From Candidatus Nitronauta litoralis (lineage in GTDB: Bacteria > Nitrospinota > Nitrospinia > Nitrospinales > Nitrospinaceae), in NCBI GenBank assembly GCA_015698285.1, contig CP048685.1, positions 2,666,001-2,730,000 on the forward strand: DNA of 64,000 nucleotides, written 5' to 3'. The translations under genes were made by a program, and so were the position numbers. The notes under the pieces are model-generated. The model saw only the letters and a program-made list of their open reading frames with translations, had not been told where the DNA came from and searched no databases. This document shows, one piece after another, positions 1 through 64,000 of this stretch (its first letter is position 1; every line of letters starts with the position of its first letter).

Positions 1-749
1 TGCTCGTCCTGGAACAGTTTATTCAACGCCATCCCACAGTCGACTCCAAAGCCAGGCGTCTGGCTATCAATCTTGGGCTGACACTCCTCAATACGGGGCT
101 GGTGAAACTGATTTTTGGTGCCGCCGCGGCAGGGGTTGCGGCTTATGCCCAGTCAAAAGGGTGGGGGCTGCTCAACATTCTTAATGTCCCGGCCGGGCTC
201 AATATTCTTATATCGGTTATCGTCCTTGATTTTTCCATATACTGGCAGCACGTGCTGGTGCATACCGTACCGTTGTTCTGGCGATTCCATATAGTGCATC
301 ATTCCGACCTTGACCTGGATGTCTCCTCCGGTTTCCGGTTTCATCCTTTGGAAATCGTTTTTTCAATGCTTTATAAAATGCTGGTGGTCCTTTTGCTGGG
401 ACCTTCTGTCATCGGTGTTGTGGTGTTTGAAGCGATTTTAAATGGTATGGCCCAGTTTTCTCATTCGAATATCACCCTGCCTCTGGGGCTGGACCGAGCC
501 CTGCGTTATTTATTGGTAACGCCTGACATGCACCGGATTCATCATTCGGTTGAGCGTGATGAAACGGATTCCAATTATGGGTTCAATCTTTCTATCTGGG
601 ACCGTTGGTTTGGAACTTACAATGATCATGGGAGAAAACCGCAGCCTGAAATCGACATCGGTGTACCGCAATTTCGAAAACCCAACGAGGTGTCCTTTGG
701 TAAACTGATTTCCATGCCCGTTCAGGTTCGATTTAGTCAGCCGAATTGA
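1..749 (+). CDS. Sterol desaturase / fatty acid hydroxylase superfamily protein (5' truncated)
   Basis: Integral-membrane di-iron hydroxylase family that hydroxylates or desaturates lipid substrates. The frame is open to the left window edge (first full codon at position 3), so the true start lies outside; a GTG at 102 is probably internal. The visible part shows the family's histidine clusters: HVLVH (from base 249), HIVHH (from 288), a FRFHP motif and HRIHH (from 531). Hydrophobic segments separate them, as expected for histidines grouped on the cytoplasmic face around two metals. The substrate cannot be told from sequence; carotenoid, sterol/hopanoid and fatty-acid members share these motifs. 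It ends 55 bases before a small predicted membrane protein. Confidence 0.88.
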   Translation, partial: LVLEQFIQRHPTVDSKARRLAINLGLTLLNTGLVKLIFGAAAAGVAAYAQSKGWGLLNILNVPAGLNILISVIVLDFSIYWQHVLVHTVPLFWRFHIVHHSDLDLDVSSGFRFHPLEIVFSMLYKMLVVLLLGPSVIGVVVFEAILNGMAQFSHSNITLPLGLDRALRYLLVTPDMHRIHHSVERDETDSNYGFNLSIWDRWFGTYNDHGRKPQPEIDIGVPQFRKPNEVSFGKLISMPVQVRFSQPN

Positions 750-804
750 ATTTACTTTTGCAGGAATTTCTTTTTTTGTCACCGAATGCTGGTAAAATTG
801 AGAG

Positions 805-1014
805 ATGACTTCAATTCGATATTACCTGATTTGTATTTTTCTGATTCTTGGTTTGACGCTGGTGATCAGTTGGGTCCGGCAAACTCGTACACGAAAAGAA
901 TTTTTGCAGATTATGGTGTGGGTTACGGTAAGTTTGATTGGCTCTTTTATTCTGCTTATGGGTTTCAGCGAATTGCTGGTGTTTCTGGATATCGCGGAAT
1001 CCGGTTTTCTTTGA
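805..1014 (+). CDS. Small two-helix membrane protein, unknown
   Basis: A 69-residue frame with two strongly hydrophobic segments (about residues 5-24 and 38-62) separated by a short Arg/Lys-rich loop, which suggests a hairpin membrane protein with a cytoplasmic loop. Only a weak purine stretch (TTGAGAG) precedes the ATG. An overlapping frame from 786 to 1094 lacks membrane character and looks less protein-like. I recognise no family. It lies between a lipid hydroxylase and another small membrane protein on the same strand. Confidence 0.45.
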   Translation: MTSIRYYLICIFLILGLTLVISWVRQTRTRKEFLQIMVWVTVSLIGSFILLMGFSELLVFLDIAESGFL

Positions 1015-1103
1015 GCACTGAATCAGGTTGTTCACTACCTTGTCTTCAAGGAACAAATCTTAAGGCTCCCCGGTTCAAACCCTGGAAAGAGTGAGGATAG
1101 ACC

Positions 1104-1340
1104 TTGGGTATCGATACAAATGCATTGGAGTTTTCACCCTCCATGATCCTGGTGATCATTCTGGCCTTTTTTGGTCTGTCATTTTTTATGGGGATGCTGG
1201 TCCATTCTTCAATAATGTATGAGGACAAGAAGGGTATGGACCGAAACAGTAAGAAGGCCTGGGTTCTGTGTATGGTCGCAGGCTTGGGAATCACGTCCTG
1301 GATGTTCGGCTACGGGTATTACGTGAACTTTATAAGGTAG
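1104..1340 (+). CDS. Small membrane protein, unknown
   Basis: A 78-residue protein with two predicted transmembrane helices (about residues 13-34 and 52-70) joined by a charged loop containing EDKKGMDRNSKK. The start is TTG at 1104, preceded at a good distance by a GTGAGGA ribosome-binding site. The C-terminal segment is rich in Gly and Tyr. I know of no family match. It is on the same strand as the preceding small membrane protein and converges with the 116-residue gene on the other strand, which ends 6 bases away. Confidence 0.5.
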   Translation: MGIDTNALEFSPSMILVIILAFFGLSFFMGMLVHSSIMYEDKKGMDRNSKKAWVLCMVAGLGITSWMFGYGYYVNFIR

Positions 1341-1345
1341 GCAGG

Positions 1346-1696
1346 TTATCCCGCGAGAATGTCGATCAGTCGCTGGCATTCGTTTTTATAAGAGACGATT
1401 TCAGATTTTTCCTGATCGTCCAGATCGTCCGTCATATTCTCTTCAAGTAATTCGATGCAATCGTTCAGTCCGCCTGCTGCGATATCGACCTCGTGTTCTG
1501 CAAGTGCGTAGATGGAGGGGTTCTGTTTGAGTTTTTCAAACACCCGCATGTACTTCACCTTGTAACCCAGGATTTCGTTTTTTTTCGATTCCTTGATCGG
1601 GTTTTTGAGCTCGATATTCATATCGGAGATTGCGTCGTTGAGCGCCATCAATATGGTTTCGATGTCTTTGGCGTTAATCAGCGCAAGGGATTTCAT
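1346..1696 (-). CDS. Conserved-looking acidic helical protein, unknown
   Basis: A 116-residue protein without signal peptide or membrane segment, rich in Glu, Asp, Lys and Leu and probably all alpha-helical. An AAAGGA ribosome-binding site lies at good spacing before the ATG at 1696. There are two Cys, one in the middle (NDCIELLEE) and one near the C-terminus (NECQRLIDIL). I recognise no domain. Its start faces an intergenic stretch of about 350 bases, so it probably has its own promoter. A small helical regulatory or adaptor protein is possible but not shown. Confidence 0.55.
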   Translation of the reverse strand: MKSLALINAKDIETILMALNDAISDMNIELKNPIKESKKNEILGYKVKYMRVFEKLKQNPSIYALAEHEVDIAAGGLNDCIELLEENMTDDLDDQEKSEIVSYKNECQRLIDILAG

Positions 1697-2042
1697 GGAT
1701 GTCCTTTCGGAAACTTTTCAAAGTAAAGATATTGATGCACAAAGAGCCCTTTTGAAAAATGGGCTGCTTTGGATTCAATTGTTGTATGTTGAGCTCGCCA
1801 TAACTTCATAAGTTTCAAGGGTTTGCTCTTGCTAAGGGGGCTGCCTGAAAGTTTCGATCTGGGGAGCACCTTTCACTCATTATACAACAAATGTGAAATC
1901 TCTTGGCAATGCTAAAACCCCAATCTACCCGAAAAATTTAAACAAACTACGGTCGGTCAGGTGTTGATGGTTTCCGTTATTCACTATTCCAGAATAGCCT
2001 GTTTCGAGTGAGCCTGATGAATATCTCTTAAGGTTTTCGAAT
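1697..2042. other. Intergenic region, no gene seen
   Basis: About 345 bases between the start of the 116-residue gene and the terminator of the Hsp20 gene. Reading frames on either strand are short and unlike protein. It should contain the promoter for the minus-strand gene ending at 1346. I see no clear RNA gene or repeat. Confidence 0.5.
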
Positions 2043-2072
2043 AAAAAACCGGGTCCCAAAAGGACCCGGTTT
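2043..2072 (-). terminator. Rho-independent terminator of the Hsp20 gene
   Basis: A perfect 11-bp stem (AAACCGGGTCC at 2046-2056 and GGACCCGGTTT at 2062-2072) with a 5-base loop. Read on the minus strand it is followed by a run of T. It lies 22 bases past the Hsp20 stop codon. Confidence 0.9.
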
Positions 2073-2093
2073 CACACTGCAAGTTTAGAGCTT

Positions 2094-2525
2094 TTAATTG
2101 ATTTTAATTCGCTGAGTTTTTGGTTTAACTTCCTCTTTTTTGGGCAGGTGTATATTCAGGATGCCTTCCTCCAGCTTGGCGGAGATCTGATCCTGATCGA
2201 CATGGTCTCCCAGACGGAAGCTCCTTTCAAAACTGCGGCGCACAAATTCACGCATCTTGAATTCTGATTTGTCCTCTTCTGTTTTTTCTTCGTGGTTTCC
2301 GCGAAGTGTCAGGACGTCGTCGTTAACTTCCAGATGGACCTCATCCTCTTTCCAACCCGGGACAACGGCTGACATGTGGTAGCCGTGTTCGTCTTCACTG
2401 ACGTTGACCTTTAAGTCTCCTGCCGGGTTTCCATAAAACGGGTCCTTGAGGCCTTTCGGAAAAAAGCCTTCGTTTCCAAAGAAATCGCTCAAAAAATGTT
2501 TTGGTTCATAAGTTACAAGTGTCAT
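2094..2525 (-). CDS. Hsp20 / alpha-crystallin family small heat-shock protein
   Basis: ATP-independent holdase that binds unfolding proteins in the cytoplasm. At 143 residues it has the usual bacterial length: an N-terminal arm with FFGNEGFFPKGLKDPF, an alpha-crystallin domain from about residue 38 to 132 with the typical strand signatures (VVPGWKEDEVHLEV, LTLRGNHEE), and the EGILNIHLPKKEE strand of the family's A-x-x-x-n-G-v-L motif. The C-terminal tail RIKIN has the I-x-I element used for oligomer assembly. An excellent GGAGG site is placed before ATG 2525. The gene is monocistronic, with a recognisable promoter upstream and a strong terminator downstream. The 85-base leader contains a GC-rich palindrome that could fold around the start region. 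Confidence 0.95.
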   Translation of the reverse strand: MTLVTYEPKHFLSDFFGNEGFFPKGLKDPFYGNPAGDLKVNVSEDEHGYHMSAVVPGWKEDEVHLEVNDDVLTLRGNHEEKTEEDKSEFKMREFVRRSFERSFRLGDHVDQDQISAKLEEGILNIHLPKKEEVKPKTQRIKIN

Positions 2526-2609
2526 GGCAAACCTCCATTAAAATAGTTTTAGAGCATGTTTATAGGGGTCTGCGGGCCCGCGGTATTTCTTCTTCATGCT
2601 TCCTGCTAG

Positions 2610-2638
2610 TAAATAAAACTGAAAATTTGGGGCGTCAA
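2610..2638 (-). promoter_or_regulatory. Sigma-70-type promoter of the Hsp20 gene
   Basis: On the minus strand TTGACG (2638-2633) and TATTTA (2615-2610) are separated by exactly 17 bases. The start codon is about 85 bases downstream. The -35 box is immediately preceded by C, giving CTTGAC. That slightly resembles a heat-shock sigma -35 box, but no matching -10 box is evident. Confidence 0.55.
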
Positions 2639-2687
2639 GCCACAGCGGAAAATAATTTTCTGGGGGAGGGGACTGTAAAAAGAAAAG

Positions 2688-3983
2688 TTAAGGAGTGTGC
2701 CAGGTGTCGACTCCGGTAGTGCCGCGTTCCAGGTTTTTCATCCTGCCAAACGCATTTTCATAAATATCAAATCCCATGTAGCTTAGCTTTTCCTTGGCTT
2801 TGTCGGAAAGTTTTCCGGTGGACCACATTTCAATGCCGTCAATTGTCCCTGCAATTTCAGGGTATTGTTCGACCAGTTCGGTGGCCAGGTTTGCCAATTG
2901 CTCTGACCAGACTTCATAGTCGCAGATAAATGGCATGAATAAATTTCCTTCCCGGGTCACACCCAAAGGAAAGCGTCGGATGATGACGATTCTTTCAATT
3001 TCCATCACCTTGCTGTGATACTCGTACATCAACTCGGCCATTTTCTGGAAAATCAATGCGGCGTCGACAGACTTGACTTTGGCGGCCTGCTCCACAAAGT
3101 CCGCCCGACCATCCACACCGTTCATTTCGAAAAGTGAACCGGCGAGGAAAGTTTCATGGCGCGGAGAGTACTGTGGGTGGTCGAGGAGGCTCTCGGCCAC
3201 ATAGGGTTCCATATTCATACGCATGAGGCGTTCCCGATTGATGCGTCGGATGTCTTCAGGTGAGCTGTCACGTAACATTTTGTTCAGCCGGTCTGCGTTT
3301 TTTGTGATAGTAAGAAATTTTGGTCCGGCCAACATGGCTGCGTTAATAATGAATCCGCCGCTATAGGCATTCCAGGCCACGCTGTTAAGTTCTTTCTGCA
3401 ACACTTTGTTGTTGGAATACACATCGACGTCCAGGTCGTAGGCGAGTTTTCGTTTGGCAGAGGAAAAACCAATCAGTTCCTTGGTGATACCCTCTTCATG
3501 TTTGCTGCGCCCTCCTTTGGTCATCTCCCCAACGTTCTCCATAAACCGCCAGATTCCCTTGGGAACCCCCACGATGGTGTCCACGGGATCGTTGATGAAT
3601 TCCTTGGCAATGGAGAAAGGGGCCTCAGCTGCATTTTCCACCCCTTTGGCAAAGGCATCGCTGTCTTCCATTTTTTTCAAGCGGGAAATAGCATGGATTT
3701 CACTCACCCGCCGGGACAGCATGAAATTCCCGCGTGGCTGGAAATTACCGTATTTGGATTTTAACCTGTACTTATTGGTGAAGCCTGCGGTCGGAATATC
3801 TTCTTCCACTTTATGAAAAGGGCTTTTATACAAACTCTTAGGCAGGTATTCACTGGCCTTTAAAACAGGAGGACCCTCAAATGTTTCGGATTCAAGGTCT
3901 AATGTCTTTAGGGCAGCTCCGGCGCTTGAAGCACTTAGGATGAGGAAAGTTGAAAAGAAGCCTGCGCAGAGTTTTTTTGCCAT
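2688..3983 (-). CDS. Secreted protein of unknown function
   Basis: The open frame extends further upstream, but the ATG at 3983 begins a clean signal peptide (MAKKLCAGFF, then a hydrophobic core ending SSAGA), giving about 431 residues. No good ribosome-binding site is visible. The mature protein is mostly helical and charged, with a segment similar in character to VDTIVGVPKGIWRFMENVGE followed by a Gly/Lys-rich loop. The C-terminal part is compact and rich in aromatic residues. I recognise no catalytic motif or family. It is transcribed divergently from the phytase-like gene at 4305, from which it is separated by about 320 AT-rich bases. Confidence 0.75.
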   Translation of the reverse strand: MAKKLCAGFFSTFLILSASSAGAALKTLDLESETFEGPPVLKASEYLPKSLYKSPFHKVEEDIPTAGFTNKYRLKSKYGNFQPRGNFMLSRRVSEIHAISRLKKMEDSDAFAKGVENAAEAPFSIAKEFINDPVDTIVGVPKGIWRFMENVGEMTKGGRSKHEEGITKELIGFSSAKRKLAYDLDVDVYSNNKVLQKELNSVAWNAYSGGFIINAAMLAGPKFLTITKNADRLNKMLRDSSPEDIRRINRERLMRMNMEPYVAESLLDHPQYSPRHETFLAGSLFEMNGVDGRADFVEQAAKVKSVDAALIFQKMAELMYEYHSKVMEIERIVIIRRFPLGVTREGNLFMPFICDYEVWSEQLANLATELVEQYPEIAGTIDGIEMWSTGKLSDKAKEKLSYMGFDIYENAFGRMKNLERGTTGVDTWHTP

Positions 3984-4304
3984 TTTAAAAAAAAAGTTTG
4001 AATGAAAAGGAATGATTTCGAAATAAGTTGTCCAAACAGAATAACCTAAAAAATTTTCCAGACAATAGCAAGGAGAATTGGATGAACTTATAAATGAACA
4101 CCCGTTGTTTTTAGATGGGAGTTTCTTTGATTTGTAGGAATTGACAATAACCTGCAAGGTTTGATTTTTAGAGACAATCCGGATTCTAACAGGGTTTTTG
4201 ATAATTTCTGATTGTTTGCAAATATGATTCAATCAGAGCACGATTAAATTTCCTCCATTAAAAGAATTATACTTTTTTTTTAAAACCCTGGAGGTCCAAT
4301 TCAA

Positions 4305-6545
4305 ATGAAAGTTTCTTCTACAAATATGTTGCTGGGGGGGCTGCTTCTCTCTACCTTGCTGTTCCCAACGAGTTTGCCAGCTTCAGAAAATCAAGATCCG
4401 GGAAGTTTGTTTAAAAGAGGCGAGGTCTTTCAGCGTATTTCCAACTTTCCAGTGTATTTGAATAACAGCGATCCTGATAAGGAAACGGCTGCCGAAATAA
4501 TCAAAGTGACAGAAGATGGAAATACCCTGATCTATACCGATAGTCCGGGAGAGGTTCTGGGTTTTGTGGACATCACCAATCCCAGGCAGCCTCAACCTCT
4601 GGGAACTCTCCCGGTTGAGGGGGAACCCACCTCGGTTTCTGTGGCAGGAAACCTTGCATTGGTAGGTGTAAATACCTCCCAGGACTTTACACAACCTTCA
4701 GGTTTTTTGGCTGTGGTGGATGTTTTGCAACGCAGGATAATCCGCAAAATTCCTCTGGCAGGGCAGCCAGATTCAGTTGCAGTGGGCCCAAGAAAAAGAT
4801 TTTTAGCAATAGCCATCGAAAATGAGCGGGATGAGGATCTCGTCGTGAATGGCGTTGAAGGAGGACTTCCTCAATTGCCGGCAGGCCTGCTTCAGGTCAT
4901 TCGCCTGAGGGGACCTGTGGAAGACTGGGAAGTCAAGGATGTTCTCCTGACGGGGCTTTCTGATCTTGCGCCTGCAGACCCTGAACCGGAATTTGTTTCG
5001 ATTAATCGATCTGGCATTGCCGCGGTGACTCTTCAGGAGAACAATCATATTGTTTTGGTAAGCCTGAGTCGTTTGAGGGTAATGAGAGACTTCCCTGCCG
5101 GTACGGTGGATTTAAAAGACATCGATACTTTGGAAGAGGATGTGATCAAGCTTACTGGATCGCTCTCGGATGTTCCCCGGGAACCAGATGCCATTGCCTG
5201 GCTGGGTAATTTCTGGGTTGTTACGGCAAATGAAGGGGATCTGAATGGTGGGAGCCGTGGATTTTCCATTTTTACACGAAATGGGAAGGTTCTGTTTGAC
5301 TCCGGAAACCAGATCGAACACCTTGCGGTTACCCATGGCCACTATCCTGAAAGCAGGTCCGAAAATAAAGGCACGGAACCGGAAGGTGTGGAGGTGGGTC
5401 GATATGGAAACCGTTATTTTATTTTTGTAGGTTCTGAGAGAGGAAACTTTGTTTCCGTATATCACGCACGACTGGGGCGTAAGCCCGAATTCCTTCAGTT
5501 GCTTCCTACAGGAATCGGGCCCGAGGGGTTACTGGCAATACCGGAACGAAAACTTCTTGTAGTAGCTGCTGAAAATGACGAGCCAGGTGGCATCCGCTCC
5601 ATGATATCCCTTTACCAGTTGGAGAAAGGACCCGTTGATTACCCGACCATTGTTTCTGGCAAGGATGCTTCAGGACTCCCTATCCCCTGGGGTGCTCTTT
5701 CAGCCTTGGCAGCGGACCGGAATGATTCAAACCGTTTGTTTACGGTGCATGATAGTTTTTATAAGGAATCCAAACTGTATTCACTTGATGTAAGTCAAAA
5801 ACCTGCAAAAATCACGAGCTCAATTACGTTGCTAAAAAATGGTTCTAAAGTGGCCTACGATTTGGAAGGATTGGTCCAGAGAACAGATGGCTCCTTTTGG
5901 GCGGTTTCAGAAGGAAAGATTGGTGTTGCGGACAACCTGCTAATAAAAATTTCTCCAACTGGAAACATTTTGGAAGAAATTTCTCTCCCGGCAAGTGTAA
6001 ATGCTCTGGCCAAAAACCACGGGTTTGAGGGTGTTGCGGCGACGGAGAGTGATGGGGAAGAACGTGTATTTGTCGCTTTCCAGCGAGAATGGGAGGGTGA
6101 TCCTGCTGGATTGGCGCGAGTTGGGGAATATTCTCCTTCTACTGGAGATTGGCGGTTCTTTTATTATCCGCTGGATGCTCCTGCCTCACCTGCGGGGGGA
6201 TGGGTTGGTCTGTCAGAAATTGTTGCAATGGACGAGGTTACCTTTCTTGTAATTGAACGTGATAATAAAGGAGGTCCGGATGCAACAATTAAGAAAATTT
6301 ATGAATTTTCTATTCAAGGTTTGACATCCCAGCCGCAAGGAGGGGCATTTCCAGTAGTTTCGAAAATACTCAGACGTGATCTTCTTCCTGATTTGGAGTC
6401 TGCAAATGGCTGGGTCCTGGATAAGGTAGAAGGGCTCGTTGTTGGCTCCGATGGGAATGCCTACGCAGTCACGGATAATGATGGTGTTGAGGATGCAACA
6501 GGCGAAACCCAGTTTCTTTGGCTGGAGACCTTGGAGCAAAAATAA
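4305..6545 (+). CDS. Secreted beta-propeller protein with esterase-like phytase domain
   Basis: A 746-residue protein with an N-terminal signal peptide ending near LPASEN and a strong CTGGAGG ribosome-binding site. Residues about 50-430 are repetitive beta-structure typical of lactonase/surface-layer propellers: FVDITNPRQPQPLGTLPVEG, SVAVGPRKRFLAIAIEN, GPEGLLAIPERKLLVVAAEN. Residues about 450-740 match the esterase-like activity of phytase family (PF13449 type): WGALSALAADR, LFTVHDSFYKESKLYSLDV, YDLEGLVQRTDGSFWAVSEG, NHGFEGVAATESDG, GLSEIVAMDEVTFLVIERDN. It likely acts outside the inner membrane on phosphate or ester substrates; the exact reaction is unknown. A small secreted protein follows 112 bases downstream on the same strand. 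Confidence 0.82.
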   Translation: MKVSSTNMLLGGLLLSTLLFPTSLPASENQDPGSLFKRGEVFQRISNFPVYLNNSDPDKETAAEIIKVTEDGNTLIYTDSPGEVLGFVDITNPRQPQPLGTLPVEGEPTSVSVAGNLALVGVNTSQDFTQPSGFLAVVDVLQRRIIRKIPLAGQPDSVAVGPRKRFLAIAIENERDEDLVVNGVEGGLPQLPAGLLQVIRLRGPVEDWEVKDVLLTGLSDLAPADPEPEFVSINRSGIAAVTLQENNHIVLVSLSRLRVMRDFPAGTVDLKDIDTLEEDVIKLTGSLSDVPREPDAIAWLGNFWVVTANEGDLNGGSRGFSIFTRNGKVLFDSGNQIEHLAVTHGHYPESRSENKGTEPEGVEVGRYGNRYFIFVGSERGNFVSVYHARLGRKPEFLQLLPTGIGPEGLLAIPERKLLVVAAENDEPGGIRSMISLYQLEKGPVDYPTIVSGKDASGLPIPWGALSALAADRNDSNRLFTVHDSFYKESKLYSLDVSQKPAKITSSITLLKNGSKVAYDLEGLVQRTDGSFWAVSEGKIGVADNLLIKISPTGNILEEISLPASVNALAKNHGFEGVAATESDGEERVFVAFQREWEGDPAGLARVGEYSPSTGDWRFFYYPLDAPASPAGGWVGLSEIVAMDEVTFLVIERDNKGGPDATIKKIYEFSIQGLTSQPQGGAFPVVSKILRRDLLPDLESANGWVLDKVEGLVVGSDGNAYAVTDNDGVEDATGETQFLWLETLEQK

Positions 6546-6657
6546 ATTCTTACCTGTCAAAGGGAGGCTGGGAGATTCCTCCCGGCCTCTTTCATTTATG
6601 CGCTTGAGTTTGTATAGCCTTTCTTGAAAAGTGATTTTAAATTTATAGGAGGTTTTA

Positions 6658-7245
6658 GTGCGGTTAATATTTTTTGTGGCAGGAGTTTTAATGTATTCGG
6701 CCGCAGCTTTTGCCTTTCCATCCAGTGAATTCCATCTTCAAATTAATGTGAATCCGGTACAGAGGATTGAACTCAAGGTTGATGAGGTTTCCCGGGATAA
6801 AATTCTTGGGGCTATTTCGAAAAAAATTCCCTTGAAATGGACTCAGAATGCCCCCGGGTTGTCTGAGCCGGTCAGTTTAAACTTTAATGGATTGAATATT
6901 GTGGAGGCTCTTGAAAATATTTTAAGTCCTTTTTCTTATGTGCTGATTCAGAAAGAAACTAAGGAAGGAGCAGTTTGGGAAATTGATCTCCTGGGGCAAG
7001 GTCTGGGCGCGCAGGAGTTTCCATTGGTAAAACCTGAGGTTCTGGAGGCATTTAAAAGATGGGCGAGAGGTGCCCTCTCAGAAAAAAATTCGGGGTATCT
7101 CATGGAAGAACTGTTATTCAGTGGTGATGAAAAGGAGGTGTTCCAATTACTAAAGAAGGCGGCTTCTGCTAAGGATCTCAATGCTCGTCTGAAAGCAAAT
7201 GAGTTTTTAGAAGAATTTGAGGAAGACTGGCAGGCTTCCCTGTAA
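6658..7245 (+). CDS. Secreted small protein with STN-like region
   Basis: The GTG start at 6658 follows a perfect AGGAGG site. The 195-residue product has a signal peptide of about 20 residues ending AAAFA. Residues about 40-110 resemble the secretin/TonB N-terminal short domain (STN): a beta-alpha-beta pattern with VSLNFNGLNIVEALENILS and then SYVLIQKE, as seen in secretins and FecA-type receptors. Here no secretin or barrel domain follows. The C-terminal 85 residues are helical and charged. It may be a stand-alone periplasmic adaptor. The downstream neighbour is convergent, ending 22 bases away. It may be co-transcribed with the phytase-like gene. Confidence 0.65.
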   Translation: MRLIFFVAGVLMYSAAAFAFPSSEFHLQINVNPVQRIELKVDEVSRDKILGAISKKIPLKWTQNAPGLSEPVSLNFNGLNIVEALENILSPFSYVLIQKETKEGAVWEIDLLGQGLGAQEFPLVKPEVLEAFKRWARGALSEKNSGYLMEELLFSGDEKEVFQLLKKAASAKDLNARLKANEFLEEFEEDWQASL

Positions 7246-7267
7246 CCATAGATTTGAAAGAAAAAAA

Positions 7268-8263
7268 TTATAAAACCCGCCAGATTGTATTGACGAATTT
7301 ATTATTGGTTTCGAACAGGTTTTTCACGATTTCAAACCCATTGTCCTCAGCAAGTTGTTTGATTTCGTCCAAAGTGAATTTGTAGGATTGCTCAGTTTGC
7401 AGGCCCTCCCCCTGTTTAAAAAAGAATTCCTTGTCCAAAGCTTCAATTTTCACAGTCTGGTCTTTCAGGCTATAGACGTAGCTTTCTACTGACCGGGTAC
7501 GCCAGTTATAGTGTCCTTCCTGCGCAAAGTTTTCAATTTGGAAATTGCCTCCAAGCTCCTGATTGATTCTTTCGAGGAGATGCAGATTGAATTTCTCGAA
7601 TAGCCCTTGAGGGTCATTGTAAATCTGGTAATGAAGTTTTGGATTACTGAACAGATCAAAACCGGTCAGCATGAAGTCACCCCGGTTCAAAGTTTCTGAG
7701 ACACGTTTTAAAAAAATACCTGCTTCAGATAAATCCTGATTGCCAAGGGTCAACCCGAGGTAAAGAACCAGGCTGGTTTGTGCTTTGTTTTTGGAAAACT
7801 TCGTAAGGCCATCGAAATAATCTCCGATCACCCCGGTTACTTTAAGGGAAGGGTCCTTTTGATCAGCTTTCAGTCTGGAAACCAGGTTTTTTATAGCGCC
7901 AGGGGAAATGTCAATGGGAATATAGTGAAGCCGACGGTCTATATTTAATATATGTTCGATCAAAGGCAGGGTTTTTTCTCCATCCCCCGCGCCTAATTCA
8001 ATCAGTTGAAGAGGATTGGCTTCAACGATGTCGGTGATAATGTTTCTGTTTGTGTGAATTATGTTCTTTTCGCAGATAGCAGGATGATAGTTTTCAAGTT
8101 TTACTATTTCAGAAAATATTTCGCTTCCCTTGTCATCGAAAATCAACCATGAGGGCAGTTGTTTTTCTGGTTTGGACAAGCCCTCAAGAACAGTTGCTGC
8201 GAAAGAAATTTCATTGGTAGGTGAGTTTTTATCAAAACTTAAATCAATAATTTCAAAAGACAT
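7268..8263 (-). CDS. egtD: EgtD-like L-histidine N-alpha-methyltransferase
   Basis: SAM-dependent enzyme family that trimethylates the alpha-amino group of histidine to hercynine, the first step to ergothioneine. At 331 residues it has the normal length. The SAM loop is GAGDGEKT (91-98), followed by the acidic IDIS strand, GDYF (148-151) and YLGLTLGN (168-175). From memory of the mycobacterial enzyme, a constant offset of nine places the histidine-binding residues N166, Y206, E282 and S284 on N175, Y215, E291 and S293 here, all conserved. M252 aligns with S261. The usual partner EgtB (DinB/FGE-like sulfoxide synthase) is not in the window. The gene is divergent from a di-iron oxidase-like gene, 142 bases away. 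Confidence 0.85.
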   Translation of the reverse strand: MSFEIIDLSFDKNSPTNEISFAATVLEGLSKPEKQLPSWLIFDDKGSEIFSEIVKLENYHPAICEKNIIHTNRNIITDIVEANPLQLIELGAGDGEKTLPLIEHILNIDRRLHYIPIDISPGAIKNLVSRLKADQKDPSLKVTGVIGDYFDGLTKFSKNKAQTSLVLYLGLTLGNQDLSEAGIFLKRVSETLNRGDFMLTGFDLFSNPKLHYQIYNDPQGLFEKFNLHLLERINQELGGNFQIENFAQEGHYNWRTRSVESYVYSLKDQTVKIEALDKEFFFKQGEGLQTEQSYKFTLDEIKQLAEDNGFEIVKNLFETNNKFVNTIWRVL

Positions 8264-8405
8264 GACCCTCTTTAAGTTTAGGATTTAATGCTACTTGAAT
8301 TGACCTCGCCAGGAGCAGTTGTTATAGTAACTGTTAGTTTGAAAATTAAAATAGAAATCTTCATCCTCATTTTCCCCCCTAAAAATGGCTTTGAAATAGC
8401 TATTC

Positions 8406-9503
8406 ATGGGAAAAACATTTCCGGAAAAACTGACAATGTCTCAAGAGAACACCACAAGTGGTTCGGCAGAAGCAATAGATTTCAAGAAAACGGAAGAGCA
8501 GTTTGATTCTTTGCTGCGTTTTAAAAACCTCGATGAGCATCTGGATAAGGTGGGTTCGGTTCGAGAATCTTTTGAAGATGTGTTGGAGGTGGCAATTGCA
8601 GAAGCCTTTTGTGACGAAGGAGATGCGCAAGAGGCCAACCTGTTTCTTCACAGAATTTTATATCGAATAAATCGTCTCAAGCTCTTCTGGTATGACGACC
8701 TCAGTGAATACACGAATGAGACGTCTGTTTACATTTCTTCTGTCCGATCGAAGATCGAATCAGAGTGGCAGGAGTGGGAGTCAAAAAAGGTAGACTTTGA
8801 GTCTTTGAAACATCAGGAATTTGAAGCCACGGTACGTGAAAGGGTGGCCGAAGATCTTGCCACCAAACCAGATGAAACGGGAAAATATTTCAGGGATCAA
8901 ATGTCTCTTGAGGGATATCGTCATTTACTGGGGATCGCCTCTCTGGACGGACTGGTGGAGGCAAGTCAACTTTCCCGGGTTTTAGGGGGAGTCGGTAACA
9001 AGATTCAATCGATGCTCACCCGGATTTTACTGGAAGAATATGGTGGGGGAAGGTTAGCTAAAAAACATTCATCCTTTTTTTCTGCCATGCTGGTGGAACT
9101 AGGCATGAACTCTGAGCCGGAGGCATACAGGGACCTCGCGCCCTGGGAAGTGCTTGCTAATATCAACCATAGTTTTTTCCTTAGCGAAAGGAAACGAAAT
9201 TTTCTTCGCTATGTGGGAGCCTTGCTGTATACAGAAGTGTCTGTTCCTTCTGCTTTTGAAAACTACCTTGAAGCAGGGAAACGTTTGGGGCTGTCTGATC
9301 AGGCGATCGGTTATTGGGATTTACATATCAAAGAAGATCAGCGCCACGGTCAGTGGATGCTTGAAGACGTGGCTTTGCCGCTGGCAGATATTTATAAAGA
9401 AAACTCCTGGGAGATACTTTGGGGATATGATCAGCAACGGCTTTTCAGCAAACGAATCGGTGAAGCGATTGTCAGGTCAATAAGTGAAGCAGAATTGGCT
9501 TGA
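8406..9503 (+). CDS. Haem-oxygenase-like di-iron (iron-containing redox enzyme) protein
   Basis: A 365-residue all-helical protein. The C-terminal two thirds carry the ligand pattern of haem-oxygenase-like di-iron oxidases: EEYGGGRLAKKH (E210/E211 and H221), E277 in LLYTEVSVPSAFENYLE, and HIKEDQRH (H307, E310, H314). The GALLYTEVSVPSAFENY region is typical of the iron-containing redox enzyme family (PF14518 type). Family members activate O2 to oxidise or cleave amino-acid-derived and fatty-acid substrates. The first 165 residues are an additional helical region I do not recognise. A start at the second Met (residue 11, ATG 8436) is also plausible. It is divergent from the EgtD-like gene, which suggests a shared small-molecule pathway. 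A terminator follows. Confidence 0.75.
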   Translation: MGKTFPEKLTMSQENTTSGSAEAIDFKKTEEQFDSLLRFKNLDEHLDKVGSVRESFEDVLEVAIAEAFCDEGDAQEANLFLHRILYRINRLKLFWYDDLSEYTNETSVYISSVRSKIESEWQEWESKKVDFESLKHQEFEATVRERVAEDLATKPDETGKYFRDQMSLEGYRHLLGIASLDGLVEASQLSRVLGGVGNKIQSMLTRILLEEYGGGRLAKKHSSFFSAMLVELGMNSEPEAYRDLAPWEVLANINHSFFLSERKRNFLRYVGALLYTEVSVPSAFENYLEAGKRLGLSDQAIGYWDLHIKEDQRHGQWMLEDVALPLADIYKENSWEILWGYDQQRLFSKRIGEAIVRSISEAELA

Positions 9504-9562
9504 GAATATATCGGGTGCGATGCAGAAAAATTAATAGCAGTTTTTTTTGATAAATTTGATAT

Positions 9563-9596
9563 AAAAGGCCCATCCTTGCAGCAGGACGGGCCTTTT
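9563..9596. terminator. Bidirectional Rho-independent terminator
   Basis: Hairpin AAAAGGCCC (9563-9571) / GGGCCTTTT (9588-9596), extended inside by TCCT/AGGA after one mismatch, with a 6-base loop. A-rich and T-rich flanks let it serve both converging genes, the di-iron protein and the chemoreceptor. Confidence 0.88.
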
Positions 9597-9619
9597 AATA
9601 TTGATTTTTAACTATTACT

Positions 9620-11509
9620 TTAAACCACTCCCTTGTTATTCAGAAAACTTGTGTATTGCTGGTCCGTTCCCATGATGTGTTGCACCAGCCAGTCCTTCAG
9701 AAAAGTCATCATTCTCGTTCCGACTCCGGCTTCACCTGATTTGTAGCGGTTTGCCAGGTCTCCAACCTGACTGAGCAGCTCCTCGTGTTTTGCTTTATGA
9801 GCATCCCGGTCCGGGTAACTGTGATCGCCAAATAACCTTTCTTCATAGGCAAAGTGTTTTTGCGTGAAACTGACCAGTTCGTCAAGCGTTTGATGAATTG
9901 AGCCTTCAGTATGGCCCAGCATGATTCCACGATAAACATCGTTGATCAGGTTAATCAGTCTTTTATGGTGATTGTCAATTTCCTGTATGTTCACACTTAA
10001 GGCATCGTTCCAATCCATTAATGTCATTGATTCGCTTTTAAAAGTGAACTTGCCCACTACCTGTTCAAGTATATGGGAGATTTCTGTTAAATCTTCCGCC
10101 GCTTTGTGAATGTTGATAGAGCCTCCTGAGGTTTCCTGAGCCGCTTGGGAAACTCCCTTGATATTTTCAGAAATTTCTGCTGAAGAGCGGGCTGCTTCAG
10201 AAAGGCTTCTCGACATTTCATTGGTAGTAGCGGTTTGCTCTTCGACTGCACTGGCGATTGTGGAAGAGATGTCGTTAATATTCCCAATGATAGTTCCGAT
10301 TTCTTCTATAGCCTGCGTAGCCTCTCGCGTATTGATCTGGATCTCCTCAATGGTCCCTCCGATATCACCGGTTGCCTGTGAAGTTTGATTTGCCAATTCT
10401 TTGACTTCGTTCGCGACAACCGCAAAACCCTTTCCAGACTCCCCGGCCCGGGCTGCCTCAATTGTTGCATTCAACGCAAGCAAATTGGTTTGCTCTGCAA
10501 TTGAATTAATCACTTTAATGACTTGCCCGATTTTTTCGCTGCTGGCCTCAAGTCGGGATACTTTCTGATTGGTTTCGTCAGCCTTTGACACAGCATCGAG
10601 TGTGACCTGCGCTGCCTGTGTGGAGTTTACTGCGATTTCCTTGATACTGACGGCCATTTCTTCTGCCCCTGCAGCAACACTTGAAACACTTTGATTGACA
10701 AGTTCTGTTGCCTTGGAAACCACTTCCACCTGGGCGGAGGTCTCTTCTGCACTTGCGGTTAACTGCATGCTGACTTCTTTCAATAATCCCCCGGCTTCAG
10801 TAATGTTTCCCGAATTGAACCCAATCGCAGAGATTTGTGTTCGAAGGTCCACGAGAAACCTGGAGAGTTTTTCTCCAACCTGTCCCGCAGCGTCTTTGCC
10901 AACAACACTGCACTGTTTCGTGAGGTCTCCTTCTGCGGCTGCGTTAAGAACTTCAAGGATTTGATCAACTTTTTCCTGGAGTTCTTTTGTCCTCATTTGT
11001 TCATTGGTCCGCAATTCTTCGGCTTCTTTTTCAAGCGCCAGCTGTTTTGAAACCTCTTCCCAATTGACGATATAACCAAGTACCGTTTTGTTCGTGGCCG
11101 ATATTGCATTGATCTGGGTTTTTAAAGAAACGTTTCCAAAGGTGAAGGTTGCGCAATGTGGAAGATTTGCCGGATTTTCTAAAATCGCTTCTACTCTTTT
11201 AGGATCCTTGTGAAAGCGATGGATGGATCCCCCCAGGAGATTGTCGATTTGAACACCAAAATTTTCAAAAACCTCCTTTTCAATTACTCGGCAGGTTTTT
11301 TCTGCTTTAGTGTTCATGTAGACCAGCGTCAGGTTCTTATCTGCAATGAAAACATTTGTGTCCAGGTTGTCGAGGCAGGCTTTAAGCCCTGAAATAGAAC
11401 CCATGAGCTTTCCATTCCCATTTCCGAAAAAACGTCGGGTCCATCCGGTTTTGTCAACAGGCTTGTTTAGGGACAAGGCCGACCCTCTTGGCTCAAAAGT
11501 GGTTTTCAT
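9620..11509 (-). CDS. Soluble PAS chemoreceptor with C-terminal hemerythrin domain
   Basis: A 629-residue methyl-accepting chemotaxis protein without membrane helices, so cytoplasmic. A PAS-like domain occupies about residues 40-160 ([15 protein letters not shown] near its start), followed by a HAMP-like stretch and a long coiled-coil signalling domain. The conserved hairpin tip is [19 protein letters not shown], followed by [13 protein letters not shown]. Residues 498-629 form a bacteriohemerythrin with a full set of di-iron ligands: H514 or H515, H552, E556, H571, H575, H611 and D616. Hemerythrins bind O2 or NO reversibly, so this is probably an oxygen or redox sensor for taxis. The ribosome-binding site is GGAAGGAG. 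No che genes lie nearby. Confidence 0.93.
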
Positions 11510-11965
11510 GGCATAGTTTCTCCTTCCCTGAAATAATAAATATCAAGACATGTCCCAGGTAGAAAATTTTTATTTTTATGGAGATGCCTTGTATGTCGAA
11601 AGTAAATCTGAATTTTTTTCTCAGTTAACAACTTTAAAAAAATGGAAGTTAAATGAGCCTGGTGAAACCATAAGGGTAAATCAGGAAATGTTGAGTCTTG
11701 GAAGAAGCCTCGGGCGCTAACTTTTTAGCCCGCTCAGGCAATCGACTAAACAATACATTTCCATTTTTTAGGCTAAGGCAGGGAATTATAAAAAGAAAGG
11801 TATAATAATAAACAATTGGTGTTTTTTTTCTGTATGCCCGGGGTGAGGGTGCTTTAATGAAAGGTACTTCGACTTTAAAGCCGGAGAACTTGTTGAATGA
11901 AAAGATGAGTTTCCAGGGAATAAGATGGAGGTGAATCGTTGTTTATAAAACTGATCGAGTGGGGA
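11510..11965. other. Intergenic region with weak hairpin
   Basis: About 455 bases between the chemoreceptor start and the ferritin-like gene end, AT-rich. A hairpin GGGC-GC-TAA / TTAGCCC lies near 11711-11732. I see no credible gene. The chemoreceptor promoter should lie at the left end of this stretch. Confidence 0.4.
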
Positions 11966-12466
11966 TTAGGGAGTGCTGTATTTTGCGTGTAGTGCCTTCA
12001 TATAGTGGAGATGTTCCATCTCTGCTTTTTCCAACATAGCCAGAACTGTTTTAGCCTCTAAATTGTTGCAAAATTCGCCCAGGAGCCTGTAAAACTCCAT
12101 CGAAATCATTTCTGCCTCAATAGCAAACTCAATAGCTTCATTTACGGAAGGAAAAGGGTTTTCCTCCCTTTCCCATTCATCAATATCTGGGAAAATATCA
12201 GTCTGAAATAATTTTTCTACAGCTTCGCGCAATTCTTCATTATCATCCCAGCCATAGTCTTTCCCCTTTTTTTCAGCAATTAAATTAATGAATTGGCGTT
12301 CATGGCGCGTTTCCTCCTGCGCCATATGGGAAAGAAAATCCTTGATTTCAGGAATGGGGACCAATTCAGCCAGTTTTTCGTAAAAATATTGGCCTTCCCG
12401 CTCAATTTTAAGGGAAATATCGAGAATTTCTTTGTCTGTAATCTGTTCGCAAACCGGTCCGAGCAT
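11966..12466 (-). CDS. Ferritin-like / rubrerythrin-type di-iron protein
   Basis: A 166-residue four-helix protein with carboxylate and ExxH motifs for a di-iron site: a glutamate near residue 22-24 (KIEREGQYFYEKL), E52-x-x-H55 (EETRH), E117/E119 (AIEAEMISMEFY) and E149-x-x-H152 (EKAEMEHLHYM). The C-terminal rubredoxin domain of classical rubrerythrins is absent. Related erythrin-vacuolar and rubrerythrin-like proteins act in peroxide detoxification or iron handling in the cytoplasm. It is a single gene on the minus strand, divergent from the ECF sigma factor gene. Its position near a hemerythrin receptor and a di-iron oxidase is suggestive of an iron/oxygen theme. Confidence 0.85.
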   Translation of the reverse strand: MLGPVCEQITDKEILDISLKIEREGQYFYEKLAELVPIPEIKDFLSHMAQEETRHERQFINLIAEKKGKDYGWDDNEELREAVEKLFQTDIFPDIDEWEREENPFPSVNEAIEFAIEAEMISMEFYRLLGEFCNNLEAKTVLAMLEKAEMEHLHYMKALHAKYSTP

Positions 12467-12610
12467 GGTAATCCTTTTTGACTTAATGCATTTAATTATA
12501 CCATTTTGTTCTGGAAAAAGAACTCAAATGATTGTCTAAAGTGATTTGCGAATTAACCGTTGATTTTTTGGCCTGTATCTTATAATTTCCCTTATATAAT
12601 CTCGATAGTT

Positions 12611-13222
12611 ATGTCTGAAAATGCAGATTTGGTTTGCAACTCAGGCTATTTCAAAATTCAAAGTTCATGCTGGTATCTTTTGGAAAAATTCGCCACAAAT
12701 ATTGGAGAGGGTTCCTCTGAGGAAGCCCGAAAGCACTTACTGCCTCATCTGGATTTGATTTTCAGGTGCGCCTACAGAATGACAGGTAGGAGGCAGGATG
12801 CTGAAGATCTTTCCCAGGAGACTTATTATTTTGCCTTTAAGAATTTTGAGCAACTTAAGGATCAAGCCAAAGCTAAAAGCTGGCTTTTTTCCATATTAAG
12901 AAACCTGTTTTTAAAAGAGATCGAAAAAACAAAAAAGAAAACATTTCTTGAATTTGATTCTATTAGCAGCGCTCTCGGGGGCAAAACCAATATCGAACAG
13001 GAGTTTCTGGACAATGAAACCGCGAACTCCATCCGAGAAGTGCTTGAAACTCTGGAACCCCGCCTGAAACTCCCCATTAAAATGTTTTACTTTGAGAAAA
13101 AATCCTACAAAGAGATCGCTTCGACTATGGACTTGCCTATGGGCACTGTCATGTCCCGCATAGCCCGCGCCAAAGTCAACTTGAAAAGAAAACTGTCCAG
13201 AAATGGCAAGCTAAATATATAG
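12611..13222 (+). CDS. ECF-family RNA polymerase sigma factor
   Basis: A sigma-70 region 2 signature (LIFRCAYRMTGRRQDAEDLSQETYYFAFKNFEQL, seen in two halves) is followed by KAKSWLFSILRNLFL. Region 4 has a helix-turn-helix (KSYKEIASTMDLPMGTVMSRIARAKVNLKRKL). The frame extends up to 12560, but ATG 12611 is preferred because -10-like TATAAT boxes lie at 12581 and 12595, inside the longer frame; the protein is then about 203 residues. No ribosome-binding site is obvious. There is no anti-sigma gene on either side, which is unusual for ECF factors. The next gene downstream, 342 bases away, is the giant multicopper oxidase, a possible target. Confidence 0.9.
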   Translation: MSENADLVCNSGYFKIQSSCWYLLEKFATNIGEGSSEEARKHLLPHLDLIFRCAYRMTGRRQDAEDLSQETYYFAFKNFEQLKDQAKAKSWLFSILRNLFLKEIEKTKKKTFLEFDSISSALGGKTNIEQEFLDNETANSIREVLETLEPRLKLPIKMFYFEKKSYKEIASTMDLPMGTVMSRIARAKVNLKRKLSRNGKLNI

Positions 13223-13482
13223 TTCCTTTCCTCCTGCATTTTCTTCCCAGATATTTCAGTTGAGCTTCAATAACTTTTAGTTTTTCAATTTTGGTTTCCA
13301 TACTTCTGAAAAAACTAAGGTTAGGCGGCTTGGTCCGTGTTCGCTTCCCTGCTTGAGTCTACAAGTCTATCCAAAATAGAAATTTTCATACAGTTTGATG
13401 GAATAAATTGCCTTCAAATCGGATCAACAATGCAATGGCCCATACTCTGACTAGAGCAGAGGCCTGTCAAATTTGATGAAGG

Positions 13483-13518
13483 CACTATTTTTATCCTTGG
13501 TTCAAATAGTGTTTTTAT
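13483..13518 (+). promoter_or_regulatory. Inverted repeat followed by T-run upstream of the multicopper oxidase
   Basis: Within the 342-base gap 13223-13564, which shows no gene, CACTATTT (13483-13490) and AAATAGTG (13504-13511) form a perfect 8-bp inverted repeat with a 13-base loop, followed by TTTTTAT. It lies about 50 bases before the oxidase start codon. It may be a weak terminator/attenuator of the oxidase leader or an operator; the sequence does not decide. Confidence 0.4.
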
Positions 13519-13564
13519 AGGTAGAAGAATTTTTTTTGTCATACCTTTCAGGAGGGAGCTACAA

Positions 13565-16500
13565 ATGAGGAAGGTGCCAAGCTATTTGGTCGTTATGTTG
13601 GCTCTGGCTTTGATCTTCCCTGTGGCAACTGTTTGGGGTAATCCTCATCAGGGTCATGGGAAGGGACAAGGTTCAGTGGATCGACCCATCTGGTTGGAAA
13701 AGCTGGAAAACCAGGTGCAGTACGAAGAAATGATGGAAGGAAGGGTGGGCGATCAGAAACGTCTGGACAAGACATTCATGTCCTTGATGGATCGCCTGAA
13801 GGGGAAGTTAAAGGAACATGCTTCGCCTGCGTCATCCGGCGGTGGTTTTCATGATTCCTGGGCGGCCCATCAGTTGCAAAACGGTTATCTGTTGGGACCG
13901 ACAGCGGAAGCAGCCAGTGAAGTTCGTCAGGGCGGGCATTGCCCGGCGGGCGTTCCTACCAGGGAATATGACATCACTGCCATCAACGTGGAAATCACGT
14001 TGAATCAGTGGGGGGATTATTTTCCCGGTTACATGTTTGCCTTGACCAAGGATATCCCTAAAATTCGCGCGGAAGAAGAAAAGAACGCTGCGGCTCGAGA
14101 GGATGAATTGGATCCGGGTGCTGTGTCCACTGGTTTGCAGGGCGATGCGATTTCTCCGATGACCATTCGTGGGAATCAGGGGGAATGTGTTCGCTTCAAG
14201 GTCACCAATCAAGTTGAAGATGAATCGGTGGGTTTTCAGGTCAATGGCTCTGCCATGATCATCAGTGACTCCGGTCAGCCCAATACGGCGGCCACACCGG
14301 GTGCGATCATCCCGGCTGGTGAAACCCAGAACTTCGAATGGTACATTCCGGTTGACGAGCAGGAAGGCAGTCATTTGATTCAGAGTCATGGTGGACGCGA
14401 TCCTTCTTCTCTGGGTCTGATCGGTGCTTTCATTGTTGAGCCGCGCGGTTCTGAATACCTCGACCCGTGGACCGGAGAGCCGCTCGAAAATGGCTGGATG
14501 GCGATGATCTCTCACAAGGACACCAAGGACTTTCGTGAGTTCGCGCTGTTCTATCATGAAGTTGGCGACGAATCCTTTCGCCCGCTCAACCGCCATGGAG
14601 AGATGATTCCGCAGCGCGATCCGCAGACCGACGCTTACCGTCCTTCTGCCCGCGCAATGAACTATCGCTCTGAGCCTTTCGGGATCAATAATCTGGCGGT
14701 TCAGGAGAAGATGTTTCATTATGAAGATGAATCACTGGCCTACAGTTCGTACACTTTTGCAGACGTTCCCACGACCGTTCCAAGGTCTTACATGGGGGAT
14801 CCTGTAAAGTTCCGCCTGATCCATGGTGGCGGTGAAGTGTTCCATTCGCATCATCCACACGGCGGTACGATTCGTTGGACCCGTTCTCCAAAGCGGGAGC
14901 CAGGCATCGAAAACCTGTTGACTGCTGCTTACGACGGTCCTGTTAAATACCCTGTTGTTCGCACCACAACTGACCGCGTTGACGTGGAAGTTATTGGGCC
15001 TTCTGAAGCCATTGATCTGGAAACCGAGTGTGGTTCCGGTCTTTGTCAGAAGCTGGCAGGGGACTTTCTGTTCCATTGTCACGTAGCGCATCACTATGTT
15101 GCGGGTATGTGGGGTTACTGGCGTGTGTACAACACACTGCAGTATGGTAACTATCCGAAAGGCAGTACTGACGTTATGCGTCCCCTGGTTGAGCTTCCAG
15201 ATCGCAAAGGATACATCCCAAAAGGTGTGCACTCCGATACTCTGGTTGGCAAAACCATGAACTGGTACGGTAAGAAGTTCAAACTGGTTGGCAGTGGAGA
15301 CAGCAAGTGGGACCAGGATGTTCCAGTTGTAAACATCCACGACTGGGTCAAACAGATGCTGCCGCCCCAGGGCAAGCCCGGACACACCGACGATGAAAAA
15401 GGCCAGATTCTGGCTTACGACGGGACCGTCTGGGATTACGCCTGGAATGGCAACAAGGCCATGTCTGAGCGTGAAGCGACTTATGCAATGGCGAAGTACA
15501 AATCGCCAATGCCTGGCAAGCGCTTCCCGCTTCAGTTCCATCCGACCAACGGGAAACTGGCGTGGCCTCACATGACACCGCATTTTGGCAAGCGCGTTCC
15601 GTTTGCGCGGCATCATGGTGGAGCTCCCTGGCTTGAGCCTTTTCATAACCTTCGGGACAACAAAATCATTTCCAAGACAGAATCCGGAAGTGGTCGTTCT
15701 GATGCGTCAATGGAAAGCAGCGCACCCGCGAAACCGGGTGAGCAGGGTCGTTGGAGCTTGTGCCCGGAAGGTGCAGGCCGTAAGCAGTACAACCTGCACT
15801 TCATCAACACTCCGATTGAACTTTCCGGGGCGTATGGTGACACCAAGCCGATCATTGATAAGTACGGCTTGATCTATGTCATCGATGAAGACATGGCTGA
15901 AGTAAAAGCTGATCCGAAGAAAGCGATCCCACTGGTAATTCGCGCTAACGTTTATGACTGCGTTGATGTGCTTCTCTCCAGTGAATGGAACGATGATGAC
16001 TTCACAAACTTCCAGATGTCGAAGATCAACATCCATCCGCATTTCTTCCAGTTCGACAATCAGGCGTCTGATGGCGTTATCTCTGGTTTCTCTTACGACC
16101 AGTCAATGCGTTCCTATCGCCAGTTTGAAAAGAAACAAAAAGATGGCCACCATGTGGGCATGCCGGTACCGATGAATGCCAAGGTTCTGGAGGACACCAA
16201 ACCGGGTGACAAAACGGTAAAGGTTGAGTTGGCGCACCATGCCACCATGTTCCACGAAGGTGCTGACATTATCGTGGGCATTGAAGTTCCCAACGGTAAG
16301 GATGCACGGTGGATTGAAAAGATTGAACCCAAGCCCAACACGGCAAAGGACTACAAGTACACGATCACCTTCACTGAAGGCATGACTCATCCTCATAAGA
16401 AGGGTCAGATCGTTACTGCGGAATACGTCCGGTACCGCTGGTGGGTGGATGCCGATCTCGGTCTGGTGTTCTGGCACGATCACGCTTTTGGTGCCACGAC

Positions 16501-18457
16501 CTGGCCGCACGGCGGTATCGGGTCCACGATCGTAGAGCCCTGGGGGTCTACGTATCACGATCCAGCCACAGGCGAAGAAATTCGCAGCGGCCCCGTAGCC
16601 GATATCCATGGTACGGAGCCAATCGCCTATGGGCGGAACGGCAGCTTCCGTGAACTGGTTGTCCAGCTTCACGATACAGTGCCTCACACCGCCCAGTTAG
16701 TGACTGAAGGGAACCCTCCTGGGATGTCGCGTGAGAACGCGATTGCGGCGGGACAATCAATTTCCTTTCAGATGCCAACTGATATGCTGGAAGTGGCGTT
16801 TCCATACCTTAATGGTGGGACGCATACTTCCGGTGGCGGTTTTAACTTCCGTGCGGCGTCTCTAACTTCGCGTTTGAAAGCGAATTCAGATCCGTCCATG
16901 ATTTTCAGCAGTAAGGCTCACCGCGATCCTGATACACCAATGCTTCGGGCGTACCTGGGTGACAACGTGGTGTTCCGCATTCTGCACGGCATGATGAACG
17001 AAACCCATACCTTCAATGTTTCCGGCCATGGGTTTCGTCCTGAGCGCTACGATCCTGATTCTCGTGTGGTCAACACCATTCACATCGGGATTGCAGAACG
17101 TTATGACCTGGCTACAACAGCGGGTGGTTATCAGCAGATGCCGGGCGACTACCTGATTTTTGATGGTCGCTCTTCCCATCTGTCGGAAGGTTCCTGGTCC
17201 ATCATGCGGGTTTTTGACAAGCCGCAGAAAGACCTGAAGCCTCTTGAAGGCACTCGCGGTATTCTCAAGGCAAAAACTTCGCCTTGTGAAAAGGGTGCTC
17301 CGGTCAAGAATTTCAGTGTGGTCGCTATCGACAAGGCGCTCAAGTTCAACCCGAACACGGAAGACGTGATCGAAGTTGACTTTGAGCGGAAGCTGATTCT
17401 GGCCAATCCGAACGGCAAAATCTTTGCTCTCGAAAGTGAAGTGAAGAAAGTTGCTTCCAGTGAGGTTCAGCCTCACCCACTGACCCTGCATGTCAATGTA
17501 GGCGATTGTGTGAAGGTGAAACTGACCAATCGGATGAAAGAGGGGAAATCTTCCCTGCACGTTCAGAACATGGCGTTCGATCCAAAGGACAGCCAGGGCA
17601 TTAACGTCGGGAACAACCCGGGCGACCAGACGGTAGCACCGGGCAAGTCCAAAACCTACACCTTCTATGCACATCCGGATTACTATCTGAATGGCGCATT
17701 GGTTTGGGACTTTGGCAACCTGATGAATGTCCGTCACGGTTTGTTCGGCGGTATCATCATCGGCCCACGGGGTTCTGTCTATCGTGATCCGGAAACGGGT
17801 AAAGACATCACGATGGGCAATTCCTGGAAAGCCGACGTCATTGTCGACAAGTCCTATCCTGAAAACAAGGATATCGAGAACTACCGTTCTTTCTCCCTGT
17901 ACTTCCAGGACGAGGACAACATCCTTGGAACGTCCTTCATGCCTTACCTGCAGAACGTTGCAGGTCTGACAGGTGTGAATTACCGGCTGGAGCCGTGGGT
18001 GTACCGCGAAGACGAAGGTTGTGAGCTGGGTAACATCTTCACACCTTGTGTCGCAGCGGACAGCATGCCGGCTACTCCGACCTTGAAAGCCCATGCGGGC
18101 GACAAGGTGATGATCAACGTCTTTGGTGCTCATAACGAGCAAAACCAGATGTTCAATCTGGACGGTCACCAATGGCGGCGCCACATTAAACAGAACGGTT
18201 CGGATATGATCGACGTCGAAGAATTTGGCGCCGGTGAATACATCCAGGCCTTCCTGTTGAACGGTGCCGGCGGTACGTATCATGTACCGGGGACCTACCT
18301 CTGGTTGAACGCCCGCACGCCTTACCAGCAGGCAGGGCAGTGGGGGTATTTCAAGGTTCTGCCGAAGGGCGACCGGTCAATTCTGCCTCTGGGTGGCGCG
18401 ACTCCTTCCGGGAAGTCCGCTCAGTTGCCGAGTGATGATCAGTTGTCTATGAAGTAG
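13565..18457 (+). CDS. Giant secreted multicopper oxidase, six-cupredoxin type
   Basis: A 1630-residue protein with a signal peptide (to about residue 26) and a strong AGGAGGGAG site. Three related units are visible, each with an N-type cupredoxin part ending in a shared pattern (IVEP-x-G-S-x-Y-x-DP-x-TGE at about 290, 990 and 1400) and a C-type part. Only one full copper set exists: H427-x-x-H430-x-H432 and H504-C505-H506-x3-H510-x4-M515 (type 1 plus half of the trinuclear site) in unit 1, then HPH 824-826 and HDH 971-973 in unit 2. Ordinary multicopper oxidases have the HxH pairs first. Unit 3 and the other halves are degenerate. Very large secreted oxidases include MofA/MnxG-type putative Mn(II) oxidases, so metal oxidation in the periplasm or outside is plausible. 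The substrate is unproven. A terminator follows. Confidence 0.88.
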   Translation: MRKVPSYLVVMLALALIFPVATVWGNPHQGHGKGQGSVDRPIWLEKLENQVQYEEMMEGRVGDQKRLDKTFMSLMDRLKGKLKEHASPASSGGGFHDSWAAHQLQNGYLLGPTAEAASEVRQGGHCPAGVPTREYDITAINVEITLNQWGDYFPGYMFALTKDIPKIRAEEEKNAAAREDELDPGAVSTGLQGDAISPMTIRGNQGECVRFKVTNQVEDESVGFQVNGSAMIISDSGQPNTAATPGAIIPAGETQNFEWYIPVDEQEGSHLIQSHGGRDPSSLGLIGAFIVEPRGSEYLDPWTGEPLENGWMAMISHKDTKDFREFALFYHEVGDESFRPLNRHGEMIPQRDPQTDAYRPSARAMNYRSEPFGINNLAVQEKMFHYEDESLAYSSYTFADVPTTVPRSYMGDPVKFRLIHGGGEVFHSHHPHGGTIRWTRSPKREPGIENLLTAAYDGPVKYPVVRTTTDRVDVEVIGPSEAIDLETECGSGLCQKLAGDFLFHCHVAHHYVAGMWGYWRVYNTLQYGNYPKGSTDVMRPLVELPDRKGYIPKGVHSDTLVGKTMNWYGKKFKLVGSGDSKWDQDVPVVNIHDWVKQMLPPQGKPGHTDDEKGQILAYDGTVWDYAWNGNKAMSEREATYAMAKYKSPMPGKRFPLQFHPTNGKLAWPHMTPHFGKRVPFARHHGGAPWLEPFHNLRDNKIISKTESGSGRSDASMESSAPAKPGEQGRWSLCPEGAGRKQYNLHFINTPIELSGAYGDTKPIIDKYGLIYVIDEDMAEVKADPKKAIPLVIRANVYDCVDVLLSSEWNDDDFTNFQMSKINIHPHFFQFDNQASDGVISGFSYDQSMRSYRQFEKKQKDGHHVGMPVPMNAKVLEDTKPGDKTVKVELAHHATMFHEGADIIVGIEVPNGKDARWIEKIEPKPNTAKDYKYTITFTEGMTHPHKKGQIVTAEYVRYRWWVDADLGLVFWHDHAFGATTWPHGGIGSTIVEPWGSTYHDPATGEEIRSGPVADIHGTEPIAYGRNGSFRELVVQLHDTVPHTAQLVTEGNPPGMSRENAIAAGQSISFQMPTDMLEVAFPYLNGGTHTSGGGFNFRAASLTSRLKANSDPSMIFSSKAHRDPDTPMLRAYLGDNVVFRILHGMMNETHTFNVSGHGFRPERYDPDSRVVNTIHIGIAERYDLATTAGGYQQMPGDYLIFDGRSSHLSEGSWSIMRVFDKPQKDLKPLEGTRGILKAKTSPCEKGAPVKNFSVVAIDKALKFNPNTEDVIEVDFERKLILANPNGKIFALESEVKKVASSEVQPHPLTLHVNVGDCVKVKLTNRMKEGKSSLHVQNMAFDPKDSQGINVGNNPGDQTVAPGKSKTYTFYAHPDYYLNGALVWDFGNLMNVRHGLFGGIIIGPRGSVYRDPETGKDITMGNSWKADVIVDKSYPENKDIENYRSFSLYFQDEDNILGTSFMPYLQNVAGLTGVNYRLEPWVYREDEGCELGNIFTPCVAADSMPATPTLKAHAGDKVMINVFGAHNEQNQMFNLDGHQWRRHIKQNGSDMIDVEEFGAGEYIQAFLLNGAGGTYHVPGTYLWLNARTPYQQAGQWGYFKVLPKGDRSILPLGGATPSGKSAQLPSDDQLSMK

Positions 18458-18487
18458 TCACCAGAGCGTTTGACGTAAGCACTACAG

Positions 18488-18518
18488 CGGGGAGGTCCAT
18501 CCGGGCCTCCCCGTTTTT
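18488..18518 (+). terminator. Rho-independent terminator of the multicopper oxidase
   Basis: An 8-bp stem CGGGGAGG (18488-18495) / CCTCCCCG (18506-18513) with a 10-base loop, followed directly by TTTTT (18514-18518). It lies 31 bases after the stop codon. Confidence 0.92.
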
Positions 18519-18701
18519 GTCTTCCACAGATGGAGAACAGTCGCCAGGTGGACTTTGCGGTCGGCTAACGGGTCCTTCGACAAACGGCTTATGAACTGTC
18601 ACTACAATGAATCTTTCATTTCGATTTCCCTCAAGACATGTTCCCGGCTCGGGATAAATCCAAGTTTCGGTTTTGGTTCTAATTTTACGTTTTCCCTTGC
18701 T

Positions 18702-18720
18702 CCCCCTTTGTAAAAGGGGG
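18702..18720. repeat. Palindromic intergenic element (C5T3 / A3G5)
   Basis: CCCCCTTT, a 3-base loop and AAAGGGGG form a perfect 8-bp hairpin, followed by a second G-run. This kind of element is a familiar dispersed intergenic repeat in many bacterial genomes. It lies in a gene-free stretch of about 530 bases (18519-19048) between the oxidase terminator and an orphan secreted gene. Confidence 0.6.
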
Positions 18721-18811
18721 CTGGGGGGATTCCTGAGTTTTCTTTGCTTTCCAGGTGATCCCTGTTCCGGGAAGTTTCAGGCAGGATAATGTTTCAAATC
18801 CCCTGCTTGGC

Positions 18812-18833
18812 TTCCCCCTTCCAGGAAGGGGAA
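18812..18833. repeat. Second palindromic intergenic element
   Basis: TTCCCCCTTCC and GGAAGGGGAA pair into a 10-bp stem with one bulged C and a one-base loop. It resembles the hairpin about 100 bases upstream and probably belongs to the same compound repeat. Confidence 0.5.
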
Positions 18834-18853
18834 TATTAGATAAAAGCAAAGGT

Positions 18854-19003
18854 GAGATTCTTCTTCGCCTGAAGGCTCATCAGAATGACTTGCTGTGGTT
18901 TGGCGGATTTAAAAACAATCAAGGTCTATCCACTTCCATCATTTAAAAACCAAACAATATCCTTTTCTCATTCTGAACGATGAGAAGCGTAGTGAAGAAT
19001 CTC
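18854..19003. repeat. Inverted pair of dispersed-repeat-like motifs
   Basis: At 18854-18889 a motif begins GAGATTCTTCTTCGCC and ends CATCAGAATGAC. At 18969-19003 the complementary type begins CATTCTGAACGATGAG and ends GAAGAATCTC. Read on opposite strands the two are clearly related (CATTCTGA...GAAGAATCTC), giving about 35-base imperfect inverted copies 80 bases apart. Similar motifs are common as short dispersed repeats in environmental bacterial genomes. No transposase gene is between them, so a MITE-like or degenerate element is possible. Confidence 0.6.
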
Positions 19004-19048
19004 GCATTGGAATTTTGAACCGGAATTTAGGGGGGGCTATTTCTTAGA

Positions 19049-19846
19049 CTAAAACTTGAAGCTGGGAGGAGGAAGAGGTTGGGAGTTGACCTTTTGTTTA
19101 ACAGCTTTCAGGTTTTTCTGATAATAAACAGAATAGGGACCGTGATCCACCAGCCCGAATAAAACGTTATTACCGTGGAAGAAGGCGCCGAGAACAGGCG
19201 AGCAGTCTGGCATGGTTTGATCATTCCAGAAACTGGCTATGATTTCAGGAATGGCTTTGGGTCGTTTCCGACGTTGGTCTCTTTCATTTTGATTGTTAAA
19301 ACCCTTTGGTGTTTCCACCAGTTTTATAGGGATAAACGTATTCGTGCCTCTGAAAGAGGGGGAGCCCTTGCAATGGGACTTCATGCCTTTTACTTTGCTC
19401 CAGACTGGTGCGTGGGGTTGCGCGAGCATGGGGTGGAGTGGGCCGTATTTCCCTTTTAGAGCGGTTATGATGCTTTCTTGTGTATCGTTTTTTCCCAGCG
19501 GAACAAATCGTGCTACCGCGACCAGTTTGTTCGTAGCGGGTGGAGCGCTGTAAAGGGAGATTCCCTCTTTCTGATCCTGGGAAACAAATGATTTTAAGGT
19601 GAGGTAGGGTTTTGCCAGCACCAGATCAGATTTCTTTTTTACCAGATCATTCAGATTTCTTTCAAAAACCCAGGTAACGTTTATATTTTTGCGGACGATA
19701 GCTTCCGCTTCTTCCATCGACATGCCCAGGCGGATCCCCAATATGTCCGGTCCATAGGGTTTATTTGGAGGGCCAGCTAAAGCCGTCGATATATGATGAA
19801 TAAAAATCAGGGTCAACAGAAATATAATTTGACTGAGATGCTTCAT
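19049..19846 (-). CDS. Secreted protein of unknown function
   Basis: A 265-residue protein with a clear signal peptide (MKHLSQIIFLLTLIFIHH... ending STALAG). The mature start contains GIRLGMSMEEAEAIVRKN, a motif type found near the start of several periplasmic proteins in which a short beta strand precedes a helix (SmpA/BLIP-like fold). The rest contains two Cys (SHCKGS and PDCSPV) that could form a disulfide, and a Pro-rich C-terminus. I recognise no catalytic site. It stands alone, between the repeat patch and the subtilisin gene on the same strand, with a 112-base gap from the subtilisin stop. Confidence 0.75.
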   Translation of the reverse strand: MKHLSQIIFLLTLIFIHHISTALAGPPNKPYGPDILGIRLGMSMEEAEAIVRKNINVTWVFERNLNDLVKKKSDLVLAKPYLTLKSFVSQDQKEGISLYSAPPATNKLVAVARFVPLGKNDTQESIITALKGKYGPLHPMLAQPHAPVWSKVKGMKSHCKGSPSFRGTNTFIPIKLVETPKGFNNQNERDQRRKRPKAIPEIIASFWNDQTMPDCSPVLGAFFHGNNVLFGLVDHGPYSVYYQKNLKAVKQKVNSQPLPPPSFKF

Positions 19847-19958
19847 TGATTGAGCGCTTCAAATATTAAACTTGCAGATAAATTTTTAAATTTTTATGAC
19901 CTAAGGCCAGAATTTGCCAGATTAACTTTTTACCAGAAAGCTTCCCCTGACTGACATT

Positions 19959-22900
19959 TTAAAGCGAACTGTCCGGGATGAAAGTCAGAGTTTGGACACT
20001 ATTGCCGGATCCATTTGTGGTGTTGGTTATGGTGAAGTTACGCACAACATTTCCACTGTTAATTCCAGCAGTTGCCAGATCCAGCTGTATCTCGATTTCT
20101 AAAGTAGACCTTGGCCCAAGGGTGCCCGTCACTGGGCCAAGCAGGGTGACACCGGCTTCGTTCGCGACCACTGAATAGTTAATCGGGGTATCCCCTGAAT
20201 TGGAAACGAATAGGCTGGCAGTGCTATTGGCTGCCAAGCTGGTAGCGGTTACGATCTCTTCCCAGTTATTGGGGTGATGTGCAACAATGGAACCCGGATG
20301 CACTCCATAGAAGGACAGGAAGCTGGGCTGGACCAGGTTGGCTGCAGTCGATCCAAAAGGGCCGAAGTCGGCCCCGGTTGCGCCATCAAACTCTCGAACA
20401 TCAGTAGCATCCACAACGAACAGGTTGCCTGTGGAGGGTTGGAATCCGATCCCGCCCTGTGGGTTTGTCAGGTTGCCCGTTTGACCAAATGGGCCAATAT
20501 GAGCGCCCGTAGGACCATCAAACTCTACAACGTTTCCAGAAGACTGGTCCACGACCAGGAGATTGCCTGTTACTGGATGAAACGCCATTCCCATGGGGTT
20601 GGTCAGGAAGAACGGGGTCTCTCCAAAAAAGCCGAGATAGGCTCCTGTCGTGCCATCAAACTCCAGAACCATTCCCTGTGAAAAATCAGAAACAAGCAGG
20701 TTGTTGGTGACCGGGTGGAAAACAATTCCGCCTTGCGGGTCGAACAGCCGGTCCAGGGTCTGCCCGAATACTCCCAGAGATACACCAGTGTGCTCATCAA
20801 ATACATGGACGTTTCCTAGGTTTCCTCTATCCAGGACAAACATGTCGTGTGTCGTTGGGTGATAGGCGATACCGACAGGATCAGCCAGATGGGCCGCCGT
20901 CTGATTGACAGATCCCTTTGGATCAGCATTGGCATCAATTTCCACAACATCGGCACTGCTGGCATCCGTTACCGTCAAGCTGTCTCGAACCGGATGAAAT
21001 GCCATGCCCAGTGGTGTGGTGACGGGGGAGGCGGCACCATAATTAAACTCCAGAGCACCGTTTGCCTCGAAGGCGAATAGATCGCTTTGCGAAACATCAC
21101 CCACAAACAGATTGGTCGGGGAAATAAAGCTCTCAGTGAGTGTGTAGGTGTGAGCTGCTATTGGGCCAACGGTGGCATTGGTTGGAGAAGAAAGGGTGAC
21201 CTCAATGGTTTCCCCGGCATCTCCAAGACCATCCAATATGGGGGAAAAAACGATGTCGCGATGCATGTCTCCCGGGTAGAACGTCAGGGTTCCGGATGGC
21301 AGGATGAAATCTGTACCTGCCGTTGCGGTACCACCGGTGACCGTGTAATCAACTGTAACAATTGAAGAGAAAGGATTTGAAAGGGTGACCGGAATCTGGC
21401 TGGGCTGCCGGAATTCCGGGCCGGAGGATACCACATTGGGAAAGCCTACAGTTGGGGGCAGATCATCATCGTGGATCAGAGTGAAGCTGTAGGGGATGGT
21501 TCCCTGTTGTGCTCCCGTAACGGAAAAGAAGACCGCAAACATATACTCCAGTCCTTCAGCAACGGTGTCGTCGATGAGGGTCAAGGGTATGGTCGCTGTG
21601 GTCTGGCCCGGTGCAAAATCGAGCGAACCCGGAGGAAGTGTATAGTCAGTGCCGTCAGTCGCGTTGCCTGGAATGGAGTAATAGATCACGTTGACCGGGT
21701 ATTCCGCCGGATTCGACATTTTGATCTTCAGGTTGACCGTTTCCTGTGATTCAGGTGCATCATTCTGAAAAGATAAAAACGTGACAAACGGCAGGTCGTC
21801 ATCACTGATGGTAGCCGTGTGCAGGGCTGGTGCCCCGATTGTTGCGTTACTCGGACCCGCCAGGGTGATCTCAACTGTTTCGTCAACGATTGCTTCGGCA
21901 ATGGCATCGTCTTGAATGTCAAGAATGATGCTTTGTTGTGTTTCACCTGGAATAAAATTCAGAATTCCCGCAGCCAGAGTGTAGTCGGTTCCGCCTCCTG
22001 TTGCGGTACCGCCAGTAACAGCGTAGTTGATCGAGACGGGCAGTACATAGGAATTGGACAGGACGACCGGGATATCACCGACAATCTGATTTTCAACAAA
22101 ACTGCTGGTCGGGTTGTCAAAGGCAACTGATGGCAGGGTGTCGTCATCGAGAATGGTCAGGGTGTGAACAGTTGTTCCACCGAGTCCTGCATTGACCGGA
22201 TTGAACAGGGTGATCTCAACAGTTTCCGGGCCTTCTGCCAATCCGTCATTATTTATGTTTATGGGAATAGGGCGCGTGGTCTGGCCCGGATTGAAAGTCA
22301 ACGTTCCGTTCGACAATGTATAATCAGTTCCTCCGCCCGTAGCGCTGCCGCCTGTGACTGTGTAATCAACCGTGGCCGTTGAGCCGAGTGACTGTGACAG
22401 GTTCACATTGACGTTTACTGTTCCGCTGGATTCAGGATGACTGGAAGAGGCACTGGCAAAATTCAAGGTCGCCGCCGACAGGATCTGGGTAACAGCAGCG
22501 TCCACCTGGATGCGAGGATGCGTCAAGCCGTTGCGGGTATCGAGAATCGGTTGGCCGGTGGTTTGCAGTGCTGTCAGAATTTCCGTGACCGTTGCCGTTG
22601 GATTGGCCTGGCGCATGATGGCCCAGGTTCCTGCTACATGTGGGGCCGCCATTGAGGTTCCGCTGAAAAAGGCAAATCCGTTACTGGGTGGAATGGAGGA
22701 ACGGATAGAAGAACCCGGTGCAAGCAGGCTCAGGAATGATGCGCTGTTGGAAAAACTGGAGACGTTATCGGATTTGGTTGTCGAGCCCACACTGACAGCA
22801 GTTGAAATACAGGCCGGTGCCCCCATGGCATTGGTAAATCCACTGTTGCCCGATGAGATGGCTGTTGCGATCCCGACAGCTCTTAAATTGTCGATGGCCG

Positions 22901-23927
22901 CTTTTCGGGCACTTTGAACCGCATCGCAGTTTGAAGAATAGCTTCCGCCCCCAAGGCTCATATTTGCAGATGCAATATTGAACGTACCGCTAAGGGCCAA
23001 AACACGTTCGAGGCCCATTATCTGATCGGATGAATAAGACAACACGCAAGGTGCCGGGCGCGGCGAACAGGTCGAAGCACTGTCAAATCGCGAGAATACC
23101 TGGATAGCGATGATATCAGCTTCCCTGGCAACCCCGCTGAATGAGGCTCCATCACCCGCCGCGATTCCTGCCACATGGGTCCCGTGGTCGCATGTTGCAA
23201 CGGACAGTGACGGATTGTTAGCGCTGCACTCGACTCCGGAACCGACGGCAGTGGATGCTTGCACCCCTCCGGGACAGACGGAATGAATGGTCGAGCCGGA
23301 AGTCGTGGAGTAGCAGGCTTCCGAGACGACTTTACCGGATAAAAAGTTGTGCGTTTTATCGACACCTGTATCGAGAATGGCGACGGCCCAGCCGTTACCG
23401 GTGTAACCCGGTCCCATGGTCCAGGCGGTATCCGCTCCAATAAGTGGAATGGATTGCGACAGGTTTGGCGGCTCCGGAACGTCTTCTATGATCTCAAGAA
23501 TTCTAGGGTCTGCAGATAACTGGAGTAAGGTTGCGGAGTCCGCTTCCAGTGCAAGCAAAGGATGATATCGGAATTTTTTTACACCCTTAACCGGGCGGAC
23601 AATACCGGGTAATGGTTGTTTGGAATTGGCGCCGGTCAAACCGCTAAGAGAATTGAGAACATCCTGCTGTGTATTTGAAATAGCGGACCGATAAGCACGT
23701 CCATCGGAACCGGGACTCATCGGGGAATTGGGCATGGAAGTGTTGAGCCTGGCAATGATGCGTACTGTTCCCTCAGTTTGAGCTTTGGACATCAGGTCAT
23801 TTTGGAGATTGGCCGCGAATAAAACTTGAGGTATGAGAAGGGAAATTGTCAGGAATAGCGTTAAGGTTCTGGCAATTAAATGAATAAAAGAAAAGTGTTC
23901 GCGTACCTTGGTTTTACAGCAAGTCAT
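19959..23927 (-). CDS. Secreted subtilisin-like (S8) protease with Calx-beta and propeller domains
   Basis: A protein of about 1322 residues. ATG 23927 is preferred to ATG 23933 because GGTGG then sits six bases upstream. A signal/anchor segment ends near residue 40, and an inhibitor-like prodomain spans about 45-155. The S8 domain has a full triad in 23933-start numbering: D188 (AILDTGVD), H250 (DHGTHVAG) and S427 (SGTSMAAPHVAG), with N363 as oxyanion residue. About four Calx-beta repeats follow (490-950, each with GTDYTL and an E-T-V-E-I-T-L strand). Next come NHL-like propeller repeats (955-1215: GMAFHPVTGNLLVVD and variants) and a C-terminal beta-sandwich. It is probably a surface or released adhesive protease; no sorting signal is visible at the C-terminus. 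Confidence 0.93.
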   Translation of the reverse strand: MTCCKTKVREHFSFIHLIARTLTLFLTISLLIPQVLFAANLQNDLMSKAQTEGTVRIIARLNTSMPNSPMSPGSDGRAYRSAISNTQQDVLNSLSGLTGANSKQPLPGIVRPVKGVKKFRYHPLLALEADSATLLQLSADPRILEIIEDVPEPPNLSQSIPLIGADTAWTMGPGYTGNGWAVAILDTGVDKTHNFLSGKVVSEACYSTTSGSTIHSVCPGGVQASTAVGSGVECSANNPSLSVATCDHGTHVAGIAAGDGASFSGVAREADIIAIQVFSRFDSASTCSPRPAPCVLSYSSDQIMGLERVLALSGTFNIASANMSLGGGSYSSNCDAVQSARKAAIDNLRAVGIATAISSGNSGFTNAMGAPACISTAVSVGSTTKSDNVSSFSNSASFLSLLAPGSSIRSSIPPSNGFAFFSGTSMAAPHVAGTWAIMRQANPTATVTEILTALQTTGQPILDTRNGLTHPRIQVDAAVTQILSAATLNFASASSSHPESSGTVNVNVNLSQSLGSTATVDYTVTGGSATGGGTDYTLSNGTLTFNPGQTTRPIPININNDGLAEGPETVEITLFNPVNAGLGGTTVHTLTILDDDTLPSVAFDNPTSSFVENQIVGDIPVVLSNSYVLPVSINYAVTGGTATGGGTDYTLAAGILNFIPGETQQSIILDIQDDAIAEAIVDETVEITLAGPSNATIGAPALHTATISDDDLPFVTFLSFQNDAPESQETVNLKIKMSNPAEYPVNVIYYSIPGNATDGTDYTLPPGSLDFAPGQTTATIPLTLIDDTVAEGLEYMFAVFFSVTGAQQGTIPYSFTLIHDDDLPPTVGFPNVVSSGPEFRQPSQIPVTLSNPFSSIVTVDYTVTGGTATAGTDFILPSGTLTFYPGDMHRDIVFSPILDGLGDAGETIEVTLSSPTNATVGPIAAHTYTLTESFISPTNLFVGDVSQSDLFAFEANGALEFNYGAASPVTTPLGMAFHPVRDSLTVTDASSADVVEIDANADPKGSVNQTAAHLADPVGIAYHPTTHDMFVLDRGNLGNVHVFDEHTGVSLGVFGQTLDRLFDPQGGIVFHPVTNNLLVSDFSQGMVLEFDGTTGAYLGFFGETPFFLTNPMGMAFHPVTGNLLVVDQSSGNVVEFDGPTGAHIGPFGQTGNLTNPQGGIGFQPSTGNLFVVDATDVREFDGATGADFGPFGSTAANLVQPSFLSFYGVHPGSIVAHHPNNWEEIVTATSLAANSTASLFVSNSGDTPINYSVVANEAGVTLLGPVTGTLGPRSTLEIEIQLDLATAGINSGNVVRNFTITNTTNGSGNSVQTLTFIPDSSL

Positions 23928-24185
23928 AGTCATCCACCGGGCAAAATTGATGTGATCCTTGATTTATCAAGATGAAATTGCGTTTCTTTTTCAGGCTCCA
24001 GATTCATCCAAATAAATACGGAAAAAGAGATAAGGAAGGATAATTCTTTTCTGTAAATCAAGTCAAACGCGATTTTAATACAATAGGCTAATCGGGCTAA
24101 ATTCAATCAATATTATGTATTGAGTATGGTTGATTCTAAAAATGTCTGCGACTGGTTGATGAGATTACTTTTCGGGCTCTAGAAA

Positions 24186-25169
24186 TTATTGGTTTTTGCT
24201 GTCTATTGGTTTCGGTGTGGCCACCACATGCAGCAGGTTTCCCATTCCAAAAAGTTTGAATGGGATAAAAAAAACAGCGGAGAACATCATTAAAAAATAA
24301 TGGGGGTTGGTTGGAAAGCTGGGTTTTTGGCGTTTGATGATTTGATACCAGGCGATTCTCATGGATTGGATAACAGCATCCATCCGAAAATCTGTTTTAC
24401 TTTTGGTAACAGTGAATCCTGTGTTGGTTAGTAATTGGCCTAAAGTATCTTGTGAAAAATAATATTTATGATAGGGGAGATGCCAGCAGAACCAGTTTTT
24501 CCCGAACAAAAATCGTTCAATAGAATTGAAATTTGGGCAGAGAATATGAAGTTTTCCGTCAGGTTTCAGTAAAGAGCGGGCTTTCTCCAGTGCCTCTTTT
24601 GGGTTCTCTATATGTTCGAGGGTAAAAGAAAACAGGACTTGGTCAAATTTTTCCCTTTCCCAGGAAAAGTCTTCAAAGAGGTTGCAATAAACCTCCAGAC
24701 CAGCCTTTTTGGCCTGTTCTGCAAGGCTTGGGCCGGGTTCGACCCCAACAACCTCTGCCCCCATTTCCTTTAGGGGGCGAATGATTTTTCCTATTCCGCA
24801 GCCCACTTCCAGAATTTTTCCTTTGGGGGTGACTGAGGAGATGGCGTACTTGTCGTACTGAACCCTGAGCTGTGACAACAGTGCCAGCACGCCCAGCTTT
24901 TTCAACAGTTCTTTTACAGGGTTTTTCTTTTCAGGGGAGGGTGTGTGGGTTTCTTCCTGGATTTCATGAAAAATTCCGTAATGATCCCGGTAAAACAAAT
25001 CCAGTTCGTCGGGCTGGGGCAGGTTACGTGTTCTGACCAGTCCACACCCTTTGCAGCGGATCACTTCAAACTCCCCTTGTCGATCCAGAAAGGGATCACT
25101 GGTGATGGTCAGGGATTTTCCATCAGATTCTTCGCATTGAACGCAAGTTGTGAAACGGTATTTGCTCAT
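24186..25169 (-). CDS. Class I SAM methyltransferase with N-terminal zinc-ribbon-like motif
   Basis: A 327-residue protein. Four Cys at 9, 12, 39 and 42 form a CxxC...CxxC knuckle, as in C-methyltransferase-like proteins of sugar pathways. The SAM-binding strand EVGCGIGK (121-128) is followed by VVGVEPG and by FTLEHIENP in the position typical of Methyltransf_23-type enzymes. The C-terminal part has two hydrophobic segments and could touch the membrane. It is the last gene of the minus-strand polysaccharide arm, 12 bases after the deacetylase. It likely methylates a glycan or lipid-linked sugar intermediate; the acceptor is unknown. Confidence 0.85.
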   Translation of the reverse strand: MSKYRFTTCVQCEESDGKSLTITSDPFLDRQGEFEVIRCKGCGLVRTRNLPQPDELDLFYRDHYGIFHEIQEETHTPSPEKKNPVKELLKKLGVLALLSQLRVQYDKYAISSVTPKGKILEVGCGIGKIIRPLKEMGAEVVGVEPGPSLAEQAKKAGLEVYCNLFEDFSWEREKFDQVLFSFTLEHIENPKEALEKARSLLKPDGKLHILCPNFNSIERFLFGKNWFCWHLPYHKYYFSQDTLGQLLTNTGFTVTKSKTDFRMDAVIQSMRIAWYQIIKRQKPSFPTNPHYFLMMFSAVFFIPFKLFGMGNLLHVVATPKPIDSKNQ

Positions 25170-25181
25170 ATTCAGGCCTCA

Positions 25182-26078
25182 TCAACTGTAAACCTGTTTT
25201 CCTTTTGCTAATTTGGCAATCGATTTATAAACCCGATAACCGGGGGAGAAGAAAAATTTCAAGTCAAAGTACGTTGTGAATTCCCAAACAGCAATGCGGA
25301 TAATGTGAAACTTGTCGGGCTTTTGATTTTTTCCGTTTAACTGGTCACCTACAAAAGCACCAGCGTAACCGTTTTCCGACAACAGCCTGGAAACCTGCGG
25401 GTTCTCGTAGTCACAATAAGGATAACAAAAACCTGTCACTTTGTTGTTCAATCTTTTTTCAATGATTTCGCGGGACCGGGTCAGCTCATTTTCAAGGTCT
25501 TGTTCATTGAGTGTGGAAATAAAGGGGTGTGTGTTTGTGTGAGATTGAAAATCGACACCACCCGCGCTCATCTCTTCAATTTCCTCCCAATTTAGAAGAG
25601 GGTATGTTGAGGTTTTATGCAACTTGTTTTTTTCCGCCTCAATGTCTACTTCCGACTCTGAAAGTGTGGGGAGCAGGCGATCCAGAATAATTTTTTCGTC
25701 ACGGATAATCCAGCTTGCAGTTTTTCCGACGTAATCCGTTACCAGAAACACTACCGCAGGATATGAAAATTCCTTCAGGAGGGGAAAGGCGTGTGTGTAG
25801 AGGTTTTGGTAGCCATCATCAAAGGTGATGAGAAATTTATTTTTTAGAGACTTGTTTTGTTTCTTGTACTGGAAGTAGTCTTCCAGCGAAAGGGGCTCAT
25901 AACCGTTATCACGGAAAAACTCGAACTGTTTTCTTAATGTGTCAGGAGAGACGGAGAGGACGGATTTTGAAGTGTCTATGGAATGGTAGGTGAATACCGG
26001 GATGTGATTCGACCCGGTAAACTTGCCAATCAAATAGCAGCCGACTTTTACCAGTTTTTTTATCAGATTCCGAAGCAT
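25182..26078 (-). CDS. NodB-type polysaccharide deacetylase
   Basis: A 298-residue carbohydrate esterase 4-like enzyme that removes N- or O-acetyl groups from polysaccharides with a divalent metal. Motifs: TYHSI (30-34), TFDDG with D87 and D88, and SHTNTHP with H180 and H184 as metal ligands. A downstream FCYPYCDYE replaces the more usual R-x-PYG motif, so the third motif is modified. No classical signal peptide is seen, although the N-terminus is basic and hydrophobic. It sits between the GT2 gene (15 bases) and a methyltransferase (12 bases), so it probably acts on the same glycan, for example during assembly. Confidence 0.88.
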   Translation of the reverse strand: MLRNLIKKLVKVGCYLIGKFTGSNHIPVFTYHSIDTSKSVLSVSPDTLRKQFEFFRDNGYEPLSLEDYFQYKKQNKSLKNKFLITFDDGYQNLYTHAFPLLKEFSYPAVVFLVTDYVGKTASWIIRDEKIILDRLLPTLSESEVDIEAEKNKLHKTSTYPLLNWEEIEEMSAGGVDFQSHTNTHPFISTLNEQDLENELTRSREIIEKRLNNKVTGFCYPYCDYENPQVSRLLSENGYAGAFVGDQLNGKNQKPDKFHIIRIAVWEFTTYFDLKFFFSPGYRVYKSIAKLAKGKQVYS

Positions 26079-26093
26079 GAACGTGGGGCTTTC

Positions 26094-26897
26094 CTAGAGG
26101 CACGATGGGACGGAGGTGAATTTATGTTTCCAGAAAAAATACAGGATACTTTTAACATGGTGAAATTTTAGTTTACTGAAAAGCTTTTTTGCACTGTCGC
26201 GCTGGTAATCGTGTACGGCCTGAAGATCAGGCATGAAGTAGTTTTTGTATCCGGCCAATTTCAGTCTATAGCAAAGGTCTACATCTTCGTAATACATTGT
26301 AAACTGTTCGTCCATCAAATTCATTTCTTCATAACGCTCCCGCGTGAACATCAGGAAAGCCCCCAGTCCCCAGTCTATTTCAAAGGATTGGGTCCGGTCT
26401 TTTCCTGACAAAAGGTAGTTTTTGTAAAGGGAGGCATTAGGAAACAGTTTGCCCAGTTTAAAGCCTCTGAATAAAATTGCAGCCAGTGTCGGGAATTGCC
26501 GGATACTGTATTGAGGAGTGAGGTCTGAGTTTAAAAGCTCAGCGCACACAACACCAACTTTGGGTGTTTCCTGCATTTTTTTCAGAAGGTTTCCCAGATC
26601 GCCTTTGATGATTTCGATATCTGGGTTGAGGAACAGGATATTACGGCCCTGACTGTTTTTAAAGCCAAGATTACAGTTGGCAGCAAAACCCATCGGTATT
26701 TTGTTTGGGATGACCTTTACATCTGGAAAACGAGAAGCCATCATTTTACTAACTTGAGGACTGTTGACGTTGTCCACCAGAATCATTTCTATCTGGATAT
26801 TTCCCTGATGTTCAAGAATGGAACAGAAACATTTTTCCAGATACTTTTCGTGATTGTGGTTGACCACAATAATGGAAAGGTCAACAGACATGATCAT
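26094..26897 (-). CDS. Family 2 glycosyltransferase (rhamnosyltransferase-like)
   Basis: A 267-residue GT-A enzyme. The start IIVVNHNHEKYLEKC and MILVDNVNSP are the nucleotide-binding strand and DxN region. LFLNPDIEI carries the metal-binding loop (NPD form, as in WbbL-type rhamnosyltransferases). MYYEDVDLCYRLKLAGYKN is the acceptor-side ED-x-D motif. It adds a sugar to the lipid-linked repeat unit on the cytoplasmic face. The start codon overlaps the preceding methyltransferase by four bases (ATGA), which indicates translational coupling. Confidence 0.9.
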   Translation of the reverse strand: MIMSVDLSIIVVNHNHEKYLEKCFCSILEHQGNIQIEMILVDNVNSPQVSKMMASRFPDVKVIPNKIPMGFAANCNLGFKNSQGRNILFLNPDIEIIKGDLGNLLKKMQETPKVGVVCAELLNSDLTPQYSIRQFPTLAAILFRGFKLGKLFPNASLYKNYLLSGKDRTQSFEIDWGLGAFLMFTRERYEEMNLMDEQFTMYYEDVDLCYRLKLAGYKNYFMPDLQAVHDYQRDSAKKLFSKLKFHHVKSILYFFWKHKFTSVPSCL

Positions 26898-27715
26898 TTT
26901 TCCAGTTCTACAATCATGTAGTAGGTAAAACGCCGGAGTCCTGGGAATATATTGTATGTAGCAGAATCAAGACGGTAAACCAGGCGCATCAGGGTGGGTC
27001 CTTTAAAACAACTGATATATCCCGACAGCAGTCTGAAAAAAACCAGAGAGGGATAATGCAGCCTGCATTTTCCATCAAACATTTTGTTCAATTCATTAGT
27101 TTGTTCCAGGCCTAACGGGGCTTCATCGTCCGTGCCGTACTTTGGAACTCCATAACGGCCGGTAAGGCAATCGCGGGCCATCATGAGCAGTTTGTTTTGT
27201 GCAGATGTTTCAATAAAGATGGCTTTCCCGCCTGGTTTAAGTACTTTCTTTATTTCAGGTCCGGTTTTGTCAATTTCTATGTGGTGTAATACAAAATTGC
27301 CAACGACAAAATCAAAACTTTCGTCTTCAAATTCGAGCTCTTCAAAGTCCATGACCAAGGTATTAACGTTATCCGATACACCGTTTACCAGCGCGCGGTT
27401 TCGGGTCAACTCGACACTTTTTTCTGAGATGTCAATGGCAGTCACCAGGGCTCCGTGTTTAGCCAGGACCGTTGCCATGAATCCATTGCCGCAGCCACAA
27501 TCCAGGACTTTTTTGCCTTTAAGGTCTCCAAAGATATCCACGACCATTTTTACCGCTTTATCGAGGCCGTAAAATGGCAGTTGGGGTTTGAGTTTGTCGT
27601 TAAACTTGCCGTCTTCAACCTGCAAGTCAGCGCGTTCTACATCTGAAAGCATTTCAGAGATGTTTTTATCCCAGAATTCGCTTTCCGCTTTTAATCTTTC
27701 TGTATGTTCTGTCAT
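26894..27715 (-). CDS. Class I SAM methyltransferase of the polysaccharide arm
   Basis: The frame begins further upstream, but the ATG at 27715 is chosen because a longer start would overlap the flippase gene; the product is then 273 residues. SAM motifs: VLDCGCGNGF, VTAIDISEKS and FDFVVGNFVLHHIE, followed by a typical KPGGKAIFIE strand. An N-terminal SEFWDKN element is common in sugar-locus methyltransferases. The C-terminal quarter has a hydrophobic stretch. It sits five bases after the flippase stop and overlaps the GT2 by four bases, so it is one operon. The acceptor is unknown, probably a sugar or lipid intermediate. Confidence 0.85.
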   Translation of the reverse strand: MTEHTERLKAESEFWDKNISEMLSDVERADLQVEDGKFNDKLKPQLPFYGLDKAVKMVVDIFGDLKGKKVLDCGCGNGFMATVLAKHGALVTAIDISEKSVELTRNRALVNGVSDNVNTLVMDFEELEFEDESFDFVVGNFVLHHIEIDKTGPEIKKVLKPGGKAIFIETSAQNKLLMMARDCLTGRYGVPKYGTDDEAPLGLEQTNELNKMFDGKCRLHYPSLVFFRLLSGYISCFKGPTLMRLVYRLDSATYNIFPGLRRFTYYMIVELEK

Positions 27716-27720
27716 AGAAC

Positions 27721-29000
27721 CTATTCCGTTGCAGTAGTTGTTTGTTTGGGAGCTGCTATCAGGACATAGCATGCCCACATCAGGACGACACCGTTAAAAA
27801 CTTTCATTATAGATGTTACAAAAGCAGCGCCAATCGCAGAATGTTCGGGAACAGCTATAACGTTGCCAATGCAAGTGAGTATCATAGTAAAGATTCCCAC
27901 ATAGGTAAAGATTTGAGGCTTATTGAGGGACAATAATATGAGAGAGATCGGATGTGCCGGCAAGCTGATCAGGGTTCCAATAAACATGATCTGAAAAACA
28001 AGAATGGTTTCCTGATACTTGTCAGAATAAATAGTAAGAACCAGAGTGTCCGCAAAAAAGTAAATAGGGGAAAGAAGGACAACCATCACAACCGACACTT
28101 TTAGGGTCTGTTTGACAAATGCGATGAATTCTTCCCGGCTTTTATATTTACTTACTTTTGGCAAAAATACGGTCAACATTGAGAACACAAGTAAATCCAG
28201 CCCAAAGGCCAGGTTCCAGGCGCTTGAAAAGATTCCGACATCTGGAGCGCTTTTATAAAAACCAACAAAATAAAAGCCGGCCTGCATTTGCAGGATGCCT
28301 ATGATATTGGTGCCGATGTTCCATTTGCTGAAGTGCAGTAATTCTTTTGCCGTGCTGTTGTCAGTGTTCTTTGCTTTTAAGAAACCTTTAGGAACAAGGA
28401 TGAAGCTTATTAAAAAGGTTAAAAAAAAACCACGACATGCGCCTGGAGCATAGGTTCAAGTTCCTTGATATTGAAAAAAAACAGAACCGCAACTGCTGCC
28501 AGTTTTACCAGCCCATTTGAAACATTGATAATGCCATGCAAAAGGAATTTTTCTTTAGTTTGGATTACGGCCAGGGAAAACCACCAAAGCGACATCCAGA
28601 TCGTTCCCATGCAGGCGTAGAAAATAGGGTTTTTATATTCCGGGTGCTGGAAAATCGTGTTGGCGATGAAATCGGCCAGGAGCATGCCAAGTATCAGGAA
28701 AAGAGTGGCCACCACGATCCGCATTTTGAAGACGGATTTAAAATATCTGTAAGCTTTATCCTTGGCTTTTTCAATATGCTCTGAAGCAAAACGTACCAGT
28801 GCCCAGTCCAGACTTTTACCCGTGATTTCGACACCAACAGCAATTGTGGCCATGAAGATGGAAAAGAGACCGAAGTCAGCAACAGTGAGCAAACGCGCCA
28901 CCATAATAATGGAGAGAAAGCCAAGCCCGGTGCGGGCCAGTTGCCCTCCAAGCACACACGCTACCTGCAGGAAGAGATCGCTTTTAAAAAAATCTTTCAT
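27721..29000 (-). pseudogene. Wzx-like polysaccharide flippase, split by a one-base frameshift
   Basis: Two consecutive frames encode the halves of a MATE/Wzx-type oligosaccharide flippase. The first (29000-28419, 193 residues) has MVARLLTVADFGLFSIFMAT and several membrane helices. The second (open to 27721, first Met at 28287) has further helices and the typical FLPKVSKYKSREEF region. The first ends at TAA created by a run of nine T on the minus strand (A at 28421-28429). With one more base in that run the frame reads on through about 40 hydrophobic and loop residues into the second half, giving about 426 residues, a normal flippase length. It may be a sequencing error, a phase-variable tract or a true mutation. 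Confidence 0.85.
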
Positions 29001-29176
29001 CGTGTTCCAATACTAACAGTTGACATTTTAATATCCCTGTCTAAAAAAACAGAATTTCGAAAAAAGGCACAGCCCGTTTTTTGGGAATTTAAATATACAC
29101 GAAAAAACCGTGTTCCCTCGCTTTGTAGAAATAAATTTGAGTGTCGGGATGGTCCCTTTAAATGAAGGGAAGGGAT

Positions 29177-30589
29177 CTAGTGGGCATTGATTCCGGTGAA
29201 GCCTTTGAAGATACTCAGAAAAATTATCTTGAGATCAAATGCCAGGGACCAGTTGTTTATGTAATCCAGATCAAACTCAACCCGTTTTTCCATTTTATCA
29301 AGGCTGTCTGTGAGCCCTCGATAGCCATTGACTTGTGCCCATCCAGTGATGCCGGGTAATACTTTTTGACGATGCATGTAGCGATCCACGATTTTTCGAT
29401 GCTCTTCATCGAGAGGAATTGGATGAGGACGCGGGCCAACAATCGACATCCTGCCTTGCAGTACATTAATGAACTGGGGCAATTCGTCCAGGGAATACCG
29501 CCTTAAAATATTTCCGATAGCGGTCACCCGATCATCATTTTTGTTGACCTGGGAAAAACTCGCATCATCTTCATTCGTCTTGAAGGTCCGGAATTTCCAT
29601 ATTACAAATTTTTCACCTGCCAACCCGTAACGTGTCTGGCGAAATAAGATGGGTCCCTTGGACGTTAGCTTCACCAATAGTGCTATGACCAGAAGGGGGG
29701 TGCTGATTATCAACAGGATAATGCTGGAGATGACAATGTCTTCAATTCGCTTGACGAGGATGTTGAGCCCTTTATGCGGTGTATCGATCAAGCCAACAAC
29801 CGGCAAGTCGCCCAGGCTGTCCCATGTTGAGTGGAGTAGGTCAAAGGTTGACAGGTCGGGCACCAGGTAAATGGAAGAGGTTGTGTTTTTCAACCGGTCA
29901 CACATTTCCTTGATTCTGAGCTCAGCTCTCATTGGTAGTGCAATGTAGATGATGTCGACCTTTCCCTGTTCCGCCATCTCAATGAGGTCGTCAAAATTTC
30001 CTTTAATGGGGACAGGGCCATCGACCAGAGGACGACCGTGTTCCCGAAAGCGGCCATCATAAACACCGAGCAAACGGATCCCCATCCACGAAGTTTGTGC
30101 AAGATTGCTCGCTATTTTTTGTCCAACCCCGGTTCCCCCAAGAATCACTGCTGTTTTCGAATTAAGGCCAAAAGCCCTCAGGCATCTCAGAGCTACCCGG
30201 ATACCGATACGGGTACAGGCAAATGCGACTGTGGTGATGGCGAACCAGTAAAATATCGCCGTGTTCATAAAAAGAAGGTCAGGATTGAAAAAGTACACAG
30301 ACAAGGTGATCAGCACACAGGCAAAAACCCAGCTCAGGCAAATACCCTGGATTTCGGAAAATAGAGAAGAAGTTCTCCAGGACCGATACAGGTGATTGAA
30401 GCTTGCCGCCAATGTGAAAAACCCTGCTCCTACCATGGATAAGATCATGTGTTCCTGGGTCCATACGCCACCATAGTGAAGGCAGGAATACCAGAGGCAT
30501 AATATGATTAGAAGCCCATCCGTAACCCTGCTGAACTCAACAAAGGCTCCGCTATGGTTTCTTACCATTTCTGGATTGAACTTGAACAT
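29177..30589 (-). CDS. Undecaprenyl-phosphate sugar phosphotransferase (WcaJ/ExoY type)
   Basis: Polyprenyl glycosylphosphotransferase that starts repeat-unit assembly by moving a sugar-1-phosphate to undecaprenyl phosphate. It has four N-terminal membrane helices, a central Rossmann-like CoA-binding-type domain (VILGGTGVGQKIA), a fifth helix (about residues 295-318) and the catalytic C-terminal domain: GPILFRQTRYGLAGE, IWKFRTF, DELPQFINVLQGRMSIVGPRPHP and LPGITGWAQVNGYRG. The length is about 470 residues from ATG 30589; an ATG at 30640 is possible, and neither has a good ribosome-binding site. It is the first gene of the minus arm, starting at the AT-rich gap, and 176 bases separate it from the flippase. 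Confidence 0.93.
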   Translation of the reverse strand: MFKFNPEMVRNHSGAFVEFSRVTDGLLIILCLWYSCLHYGGVWTQEHMILSMVGAGFFTLAASFNHLYRSWRTSSLFSEIQGICLSWVFACVLITLSVYFFNPDLLFMNTAIFYWFAITTVAFACTRIGIRVALRCLRAFGLNSKTAVILGGTGVGQKIASNLAQTSWMGIRLLGVYDGRFREHGRPLVDGPVPIKGNFDDLIEMAEQGKVDIIYIALPMRAELRIKEMCDRLKNTTSSIYLVPDLSTFDLLHSTWDSLGDLPVVGLIDTPHKGLNILVKRIEDIVISSIILLIISTPLLVIALLVKLTSKGPILFRQTRYGLAGEKFVIWKFRTFKTNEDDASFSQVNKNDDRVTAIGNILRRYSLDELPQFINVLQGRMSIVGPRPHPIPLDEEHRKIVDRYMHRQKVLPGITGWAQVNGYRGLTDSLDKMEKRVEFDLDYINNWSLAFDLKIIFLSIFKGFTGINAH

Positions 30590-31711
30590 GGCGATATTCG
30601 TAGTTGTTTCTGGTGAATTAAAAATTACCAGATTACACACTCATTCTGGATTAATTTCATTAGTTTTTAATGTGTCAAGGATCCGGTTAAAAAAAGAGGT
30701 CCCGACTGGTCTTATGAAAAAGGCCAAAAATTTAAGGATACTTTTTGTTCCGGGTCACATAGAAAATAACACTACAAAGCTTAGAGAAGTATTTAATGTG
30801 AAATAGATTTACATTTGGGATTTACCCAAAATTTTATAGATTTCCCTTCTCCGGTAGAAAAATATACGGTGTATATGACTCCTATTGCAACTTATTTTTC
30901 AATGGTTAATCCTATATTTTGTCAATTTTATTGAAAATGGCTTTATAAGCTATGACAACTATTTTTAACCTTAGTGTAGTTTTTAAGACAAACAAATCGA
31001 CTGTTTTTTATTAGTCGTTTGTACTACACGTAATGGCTTGTTTTTGCTGGTAATTATCCAACGTTATATTTACATAAGTCTTTTTAGAAGTGGAAATATC
31101 AAAAATAATATCCTGCAAGTCTAAAAAAACCGTTCAGAGTTAAAAGGTGTAAAAAGGGATGATTGACAAGTGGTATTTCCAGTTTTTTTCAGCCGAGAAC
31201 TTTGGAATAGGGTCCATGGACAATGCTCAAAAATACATAAGTTATTGAAAAAAAAGGCTAACTGTTTTATTTTGCAATTCAATCTACTGAATATTTTATT
31301 CGGTTTATTATACATTAACCATAAATCTAATTTATGCAATTTGCTCGCTTATTTTTATTTTTATCACGCTGAACAAATTAAAATCTTGCCTTCACCCAAT
31401 ATAGTATTTAACGGAAATTTTAAAAATTTGTACCAAAAATCAAATCGGAAAAATCATAATAATGGTGTTCATGTAAAGAGCCTATTCCCTCCTGATTTTT
31501 TAACTTGGTGGTAAGGTCTTTTTATGTTATTGATATTACATGCATTAGTAGAATCCGGACAGGATTTTCAGTGTTTTTTATCCGGTGATAATGAAAACAA
31601 TTAGGGTTCCTGGACTGGACGATTGAGTGACTCATCTGGATTACTTTTCTGCGAAGGCTTTTTAGGGGAAAAGGGTTTATCCATTTGATTTATTTGCCGT
31701 AAAAGAAAGAT
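30590..31711. other. AT-rich intergenic region between opposed polysaccharide arms
   Basis: About 1.1 kb, clearly richer in A and T than both flanks. Frames up to 114 codons exist on the plus strand (31170-31514) and shorter ones on minus, but their products are rich in Phe, Asn and Lys with no domain or ribosome-binding site, so I do not call them genes. The divergent promoters of both arms must lie here. The size and composition fit a silenced or curved regulatory region, or an eroded gene. Confidence 0.55.
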
Positions 31712-32659
31712 ATGAAAAAAAACATTTTATCAAGCAAGATTGAAACTGGTCTAAGAAAAAGCATTCCCTTGCTCCTGCCTTTTAAGGAAGAGGTTTGCGG
31801 GAGTGAGGCTTGTTTTGCAAAGACCCTTGATTTTAATTGTATTAGGTGGATGTCTTGTTTTGTTGCGACGTTTATTTTAATGGTGACTTCAGGTTGTACC
31901 ACCACTGAACCGGTAACCGGGCCTCCAAAATTTGAGCCGCAAAGCCAAATGCTCAGTCAGGTTCATGCTGGAGTCAAGATACCTGTGAATCGGATTTCCA
32001 TTGCCCCGGGACAAACCCCGTCACCATTGCCAGCACTGCCTGCATACGTTCTCATGCCTGAGGATGAGATCGAAGTGAAGTTTCACTTCCAGCCTGAGTT
32101 TAATGACCGGATGAAGATCCGCCCGGATGGCAAAATCTCCCTGCAACTAATTGATGAAGTTATGGCTTCCGGGTTAACACCGGTAGAACTGGACAAAGTC
32201 CTGTCTGAAAAATATTCCAAGGTGTTGGTTCAGCCGGAACTTACCGTAATTGTCCGTAATTTTTCTGGACGTAACGTCTTTGTCGGAGGCGAGGTAGGAT
32301 CTCCAGGGATGATTCCGATTAAAGGTCCACTGACGGCACTGCAGGCAATTTTGCAGGCTGGCGGTTTGAAAAACACCTCAGAAATGAAAAACATCATTTT
32401 GCTCCGGAATCAGGGGTCGAAACAACCCCTGTTTGCAAAAATCAATCTGGATGAAGGGGTGAATCATACATTGGGCAAAAACGACATTTATTTGAAACCC
32501 TTTGACGTTGTGTTTGTGCCCAAGTCAGATATTGCTACGGTGAATCAATTCGTCGAGCAATATATTAACAAACTGATCCCAAACGTTGCCAAGGCAGGCT
32601 TTTCCTGGATATACACGCTGAATCCAACATTCTCGGGTGCATCCACCTTGACCCAGTAA
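31712..32659 (+). CDS. Polysaccharide export outer-membrane protein (Wza/GumB-like)
   Basis: A 315-residue protein with a Poly_export domain from about residue 115 (YVLMPEDEIEVKFHFQPEFND, IRPDGKISLQLIDEV) and an SLBB-type segment (NVFVGGEVGSPGMIPIKGPLTALQAILQAGG). It forms part of the outer-membrane channel through which the polymer leaves. Around residue 57-60 MVTSGC resembles a lipoprotein box, though with T in the -3 position. An internal ATG at 31850 would give a shorter signal sequence. The upstream site is only a weak AAAGA. It heads the plus-strand arm and is followed after 50 bases by the co-polymerase. Confidence 0.9.
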   Translation: MKKNILSSKIETGLRKSIPLLLPFKEEVCGSEACFAKTLDFNCIRWMSCFVATFILMVTSGCTTTEPVTGPPKFEPQSQMLSQVHAGVKIPVNRISIAPGQTPSPLPALPAYVLMPEDEIEVKFHFQPEFNDRMKIRPDGKISLQLIDEVMASGLTPVELDKVLSEKYSKVLVQPELTVIVRNFSGRNVFVGGEVGSPGMIPIKGPLTALQAILQAGGLKNTSEMKNIILLRNQGSKQPLFAKINLDEGVNHTLGKNDIYLKPFDVVFVPKSDIATVNQFVEQYINKLIPNVAKAGFSWIYTLNPTFSGASTLTQ

Positions 32660-32709
32660 TAATTGCCGGATGACTTAATCAGTCATTCAATAGCGACAAA
32701 CGAGACGAG

Positions 32710-34269
32710 ATGGCAGAACAGGAAATACGACCGTTATCGATAAGAGATTTTCTCGCTACCCTGTTCAAGAGAAAGAGGCTGATCATGGTCCTTTTTCTTT
32801 TGGGAGTTATCGGGGTAACGGCGGGGGTATATCTTTGGCCGAAAACTTATGAAGCTACAGCCAAAATTTTAGTCAAACTGGGTCGCGAAAATATATCCAT
32901 CTCCTCGCTTTCCGAATCGGCGCAGTCGAAAGTCATGACTTCCCTCCAGGTGAGAATTGAGGACATCAACTCTGAAATCGAAATTCTTCGCAAACGGGAG
33001 CTCGTCGAACAACTCATCGAAAACCTGGGAATGGATTTTCTGGTGCCAAAGGGACCGCGCAAGTGGTACCAGAAACTCAAGGACGATATCATCGACGGGA
33101 TTAAGGAAGCCCTCTATTACCTCAAGCTTGTGAAGAGACTGACTCCCTACGAGCAACTGGTTTTGGGAATCACTAAAAACCTTAACGTGGAGCAGATCCC
33201 CCGATCAGATATTATTCTTGTGACATTTCACTGGGGTGATCCGGAAATTGCACGCCAGGCTGTTCAGACCCTGATAGAGCTTTTCCTTGAGAATCATATT
33301 GATATCCACAAAACATCGGAGGATTTCACCTTCCTCCAGCAACAGGTAAACCTGACACGTGATCGTCTTGAAGAGCTGGAAACCCGTCTTGAAGATTTAA
33401 AGCTGAATGAAGGGATCATCTCCTATATAGACCAGCAACGTCTGCTTTTGCAAAATAAAGCAGACCTGGAAGAAGCAAAGAAGCTGGTGGAAACTGAGTT
33501 GGCCGGAGCGCGTTCCGAAATTGAAGAATATGGAAAAGAACTTTCTGAAGAATCAGAAGTGATCAAAATTGACTCGCAGTTCAAGCGCAATCCAATTCTG
33601 GATCCGTTGAAAACAAAATTGTTGAACCTTGAACTGGAAAAAGCCAAGCTTGAAAATAAGTTTCTTCCTGACAGTCGTCCCATCAAGGAAATAAAAAATG
33701 AAATAGAAAAAGTGAAGGCTAAACTGGAAATTGAACAGGAACGGGTCGCGGGTATTGTGACCATGGGTGTCAACCAGATTTATGAAAGCACACGGAAAGG
33801 TCTGATCCAGACGCGTGTACGTCTTGGATCTTTGAGAGAAAAGAAGGATATTCTTGAGCGGCAGTTAAAGTGGTACGACGATAATCTCAAACGTCTGAGT
33901 TTCTCCGAAATGGAATTGAAACGTCTCGATCGTTTGATTGGGATTGAGAGTGGGAATTACAAGCTCTATCGTAAACGGTTGGAAGAGGCTCGTGTTTCCA
34001 ACTTGCTTGATGCGCGGAGAGTGGTAAACGTCAAGGTGATTGAACAGCCGGTGGCGACCTATTTCCCCATCAAACCCAAAAAACTGAAAATTATTGGGAT
34101 TGGTATCCTGATCAGTCTTGTGGTCGGTATCGCCATGGCAATTCTGTTTGATTATCTGGATCACACCTTGCACACGACTGAGGAAGTGGACCGCTATATC
34201 GGTCTCCGCGTGCTTGCTTCAGTCCCTGAGGGAACACGGGAATTGCCATTGCCTGGAGAAAAAACATGA
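32710..34269 (+). CDS. Polysaccharide co-polymerase (Wzc/GumC-like chain-length protein without kinase)
   Basis: A 519-residue inner-membrane protein that sets chain length and links synthesis to export. An N-terminal Wzz-type domain has a first membrane helix at about 27-47 and is followed by the VYLWPKTYEATAKILVKL strand. A long periplasmic coiled coil spans about 200-400 (many Glu/Lys heptads). A GNVR-like segment (SFSEMELKRLDRLIGIESGNY) leads to VIEQPVATYFPIKPKK and the second helix (about 456-478). It ends soon after, so the kinase is encoded separately by the next gene, whose ATG overlaps this stop by four bases. Confidence 0.92.
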   Translation: MAEQEIRPLSIRDFLATLFKRKRLIMVLFLLGVIGVTAGVYLWPKTYEATAKILVKLGRENISISSLSESAQSKVMTSLQVRIEDINSEIEILRKRELVEQLIENLGMDFLVPKGPRKWYQKLKDDIIDGIKEALYYLKLVKRLTPYEQLVLGITKNLNVEQIPRSDIILVTFHWGDPEIARQAVQTLIELFLENHIDIHKTSEDFTFLQQQVNLTRDRLEELETRLEDLKLNEGIISYIDQQRLLLQNKADLEEAKKLVETELAGARSEIEEYGKELSEESEVIKIDSQFKRNPILDPLKTKLLNLELEKAKLENKFLPDSRPIKEIKNEIEKVKAKLEIEQERVAGIVTMGVNQIYESTRKGLIQTRVRLGSLREKKDILERQLKWYDDNLKRLSFSEMELKRLDRLIGIESGNYKLYRKRLEEARVSNLLDARRVVNVKVIEQPVATYFPIKPKKLKIIGIGILISLVVGIAMAILFDYLDHTLHTTEEVDRYIGLRVLASVPEGTRELPLPGEKT

Positions 34270-34892
34270 GTGCCCTGGGCCCCTGTCAGGAAATCATCAA
34301 TTCCATTTGGACAGATGAAAACAAAGAAGACAGGAAGGCGATTCTATTCACCGGATCGGTAAAAGGGGAAGGTGTCTCTGGGATCACTTACAACCTCGCG
34401 CTTGTAATGGCCGAAGTAAGAGCCGCAAAGGTGTGCCTGATCGACGCCAATTTTAAGAACCCTTCTCTCCACAAGAGATTGAAAAAAGAGAACCAGGCTG
34501 GGTTCCGTGATGTTCTAACCGGTGGGTGCAGCCTGTCAGATGCTATCCAGGAAACAGAGGTATCAAATTTTGATATAATCACAAACGGTGAAGTTGATTC
34601 TGCAAAGACGGCCAATGTCGAACCCAATAGTGTTCGGGCCATCATTGACAAGTTGAAGACGCGTTACGACTTTGTGATACTGGACTCGTCAAGTATCAGC
34701 CAGGATACCACTCCACTTGTGCTGGCCGGGCAGGTAGACGGGGTTGTCCTGGTGATCCGGGCTGGCAAAACCCGGTACGAGGTAGTGCAGAAATCAAAAG
34801 AGCAGCTTGAGTTCGTCCGTGCCCAAATTTTTGGGGTTGTTCTCAACCGCCGGAAGTATTTTATTCCTAAATTCATTTATCGAAATCTCTAG
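34266..34892 (+). CDS. Degenerate CpsD/Wzc-type ATPase (putative pseudo-kinase)
   Basis: A 208-residue protein of the bacterial tyrosine kinase fold: AILFTGSVKGEGVSGITYNLA stands where the P-loop should be, VCLIDANFKNPSLHKRL aligns with Walker A', and YDFVILDSSS with Walker B. Three changes from the usual pattern are visible: the P-loop Lys of GEGK-S/T is Val, the second Asp of D-x-D is Asn, and the Walker B DTPP is DSSS. The C-terminus (RRKYFIPKFIYRNL) has two Tyr rather than a Tyr-rich tail. It may bind the co-polymerase without phosphorylating it. Translational coupling to the co-polymerase (ATGA overlap) supports a partner role. Confidence 0.83.
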   Translation: MSALGPCQEIINSIWTDENKEDRKAILFTGSVKGEGVSGITYNLALVMAEVRAAKVCLIDANFKNPSLHKRLKKENQAGFRDVLTGGCSLSDAIQETEVSNFDIITNGEVDSAKTANVEPNSVRAIIDKLKTRYDFVILDSSSISQDTTPLVLAGQVDGVVLVIRAGKTRYEVVQKSKEQLEFVRAQIFGVVLNRRKYFIPKFIYRNL

Positions 34893-34905
34893 GGAGATCC
34901 TCTCA

Positions 34906-36933
34906 ATGCCAAGGTTTCTGGTTCGTTCCCGGTTAATGCTGTCTGCATTTTTGGCCTTTGTTGTCGGTTGTTCCCCCGCACCCAATATAGCGGGTCCAGT
35001 TCCAGGCAACTCCGGCACGCAAAGTTCCGGGCCGGTTGAGCCCGCAAGCCCCCCCCTTGAGACCACTGCTTCCTACTGGGCAACCAAGAAACCAAATCTT
35101 GATGGTACTGTTAGTCCATCCGAGTGGAATGATGCGAATCGTGTTTCCGTCACTATGGGGATGTACACCATTGCAGGAGAGAATCCTTCGAGCCATCCGT
35201 TCACCCTTTATGTGAAAAACGACCAGACCCACCTGTACCTTGCAGGCGTTTTGGAGAGGGAGGAGCTGGACGGGTCCATGGGGATGACGATCGAATCCCT
35301 GTTGATGGATAACTTCACTATCCTGTTTGATAATAACAACGATGGGATGGTGCAGCCGGGTGAAGATAAAAAGTCTCTATACATAATCAACGGTGAGCCC
35401 TATGTAAAAGATCTCCGGCAGTTGTCGCCTGAAGAGCAGGCGCAAGGTGTGGAGGAAGAGAGTGAGCCGCAGAACATTCAGGGCACAATCACCCACACCT
35501 CGTCCAACGGGGGCACATTCAACTTTGAAGTGGCCATCCCCCTGGCATCCGGTGATAAGTACGACATCAATGTGAAGCCGGGAGGAGAACTCCGGTGGAA
35601 CGTGGTCTACTTTGACAAGTTCAACATTAAAATGCAGGGCATGGAAATGGGTGGTATTTCCGGGGTCGAAGGAGAAAATGCCCTGGACTGGGGAACGCTG
35701 TTATTGGCTACAAAGGGCAGTAAACCGCCATCAGCATCGGCCCGTGCTGCTGCACCTGCACCCCCAATGACGGTAACCGCAAGTGCACCGCTCCCTCCAA
35801 ATAATGACAAGGGAGATATTCAGATACTTGCCCAGGTCATGAACGACAGTGAGAAATCCGATTCCAGTTTAAAGTTTATTGGCAGTCACTCTGATTTTGT
35901 TCTCGTCGCTTTTCCTGAAAAGGAAGTTGTCGACAAAATCCGGAGGGAAAATCCGAACGCTATTATCCTGTTATTCAACAATCCTTATTTCATTTTCGGA
36001 GATAAGTTCTGGTCTGCTCCTTCGCAGAGTGCAGTCAACCAGAGGTCGGAGGTCTATTCTCTAAGGACAGACGACAATGAGATCATCCATTACGGTGGTC
36101 CTGTTTACGAAGGGATGGAAGTTGAGCAACGGCTTCCAATGATGGATATCACGAACCCTGAGTGGCAGGATTATTTCGCTGCGCAAAGCAGGAAACATGT
36201 TGACCTGAATGGTTTTGATGGAGTATTCATTGATACACTTACGGAGGATATTCCGCCATTTGCTCTTGGACGGGGCGGTAAGTTTCCGCGAGGGTATTCC
36301 ACTGCAAAATGGAAGGAAGGGAACTATCAGTTTCTTCGGAAAATGAAGCAGGCTTTCGCCGGTTCCAACAAAAAAATCTTTTTTAATGGGGTCACTCGTT
36401 CGCCGGGTAAAGGAGGCGCGCTGCCCAATAAGGGCATGCTTGACATTGTTGATGGAACAGCGATCGAAGCGTTCAGTATTTACAAGTCGATGGATGCCAG
36501 CAATGCGACTAAAAAATGGTACTTTGAAAAAACCATTCTTCAGGATCTGCAGGAGGCTTCTGCAAATGGGAAATGGGTTGTCATGGAAGTCTATGGCAAT
36601 AATGACGACGACCAAACCCGCCTTTATGCGCTTGCCTCATTTCTCATGGTGCAAAATGAGCGCACGTACTTCTACTTCACTCGTAAAGATCATGCGGGGG
36701 CCTTGCACTGGCGACCCGAGTGGGGTGTTACTTTAGGAAATGCAAAAGGCACTTATAAGAAAATTGCCCAGGGTGGCTATCAAAGAGATTTTGAAAATGC
36801 CAGGGTGTTGGTGAATCCAACCGGGAAGGCCATGACGGTTTCGGTGCCGGCCGGCTATAAAAACCTCCATAAACAACCCGTCACTGAGGTGGGCTTGCCA
36901 CCTTATTCAGGGGCCATCCTGACATTAAATTAA
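34906..36933 (+). CDS. Lipoprotein with CBM9-like and GHL15-type glycoside hydrolase domains
   Basis: The start at ATG 34906 is set by AGGGAG and by a lipoprotein signal ending VVGC; earlier codons overlap the previous gene. The protein is about 675 residues. After a Pro/Ser-rich linker, residues about 55-275 look like a sugar-binding beta-sandwich (PNLDGTVSPSEWNDAN) with a calcium-loop-like DNNNDGMVQPGED. A second Pro/Ala linker leads to a TIM-barrel-like domain resembling the putative glycoside hydrolase family GHL15: MDITNPEWQDYFA, GFDGVFIDTL, KKIFFNG and VMEVYGNND, with acidic residues at strand ends. It is probably an envelope enzyme that cuts the exported polymer, or a surface anchor for it. 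Confidence 0.82.
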   Translation: MPRFLVRSRLMLSAFLAFVVGCSPAPNIAGPVPGNSGTQSSGPVEPASPPLETTASYWATKKPNLDGTVSPSEWNDANRVSVTMGMYTIAGENPSSHPFTLYVKNDQTHLYLAGVLEREELDGSMGMTIESLLMDNFTILFDNNNDGMVQPGEDKKSLYIINGEPYVKDLRQLSPEEQAQGVEEESEPQNIQGTITHTSSNGGTFNFEVAIPLASGDKYDINVKPGGELRWNVVYFDKFNIKMQGMEMGGISGVEGENALDWGTLLLATKGSKPPSASARAAAPAPPMTVTASAPLPPNNDKGDIQILAQVMNDSEKSDSSLKFIGSHSDFVLVAFPEKEVVDKIRRENPNAIILLFNNPYFIFGDKFWSAPSQSAVNQRSEVYSLRTDDNEIIHYGGPVYEGMEVEQRLPMMDITNPEWQDYFAAQSRKHVDLNGFDGVFIDTLTEDIPPFALGRGGKFPRGYSTAKWKEGNYQFLRKMKQAFAGSNKKIFFNGVTRSPGKGGALPNKGMLDIVDGTAIEAFSIYKSMDASNATKKWYFEKTILQDLQEASANGKWVVMEVYGNNDDDQTRLYALASFLMVQNERTYFYFTRKDHAGALHWRPEWGVTLGNAKGTYKKIAQGGYQRDFENARVLVNPTGKAMTVSVPAGYKNLHKQPVTEVGLPPYSGAILTLN

Positions 36934-37363
36934 AGAAAGAAGGGTTGAGCCCTTTCCACAGGTTAAAGCTTCAGAACTGGGCATTCATTGCTACCTGTGA
37001 TTTCTAGTGACTTGTTTTACGGAAACCCCGGGAGGGGAATTACCTCCTGGGGCTATTTTCGTTTCAACGGATGTTGGACCGGAACGCCCTCTAGTTGTGT
37101 ATAAAATTGAATTTAATGCGATTACCGCATTTTTCCTAATGCCTTCTTTTTGGCCTGTTTGTCCTGAATTGCTTTAGAATTTAATTAGAATATTAGGAAT
37201 AGCCCCACATGATTATGTTCAGTCTGCTGTTTTGTGTTTTAATATATGAGGTCGAAGCCGCCGGAAACTTGGCGTTGCTGAATGAAACGCATGGGGCAGG
37301 TCAATTGCTTTTTACCGGGATAGCATCCCGGACTCCTGATTTAGAAAGTGAAAGCATTTAATA
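36934..37363 (+). terminator. Intergenic region containing a probable terminator
   Basis: A hairpin CCCCGGGAGG (37026-37035) / CCTCCTGGGG (37043-37052) has one G-T pair and a 7-base loop, followed by CTATTTTCGTTT. That is a moderate terminator for the export genes. The remaining roughly 400 bases show no gene. The following acyltransferase gene starts at 37364, so a promoter for the second part of the arm should lie here. Confidence 0.55.
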
Positions 37364-38575
37364 ATGCCCCCATCGTTGGAAAGCGCAATACAGGTCAGGG
37401 AAATCAAGGCTCTTGATGAGTTCCCGGGCCTAAAGGATAGCTGGGAGGTTTTGGGAGAGGCCCATTCCTGTTCGAATCCCTATATTTCTTATTCCTGGAT
37501 TTCCACTTACCTGGAAACATTCAGGCGAGGAACGCCTTTAATCCTGGTGGCTGAAAAGGAAGGTCGGGTTTGTGCTCTTGGAGCATTTGAAATAACCGAA
37601 TCCCGGTTTATGGGGTGTTCTTTTAAGAGTGTTTCTTTCGCAGGCTCAGGCCCGACCGGAACCGGTGGTTTAAGTAAGGTTGCGAAATTGTTTTCTTACG
37701 ACAACCGGTTATGTTGGTCTGATCAAATGGACATACTCTGGGATCCTGAATGTCCTGAAGGTGTGACAGCCATAGTCGAGCATCTTAAAGCCAGTGAGCT
37801 TTGGGATGTGCTGGATTTCAGGGAAATGGCTCCCGACTCAAACTTTTTGAAGTTGGTAAAAGAAAGTTTTGGGGGAAACTCGTTTCTGTTGGAAGAGTTT
37901 GTTGGAACCAAATCCGGTTATATTTCGATGCCGGGTTCGATTGAAGAATTCAAGAAAGGTCTCAGTAAGAACCTTAGAAAAAATATAAAGCTCAGCCGCA
38001 ACCGGATAAATAAGGATTTTGGCGATGACACGCTGAAAGTTTACGAAGACCGTTGGGAAGTGGAACGGTTGTTGCCGAGGATAATGGAGCTGGAATCCAG
38101 AAGCTGGAAAGGAACTGCCGGGATCGGGGCATTTTCAAATGAAAAGAATCGTCAGTTTCATGCAAAACTGACGGAGCGGTTTTCAGAAAAAAACCGGTTT
38201 TGTTTGTTCGTACTGGAAGCCGACGAAAAAATTCTTTCTTATATGTACACCCTGATTGCAAAAAAGGAACTCCATTTTCACAATACGGCGATTCATCCGG
38301 ACTACAATCATTATTCGCCGGGCATTTCAATAATATTGAAGGCTGTTGAACACTGCATTGAAAATGGAATGGACAGAATTATCGTAGGTCGGGGTGAAGA
38401 TTACTTTATCAACGCATTGTTAACGGGAAGGCAGGACAGGGTCTGGTTAAAGGTGTATAAAAACAATTTTCACATCAGGCTTTTGCATGATGCGGAATTT
38501 ATTTGGGCGCCCGCAATAAAGAAACTTAAAAGCAGGTTTCAAAAAAGTGATGTTGAGGGGGCGGGAACAAACTAG
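37364..38575 (+). CDS. CelD/BcsL-type GNAT acyltransferase
   Basis: A 403-residue protein with two GNAT-like halves. The N-terminal half contains NPYISYSWISTYLETF, typical of the CelD family. The C-terminal half (PF13480 type) contains LSKNLRKNIKLSRNRI and FCLFVLEADEKILSYMY, followed by the NTAIHPDYNHYSPGISII segment and the DRIIVGRGEDYF end strand. Such enzymes N- or O-acylate sugars or peptides and frequently occur in polysaccharide loci. No ribosome-binding site is obvious. Only 45 bases separate it from the radical SAM gene, so the two are probably co-transcribed. Confidence 0.88.
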   Translation: MPPSLESAIQVREIKALDEFPGLKDSWEVLGEAHSCSNPYISYSWISTYLETFRRGTPLILVAEKEGRVCALGAFEITESRFMGCSFKSVSFAGSGPTGTGGLSKVAKLFSYDNRLCWSDQMDILWDPECPEGVTAIVEHLKASELWDVLDFREMAPDSNFLKLVKESFGGNSFLLEEFVGTKSGYISMPGSIEEFKKGLSKNLRKNIKLSRNRINKDFGDDTLKVYEDRWEVERLLPRIMELESRSWKGTAGIGAFSNEKNRQFHAKLTERFSEKNRFCLFVLEADEKILSYMYTLIAKKELHFHNTAIHPDYNHYSPGISIILKAVEHCIENGMDRIIVGRGEDYFINALLTGRQDRVWLKVYKNNFHIRLLHDAEFIWAPAIKKLKSRFQKSDVEGAGTN

Positions 38576-38620
38576 ATCATTTTGTCTAGATTGAATTCTG
38601 GAAAATATGGGGAGAGGGGA

Positions 38621-39931
38621 ATGGGAACTATAGCTAAAGAAAATAGATTGATGGGGGAAATGGAAACATTACCATTAGAGGAAAAGCTGATTAAAGAGCC
38701 GTTGTATCCGACTTTTCCAAAGCTGGACAAGATGGTTAAGTTCGGCAAAAAATTAAGGCAATGCGTCCGGATCGCATTCAGTATCTGGGGGATCACCAGC
38801 AGTAAAAAACCACCGGGTCCGATTTACGCTCAGTTTGGAATTGCGGACCCGTGTAATCATAAATGTGTGATGTGTGGGGACCACCCACCGGAAACTCATG
38901 TCAGTGAAACGACCAAATCGGCCTTTTACAATACCCCGGGGATCATGTCTTTTGAACATTATAAAGGCATTCTTGATGACCTCCACGAAAGAGGAACCGT
39001 TGATATCGAAATGGTAGGGCAGGGCGAACCCATGTTGAACAAACATATTGTCGACATGGTGGCCTATGCCAAGAAAAAAGGAATGTATGTAAGGATCGTG
39101 ACCAACGGCTCCCGCTTGTTTGCAAAACAGGCTGAGGCATTTGTCGATCTCGGATTGGATCGACTGCAACTTTCGTTGAATGCAGGCGACCCTGAAACAT
39201 ATCCGAAAATCCATGTTACGGAGTCACCGGAAAACTTTAAAAAAGTCATTGCGAATATTCGTTACCTCACGGACTATAAAAGGAAGGTAGGACGAGAGGC
39301 GCCTTACACAAGAATTTCATTTGTGATCACCAGTCGTAATTGTGCAGAGCTGGACAAGATGGTGGCGGTTGTCCATGAGATGGGAGCCGATGAAGCTATC
39401 TTTAACCACACAGTGGTACATGAAGGAAGCCAGGATTTAAAAATGTCTGAACAGCAATACAAGGATATGATGGCTTCAATTCCTGCGGCCAAGGAGCTAG
39501 CAGAAAAACTGGGTGTGAATGCCAACCTGAATACTTTTGCGGCAACACCGCCGTCCTATATGTACGAAGTAATTAAAGGCCCTCAGGTCGTCCCTTGTTA
39601 CGTAGGCTGGTATTTTGCACGAGTGCTCGGTAATGGCAGTGTGCTTCCCTGTTGCCAATGCACCAAGCCGCTTTCAGAAATTGAAAACGCTGACGATTTT
39701 GGCAAGAGCTGGGACTCGGATCATTACAATAATTTCCGCGATGCAGCCCGGGCTCTTCCTGAACAAAGTGAAATGTTGAGTGGTTGCGAATGCGACCATT
39801 GCGTGTTGAGACCGCGCAACATATCCATTCATAACCTGTTGAACCCCTTCAATAAAATCAAGGCAGGGGACAGCGAAATGCTATATCACGTAAGTGATAT
39901 TTTTAAATCACGAAAGGATGACAAGAATTAA
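38621..39931 (+). CDS. Radical SAM protein with SPASM-type C-terminal cluster domain
   Basis: ATG 38621 is chosen for the GGGGAGAGGGGA sequence just upstream, giving 436 residues. The SAM cluster motif C78-NHK-C82-VM-C85 follows GIADP, and the radical SAM barrel has EMVGQGEPMLN and RIVTNGSRL. The C-terminal part is a SPASM-like domain: CYVGWYFARVLGNGSVLPCC, then CECDHC. The protein family carries auxiliary iron-sulfur clusters and often modifies peptides or sugars. It is placed between an acyltransferase and a second radical SAM gene in the polysaccharide locus, so it may alter a sugar or lipid intermediate. The substrate is unknown. Confidence 0.87.
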   Translation: MGTIAKENRLMGEMETLPLEEKLIKEPLYPTFPKLDKMVKFGKKLRQCVRIAFSIWGITSSKKPPGPIYAQFGIADPCNHKCVMCGDHPPETHVSETTKSAFYNTPGIMSFEHYKGILDDLHERGTVDIEMVGQGEPMLNKHIVDMVAYAKKKGMYVRIVTNGSRLFAKQAEAFVDLGLDRLQLSLNAGDPETYPKIHVTESPENFKKVIANIRYLTDYKRKVGREAPYTRISFVITSRNCAELDKMVAVVHEMGADEAIFNHTVVHEGSQDLKMSEQQYKDMMASIPAAKELAEKLGVNANLNTFAATPPSYMYEVIKGPQVVPCYVGWYFARVLGNGSVLPCCQCTKPLSEIENADDFGKSWDSDHYNNFRDAARALPEQSEMLSGCECDHCVLRPRNISIHNLLNPFNKIKAGDSEMLYHVSDIFKSRKDDKN

Positions 39932-40125
39932 CTCTCGGGTTTTCCTGTCTTCTTTTTTTCATAAACGTTACTGGTTAAACCCTGAACCGGGTTATGACCG
40001 GCGGACAAACGCCTGATGAAGCTGATCTCGAGTGAAAACTAAGCGGTAAAAAGTGGCATGAAAATAAAGCCGTGTTTCAATCGGGAACTTAAACCTTCTT
40101 AAAGTGAAGACAATAGGAAAAGACA

Positions 40126-41211
40126 ATGAGTTTGAAAAGTGTAGTTGAAAAATACAAGAAATTTATCAGTTTACCCAATCATACATTCAAGCGATTGACC
40201 AACAAGGCGGTCGTGCAGGCATCACGTACTATTGCGAGTAATAGGGCTTACGGGATTCCATCGCATATTATGATGGAAATCAGCTCCGCCTGTCAGTTGC
40301 GTTGCCCCCTATGCCCGATTGGAAATGAAACCTTCGCGCGAACGAGTGAGCTGATGGATTTCGACTTATACAAAAAGGTTGTGAATGAAATCGGCGATTA
40401 TATTTATCACATCAATCTGAATGGCATGGGTGAGCCGACCCTGAATCATCAGATTTTACCGATGATCAAATATGCCAAAGAAAAAGGTATCTTTGTAGAC
40501 CTCTACACCAATTTTCAGTTGGAAAAGAAATCCATGATTGAAGGGCTGATCGATGCCGGTCTGGATTCGATCCTGATCGCGATGGATGGCGCTTCCAAGG
40601 AAAACTATGAAGATTACCGTGTGGGCGGCAAGTTTGAAGCGATCGTATCAAACGTGAAACACCTTGTTGAGGCACGTAAGAAACTGGGCAGCAAGACGCC
40701 GGAAATCAATATCCAGTTTATTCCTCTAAATCATAACAAAGGGGACCTCGATAAGATGTCGGATATGGTAAGGTCCCTTGGCGCGGATAATCTGTATGTC
40801 AAACGGCCTTTCCTGTTCCGGGGAACCGGGGATTCTGAAAAAGATCATGAATACATTAAGACAGATGAAAATGAACCATCAGAAGCCGATGGCTACAACC
40901 TTTACAAGGTTGATGAGAAAGGTGCCAGCTGGCAACTCAAAACGAAAAATGTTTGTGACTACCTGTGGACCTCAACCGTGGTGCTGGCAGATGGCTCGGT
41001 GTCGCCTTGTTGTTTCGACTACGATGGCACGGTGAACTTTGGCAATGTGGGTGAGCACAAGTTCCAGGATATCTGGAACAACAAAACTTATAAAAACTTT
41101 CGCAAGGCAAACAAGAAAGACTGGAGAGCAATCCCGTTATGTGCCAATGATTTTGAAGGGGGTTGCCCTCACATGTATATTGCAGCTGATGATTGGCTGA
41201 TTAAGATGTAA
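40126..41211 (+). CDS. Second radical SAM/SPASM protein of the polysaccharide arm
   Basis: A 361-residue protein. The cluster motif is C56-QLR-C60-PL-C63, followed by NLNGMGEPTLN and VDLYTNFQLE. The C-terminal SPASM part has VCDYLWTSTVVLADGSVSPCC and LCANDFEGGCPHMY. It resembles the preceding radical SAM protein in layout but is shorter and lacks its N-terminal extension, so they are related rather than recent copies. A 194-base spacer without a gene precedes it. A short helical N-terminus rich in Lys (VVEKYKKFISL) could contact the membrane. It is probably a paired oxidoreductase or isomerase acting on the glycan precursor. Confidence 0.87.
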   Translation: MSLKSVVEKYKKFISLPNHTFKRLTNKAVVQASRTIASNRAYGIPSHIMMEISSACQLRCPLCPIGNETFARTSELMDFDLYKKVVNEIGDYIYHINLNGMGEPTLNHQILPMIKYAKEKGIFVDLYTNFQLEKKSMIEGLIDAGLDSILIAMDGASKENYEDYRVGGKFEAIVSNVKHLVEARKKLGSKTPEINIQFIPLNHNKGDLDKMSDMVRSLGADNLYVKRPFLFRGTGDSEKDHEYIKTDENEPSEADGYNLYKVDEKGASWQLKTKNVCDYLWTSTVVLADGSVSPCCFDYDGTVNFGNVGEHKFQDIWNNKTYKNFRKANKKDWRAIPLCANDFEGGCPHMYIAADDWLIKM

Positions 41212-41249
41212 CAGTCCCAATCCGCCCTTTCCGACGTAACTATTTGATG

Positions 41250-41398
41250 TATAATGGTATATGTTCCGGAGCGGTTAGCTCCAATAGGGAGGAAAGCGAA
41301 CAAGATGTCTTGGGTTTCCTTCCAAAAACCCGTGCGGGTTAAGAGTTGCCGGACAATTAATTGGATGGTTTAGGGTTGCCGGCAAAGAAGGAAATGCA
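41250..41398 (+). promoter_or_regulatory. Promoter box and highly structured 5' leader of the O-antigen ligase gene
   Basis: TATAAT lies at 41250-41255 (the -35 region is poor). Downstream there are successive perfect helices: GGAGC/GCTCC (41268-41282); a 9-pair stem 41287-41295 with 41315-41323 that encloses CAAGA/TCTTG; AACCCG/CGGGTT (41327-41340); and TTGCCGG (41346-41352) with CCGGCAA (41379-41385), which ends just before the AAGGA site at 41388. The spacing suggests a folded RNA leader that could control translation. I could not match it to a known riboswitch consensus. Confidence 0.45.
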
Positions 41399-42910
41399 AT
41401 GCGGCTCAGTTACATTCTTGCAGGAGTTTTTTGCGTTGCCCTTTCCTGCTCCACCATTATTTTTGGTGTTAAAAGCCTTATCCTGATGGCTGGCAGTATT
41501 GCAGCCTATCTTATCTTTCGGTATCCCGCCTTTGGTCTGGCTTTAACAATTGTTGCAGTCCTCAACTTTCAAAATCCTGGTCGTATTGGTGGTTTGGGCC
41601 AATCTACTTTTTTCCTTAGTATCGCTAAAATTGTAGGTGCCTTGACTGCTGCCTCCTGGGCATTTGGAATTCTTACCAGAAGAAAAGGGTTCGTTCTCAA
41701 CAAGCAAATTGGACTGGCTTTGGGGTTTATCGCTATTTCCGCTTTTTCAATATTGTTCGCGAGCGATACCAATGTCGCCATGGCCGATGTAAGTAAGCTT
41801 TCTACCAATTTCCTCTTGTTTTTTCTGATCGCAAATATCGTCAATAAGGACAATATTCATAAATATTTTTATTTGCTGGTTTTTACGGGATTTGTAGCCA
41901 GCCTGATGGCCATTTTACAGGTCTACTTGCCTTCCATGCAGGTTTCCGGGGCTAAATCTGTGGTGGAGTTCGGATTCCAGGAAGCCGGAATCGTCAATCC
42001 GGAACAATTGAAGTCAGGCACCTTTGTGAGACCTACCGGGACTTTGGGGCATCCCAACTGGCTTTCATTTTTTCTGGTAACTTCGCTACCCCTTGCGTTT
42101 TTTGTATTCCTCAATTCCCGATCCTGGGTCAGACTGATAACCCTGGTCGTCATGGGAATGGAAATTGTAGCCATGGTTCTCACGCATGACAGAATGGCCT
42201 TGGTGGGGTTCGTTTGGGTCCTGTTGCTCTGTGTGGTCACCAAGGTAATTCGTATCACTCCTGTTCGAACGGTGGCCTTGATGCTGAGCGGGGTTGTTTT
42301 TATTCTAATAGCACCACCAACATACCTCGAGCGCGTTTTTTCTCCATCCCATTATAAGGAGAGTTCTTCCATCACGACCCGTTGGGAATTATTGACGGGT
42401 GGACTTGCCATGTTTTCAAATAACTGGCTGATAGGGGTGGGAGGTGGTAATTTTGGAATTGAATTCATGAAGCACAATCAGGATTCCGAAGCCGCCCGGA
42501 TGGTATTTCTTCTGCGCAAGCAGACCCGGACAACCTATTCTGACTACAGTATGGGAGCGCATAATATGTATGTGGAAGTCGCCACGGAGACTGGAGTGAT
42601 CGGAATCACAATTTTTCTGGCATTTTTGCTTCATGGGGTGAAAAATATGAACCGGATTCGAAAGGGACCGAAAAGAGATAAATACGGTACCATGGCCACG
42701 ATGGTGATGATTTCAATTCTGGGGTTCGGGTGTCTCGGTCTGTTATTGCATGCTCAATTACAGAAAATCATTTGGATTGTGCTGGGTCTATCGGTTGCAG
42801 TCCATCGTATGGCTGAAAATGAAATTGAAGAGGAAAAACCAAAGCCCGCTCCCGCGGATAATTTTGAACCTCCCCCTCTTCCCCTTCGCGAAGCTCCTCT
42901 AAGGTTTTAA
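41399..42910 (+). CDS. O-antigen ligase / Wzy-like polymerase family membrane protein
   Basis: A 503-residue polytopic membrane protein with about ten helices and the large periplasmic loop typical of the O-antigen ligase family (PF04932). The loop includes TGTLGHPNWLSFFLV near the middle, RWELLTGGLAMFSNNWLIGVGGGNF, and SDYSMGAHNMYVEVATETGVIG towards the end. These are the conserved arginine/histidine regions of the superfamily. It joins or ligates lipid-linked sugar units on the outer face of the inner membrane. The C-terminal tail is acidic and Pro-rich (cytoplasmic). The next gene begins only three bases after its stop. Confidence 0.92.
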   Translation: MRLSYILAGVFCVALSCSTIIFGVKSLILMAGSIAAYLIFRYPAFGLALTIVAVLNFQNPGRIGGLGQSTFFLSIAKIVGALTAASWAFGILTRRKGFVLNKQIGLALGFIAISAFSILFASDTNVAMADVSKLSTNFLLFFLIANIVNKDNIHKYFYLLVFTGFVASLMAILQVYLPSMQVSGAKSVVEFGFQEAGIVNPEQLKSGTFVRPTGTLGHPNWLSFFLVTSLPLAFFVFLNSRSWVRLITLVVMGMEIVAMVLTHDRMALVGFVWVLLLCVVTKVIRITPVRTVALMLSGVVFILIAPPTYLERVFSPSHYKESSSITTRWELLTGGLAMFSNNWLIGVGGGNFGIEFMKHNQDSEAARMVFLLRKQTRTTYSDYSMGAHNMYVEVATETGVIGITIFLAFLLHGVKNMNRIRKGPKRDKYGTMATMVMISILGFGCLGLLLHAQLQKIIWIVLGLSVAVHRMAENEIEEEKPKPAPADNFEPPPLPLREAPLRF

Positions 42911-42913
42911 AAA

Positions 42914-44053
42914 TTGAGAGTTATTTTTTTTAAAAGCAATTATCACAAGGCGGGAGGAATCGAAACTCTTCTGAAATCCGTTTTTGGACGGATAGATACA
43001 ACCCGTTTCGAATTGAAAACGATTGTGATGACCCATGTTCCCGATGAACCCCTTTCTTTCATCGAGCCGGAATTCCTGAAACAAAACCCGGATCATCTGG
43101 AACTGATTCCGTGGAATGGTTTTAAATCCCTTCCTGATGCGGTCAAAATTACACGCAAGGTGATCGACAAGTTTCAGCCCGATGTCCTGTACACCCATGA
43201 TATGCGTTCCAACCTTCTGGTGTTCTGCGTATCGTTTTTAAGCAAAACCCCCTGGGTTGCCCATATACACGGTTGGCTTGGTAAAAGCGCAGGTTTACGC
43301 ACCTGGTTTTTTGAATGGGTCGATCGTAAGTTGATTCGAAAGGCTCAGACGGTGCTTGTGGGGTCGAATGCCCTTCGTCACCGGATCAAAACGGAGTGTG
43401 GTGTTGATGATGTCCGCCTCATTCCAAATGCGATTGATACCGGATACTTCAACAAGAGTACAGACTGGGATCGTAATTTCAGGGAGACACTTTTCCCAGG
43501 CTTTGAAGGAGTGATTGTAGGATCGGTCGGCAGGCTTCATCTCGTAAAAGGAGGACATATTTTCGTTGAGGCCTTCGCGAAGATTTTAAAAACCAACCCT
43601 GATGTTCGCTGCATCATTATGGGGGAAGGACCCGAGGAAGAAAACCTGAAGCAGCAGGCCCGCGACCTTGGAGTAGAGGCTTATATCCTGTTTCCCGGTT
43701 TTGTGGAGGACATGCGTCCTTATATTTATGCTCTCGATATTTTTATGTTGTGTTCCCTGGCCGAAAGCCTGCCTCTCGCTCTTCTTGAAGGTATCTGCAT
43801 GGGAAAACCCGCGGTTGGAAGCGATGTGGGTGATGTCAGCTGCGTGCTGGATTTTGGAAAAGAGGATTTGATAGTGCCTGCTGGTGATGTCGAAGGATTT
43901 TATAGAGCCCTGAAAAATCTGATAGACAAACCAGACCTCCGTAAACGTTACGGTCAGTTATCGCGCGAAAAAGTTGAGGCAGAATACTCTATCGACTCCG
44001 CAGTGAACCGGATCCAGGAAATTTTGACAGAATATAAAGGTAGTAAAAAATAA
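42914..44053 (+). CDS. Family 4 glycosyltransferase
   Basis: A 379-residue GT-B enzyme starting at TTG 42914, directly after the ligase/polymerase gene. The N-terminal Gly-rich loop is HKAGGIETLL. The C-terminal domain has GSVGRLHLVKGGHIFVEAFA, IIMGEGPEEENL and the family's E-x7-E motif in CSLAESLPLALLEG, followed by VGSDVGDV. It transfers a sugar from a nucleotide donor to the glycan intermediate in the cytoplasm. It is the last gene of the plus arm and converges on the nucleoside transporter. Confidence 0.93.
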   Translation: MRVIFFKSNYHKAGGIETLLKSVFGRIDTTRFELKTIVMTHVPDEPLSFIEPEFLKQNPDHLELIPWNGFKSLPDAVKITRKVIDKFQPDVLYTHDMRSNLLVFCVSFLSKTPWVAHIHGWLGKSAGLRTWFFEWVDRKLIRKAQTVLVGSNALRHRIKTECGVDDVRLIPNAIDTGYFNKSTDWDRNFRETLFPGFEGVIVGSVGRLHLVKGGHIFVEAFAKILKTNPDVRCIIMGEGPEEENLKQQARDLGVEAYILFPGFVEDMRPYIYALDIFMLCSLAESLPLALLEGICMGKPAVGSDVGDVSCVLDFGKEDLIVPAGDVEGFYRALKNLIDKPDLRKRYGQLSREKVEAEYSIDSAVNRIQEILTEYKGSKK

Positions 44054-44092
44054 GTCCTCCAGATATTACATAAAACTCTGCAGGGAAATGGT

Positions 44093-45379
44093 CTAGTGCG
44101 CCAAAACACCGGCGACACACCCGGTTAGCAGGGTCGCCAGGAAGGCCGTCCACAGGGCCCGAATTCCAAGAAGAGAGAGTTCGCTCATTCGGTTGGGAAT
44201 CAGAGCGGCTAGTCCCCCTATAAAGATTCCCAGGCTTGCAAAGTGAACAAAACCGCACAAGGCATAGCTCATCGCTGTGAAAGACCGTGGAGAGAAAGTG
44301 GGTGGGGTCGCTGATTGCGCAGAGCCCAGGGAAAAGTAGGCGGTGACTTCCGTTTCGACAAACCGCGATCCAAGAATTTGCGATGCAGCCTGCCACTCTT
44401 CCGGGCGCAGCCCAAGCAGGACAACAAAGGGCCAGGTCAGCCATCCCAGAACCCGCGAAACAGATATGGATTGATCCTCTATTTGCGGAAGTATACTGAG
44501 AATCAAGTCCACTAAAGCTTCCAGCCCGAGTACGACAATCAACAAGGTTGCAATGCCTACCGCCATTTTGGTTCCTTGCTGGCCTCCGTCAATCAGCGCG
44601 ACCATCAGGTTGGCCGGTTTTTCCTGAGAGGCGCCAGATGATTTTTCTGGAACATTGCCCAGGGTTTCGGGAGTTTGCGTTTCCGGCAGAGACAGTTTGC
44701 TGACCAGAACCGCGCAAGGGATCGAGATTACCGAGGCGGAAACAAGATGCCCGGCAATTTGGGGAAACACCCCGATCAAAGCAATGACATAAACACCGAG
44801 CACGGTACTGGCGACTGTTGCCATCATGCATGTGAGTAAGGTTAGTAATTCTGAGCGGGTCATGTTGGCGAGCCAGGGTTTTACTGTTAAGCTCGATTCA
44901 ATTCCTACAAAAATATTGGCGGAAGCTGAAAGAGATTCCGCTCCAGATAATTTCATGGTTTTGTGGAAAAGTTTTCCGAAAGCACGCACGATAGCTGGCA
45001 TGATGTTCAGGTAGTAAAGAGCCGAGACTAACGCAGAAAAAAAGATGACCGCGGGTAAAACCTGCATGGCCAGTACGAAACCAATTGAGGTTGTTCCGTT
45101 TGGCAGGGATTGGCCCGGACCCAATGCCAGGGGACCGAAAAGAAACAGCGACCCTTTTTGCGAAGCGGATAACAGGGCGACCAGCCCATCGTTGACCCAC
45201 TTGAGCACAGTGCGCGAGGGTGGAAACCAGAAAACGAGCGCGCCAATAAACCAGATAAGGGTGAGGCTTCCAAAAACAGTTTTGCGGTTGATGGCGGATC
45301 GTGCTCCTGTCCCCCATGCAAGAAACAGGATGATAAAAAAACCACCCAGTGCTATCAATCGATAAAAGCTGTCTTCCAT
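44093..45379 (-). CDS. Concentrative nucleoside transporter (CNT/NupC family)
   Basis: A 428-residue inner-membrane protein with about ten helices. Family motifs: QVLPAVIFFSALVSALYYL, SASANIFVGIESSLTVKPWL (re-entrant loop with the nucleoside-binding Glu) and TCMMATVASTVLGVYV. The second half has FVHFASLGIFIGGLAALIPNR. CNT proteins import nucleosides with Na+ or H+. A central hydrophilic loop (about residues 235-262, Ser/Pro-rich) is longer than in E. coli NupC. It stands alone on the minus strand, convergent with the polysaccharide arm. Confidence 0.93.
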   Translation of the reverse strand: MEDSFYRLIALGGFFIILFLAWGTGARSAINRKTVFGSLTLIWFIGALVFWFPPSRTVLKWVNDGLVALLSASQKGSLFLFGPLALGPGQSLPNGTTSIGFVLAMQVLPAVIFFSALVSALYYLNIMPAIVRAFGKLFHKTMKLSGAESLSASANIFVGIESSLTVKPWLANMTRSELLTLLTCMMATVASTVLGVYVIALIGVFPQIAGHLVSASVISIPCAVLVSKLSLPETQTPETLGNVPEKSSGASQEKPANLMVALIDGGQQGTKMAVGIATLLIVVLGLEALVDLILSILPQIEDQSISVSRVLGWLTWPFVVLLGLRPEEWQAASQILGSRFVETEVTAYFSLGSAQSATPPTFSPRSFTAMSYALCGFVHFASLGIFIGGLAALIPNRMSELSLLGIRALWTAFLATLLTGCVAGVLAH

Positions 45380-45466
45380 TAAAGATGTCCTGGAAAATCT
45401 ATCAATTAAAATTATGGAAAAAAGTTTAGGGTATCCCGGAATGGTGCAAGGCTGGTATGGCGGAAA

Positions 45467-45934
45467 TTATAGCGGAATAGTTGTTTTTCCATTATGCGTT
45501 AGTATTGGCTGCCAGTCTTCGAAAATGTCTGGTCCAATTCCGGACCATGGAAAAACTCCGGAAGTCGTAGGCCAGACCAATTGCCGCATTTTGAAATTGT
45601 CGCCTTTATAATACCAGGTCGCATACCCAAAATAATTTTTGTAATGGTTTTCAGATACCGTTTCAAAGTAGACGTTAAACCCTTCCAGGAATCCGGAATA
45701 AAGTTTTCCATTTGTAAAGTGTATGCCCTGTTTCAGTTGGGCTGCATATTCATTTATGACAAAACCTGCGATAGGTTCTTTCAGACCGATGACACAGAGA
45801 TCAGGCTCTTGGTAGGTTGTTGCGATGCCAATAGAGTATGAAAATGCGGGATAGTCACCTTCCGCCAAAACCTGAATAATATGGCATCCATACTCGTCAA
45901 TGTCGTTTAGAGCTTTTTGTTCAGAAGGGTCCAT
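45467..45934 (-). CDS. DUF4262 family protein
   Basis: A 155-residue soluble protein with the family's pattern: DEYGCHIIQVLAEGDYPAFSYSIGIATTYQEPDLCVIGL near the start, and WYYKGDNFKMRQLVWPTTSGVFPW towards the end. The function of the family is unknown. It resembles small proteins that accompany toxin or stress genes, but none is adjacent here. It lies 47 bases downstream of a CBS-domain gene on the same strand and may be co-transcribed with it. Confidence 0.85.
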   Translation of the reverse strand: MDPSEQKALNDIDEYGCHIIQVLAEGDYPAFSYSIGIATTYQEPDLCVIGLKEPIAGFVINEYAAQLKQGIHFTNGKLYSGFLEGFNVYFETVSENHYKNYFGYATWYYKGDNFKMRQLVWPTTSGVFPWSGIGPDIFEDWQPILTHNGKTTIPL

Positions 45935-45981
45935 GTTAAAAGAAGGTCTAGGAAGTAAAAACCTATAGCAGTGTTAGGGCA

Positions 45982-46392
45982 CTATTTTTTGGGACGAAAC
46001 TTATTGACGTAGTAGTTTGCAATATCTTTAATTGACAGTATACCGACAACCTGTTTTTTGTCTGTGATAGCAAGGTGCCGCAGGTTTTTTTGTTGCATGA
46101 TGACAAAGGCAGCAACCATTGTAGAGTTCATGTCGATGGTAGCCAGCGGTTGAGACATAACATCTTTTATTTGTACTGCCTGGGTGTCGGCTTCCACTGC
46201 AACCACTTTTCTGAGTAGGTCTGTTTCTGTAAAAATCCCTACATAGTCTTTGTCGTTTGAGACCAGAATCGCTCCGATTTTTTTTTCAGCCATCACCTGA
46301 ATAGTTTCTTTCACGCTGCTTTCAGAATTAACGCTGATGATATGATCTTCCATGAAAAACTTGATCGTATCCATTGTCTCCGGGGTGCTCAT
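45982..46392 (-). CDS. Two-CBS-domain protein
   Basis: A 136-residue protein made of a CBS pair. The first has VNSESSVKETIQVMAEKKIGAILVSNDKDYVGIFTETDLLRKVV, the second IDMNSTMVAAFVIMQQKNLRHLAITDKKQVVGILSIKDI, each seen as two short runs with the usual strand-helix order. CBS pairs bind adenosine nucleotides or SAM and regulate partners. No catalytic domain is attached. The ribosome-binding site AGGAAT is weak. Confidence 0.92.
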   Translation of the reverse strand: MSTPETMDTIKFFMEDHIISVNSESSVKETIQVMAEKKIGAILVSNDKDYVGIFTETDLLRKVVAVEADTQAVQIKDVMSQPLATIDMNSTMVAAFVIMQQKNLRHLAITDKKQVVGILSIKDIANYYVNKFRPKK

Positions 46393-46800
46393 CCAAAAAT
46401 TCCTTTCACTAAAATAAAAATATGCTGGCGGACCTGATTAGAAAAGCTTTAGAAGGAAAACCTTTGGAACTCGATAGCTTCACTTAAGAAGGTTAGGGTA
46501 AAAAGTAAATATCCGCAAGTGGCTATTTTGGGGGTGAAATTGGGCGCATGGAAAAACTAATTGATCTGCAAGCAGGAATATCGATTCAACAATTTTGGTC
46601 TGATTGAGTTCTGATTTTAACATTTATCCCCTTTTAATACCTCTGGAAGTTGGATGGTAAAATCCTATACAATTCTTGTGTTAATGTGTCCTGCTACCAA
46701 GAGATAATCGTAAACCGACCCTTTGGGAAATGATTGAGGGATCTGATTCGGTTTAGGCGGTAAAGCTTTTATATTCTTCATCAAAAGAACAGGAGTAGTT
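46393..46800. other. Intergenic region, no gene seen
   Basis: About 400 bases between the divergent CBS and GlcG-like genes. No credible reading frame is visible. Promoters of both genes should be here, but no clear -35/-10 pair stands out. Confidence 0.45.
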
Positions 46801-47241
46801 ATGGCGGAATTGACCACGGTAAAAGATTTGAGCGACGATTTGGCGAGGCATGTTTTGAGGACCGCAACGGGGAAAGCTCGCGAGCTGGATTGCAAAATGA
46901 ATGTGGCTGTAGTGGGCTCAGATGGGAATCTGAAGTCCTTCTTTAGAATGGAAGGGGCCTGGACCGGCAGTATCGATATTGCCATCAAAAAAGCAAAAAC
47001 CGCCCGTTTGTTTAATATGTCTACAGGTGAAGTCGGGAAGCTCAGCCAGCCTGGTGGCTCTTTTTATCAAATCGAACACAGTAATGGAGGCCTTGTGACC
47101 TTTCCTGGAGGTATACCTCTTAAAACAGCTCAAGGCGATATCGTAGGGGCTATTGGTGCGTCAGGAGATACAGTGGAGAATGAGCACAAAGTGGCTCTGG
47201 CAGGTGTCGAATATTTATTGAAAGCTTTAAAAGGTGAATAA
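46801..47241 (+). CDS. GlcG/HbpS family haem-binding-like protein
   Basis: A 146-residue protein of the PF03928 family. The ligand-pocket segments are [38 protein letters not shown] and [13 protein letters not shown], followed by [19 protein letters not shown]. Family members bind haem or corrinoid-like molecules and some assist redox sensing. There is no signal peptide, so it is probably cytoplasmic. An AGGAG site precedes the ATG. A methyltransferase gene follows after 42 bases and may share its transcript. Confidence 0.88.
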
Positions 47242-47283
47242 ACTGGATTTAGGTTCCAGGGGTTTCTTGTTGAGGTTTGATTC

Positions 47284-48075
47284 GTGAAGTCTCATTGGGC
47301 GCTTCCTGAAAATGATTATTGGTCGACTCCATTTGCTCAGACGCTTTTGCATCTTCTCGACCTGCCTCCCGGGGCGACGGTTCTCGATGTGGCGGCCGGA
47401 GGGGGAATTCCCGCATTTTATTTAGCAGATATGGTGGGAGCGCAGGGAAGGGTTCTGGCGGTGGATATCAATCAGCGGCAGGTCCTTCGTGGCAGGACAT
47501 TGCAGGGAAATCGTTTTCCCTGGCTTAAGTTTGAAGCGGGAAACATGAAAAACCTGCCTCCGGATTTGTCTCAATTCGACCGAATCACAGGTAATCTGTC
47601 GTTTATGTTTTTCAGGCCCGACCGGTTGGAAGCTCTGAAAAGTCTCATCCGTTTTCTTAAACCCGGAGGCCAGATTGTGCTGACCTTTCCCTCCCTGGGG
47701 ACCTTTGACTCACTGTGGAAACGGGTCGAAGATGAAATGAAGGACCGCCAGCTTCATGATGAACTGGTAGGGCTTCATGAGTATTTGGATGAAAGACCTT
47801 CTTCAGATAATGCCAGGGACTGGCTTATGGAATGTGGTCTTCAAAAAGTAGAAGTGATCGAATGGCCGCTTGAGATTAAATCCGGTTCCGGCAGGGAGTT
47901 CCTTGAACATCCTCTTTTACGCGGAGGATTTCTTGATGATATTTATGAATGCTTTAAAGACCCTGCTTTGGCTGATGAATTTATGGATGTTATAGCCAGC
48001 GATACTGGCAGGTTTTTTCCACTAATCGCCCAAAGGTGTGCCATGTCCGGATGGAAACTAAATCAAAAAACGTGA
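47284..48075 (+). CDS. Class I SAM methyltransferase, unassigned substrate
   Basis: The GTG start at 47284 has TTGAGGT upstream; 263 residues. SAM motifs: VLDVAAGGGIPAFYLA, VLAVDINQRQV, FDRITGNLSFMFF and LKPGGQIVLTFPS. An Asp/Glu-rich C-terminal region ends in CAMSGWKL. The GGGIP form of motif I and the early PLG-like core are similar to UbiE-type enzymes, but key C-methylase residues are not evident. It is near the GlcG-like gene on the same strand, and the signalling kinase gene converges downstream. Confidence 0.82.
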   Translation: MKSHWALPENDYWSTPFAQTLLHLLDLPPGATVLDVAAGGGIPAFYLADMVGAQGRVLAVDINQRQVLRGRTLQGNRFPWLKFEAGNMKNLPPDLSQFDRITGNLSFMFFRPDRLEALKSLIRFLKPGGQIVLTFPSLGTFDSLWKRVEDEMKDRQLHDELVGLHEYLDERPSSDNARDWLMECGLQKVEVIEWPLEIKSGSGREFLEHPLLRGGFLDDIYECFKDPALADEFMDVIASDTGRFFPLIAQRCAMSGWKLNQKT

Positions 48076-48156
48076 TTTAAACAAGACTGTAAGAGGTCAG
48101 GTGATTTTGTGACGAGGAATTGGCTTTAGTGGTTTAAATAGAAAGATAATTTAAAA

Positions 48157-50244
48157 TTATTTTTGGTATGAAAAAATCGTGTCAATAAACTGGTTGATTT
48201 CGAGTGGTTTAGTCAGGTATTTATCAAACCCCTCTTTTAATCCTTTCTCTCTGTCTCCCTTCATCGCTTGTGCTGTCACTGCGATTACCGGAGTGTGTTT
48301 AGTGAGAGGCTTTTCTTTAAGGATTTTTAAGACATCATAGCCGTCCGTTCCAGGAAGGTGAATGTCCAGTAAAATCAGGTCAGGATTTAAAGCTTCCGTC
48401 ATTTCAATTCCAGTTGAGGCGTCCTTGGCTGTGAATAGACGGATATTATCAAACTTTCCAAGAATTCCCCGTACCAACTCTACATTAATAGTTTCGTCTT
48501 CAATGTAAAGTATCTTAAAATCTTTTAGTTTTTTTGCGCCAGGCTTTTTGGGGGACTCTCCCTTTAGAGTAAACTGTGATTCGGGTTCAAAATTTCCTCG
48601 AGGAAGTTCCACAAAAAAGCAGGTTCCCTGGTCAAGCACACTTTCGAATCCAATTTGCCCTTTCATAAGATGAACAAGGCGTTGGCAAATGGTCAGCCCT
48701 ATACCGGTTCCTTCCACATCCGTGTGCTCCCAGTCCAGCCGTTGAAATGGCTCAAAAACCTTCCATCGATCTTCTTTTTTGATACCCTTTCCGGTATCAT
48801 TGACTCTTAACAAAACGCTGGATGGCTCCTTTTCTTCTACTGTGATTTCAACGTTTCCATTTGGTCGGTTGTATTTAATTCCATTGGTTAACAGGTTCAA
48901 GACCACCTGTTTGATTTTGACTAAATCTCCTTTCGCAAAAATCTGTTTTTTCGAAGGAGTTTGGCAATTTATTGTAATTCCCTCTTTTTGCGCCTGAGGC
49001 AAGACAAGAACCGCCTGTTCTTCTACAAGCGCCACCATATCCACATTTTCTATTTCTAATTCAACTTTGTCCGTTTCAATTCGGGATAGATCGAGTATCT
49101 CTTTGATCAGATTGAGAAGATGGTTGCCAGCGTCATTTATGTGATTTACAAATTCAATTTTTTCAGGGTCGAGATGCTCCCCCTCGCTCATTTGTAGTAA
49201 ATGACTGAAACCGATAATTGCATTGAGTGGGGTTCTGAGTTCATGGCTCACTTTGGAGAGAAAATCACTTTTTGCAAAGTTGGCTTGTTCAGCTTCCTTT
49301 TTTGCAAGTTCCAGAATTTGGGTTCGTTCTTTGACCAGGTTTTCCAGTTCTTCCTGACGCTTTTTGGCTTCTTCTTCAGACTTCTTTCTTTGAGTATGGT
49401 CACGCGCAATGCAAAGGGTTCCGAGGAAGTTTTTGTTATACCCCTTTTTTATTACCAGGTCATTGCGCACATCCCAAAGTCCGTGAGCATCGACCAGAAA
49501 GCTGACTTCCTGCATGAACTCATAAATGGGACAATCTTCTTTAACCTTGAACATAACTTCGACATCGGACGTGGCTCGAGGACCAACCCGTTTGGTTAAT
49601 AAATCTTCCATCAGGGAATCGCCTTTTTCACTTATTATGGATTGCAATGGTTGGCCTTTCAGTTCCTGGGGGGTATAGCCAAGGAAGCTGACCGAAGAAT
49701 TGGCGAAATCAATTAAGCCGTCTGGATCTATCTGCAAAACTATATCCGATATAGTTTCGACAATTGTGCGATAGCGTTCTTCGTTTTTGCATAACTCAAG
49801 AAAACCGGAGTCAATAATGTCGAGATCTACCCGACATCTGTGTGATATGGTGAGTAAAAATTCGCGAATAATATCTGGATTGGACCCCAGAAATTTATCA
49901 AAAGCATGTTTCCCAATTTCAATGAGAAAGCTGTCGCCAAGTGCTTTTGCACTTGCAGACCGGGGTTTCATTTCAATCATCGCCATTTCGCCAAAATAAT
50001 CACCGGCACCACGCATGGCAATGTGTTTGTTTTGCTTGAAGATCTCGATGCAACCCGACAGGATAATGAACATCGAATCTCCGTGATCCCCGTCATTAAA
50101 TACAATCTGGCCTTTATCAAAAGACAAATAATTTCCTTCATCTGCAAATTCGGAGATTTGTTCTTCGGAAAGATGCCGTAGAAATGGCACGCCCCGGATG
50201 ATGTTGAGTCTGTCTTCGAATTTCATTTCATCCCGGTGCGGCAT
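48157..50244 (-). CDS. Hybrid sensor kinase: cNMP-binding, PAS, HisKA, HATPase, receiver
   Basis: A 695-residue soluble signalling protein. An N-terminal cyclic-nucleotide-binding fold spans residues about 16-135 (LSGCIEIFKQ, GDYFGEMAMIEMKPRSASA, with R95/S96 in the phosphate cassette). A PAS domain at about 155-285 (SDIVLQIDPDGLIDFANSS, NFLGTLCIARDHTQR) leads into a coiled coil of about 40 residues. The histidine kinase has phospho-acceptor H334 ([14 protein letters not shown]) and ATP-site boxes NGIKYNRPNG, DTGKGIK and GTGIGLTIC. A C-terminal receiver has D627 (ILLDIHLPG) and K679. It senses cAMP-like or redox signals and probably relays phosphate within itself. No response regulator is adjacent. 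Confidence 0.95.
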   Translation of the reverse strand: MPHRDEMKFEDRLNIIRGVPFLRHLSEEQISEFADEGNYLSFDKGQIVFNDGDHGDSMFIILSGCIEIFKQNKHIAMRGAGDYFGEMAMIEMKPRSASAKALGDSFLIEIGKHAFDKFLGSNPDIIREFLLTISHRCRVDLDIIDSGFLELCKNEERYRTIVETISDIVLQIDPDGLIDFANSSVSFLGYTPQELKGQPLQSIISEKGDSLMEDLLTKRVGPRATSDVEVMFKVKEDCPIYEFMQEVSFLVDAHGLWDVRNDLVIKKGYNKNFLGTLCIARDHTQRKKSEEEAKKRQEELENLVKERTQILELAKKEAEQANFAKSDFLSKVSHELRTPLNAIIGFSHLLQMSEGEHLDPEKIEFVNHINDAGNHLLNLIKEILDLSRIETDKVELEIENVDMVALVEEQAVLVLPQAQKEGITINCQTPSKKQIFAKGDLVKIKQVVLNLLTNGIKYNRPNGNVEITVEEKEPSSVLLRVNDTGKGIKKEDRWKVFEPFQRLDWEHTDVEGTGIGLTICQRLVHLMKGQIGFESVLDQGTCFFVELPRGNFEPESQFTLKGESPKKPGAKKLKDFKILYIEDETINVELVRGILGKFDNIRLFTAKDASTGIEMTEALNPDLILLDIHLPGTDGYDVLKILKEKPLTKHTPVIAVTAQAMKGDREKGLKEGFDKYLTKPLEINQFIDTIFSYQK

Positions 50245-50605
50245 ATAAAATCAGTATCCTTTTTGGAGCAAAAAATACGTGTGCTTTGCAGACCCTATTT
50301 AATAGACACTCCAAAAAATTCAGTTAGATTGGTCATACTATTATAGGCATGATCTTTAAAAAGTGTTGGATAAAAAGATCTTGAACTCCTAAAATATAAA
50401 AAAACCGGTTGTAAATGTTTACTTTTTTGCCCGCAAAGTTTGGAGTCAAATTAGAAAGTTTTCAAAATTTTGTGCAGAATCAAACTGAGTGGGTATAAAA
50501 GGTCTGCTAATCTTTACCTGAGCTGTTAATCTGGGCTACTGATGAAGCGTCCCGAGACAGGTTTGAAAAATAACGAAATAATATTGAAATTAGAAAGTTG
50601 TCGAA
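50245..50605 (+). promoter_or_regulatory. Intergenic region with candidate sigma-70 promoter
   Basis: About 360 bases between the divergent kinase and M24 genes. TTGTGC (50470-50475) and TATAAA (50494-50499) are 18 bases apart on the plus strand, about 100 bases before the peptidase start. I see no other gene or RNA in the stretch. Confidence 0.35.
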
Positions 50606-52009
50606 ATGAAAATTGCCAGAAAAAAAAGTTATTCAGGAGTTTTCCGTGATGGGGGCGCTGGGCCTAATGCTAAAAAAAGGTTTCGGCTAAGACGCCAGAA
50701 GCTAATGAAACAAGAAAATAAACTGATGGTTTTAACCGGGGTTCCCTATGGCCCTGGTGCCGAGACTCTTTGGACCTACGCGCATTGCCCGACCTATCAA
50801 GAGCCGACCATAATGCACCTGACTGGTGTCAATCAGGCAAAGGTTCTTCTTTTGTTGGATCCAGGTGCTAAGGGTGCAGACGAAATACTTTTCGTAGAAA
50901 AGAAAAATCCGAAAATGGAGTTTTGGGATGGATTGCGTTTTGGAGTAGGCGACCCAAAGAGCCTCGCGGAGGTTAAAAAGGTAACAGGTTTTCGTGAAGT
51001 CCGGGATATCGCTGAGTTTGATCTCGTGTTCAAGGAGCGCCTTTCCAAACAAAAGAAAAAAGAAGTCGGTACTTTTTGGCTTGAGGGCGGTGCTGGAAAA
51101 AATAAAAAGAAGGTCACAACAGATCACAACTGGGCTTTTAAAAAGCGGATCGACAAGCTTGTCAGGAATGCCTGGGGAAAAGGTTTTCCTGTGTCGAATA
51201 TCATGAAATCACATTTTGATTTGCGGCTGCCCTTGGATAAGTACGATGTGAGTAATACACTCAAAGCACAGAAAATTACTGGCCTCGCCTTTCGCGAAAC
51301 TCTGAAGGAGTTCCGCAAGTTTAAAAACGAATGCCAGATTCAGGGGCACCTGGAAGGACGAATGTTGTTCCGCTCGGCTTTTGGTTTGAGCTTTCCCAGT
51401 ATTATCGCTTCAGGTCCCAATGCCACTGTTTTACATTATATGAAAAACGATGATGATTTTACGCCAGATGAGATGGTGTTGATGGATTTTGGAGTGCGGT
51501 GGATGACAATGCACGCCGATATTTCAAGAACAGTACCGGCATCCGGTAAGTTCAACCCTATGCAAAAATTACTTTATGAAATTGTTTTGGGAGCGCAGAT
51601 AGCGGTTCAGAAAAAAGCTCGAGCCGGGGTCACTATCGAGGAGTTAAATACCGTTTGCTGGGAGACCCTCAACAGAGAACTTGACGAACAGTTTCATGCC
51701 CGAGGTGGAGAAAGTAATTTAGAGTATAAAAGCAGGCCGCACGGGGTAAGTCATTTAATTGGAGAACAGGAGCATGATGGCGACCCTTTCCGGGATTATA
51801 CGAAGCAACCCATGAAAACAGGTTGGATGATCAGCAATGAGCCCGGTCTTTACGGGAAATTTCGCATTAAAATTGGCCGGAAAACCTATAAAGAGCAACT
51901 TGGAATCCGACTGGAAGACAATCTTCTGATAACGGACAAGGGGTGCCGAAATCTTTCGGTTAGTGTGCCAAAACAGGTGAGCGAAATTGAGGCTTTAATG
52001 CGTGGGTGA
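50606..52009 (+). CDS. M24 family metallopeptidase (Xaa-Pro aminopeptidase-like)
   Basis: A 467-residue enzyme that removes the N-terminal residue before proline, or a relative. The N-terminal AMP_N domain has RRQKLMKQENKLMVLTGVP and TIMHLTGVNQAKVLL. The pita-bread catalytic domain has a full dinuclear metal set: D294 (LMDFGVRW), D305 (MHADISRTV), H383 (HGVSHLIG), E412 (ISNEPGLYG) and E437 (LGIRLEDNLLI). The spacing matches PepP. A basic first 30 residues (KIARKKSYSG...KKRFRLRR) is unusual, and a shorter start at Met 34 or 35 is possible. It is cytoplasmic. It converges on the bcp gene 12 bases away. Confidence 0.92.
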   Translation: MKIARKKSYSGVFRDGGAGPNAKKRFRLRRQKLMKQENKLMVLTGVPYGPGAETLWTYAHCPTYQEPTIMHLTGVNQAKVLLLLDPGAKGADEILFVEKKNPKMEFWDGLRFGVGDPKSLAEVKKVTGFREVRDIAEFDLVFKERLSKQKKKEVGTFWLEGGAGKNKKKVTTDHNWAFKKRIDKLVRNAWGKGFPVSNIMKSHFDLRLPLDKYDVSNTLKAQKITGLAFRETLKEFRKFKNECQIQGHLEGRMLFRSAFGLSFPSIIASGPNATVLHYMKNDDDFTPDEMVLMDFGVRWMTMHADISRTVPASGKFNPMQKLLYEIVLGAQIAVQKKARAGVTIEELNTVCWETLNRELDEQFHARGGESNLEYKSRPHGVSHLIGEQEHDGDPFRDYTKQPMKTGWMISNEPGLYGKFRIKIGRKTYKEQLGIRLEDNLLITDKGCRNLSVSVPKQVSEIEALMRG

Positions 52010-52021
52010 AAAAGGAAGGTT

Positions 52022-52501
52022 CTAAATATCTTTTAGGGCGGCGAGCACTTCGTTGACATGCTCTTTGACCTTCACCTTTGGGAATATTTTTTTCAATACA
52101 CCTTGCTTGTCGATGACGAAGGTTGATCGGACAATCCCCATGAAAGTTTTTCCATAAAGTTTTTTTTCTTGCCAGACCCCGTATTTATTTACAACCTTGT
52201 GGTCTTCGTCACTGATCAGAGTGAAAGGTAAATCGTATTTTTCGATAAATTTTTGATGGCGTTCAGGAGAATCGACACTGACACCAATAATTTCCGTACC
52301 TTTAAACTTTTTGATTCCATCACGGAAGTCGCAAGCCTCGGTGGTACAGCCGGGAGTCATGTCTTTTGGATAAAAGTAAAGGACAACGTTCTTCTTTCCA
52401 CGGAAAGAACTGAGTTTGATCTTGTTGCCATCCTGGTCAAGAGCTGAAAAGTCGGGGGCTTTCGCCCCCTCCTTTAGAACCTTTACTGCTGCTTTACTCA
52501 T
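52022..52501 (-). CDS. bcp: Bcp-type peroxiredoxin (PrxQ)
   Basis: A 159-residue thiol peroxidase that reduces hydrogen peroxide and organic hydroperoxides. The peroxidatic Cys is C52 in [13 protein letters not shown] and the resolving Cys is C57, five residues on, the usual intrahelical arrangement of the Bcp/PrxQ class. The conserved Arg is in [11 protein letters not shown]. Start and stop overlap by four bases (ATGA) with the preceding small secreted gene, suggesting co-translation. Confidence 0.97.
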
Positions 52502-52947
52502 ATTTTATTTTTTTCCGCCCAGCTTCTGGATTCCTTGAGAAGGGACTCAATGATTTGCTTTAATTTCTTGGCGGGAGTCCGTGAAGTCGATTTATTATTC
52601 AGACTACGGGCTTGCCCCAGCAGATCACTCAGTTCTTTGATCAATGAAGCGGGAGCCGGTTTTCCGGCTTCGCAAACAGACTCAATATGAGTTACCCCAC
52701 GCTGAAGAATACCGTCAATTTGGAGGCCCCACATGGAATCCGCTCGAAGGCGTGTTGATTTTTCCATGAAACGCCAGATACCTCCATCGGCTTGAATCAC
52801 TTCATAATCGCCACGGATTTGTTTTGCGGTTTCCTTGCAATCCTCAGCCAGAGCCAATCCTGAGCTACTAAAAAATAAGATCACTGATCCCAAGAAAATC
52901 GCTCGAATCGACTTCAAACGGGGTTTAGTTTTCGTGCAGGTGGTCAT
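52498..52947 (-). CDS. Small secreted protein upstream of bcp, unknown
   Basis: The frame reaches 53043, but ATG 52947 has GGAGAGGGAC directly upstream and starts a signal peptide (basic KPRLKSIRA, hydrophobic core, cleavage near ALAE). The 149-residue product has two Cys in the mature part (AEDCKET and ESVCEAG), which may form a disulfide. It is helical with a Lys/Ser-rich C-terminus. I recognise no domain. Its overlap with bcp suggests a linked role in the envelope response to oxidants, which is inference. Confidence 0.75.
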
Positions 52948-53078
52948 GTCCCTCTCCTTTTCTGGGGATCCAAATTTTAAAAAAGGCCTGTACGCCTCCA
53001 TTGTAGATGATTCTATCAAATCAAGAATAAGAATCAAAGTCAAACGATTAATCCCGACCTGTTCCTTTCGGAAATATT

Positions 53079-54722
53079 TTATTCAAAGACCGGATCTTGA
53101 GCTATTTTTTTGAATGCCGGATCTGATCTAAGCTTTTTCAATCCGGCAGGGTTTATTTCTTTTGCCTCTTTCAGATTCTTTAGTACTTCGGAATCGTTCC
53201 CAGTGTTTGCGTAAGCTTTGGCCAAAAGGATACGATGGCTGAACAAATGGGAATGTGTCGGGTGTGTGACCAGTGTTTTTTCAAGAATAGCAATAGCCCG
53301 GTTGAACTGTTTGTCTCCGAAATAGGCCATCGCTGTATTCAATTTACTGTTCAGGTTATTGGGATCCATTCGCAGCGCCATGGAATACAGGTTTACGGCC
53401 CGCTGATACATTCCGTAGTGTGCAAAAATCTCACCCTTCTGATTAAGCGCTTCCGGCGGGTTCATATACCAGTTGTTTTCAGGTCCAGTTGGCGGTATGG
53501 AGTCTTCTTTGGGCAATTCATCAAGGCTGATTTTAGCTATTTCTCCCGGGTCGCCAAGTTCTACAGCCTGAGTGTAAAATTCCTTCGCTTGCTTGAGATT
53601 ACCGCGCATCACATAGAGGTCCCCTAACTCCTGAAGACCTTTTGCCTTCAGGTTCTTGTTGTCTCCTGCACTTTTTAATAAATCATTTACAGCCTGCTCG
53701 GCCACTTTTATCCTGAGAAAAAGGCTGGCCAGCCCAACCAGAATCTGGCGGGTGTTTACATTTTCTGGATCCAGTCGTGCCGCTGTCTGGATTTCAAACA
53801 GGGAGAGTCCGTACTCCCCTTCCTTGTAAAGTTTTTGTGATCGACCCAGGTGATATTTTGCGGGCTCAATCTGTGTGGGTAGCTTTTCCGGGCCATTTGT
53901 CCGGAGAAATTCAAGGAGGACCCGGGCCGCCTCTACCTGAGGATGGAATTTCAATGCATCATCCGGATCACTTTGCCGGGTATCATAAACCCGGTTGAGG
54001 AACCTCTTGGCCATAGCCATATTATTCTGCGTCGCGTAAGCATAGCCCAATTGATAAGCCGCTTCGAGATACTCTGGATTCAACTCAAGGGCTTTGGAAA
54101 AGGATTCAATCGCCTGGGGAATCTCATTCAAATAGTTGTAATTGAGTCCCATTTGAAATGCATAAGCTTCATTTTTGGGGTCTAGCGATGCTGCTTTTTT
54201 TAAAGCCTGGTTGGCGTCTTTCATTCGGCCTTGAGCCGCCAGGGTCAGAGCAGCTTCATAATGGGCTTCAGGTCGCTCTGGATGTTGCTGGACAGCTATA
54301 TTACAGGAGCGTTCTGCCAGGTCGACTACCCCCAATTGCCGATACAACTGGCAATGGTGATAATGTACCGCAGGGTGGCGCGGTTGGATATCCCGGGCTT
54401 TTTGCATAGCTTTTTGTGATTCCACATACTTGCCAACCTCAAAAAGCAACAGAGATTTGAGAATAAGGGGGGTCCCTTTGTGAGGGGATTCATGCTCCAG
54501 GCTTTTAACGATCGTCAGTGCTTGAGCGAACTTTTTGTTTTTTGCGAGTTCCAGGATCTGTAGATACTCGGGTTTGGATCGGTCGGTCTTGGAAAAATGT
54601 GGGTCCCATAATGCAATGTCGATATTGGGAAAAGTGGCTGATGCGTTTAGAGGAAATAGCAACATGGTAACCAACGCTGCCGGTATCAAATGATAACGAT
54701 TAAAAATATTAGGACACTTCAT
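53079..54722 (-). CDS. Secreted TPR-repeat protein
   Basis: A 547-residue protein with a signal peptide (to about residue 29, ending NASA) and many tetratricopeptide repeats throughout. Examples are AVHYHHCQLYRQLGVVDLAE, AYAFQMGLNYNYLNEIPQAIESFSKALELNPEY and AVNLYSMALRMDPNNLNSKLN, each of the 34-residue helix-turn-helix type. It is probably a periplasmic scaffold that holds or assembles other proteins. No enzyme domain is seen. A DUF1566 gene lies 30 bases upstream on the same strand, and the small secreted gene and bcp are downstream, so they may form one unit. Confidence 0.93.
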   Translation of the reverse strand: MKCPNIFNRYHLIPAALVTMLLFPLNASATFPNIDIALWDPHFSKTDRSKPEYLQILELAKNKKFAQALTIVKSLEHESPHKGTPLILKSLLLFEVGKYVESQKAMQKARDIQPRHPAVHYHHCQLYRQLGVVDLAERSCNIAVQQHPERPEAHYEAALTLAAQGRMKDANQALKKAASLDPKNEAYAFQMGLNYNYLNEIPQAIESFSKALELNPEYLEAAYQLGYAYATQNNMAMAKRFLNRVYDTRQSDPDDALKFHPQVEAARVLLEFLRTNGPEKLPTQIEPAKYHLGRSQKLYKEGEYGLSLFEIQTAARLDPENVNTRQILVGLASLFLRIKVAEQAVNDLLKSAGDNKNLKAKGLQELGDLYVMRGNLKQAKEFYTQAVELGDPGEIAKISLDELPKEDSIPPTGPENNWYMNPPEALNQKGEIFAHYGMYQRAVNLYSMALRMDPNNLNSKLNTAMAYFGDKQFNRAIAILEKTLVTHPTHSHLFSHRILLAKAYANTGNDSEVLKNLKEAKEINPAGLKKLRSDPAFKKIAQDPVFE

Positions 54723-54752
54723 TTTGCAAACGATTCCTTTCAGGATGCGTTG

Positions 54753-55277
54753 TTAATTTCGAACCGCACGGACAGTTTTCCGGGAACGGGATTTTTTTGG
54801 TGCCGAGAACCGGTCACCAGTGTTGAATACAACCCCAAAGGCATTAAAGTTTCCATTGCCTTCTGAGGACCATTGCGCTCCCCCGCCTTCCCTCCCAAAA
54901 ATAGGGTCTATATGGATAACCATTTCATGGCCAACCTGTTTGCTGTTTATTTTGTCTTTCTCGTAAAGGCTTTTTAGTTCCTTTAACGTTGGGAGCCGCC
55001 AGTCGATATGGCCTGCGAAGGCTTCTTCATTCAAGGCGTCAATATATTTAAAAGCCTCAAACCAGTTTAGCCAGTGACCCGTTGTAATATAGGAGTCTTC
55101 TTTCAACCACATCAATCCGGTTTTCGAATCCGTAATCGTGTGGTTTCCATGGTCAATGAACCGTTGATCATCTGAATTTGTTTCAGCAATGGCAGTAACT
55201 CCGAAGGATGGCACTATTAAAAAAAGGAACAGCAAGGATTGGGCAGTGTGTGATTTCCATGAAAAGTAATTAGCCAT
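54753..55277 (-). CDS. DUF1566 (Lcl C-terminal-like) secreted protein
   Basis: A 174-residue protein with a signal peptide (basic start, hydrophobic core, cleavage near AIAE) and one DUF1566 domain: HTITDSKTGLMWLKEDS, DWRLPTLKELKSLYE and QWSSEGNGNFNAFGVVFNTGD. The fold is like C-type lectin and the formylglycine-generating family and is common in surface proteins. Its start lies one base from the gatB stop, so it may be translationally coupled to gatB. Confidence 0.9.
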   Translation of the reverse strand: MANYFSWKSHTAQSLLFLFLIVPSFGVTAIAETNSDDQRFIDHGNHTITDSKTGLMWLKEDSYITTGHWLNWFEAFKYIDALNEEAFAGHIDWRLPTLKELKSLYEKDKINSKQVGHEMVIHIDPIFGREGGGAQWSSEGNGNFNAFGVVFNTGDRFSAPKKSRSRKTVRAVRN

Positions 55278-55278
55278 T

Positions 55279-56718
55279 TTATCCTCGAAGTTTTTGCTGA
55301 AACATTTTGTTGACCAGTCCAGGATTGGCCTTCCCCTTGCTGGCTTTCATCACCTGGCCGACCAGAAAACCGATGACTTTGTCTTTGCCGGATCGGTACT
55401 GCTCGGCCTGGTCCGGATTGGCAGAAATGACTTCATCAATCAGGCTTTCTATTGCCCCTTCATCTGAAATTTGTACCAGGTTTTTTTCTTTTACCACGAT
55501 CTCTGGAGATTTTCCGCTCTGGATCATGTCTTCAAATACTGTTTTGGCGATCTTGCCACTGATCGTATTGTCATGAACCATGCTCAACAATTTCGCTAGA
55601 TTCTCAGGCGAAACCGGGCATTCGGTGATATCTTTGTCCGCGTTTTTCAACTCCCTCAAAAGTTCAGACATGATCCAGTTACTGATTGCTTTCGGCTGAT
55701 TGAAGGCTCGGATGCAGGCTTCAAAGTAGTCCGCCAGTTCCCGGGATGCTGTCAACACTCCAGCGTCGTATTCTGGAATACCGTATTCCGTTACAAAACG
55801 CTGGCTTTTTTCTTCCGGCAATTCAGGTAACGCTTCTCTGGCTCTTTTTATCCATTCTTCGTCGATGACGATGGGCGCCAGGTCCGGTTCAGGAAAATAG
55901 CGATAGTCGTGCGCTTCCTCCTTGGACCGCATGCTGAATGTCACACCCCGCTCGGCATCGTATAGTCGGGTTTCCTGGACCACCCTGTCTCCTTGTTTTA
56001 ATACCTGGGCCTGGCGTTTAACTTCATACTCGATGGCTTTTTGTACAAATTTGAAGGAGTTGATATTTTTCACTTCCGCGCGGGTGCCCAGTTCCTTCTC
56101 GCCAACGGGCCGGATGGAGACATTGGCATCGCACCGGAAACTGCCTTCTTCCATGTTGCAATCGCTGACTCCAGAGTACTCCAGAATGGACCGTAGGATC
56201 ATTAAGTATTCACGGGCCTCTTCAGCAGAACGAATCTCAGGCTCACTGACAATTTCGACCAGAGGCACACCGGTCCGGTTAAAATCCACATAGCTTTTGC
56301 CCGGGTTTCCCAGGTTTTCTCCGTGGATCGATTTTCCCGCGTCTTCTTCCATATGGATTCGAGTGATGCCAATGATCTTTGGGGTGCCATTCCCCTGCAA
56401 TTTAATCCGGCCATGCCGTCCTATAGGAAGCGTAAACTGGGAAATCTGGTATCCCTTGGGCAAATCCGGGTAGAAATAGTTTTTTCGATCAAAGACATTG
56501 GTTGGTTCGACCTCACAATGGGTGGCAAGGCAAGCTCTGAGGGCGTATTCGACGGCCTTTGCATTGAGAACGGGCAAAACCCCGGGCATACCCAGGCAGA
56601 TCGGGCAGGTATTTTCGTTGGGCTCGCTACCAAAGCGGGTGGAGCATGAACAGAAGATTTTACTTTCAGTTTTTAGCTGGGCGTGGACTTCCAACCCAAT
56701 GACGGTTTCAAATTCCAT
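55279..56718 (-). CDS. gatB: Asp-tRNA(Asn)/Glu-tRNA(Gln) amidotransferase subunit B
   Basis: A 479-residue subunit of GatCAB that phosphorylates and then amidates misacylated tRNA, giving Gln-tRNA(Gln) and Asn-tRNA(Asn). The start [22 protein letters not shown] is the family hallmark. A zinc-ribbon C-x-C...CPICLGMPG follows, then [14 protein letters not shown] and the [17 protein letters not shown] signature. The C-terminal tail is a YqeY-like tRNA-binding domain ([18 protein letters not shown]). gatA and gatC are not in the window. Good length and conservation make this the best gene here for taxonomic placement. Confidence 0.98.
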
Positions 56719-56819
56719 AGTGGGTATTTCCGATATGTTTAAACTTAATAGGGACAGACGGGATTTTAGCGATCACAAACCTGACCGTCAACCTGCAAAG
56801 GGTTGAGCCTGCAGGCGTG

Positions 56820-57560
56820 TTAATTGGCGGTACACCCGCCATCTACGGGCAGGACAGTCCCGGTAATGAATGAGGATACATCGCTGGCGAAAAACAGGCA
56901 GGCCTGGGCCACATCCTGTGGTTTGCCAAACCTCCCGATCGGGTAGCGTTTGGATAGCTCGTCGATCCACTCTTTGTTTTCCATCATTCCCTCAGTCATT
57001 TCCGTCTCAATCAATCCGGGGCAGATGGTATTCGATCGAATCCCTTGAGGGCCATATTCGACTGCTAACGATCGACTGAACTGCGACAAAGCTGCTTTGG
57101 AAGCATTGTAGGCGGCAGTTTGCGGTGCCGCAATCATTCCCAGAATTGAGCTGATATGGACAATACTGCCTTTCCCCCGTTCCAGCATTGAAGGGATCAC
57201 ATTTCTGGTTAGCAGGAAAACTCCTCTGAGATTGATATCCAGTACTCTGTCCCATTCCTCCGGCGCCATTTCATGTAAAGGAGCCATGGCAAAGGTTCCG
57301 GCATTGTTTATCAGAATATCGATTGATTCGAACCTGGATCGGGTTTCATTTACCAGTCTGCCAACATCAGTTTCCTGGGTGATATCACCCGATATGGTCA
57401 ATACATCCCCATTGAGAGCCTTTTTTGCTTCTTCCAATCTATCCTGACGCCTTCCAAAAAGAACCACCTTTCCGCCTTCTTTTAAAAACAATTCAGCGCA
57501 AGCAAGGCCGATCCCGGTCGCTCCTCCAGTAATGATGGTTGTTTTTCCCGCAAGTTTCAT
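56820..57560 (-). CDS. Short-chain dehydrogenase/reductase family oxidoreductase
   Basis: A 246-residue NAD(P)-dependent enzyme. TGGATGIG (11-18) is the cofactor loop, NNAG (85-88) the central motif, and S138, Y151 and K155 the catalytic set (YNASK). The C-terminal DVSSFITGTVLPVDGGCTAN is typical of classical SDRs such as 3-oxoacyl-ACP reductase-like proteins. R37/R38 (LFGRRQ) after the second strand favours NADP. The substrate is unknown. It is about 100 bases upstream of gatB on the same strand. Confidence 0.95.
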   Translation of the reverse strand: MKLAGKTTIITGGATGIGLACAELFLKEGGKVVLFGRRQDRLEEAKKALNGDVLTISGDITQETDVGRLVNETRSRFESIDILINNAGTFAMAPLHEMAPEEWDRVLDINLRGVFLLTRNVIPSMLERGKGSIVHISSILGMIAAPQTAAYNASKAALSQFSRSLAVEYGPQGIRSNTICPGLIETEMTEGMMENKEWIDELSKRYPIGRFGKPQDVAQACLFFASDVSSFITGTVLPVDGGCTAN

Positions 57561-57646
57561 TCAGGCTCCCTGGTGGTATCCTTATTAATTAATTTATATA
57601 ATACTATCAGGATTTGAGTCCTTATTGAACTTTGGAGGTTTTTTAT

Positions 57647-57685
57647 ATGCAGGGGTTGAATTTGAAAAAAAAGGGCCAATTATGA
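57647..57685 (+). CDS. Possible 12-codon leader peptide
   Basis: A perfect GGAGG (57633-57637) sits nine bases before ATG 57647, which opens a 12-codon frame (MQGLNLKKKGQL). Its TGA (57683-57685) overlaps the ATG of the next gene (57682), as in translational coupling. The better-placed ribosome-binding site belongs to the leader, not to the membrane protein. It is short enough to have arisen by chance, so it remains tentative. Confidence 0.35.
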   Translation: MQGLNLKKKGQL

Positions 57686-57951
57686 AAATAAGCTGGCTTT
57701 ATTATTTTTTCGGCGCTTTTATTGGGGGAGTATGTGGGGTCGTGATTTGGCTTATATTGCTTATGGTCGAAAGATCCGGCCAACCCATTCTTTCAAGCCT
57801 CCCTCAAAAATTCGGAGTTTTTGGGGTATATTTGCAGCACCTGTATAACGTGTTACCCTTATTTACTATTATATTAGGTGTGGTCCTTGTTAGAAAAATG
57901 TTCCCGGAACGGTTTGAAGAAGATGAAGATAAGAAGCCAAATGCATCCTGA
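57682..57951 (+). CDS. Small two-helix membrane protein, unknown
   Basis: An 89-residue protein with two hydrophobic segments (about residues 4-27 and 50-68), a short loop between, and an acidic cytoplasmic-type tail (EEDEDKK). The start at ATG 57682 is favoured by the overlap with the leader frame; a TTG at 57625 in the same frame would add 19 residues. AGGG lies eight bases before the ATG. No family is recognised. It is the first of four plus-strand genes that end with a two-component system. Confidence 0.6.
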   Translation: MKISWLYYFFGAFIGGVCGVVIWLILLMVERSGQPILSSLPQKFGVFGVYLQHLYNVLPLFTIILGVVLVRKMFPERFEEDEDKKPNAS

Positions 57952-57990
57952 CTTTTCAAATAAAAAAACATTCGCCCTGGAATTTATTAG

Positions 57991-58194
57991 ATGAGTAAAA
58001 ACTTCAATAAAAATTTACTGAAAGCACTGGACACCACCAAAGAATCGCTCTCCATCTGCAAACAGGCTATGGAGGATACCAATGACCAGAGCTGCCGAGC
58101 CATGTACGCAGCCATGATCAAGGACTGTGAAAAGCATATTGATATGATCTCAGGTGAAATTGAATTGCACAAAGTTCAGAAAAAATGGGATTAG
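57991..58194 (+). CDS. Small Cys- and Met-containing helical protein, unknown
   Basis: A 67-residue protein, likely a helical hairpin, with three Cys, two of them in CxxxM and CxxM contexts (SICKQAMED, QSCRAMYAAM, KDCEKHIDM). Thiol and thioether ligands near a heavy-metal-type two-component system suggest, but do not show, a role in metal or redox sensing. Its stop lies three bases before the response-regulator ATG, so it is clearly in the same operon. The ribosome-binding site is poor (GGAATT). Confidence 0.65.
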   Translation: MSKNFNKNLLKALDTTKESLSICKQAMEDTNDQSCRAMYAAMIKDCEKHIDMISGEIELHKVQKKWD

Positions 58195-58197
58195 CCG

Positions 58198-58869
58198 ATG
58201 CGGATATTGATAGTCGAAGATGAAAAAAAAGTCGCAGGATTCATCAAAAAAGGTTTGGAAGAAGAAACTTACGCAGTGGACGTTGCCTACGATGGTGAAG
58301 AGGGCTTGCTTTTGGCAGACACGAACCAGTACGACCTGATCGTACTTGACCTGATGTTACCAAAAATGGGAGGACTGGAAGTCCTCACCCAGTTGCGCGA
58401 TAAACGGGTGAACACTCCGATTCTTTTACTCACCGCCAAGGATTCTGTCGAAGACAAGGTGACCGGCCTCAATAAGGGGGCGGATGATTACCTCACCAAA
58501 CCCTTTGCATTCTCAGAGCTTTTGGCCCGTGTCCGTTCGCTCCTGCGCCGTGGTCAGGCAGAAACGCAAACGGTGCTTCAGGTCAGCGACCTCACATTGG
58601 ATTTGATCAGTCACAAAGTCAATCGCAATGGGGAAGAGATCGAACTGACTGGTAAAGAATACAGCCTGCTTGAGTATTTCATGCGCAACGTGGGCAAAGT
58701 GCTCACGCGAACCATGATTGCCGAGCATGTCTGGGATTATAATTTTGATACGTTTACCAATGTGATCGATGTTTACATCAATCACTTGCGTAAGAAAATA
58801 GACAAAAGTCACGAACAAAAACTGCTCCACACCCTGAGGGGTGTGGGTTATGTAATGAAAGAATCCTGA
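58198..58869 (+). CDS. OmpR/PhoB-family response regulator (CusR/CopR-like)
   Basis: A 223-residue transcription factor. The receiver domain has E8/D9 in VEDEK, phospho-acceptor D51 (LIVLDLMLP), T79 and K101 (TKPF). The C-terminal winged helix has ELTGKEYSLLEYFMRNVGKVLTR and VIDVYINHLRKKIDK. The length and the pattern with the next gene are like CusR/CopR/QseB regulators that respond to metals or envelope signals. The kinase gene starts 11 bases after its stop. The target promoter is unknown. Confidence 0.95.
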   Translation: MRILIVEDEKKVAGFIKKGLEEETYAVDVAYDGEEGLLLADTNQYDLIVLDLMLPKMGGLEVLTQLRDKRVNTPILLLTAKDSVEDKVTGLNKGADDYLTKPFAFSELLARVRSLLRRGQAETQTVLQVSDLTLDLISHKVNRNGEEIELTGKEYSLLEYFMRNVGKVLTRTMIAEHVWDYNFDTFTNVIDVYINHLRKKIDKSHEQKLLHTLRGVGYVMKES

Positions 58870-58880
58870 GGGGTTCTACC

Positions 58881-60317
58881 ATGGTGTTCAATACCATCCG
58901 TTCCCGGCTAACCGCTTGGCATGTCTGCCTGCTGGCAGTCATTCTCATCCTGTTCTCAGCCGTTCTGTATTTCTTCCTGTCCAAACGTCTGCACGAAAGT
59001 ATCGACAACTCCCTTAAGGTCTCCGCCAGTGTGGTCCGTAAAACGGCGGGCATGCAGTATTCACGTACCCCTTTGCCGGGACTCGAATATTTCTTCGAGC
59101 AGTTTCTGGGATACGGCAACCTCAACAAGTTTTACCGGGTTTACGATGGCTCGGGCAATGTCGGGTCGCGTTCAAAAGGGATCGATGCCTCCAAATTTCC
59201 TTTAAGTCAGGAAGCCTACACCCGCGCTTTAAAAGGGGACGAGACTTTCGAAACTTTCCAGGTTGAAGGCAACCATACGATCCGCGTCATCACCATGCCG
59301 GTTCTTCGTGAGGAAACCCTGGTCAACCTCATCCAGGTAGGCACTTCGCTCAAAGGCATCAAAGAAACGTTAAAAAACCTGCGCATCTTTTTCTTTACCT
59401 CGGTACCCCTGGTGTTGTTGTTCAGTACACTGGTCGGACGCTTCATGGCCCGTCGGGCTCTGGAACCGGTGGCAAAAATCACCGAGACCGCCCGCCAGAT
59501 TTCACATGCTCCGGATTTGAGTCGGCGTATTGAAGAGCCGGAAGTGCAGGATGAAATCGGCAAGCTGGCCAACACCTTCAACGAGATGATGGATCGGCTC
59601 GAGGGATCGTTTCGTCAGATGCGCCAGTTTTCAAGCGACGCCTCGCACGAACTGCGTACGCCGTTGACGGTGCTGAAGGGGCAGAGTGAACTGGTCCTGA
59701 GTAAACCGCGCAGCCTTGCAGAATACAGGGAAGTGGTTTCAAGTAACCTTGAAGAGATCAACTACATGTCCAAGATCCTCGACGATCTGTTCACTCTCGC
59801 CAAGTCAGACGAAGGGAATCTGAACATGGAGTTCCAGCCGGTGGATTTCCATGCCATCATTGAGGATGTGTGTCGTCATGTGGAAGTGCTGGCCGAAGAA
59901 AAGAATCAGAAGGTGGTGATCGCCTATCTGGAGCCCGTTGTGATCAATGGAGACCCGCATCGTTTGAGGCAGATGGTGTTGACACTGGTTCACAATGCGA
60001 TCAAATACACACCGGAAAATGGAGAGATCAAAGTGGCGCTGGAGGATCAAGGCAACAAGGCGGCTTTCACAGTGTCGGACAATGGCATGGGCATCCCTGA
60101 CAATGATTTGCCGATGATCTTCAATCGTTTTTATCGGGTGGATAAGGCGCGTTCCCGGGACCAGGGCGGCAGCGGGCTGGGGCTTTCCATCTGCAAATAT
60201 ATTGTGGAAGCCCACGGTGGAGAAATTGATGTGGAAAGTGAAATCGGCGTCGGCTCCCGCTTTAAAATACTCTTACCCAAGATGGATGTGGTCGAGAAAA
60301 AGAAAAACGCAGCGTAA
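58881..60317 (+). CDS. Membrane sensor histidine kinase (CusS-like)
   Basis: A 478-residue kinase with two membrane helices (about 13-33 and 168-188) around a periplasmic sensor of about 130 residues. A HAMP domain ([23 protein letters not shown]) leads to HisKA with phospho-acceptor H256 ([15 protein letters not shown]) and HATPase boxes [17 protein letters not shown] and GGSGLGLSI. The layout is that of CusS-type heavy-metal sensors, but the periplasmic part has no clear metal site. It pairs with the upstream response regulator. This block is more GC-rich than the surrounding genes. Confidence 0.95.
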
Positions 60318-60408
60318 ATAGTTTACAATTTTAAGCAAGATAATATTTAAATAAGAAACCCCCGCTATTCAATGTTTAAAACTTTTTTCCGGAACCTGAT
60401 ACTTCTCG

Positions 60409-61920
60409 TCAATGCAACTGCACAATGACATTTTTCACCTGTGTGTAGTTCTCAACGGCGTGCAGGCTCATCTCGCGTCCGTAGCCGCTCTGCTTGTACC
60501 CACCGAAGGGGGCGTTGGCATCGAAGATGTTATGACAGTTCACCCACACCGTGCCTGCTTTTAACCTCGCGGCAACTTTATGCGCCTTATTGATGTCTTT
60601 GGTCCATACACTGGCAGCGAGTCCATAAACCGTATCGTTGGCCTGGGCTACGGTGGCTTCGATATCATCAAATGGAGCGGCGACCAGAACCGGACCGAAT
60701 ATTTCCTCGTTAACGATTTTCATTTTATTATGGATACCACTGAACACGGTCGGTTGCACATAACTGCCAGCACCCAGCGGCCCGGAATAGCGTTCACCTC
60801 CTGCCAGTACATTGGCGCCCTCTCCCTTGCCTGAGTCGATATAACCCATCACGCGGTCCTGTTGCTCTGTTGACACCAGCGGCCCCATTTCCGTATCGGG
60901 AGCCATGCCGGGTCCGACCTTGATGTTTTTGGCCTTCTCCGCTACACGCTCGACCAGTTCGTCATAAACGTTTTTATGGACCATAAGGCGCGACCCTGCG
61001 GCACAGCACTGGCCGTGATTGAAGAAAATGGCACCGGCGACTCCATCGGCGGCGAGGTCGAGGTCGGCATCCGGGAATACGATGGCAGGCGATTTACCGC
61101 CCAGTTCGACCGTCACGCGCTTCAAATTACCAGCGGAGGCCTTCACGATTTCGTGTCCGATTTCCGTGCTGCCGGTGAACGCGACTTTGTCGACATCGGG
61201 GTGGTTGGACAGCGCTGCCCCTGCATCGCCGAATCCGGTGACGATATTGACTACACCTTCCGGGAAACCCGCCTCTTGAAACAGGTCGGCCAGCAGCAGG
61301 GCAGATAGCGGGGTCTGTTCCGCTGGTTTTAAAACGACACAGTTTCCTGTAGCCAAGGCCACTCCCAGTTTCCAAGCGGCCATCAGCAGTGGAAAATTCC
61401 AGGGGATGATTTGTCCGACCACGCCCATTGGCTCGCGCCGGGTGTAGTCGAGAAACTCCGCGCCGGGTGCGTAGGGAACGCTGAGATCGAGCGTTTCTCC
61501 GTGGATTTTTGTGGAGAGCCCTGCATAGTAGCGAAAATGGTCGACTGTGAGTGGCACATCCGCTGCACGGGCGATTGTCAATGGCTTGCCGTTGTCCAGG
61601 GTTTCCAATTGAGCGAATTCCTCCGTGTGTTGTTCGATGAGGTCCGCAAATTTCCAGATGAGCCTGCCTCTTTCAGAGGTTGTCATTTTTCTCCAGGGAC
61701 CTTCTTCAAACGCCCGGCGAGCCGCCTGTACGGCACGGTTGATATCTTCTTCTCCGCCTTTGGGAACACGGCACAATTCGTTCAAACTTGAAGGGTCGGT
61801 TACAGCAAATGTTTCCCCGCTGGCGGCATCGACACGTTTCCCCCCAATGAGCAATTTATGGGACGAGTTTAAAAATTGTTGAACCTCAGGGATGGGTTCC
61901 GGTACGGCGACGGTATTCAT
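60409..61920 (-). CDS. NAD(P)-dependent aldehyde dehydrogenase
   Basis: A 503-residue enzyme of the ALDH1/betaine-aldehyde type. Catalytic residues are N174 (PWNFP), K198 (KPAE), E272 (VELGGKSP) and C306 in GQCC (NHGQCCAAGSRL). The N-terminus HKLLIGGKRVDAASGETFAV and the C-terminus PFGGYKQSGYGREMS are complete. It oxidises an aldehyde to the acid; the substrate is not evident. Divergent transcription with the sucrose-phosphate synthase (216 bases apart) could place it in compatible-solute metabolism, but general aldehyde detoxification is equally likely. Confidence 0.95.
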   Translation of the reverse strand: MNTVAVPEPIPEVQQFLNSSHKLLIGGKRVDAASGETFAVTDPSSLNELCRVPKGGEEDINRAVQAARRAFEEGPWRKMTTSERGRLIWKFADLIEQHTEEFAQLETLDNGKPLTIARAADVPLTVDHFRYYAGLSTKIHGETLDLSVPYAPGAEFLDYTRREPMGVVGQIIPWNFPLLMAAWKLGVALATGNCVVLKPAEQTPLSALLLADLFQEAGFPEGVVNIVTGFGDAGAALSNHPDVDKVAFTGSTEIGHEIVKASAGNLKRVTVELGGKSPAIVFPDADLDLAADGVAGAIFFNHGQCCAAGSRLMVHKNVYDELVERVAEKAKNIKVGPGMAPDTEMGPLVSTEQQDRVMGYIDSGKGEGANVLAGGERYSGPLGAGSYVQPTVFSGIHNKMKIVNEEIFGPVLVAAPFDDIEATVAQANDTVYGLAASVWTKDINKAHKVAARLKAGTVWVNCHNIFDANAPFGGYKQSGYGREMSLHAVENYTQVKNVIVQLH

Positions 61921-62136
61921 GGTGGTCTCTCTTAATATGTGGAAAGAGGAACTATTGTGTTCCTGTTAAAAATTCAAGTTTCATTATGCGATAATTTTAT
62001 AGTGTCCCCTCGAGTTTGAAAACCTTTTTTCAATGAAATTTCTCAACCTGCTAATATAGCTAACTTGCAAAGTGCCTGATCCCTTTAAGGTTGCCCTTCA
62101 GGGGGGCATGGTGTTAATTCATTCTCTACATTTTTT

Positions 62137-64000
62137 ATGCAAGATATTTCCAAACCCGGCTACTACATTCTCTTGTTCAGTCTGCACGGACTGATCCGTC
62201 ACCGTGATGTGGAACTGGGGCATGATGCCGATACGGGTGGACAGGTTAAATATGTTTTGGAGATGATGGAACACTTATCCCGCCGGCCCGAGGTAGCACG
62301 GGTCGATTTATTCACCCGCCAGATTAAAGACAAACGGTATTCACCTGACTACTCCAACCCGGTGGAGCCGATCAATGACCACTCGCGTATTGTTCGTCTT
62401 CCCTGTGGTGGCGGACGATATATTCGAAAAGAAAAGTTATGGCCTTATCTGGATGAATACATCGACCAGGTTCTCCGCTTTTTAAAACACGAGCCCTATA
62501 CACCGGATTGGGTTCATGGACACTATGCCGATGGCGGGTATGTGGCGATGAGACTGGCGGAATATTTGGGATCCCCCCTGGCTTACACAGCTCATTCTCT
62601 TGGACGACCCAAATTTCAAAAGCTGTCGCAGGAAGGTTTGAGCGATGAAGAGATAGAAAAAAGTTTTGGTATGGCCAGGAGAATTGAAATTGAAGAAAGT
62701 GTGCTTGGGGTAGCGGACCATATTTTTACCAGCACTCAACAAGAAGCTGAGGAACAATACGGATTGTACGAAAACCATGGTAATGCGGATTACACCGTGA
62801 ATCCCCCCGGGCTCGATCTGGAACTGTTTTATCCCTACGATGACGAGGACAATGTGGATATTCTCGGGGAGGAAGTTCGCGATGCCTTTTTGCAGGAGTT
62901 GAATCAATATTTCTTTAAACCGGAAAAACCTCTTGTTTTGGCTCTTTGCCGGCCTGACAAAAGAAAAAATATTTCAGCATTGATCCATTCCTTCGGTCAG
63001 AGCGCAGAGTTGCAGTCCAAAGCAAACCTGGCCGTGTTCATGGGTATTTCAAGAAACATGGCAGACATGGAGGAAAGAGAACGGGCGGTACTGGCTGATG
63101 CTCTAATGCTGATGGATCAATACGGGTTGTATGGAAAGATGGCCTTGCCAAAAAAGCCGGGGTTTCGGTTTGAAGTGCCGGAGTTCTACAGAATTGCGGC
63201 CAGGCTTAAAGGCGTTTTTGTGAATCCCGCGTTGACGGAACCTTTTGGAATTACTCTGCTTGAATCTGCAGCATGTGGCCTGCCTATTGTTGCCACCAAC
63301 CACGGAGGACCTGTTGATATAGTTCAAAACTGTACCAATGGGCTGTTGGTCGATGTCAGCCATGTGGAGGAGATCAGTCAGGCTATCCTGAAAATCCTGA
63401 ATGATCCCGATCTGTGGAATCGATTTTCAAAGAGTGGAATAGAAAACGTTCGCAAGGTTTATAGCTGGGGGTCCAGTATCCAACGGTATCTCGATCGAGT
63501 GACTTTAAAAGCATTATCAGGTTCAAAGTCCTTCAGTATTTCCAAAAGGAAAAACCCGGTTGCCCAGAAGTTGATGCAGGTTGAAAGAATGGTGGTATGC
63601 GACATCGATAATACCCTGACAGGAAATCCTGAATCGACCGCACGTCTTATCGACCTGCTCAGCCAAAACCGAAACAGGATTGCTTTTGGAATTGCCACGG
63701 GGAGAACTATCGACTCTGCCTTGAAGCACCTTGAGAAGAGCGATGTTCCCGTCCCTGATTTCCTGATCACCTCGGTGGGCAGTGAGATTTATTATGGAAG
63801 CACTGCTTTTAAGGATAATGGTTGGACCACGCACATAAATTACAAATGGGATCGTGAAAGAGTTCGTGAATTGATGTCTGGCGTGTCGTTTTTAGAGCCT
63901 CAGGAGGTGGAAACGGAAAGGGAATATAAAATAAGTTATTTCATGGAGCCGGACCCACTCCACGTTCAAACTGTACGTGATCTCCTGTCCTCCGAAAGAG
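62137..64000 (+). CDS. Bifunctional sucrose-phosphate synthase / phosphatase (3' truncated)
   Basis: ATG 62137 opens a frame that runs to the window end (over 620 codons). The first about 450 residues form a GT4 sucrose-phosphate synthase: SLHGLIRHRDVELGHDADTG then GGQVKYVLEM, TAHSLGRPK, LCRPDKRKN, and the E-x7-E motif in TEPFGITLLESA. After a short linker a HAD phosphatase domain begins with D489-I-D491-N-T493-L (nucleophile motif I) and GIATGRTIDS. The protein makes sucrose-6-phosphate from UDP-glucose and fructose-6-phosphate, and may also dephosphorylate it. Sucrose is a common osmolyte in marine and cyanobacterial-type pathways. The downstream end is outside the window. Confidence 0.95.
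   Translation, partial: MQDISKPGYYILLFSLHGLIRHRDVELGHDADTGGQVKYVLEMMEHLSRRPEVARVDLFTRQIKDKRYSPDYSNPVEPINDHSRIVRLPCGGGRYIRKEKLWPYLDEYIDQVLRFLKHEPYTPDWVHGHYADGGYVAMRLAEYLGSPLAYTAHSLGRPKFQKLSQEGLSDEEIEKSFGMARRIEIEESVLGVADHIFTSTQQEAEEQYGLYENHGNADYTVNPPGLDLELFYPYDDEDNVDILGEEVRDAFLQELNQYFFKPEKPLVLALCRPDKRKNISALIHSFGQSAELQSKANLAVFMGISRNMADMEERERAVLADALMLMDQYGLYGKMALPKKPGFRFEVPEFYRIAARLKGVFVNPALTEPFGITLLESAACGLPIVATNHGGPVDIVQNCTNGLLVDVSHVEEISQAILKILNDPDLWNRFSKSGIENVRKVYSWGSSIQRYLDRVTLKALSGSKSFSISKRKNPVAQKLMQVERMVVCDIDNTLTGNPESTARLIDLLSQNRNRIAFGIATGRTIDSALKHLEKSDVPVPDFLITSVGSEIYYGSTAFKDNGWTTHINYKWDRERVRELMSGVSFLEPQEVETEREYKISYFMEPDPLHVQTVRDLLSSER

Follow-up and report, generated by a model that had tools for sequence, protein, structure and literature searches.

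In all of the prokaryotic six-domain multicopper oxidases analyzed in 2013, as well as in the algal ferroxidases, the ligands of the trinuclear copper cluster are located in domains 2 and 3, while the mononuclear site of the prokaryotic proteins is found in domain 2 only (PMC3600357). MnxG of Bacillus sp. PL-12 (PDB 9bxa) and the protein encoded in an mnxEFG-type locus of Priestia megaterium (L130) both present six cupredoxin domains, with the copper motifs arranged in the order C-D-A-B. A homologue in the nitrite oxidizer Nitrospina gracilis, conserved in “Ca. Nitrospira defluvii,” has been described as resembling the Bacillus SG-1 Mn oxidase and as clustered with genes for nitrite oxidoreductase; N. 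gracilis lacks superoxide dismutase and catalase, and Mn(III) generated by the oxidase was proposed as a possible guard against reactive oxygen (Luecker et al. 2013, PMC3578206). The oxidase type itself is therefore already known in nitrite-oxidizing bacteria. Less familiar is that this oxidase accompanies nitrite oxidation in two phyla, usually beside a small blue-copper protein. New in our analysis are its co-occurrence with nitrite oxidoreductase in Nitrospirota, the frequent downstream blue-copper gene, the set of genes around it in Nitrospinales, and the concerted evolution of its two copies.

The gene considered here belongs to the marine nitrite oxidizer “Ca. Nitronauta litoralis” EB (PMC8026999) and lies in a 64,000-nucleotide stretch of its contig CP048685.1 (hereafter, the window), to which coordinates refer unless otherwise specified. 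An uninterrupted open reading frame on the forward strand (13565..18457), identified also by homology, encodes a six-domain multicopper oxidase of 1,630 residues, one of two copies in the genome and here termed copy b. Since the gene has a ribosome-binding site upstream (AGGAGGG, 13550..13556, forward strand) and, downstream, a terminator-like hairpin of 13 pairs followed by a T run (18486..18515, forward strand), copy b is probably transcribed alone. Residues 1 to 25 (13565..13639) resemble a signal peptide, as judged by eye from the sequence. An inspection by eye of the upstream regions for a shared ECF-type promoter revealed no obvious motif in common, and a consensus promoter scan scored no better than shuffled sequences.

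All the elements of the protein described below are encoded on the forward strand. Downstream of a family-specific N-terminal region (residues 26 to 131, 13640..13957) with no counterpart in MnxG, the protein comprises unit 1 (domains 1 and 2, residues 133 to 550, 13961..15214), an inter-unit linker (residues 551 to 734, 15215..15766) that mostly lacks a counterpart in MnxG, unit 2 (domains 3 and 4, residues 735 to 1235, 15767..17269), and unit 3 (domains 5 and 6, residues 1240 to 1620, 17282..18424), which has no copper site. Furthermore, an insertion of about 100 residues between motifs A and B (residues 851 to 951, 16115..16417) occurs throughout the nitrifier family and not in MnxG, a smaller protein (about 1,220 residues) with a shorter linker and no such N-terminal region. 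The relatedness of the three units, which had been noticed in the preliminary description of the locus, is evident from profile-profile comparisons with hhalign (E values of 8e-26 for units 1 and 2, 5.5e-29 for units 1 and 3, and 2.4e-28 for units 2 and 3), and the family alignment displays the domain alternation of six-domain copper proteins, with domains 1, 3, and 5 resembling each other and domains 2, 4, and 6 doing likewise. The same description had assigned an E-P-x-G-S-x-Y-x-D-P-x-T-G pattern to each unit; this holds for EPRGSEYLDPWTG (residues 292 to 304, 14438..14476), which closes domain 1, and for EPWGSTYHDPATG (residues 991 to 1003, 16535..16573), which closes domain 3, but the third copy, GPRGSVYRDPETG (residues 1400 to 1412, 17762..17800), which closes domain 5, starts with G-P instead of E-P.

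The division into six cupredoxin domains in three units is borne out by hhalign and by the structural similarity to MnxG and ceruloplasmin detected with Foldseek. In particular, a moderate-confidence AlphaFold2 model of residues 120 to 1235 (domains 1 to 4), built from 31 sequences, retrieved MnxG first (E value of 6.4e-39) and ceruloplasmin next. Its pLDDT of 62, with domain 2 poorly modeled, is too low to place the coppers, and for this reason we rely on homology to 9bxa in suggesting that the four copper motifs would converge on one cluster. Ceruloplasmin and hephaestin have the six-domain, three-unit build in common with the oxidase; however, in ceruloplasmin the trinuclear cluster is shared by domains 1 and 6, which in the oxidase lack those ligands.

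The four copper motifs are found exactly where they had been reported. Motif C (H427-x-x-H430-x-H432, 14843..14860), which reads H427-SH-H430-P-H432 and provides type 1, type 2, and type 3 ligands, aligns with the HxxHxH of MnxG, and motif D (HCHVAHHYVAGM, residues 504 to 515, 15074..15109), contributing H504, C505, H506, H510, and M515, aligns with the HCH...M counterpart. Motif A (H824-P-H826, 16034..16042) and motif B (H971-D-H973, 16475..16483) were assigned by alignment and conservation, HPHFFQFD and HDH of the oxidase matching HIHFVKFD and HDH of MnxG. The 12 expected ligands, identical to those of MnxG, are invariant in all 88 relatives compared, both genomic copies included, even though some of these are only 52 to 56% identical, which excludes a chance origin of the motifs; five of six outgroup sequences retain the whole set as well, and the remaining one differs solely at the axial Met. 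The trinuclear ligands thus fall in domains 2 and 3 and the single type 1 site falls in domain 2, as in MnxG, and there is no second complete ligand set in units 2 and 3. The proposal of a six-cupredoxin protein with one complete set shared by units 1 and 2 and a trinuclear cluster between domains 2 and 3 is accordingly the arrangement predicted by ligand positions and MnxG homology.

As for the order of the motifs, laccases, CueO, and CopA share copper chemistry and motifs with the oxidase but are composed of two or three domains with the order A-B-C-D. The order C-D-A-B, correctly recognized as the reverse of that of laccases and matched motif for motif by MnxG, comes as no surprise: it is standard in prokaryotic six-domain oxidases and in the algal FOX1 (PMC3600357), and it occurs in every outgroup that we examined, so that a categorical novelty is ruled out. 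The oxidase is ordinary for its class, and the headline of the preliminary description falls away. The interest that remains lies in a genomic association that is useful and testable: a two-copy copper enzyme occurs alongside NxrA in every NxrA-bearing Nitrospirota genome sampled, usually next to a blue-copper protein, which makes the electron donor directly testable in key organisms of the marine nitrogen cycle.

Among solved proteins, MnxG is the closest (E value of 2.2e-91 by sequence and 1.4e-126 by profile), and the proposed likeness to MnxG stands to this extent. The oxidase scores 104.6 bits against the NCBIfam MnxG equivalog model NF041487, far short of the cutoff of 3,100 bits, and does not qualify as MnxG proper. 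Moreover, the MnxE- and MnxF-like proteins of Priestia, whose oxidase is about 27% identical to ours, found no match in the genome in a search run without a positive control. Because of the missed cutoff and the missing MnxE and MnxF matches, we classify the protein as an MnxG-like six-domain oxidase of a nitrifier clade, with predicted MnxG-like copper chemistry and putative Mn oxidation. The same two results weigh against a true Mn(II) oxidase that coats the cell with Mn oxide in the manner of MnxG on Bacillus spores. That possibility, which we regard as rather unlikely, draws on the kinship with MnxG and on Manganitrophus, an Mn-oxidizing lineage with two tandem oxidase genes, one of which is 61% identical to ours; however, the authors who described Manganitrophus prefer to explain its Mn oxidation by Cyc2 and porin-cytochromes (PMC9040806), and we found no report of Mn deposition by nitrite oxidizers in the literature examined.

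The distribution of the family points in the same direction, since it tracks nitrite oxidizers and not known Mn depositors. A member of the family occurs in 51 of the 61 near relatives, and in a wider sample of the phylum 1 of the 10 genomes outside the order gave a match, limited to the N-terminal region. Among the best 80 loci of a scan of species genomes, identity amounts to 75 to 82% in Nitrospinota, about 60% in Manganitrophus-like genomes, and 52 to 56% in Nitrospira, and the protein of “Ca. Nitrospira defluvii” (L093) is 53% identical to that of the window; the oxidase of N. gracilis is assigned to the same family by its description. In a quickly built tree, whose long outgroup branches leave the root unsure, the proteins of Nitrospina, Nitrospira, and Manganitrophus group on a single branch, separate from sequences of the MnxG type (SH-aLRT of 100). 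Among 246 sampled Nitrospirota genomes, which are not phylogenetically independent, the oxidase occurs in all 73 with a canonical NxrA (at least 81% identity) versus 28 of the 173 without it; it occurs in none of the 11 genomes carrying a NarG-like protein of 40% identity. Some of the 28 genomes may belong to nitrite oxidizers that lost their NxrA during assembly. The association with nitrite oxidation is strong and not strict, because Manganitrophus possesses the oxidase but has no comparably strong NxrA match, which rules out a strict dependence. Nitrospinota-like oxidase fragments (76 to 80% identity) were also noticed on contigs labeled as a Poseidoniales archaeon and as Acidobacteriota (L055 and L076), probably owing to binning errors.

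In Nitrospinales, a recurrent block comprises genes for a DegP-like protease, oxidase copy a, a blue-copper protein, a rubrerythrin-like protein on the opposite strand, an ECF sigma factor, and oxidase copy b. This block is split in the “Ca. Nitronauta” genome. The window retains the divergent gene of the rubrerythrin-family protein (11966..12466, reverse strand), that of the ECF-type sigma factor (12560..13222, forward strand), and copy b, an arrangement conserved in a sister species (L045). Copy a, which is 88% identical to copy b (genome positions 3722809 to 3727638), keeps the DegP and blue-copper genes and is followed by multiheme and NxrC-like cytochrome genes. Compared to the oxidases described in N. 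gracilis and “Ca. Nitrospira defluvii,” the window gene is hence a second, relocated copy with no adjoining blue-copper gene. Beside the oxidase copies of Nitrospira, neither rubrerythrin-like nor ECF genes were detected, so that this stress-type context is lineage specific.

Flanking sequence was sufficient in 52 relatives from both phyla, and in 37 of these a blue-copper gene starts on the same strand within 1.5 kb downstream of the oxidase. A His and a C-x2-H-x2-M motif are invariant across the blue-copper sequences compared; Pfam and PDB profile searches did not recognize the cupredoxin part, whereas the predicted structure (pLDDT of 85.7) matches amicyanin and azurin, with amicyanin the closest and an amicyanin-type loop. 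The adjacency marks this protein as a likely partner, presumably not an exclusive one, since a single genome holds several related genes (five in “Ca. Nitronauta”). Members of this secreted family (L037:7811-8659 and L138:7714-8532) carry, besides the amicyanin-like cupredoxin, a C-terminal carboxypeptidase-regulatory-like domain.

Taken together, we give a probability of roughly 0.5 to the joint reading that the gene product is a working, exported MnxG-like oxidase of six cupredoxin domains, with a metal ion as electron donor, a role in oxidative or metal-stress defense, and an amicyanin-like partner. While the ligand set, the architecture, and their conservation are observed, the sequence suggests that the protein is probably exported and probably reduces O2 with electrons from a metal ion or a blue-copper protein. 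Electrons would enter at the lone type 1 copper of domain 2 (H427, C505, H510, and M515) and pass through the His-Cys-His bridge to the trinuclear cluster of domains 2 and 3 (H430, H432, H504, H506, H824, H826, H971, and H973), where O2 would be reduced to water; domains 1 and 4 to 6 would have a structural role. The most likely source of electrons would be a reduced periplasmic metal ion, namely, Mn(II), Fe(II), or Cu(I), and the co-encoded amicyanin-like protein could act as a redox partner or copper carrier. A defensive role in nitrite-oxidizing bacteria and their kin is supported by the conservation in Nitrospinales of the rubrerythrin-like, ECF sigma, and DegP-type neighbors and by the stress role proposed for N. 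gracilis, an organism devoid of superoxide dismutase and catalase (PMC3578206). The lack of a blue-copper gene beside copy b, and the failure to detect rubrerythrin-like and ECF genes beside the Nitrospira copies, speak against this joint reading.

It is also possible to hypothesize, with considerable reservation, that the oxidase and the amicyanin-like protein form a dedicated redox pair, a hallmark of nitrite oxidizers of the Nitrospira and Nitrospina type, serving as a protective, accessory route by which the periplasmic electron chain reduces O2. A somewhat different proposal, which we consider unlikely, is that of an auxiliary periplasmic oxidase passing electrons to O2 from the amicyanin-like cupredoxin or from c-type cytochromes of the nitrite chain, with no conservation of energy. 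The blue-copper adjacency conserved in two phyla would fit it, as would the multiheme and NxrC-like genes beside copy a, a second blue-copper gene located after a c-type cytochrome gene, the presence of the oxidase in every NxrA-bearing genome of the Nitrospirota sample, and the lack of a canonical heme-copper oxidase in “Ca. Nitronauta” (PMC8026999). However, Manganitrophus has the oxidase and no comparable NxrA match, and the window copy b is a stand-alone gene. To our knowledge, moreover, the six-domain multicopper oxidases of known function act on metal ions. Finally, remoter six-domain relatives adjoin CopC genes on Streptomyces and Priestia plasmids, as would suit a cuprous oxidase for copper tolerance, but we deem this improbable: the CopA model TIGR01480 gives 17.1 bits against a cutoff of 478.95, and a Pfam scan of the neighborhoods identified no copper-export genes.

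With regard to the two copies, a and b cluster by genome in all five cases examined, despite occupying matching places of the block across different families, and a topology uniting the b copies is rejected by the AU test (P of 5.6e-82). In short tracts, notably at alignment columns 420 to 480 and 780 to 840, the third-codon identity between a and b exceeds that to the orthologue of the sister species; these conversion-like tracts coincide with, or are close to, copper motifs C and A. This suggests gene conversion as the simplest explanation of the similarity. Concerted evolution of the two copies, represented here by the window gene and the oxidase gene at L037:8807-13735, was seen in five genomes.

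Other six-domain oxidases and neighboring genes were noticed in the course of the analysis. A second, very different six-domain oxidase of 1,787 residues, 29% identical, occurs in a Nitrospinales genome (L043:6037-11397), adjoining genes for a beta-propeller-like protein and a cytochrome-containing substrate-binding-like protein, and a full-length, 31%-identical one is encoded on a Streptomyces plasmid beside a CopC-like gene (L129:3314-8632). In the window, a chemotaxis receptor with a C-terminal hemerythrin domain (9620 to 11509), possibly an oxygen sensor, is found near copy b, as it is in the sister species, and an open reading frame of 1,324 residues on the reverse strand (19959 to 23933) resembles, by eye, a subtilase with Calx-beta-like and NHL-like repeats.
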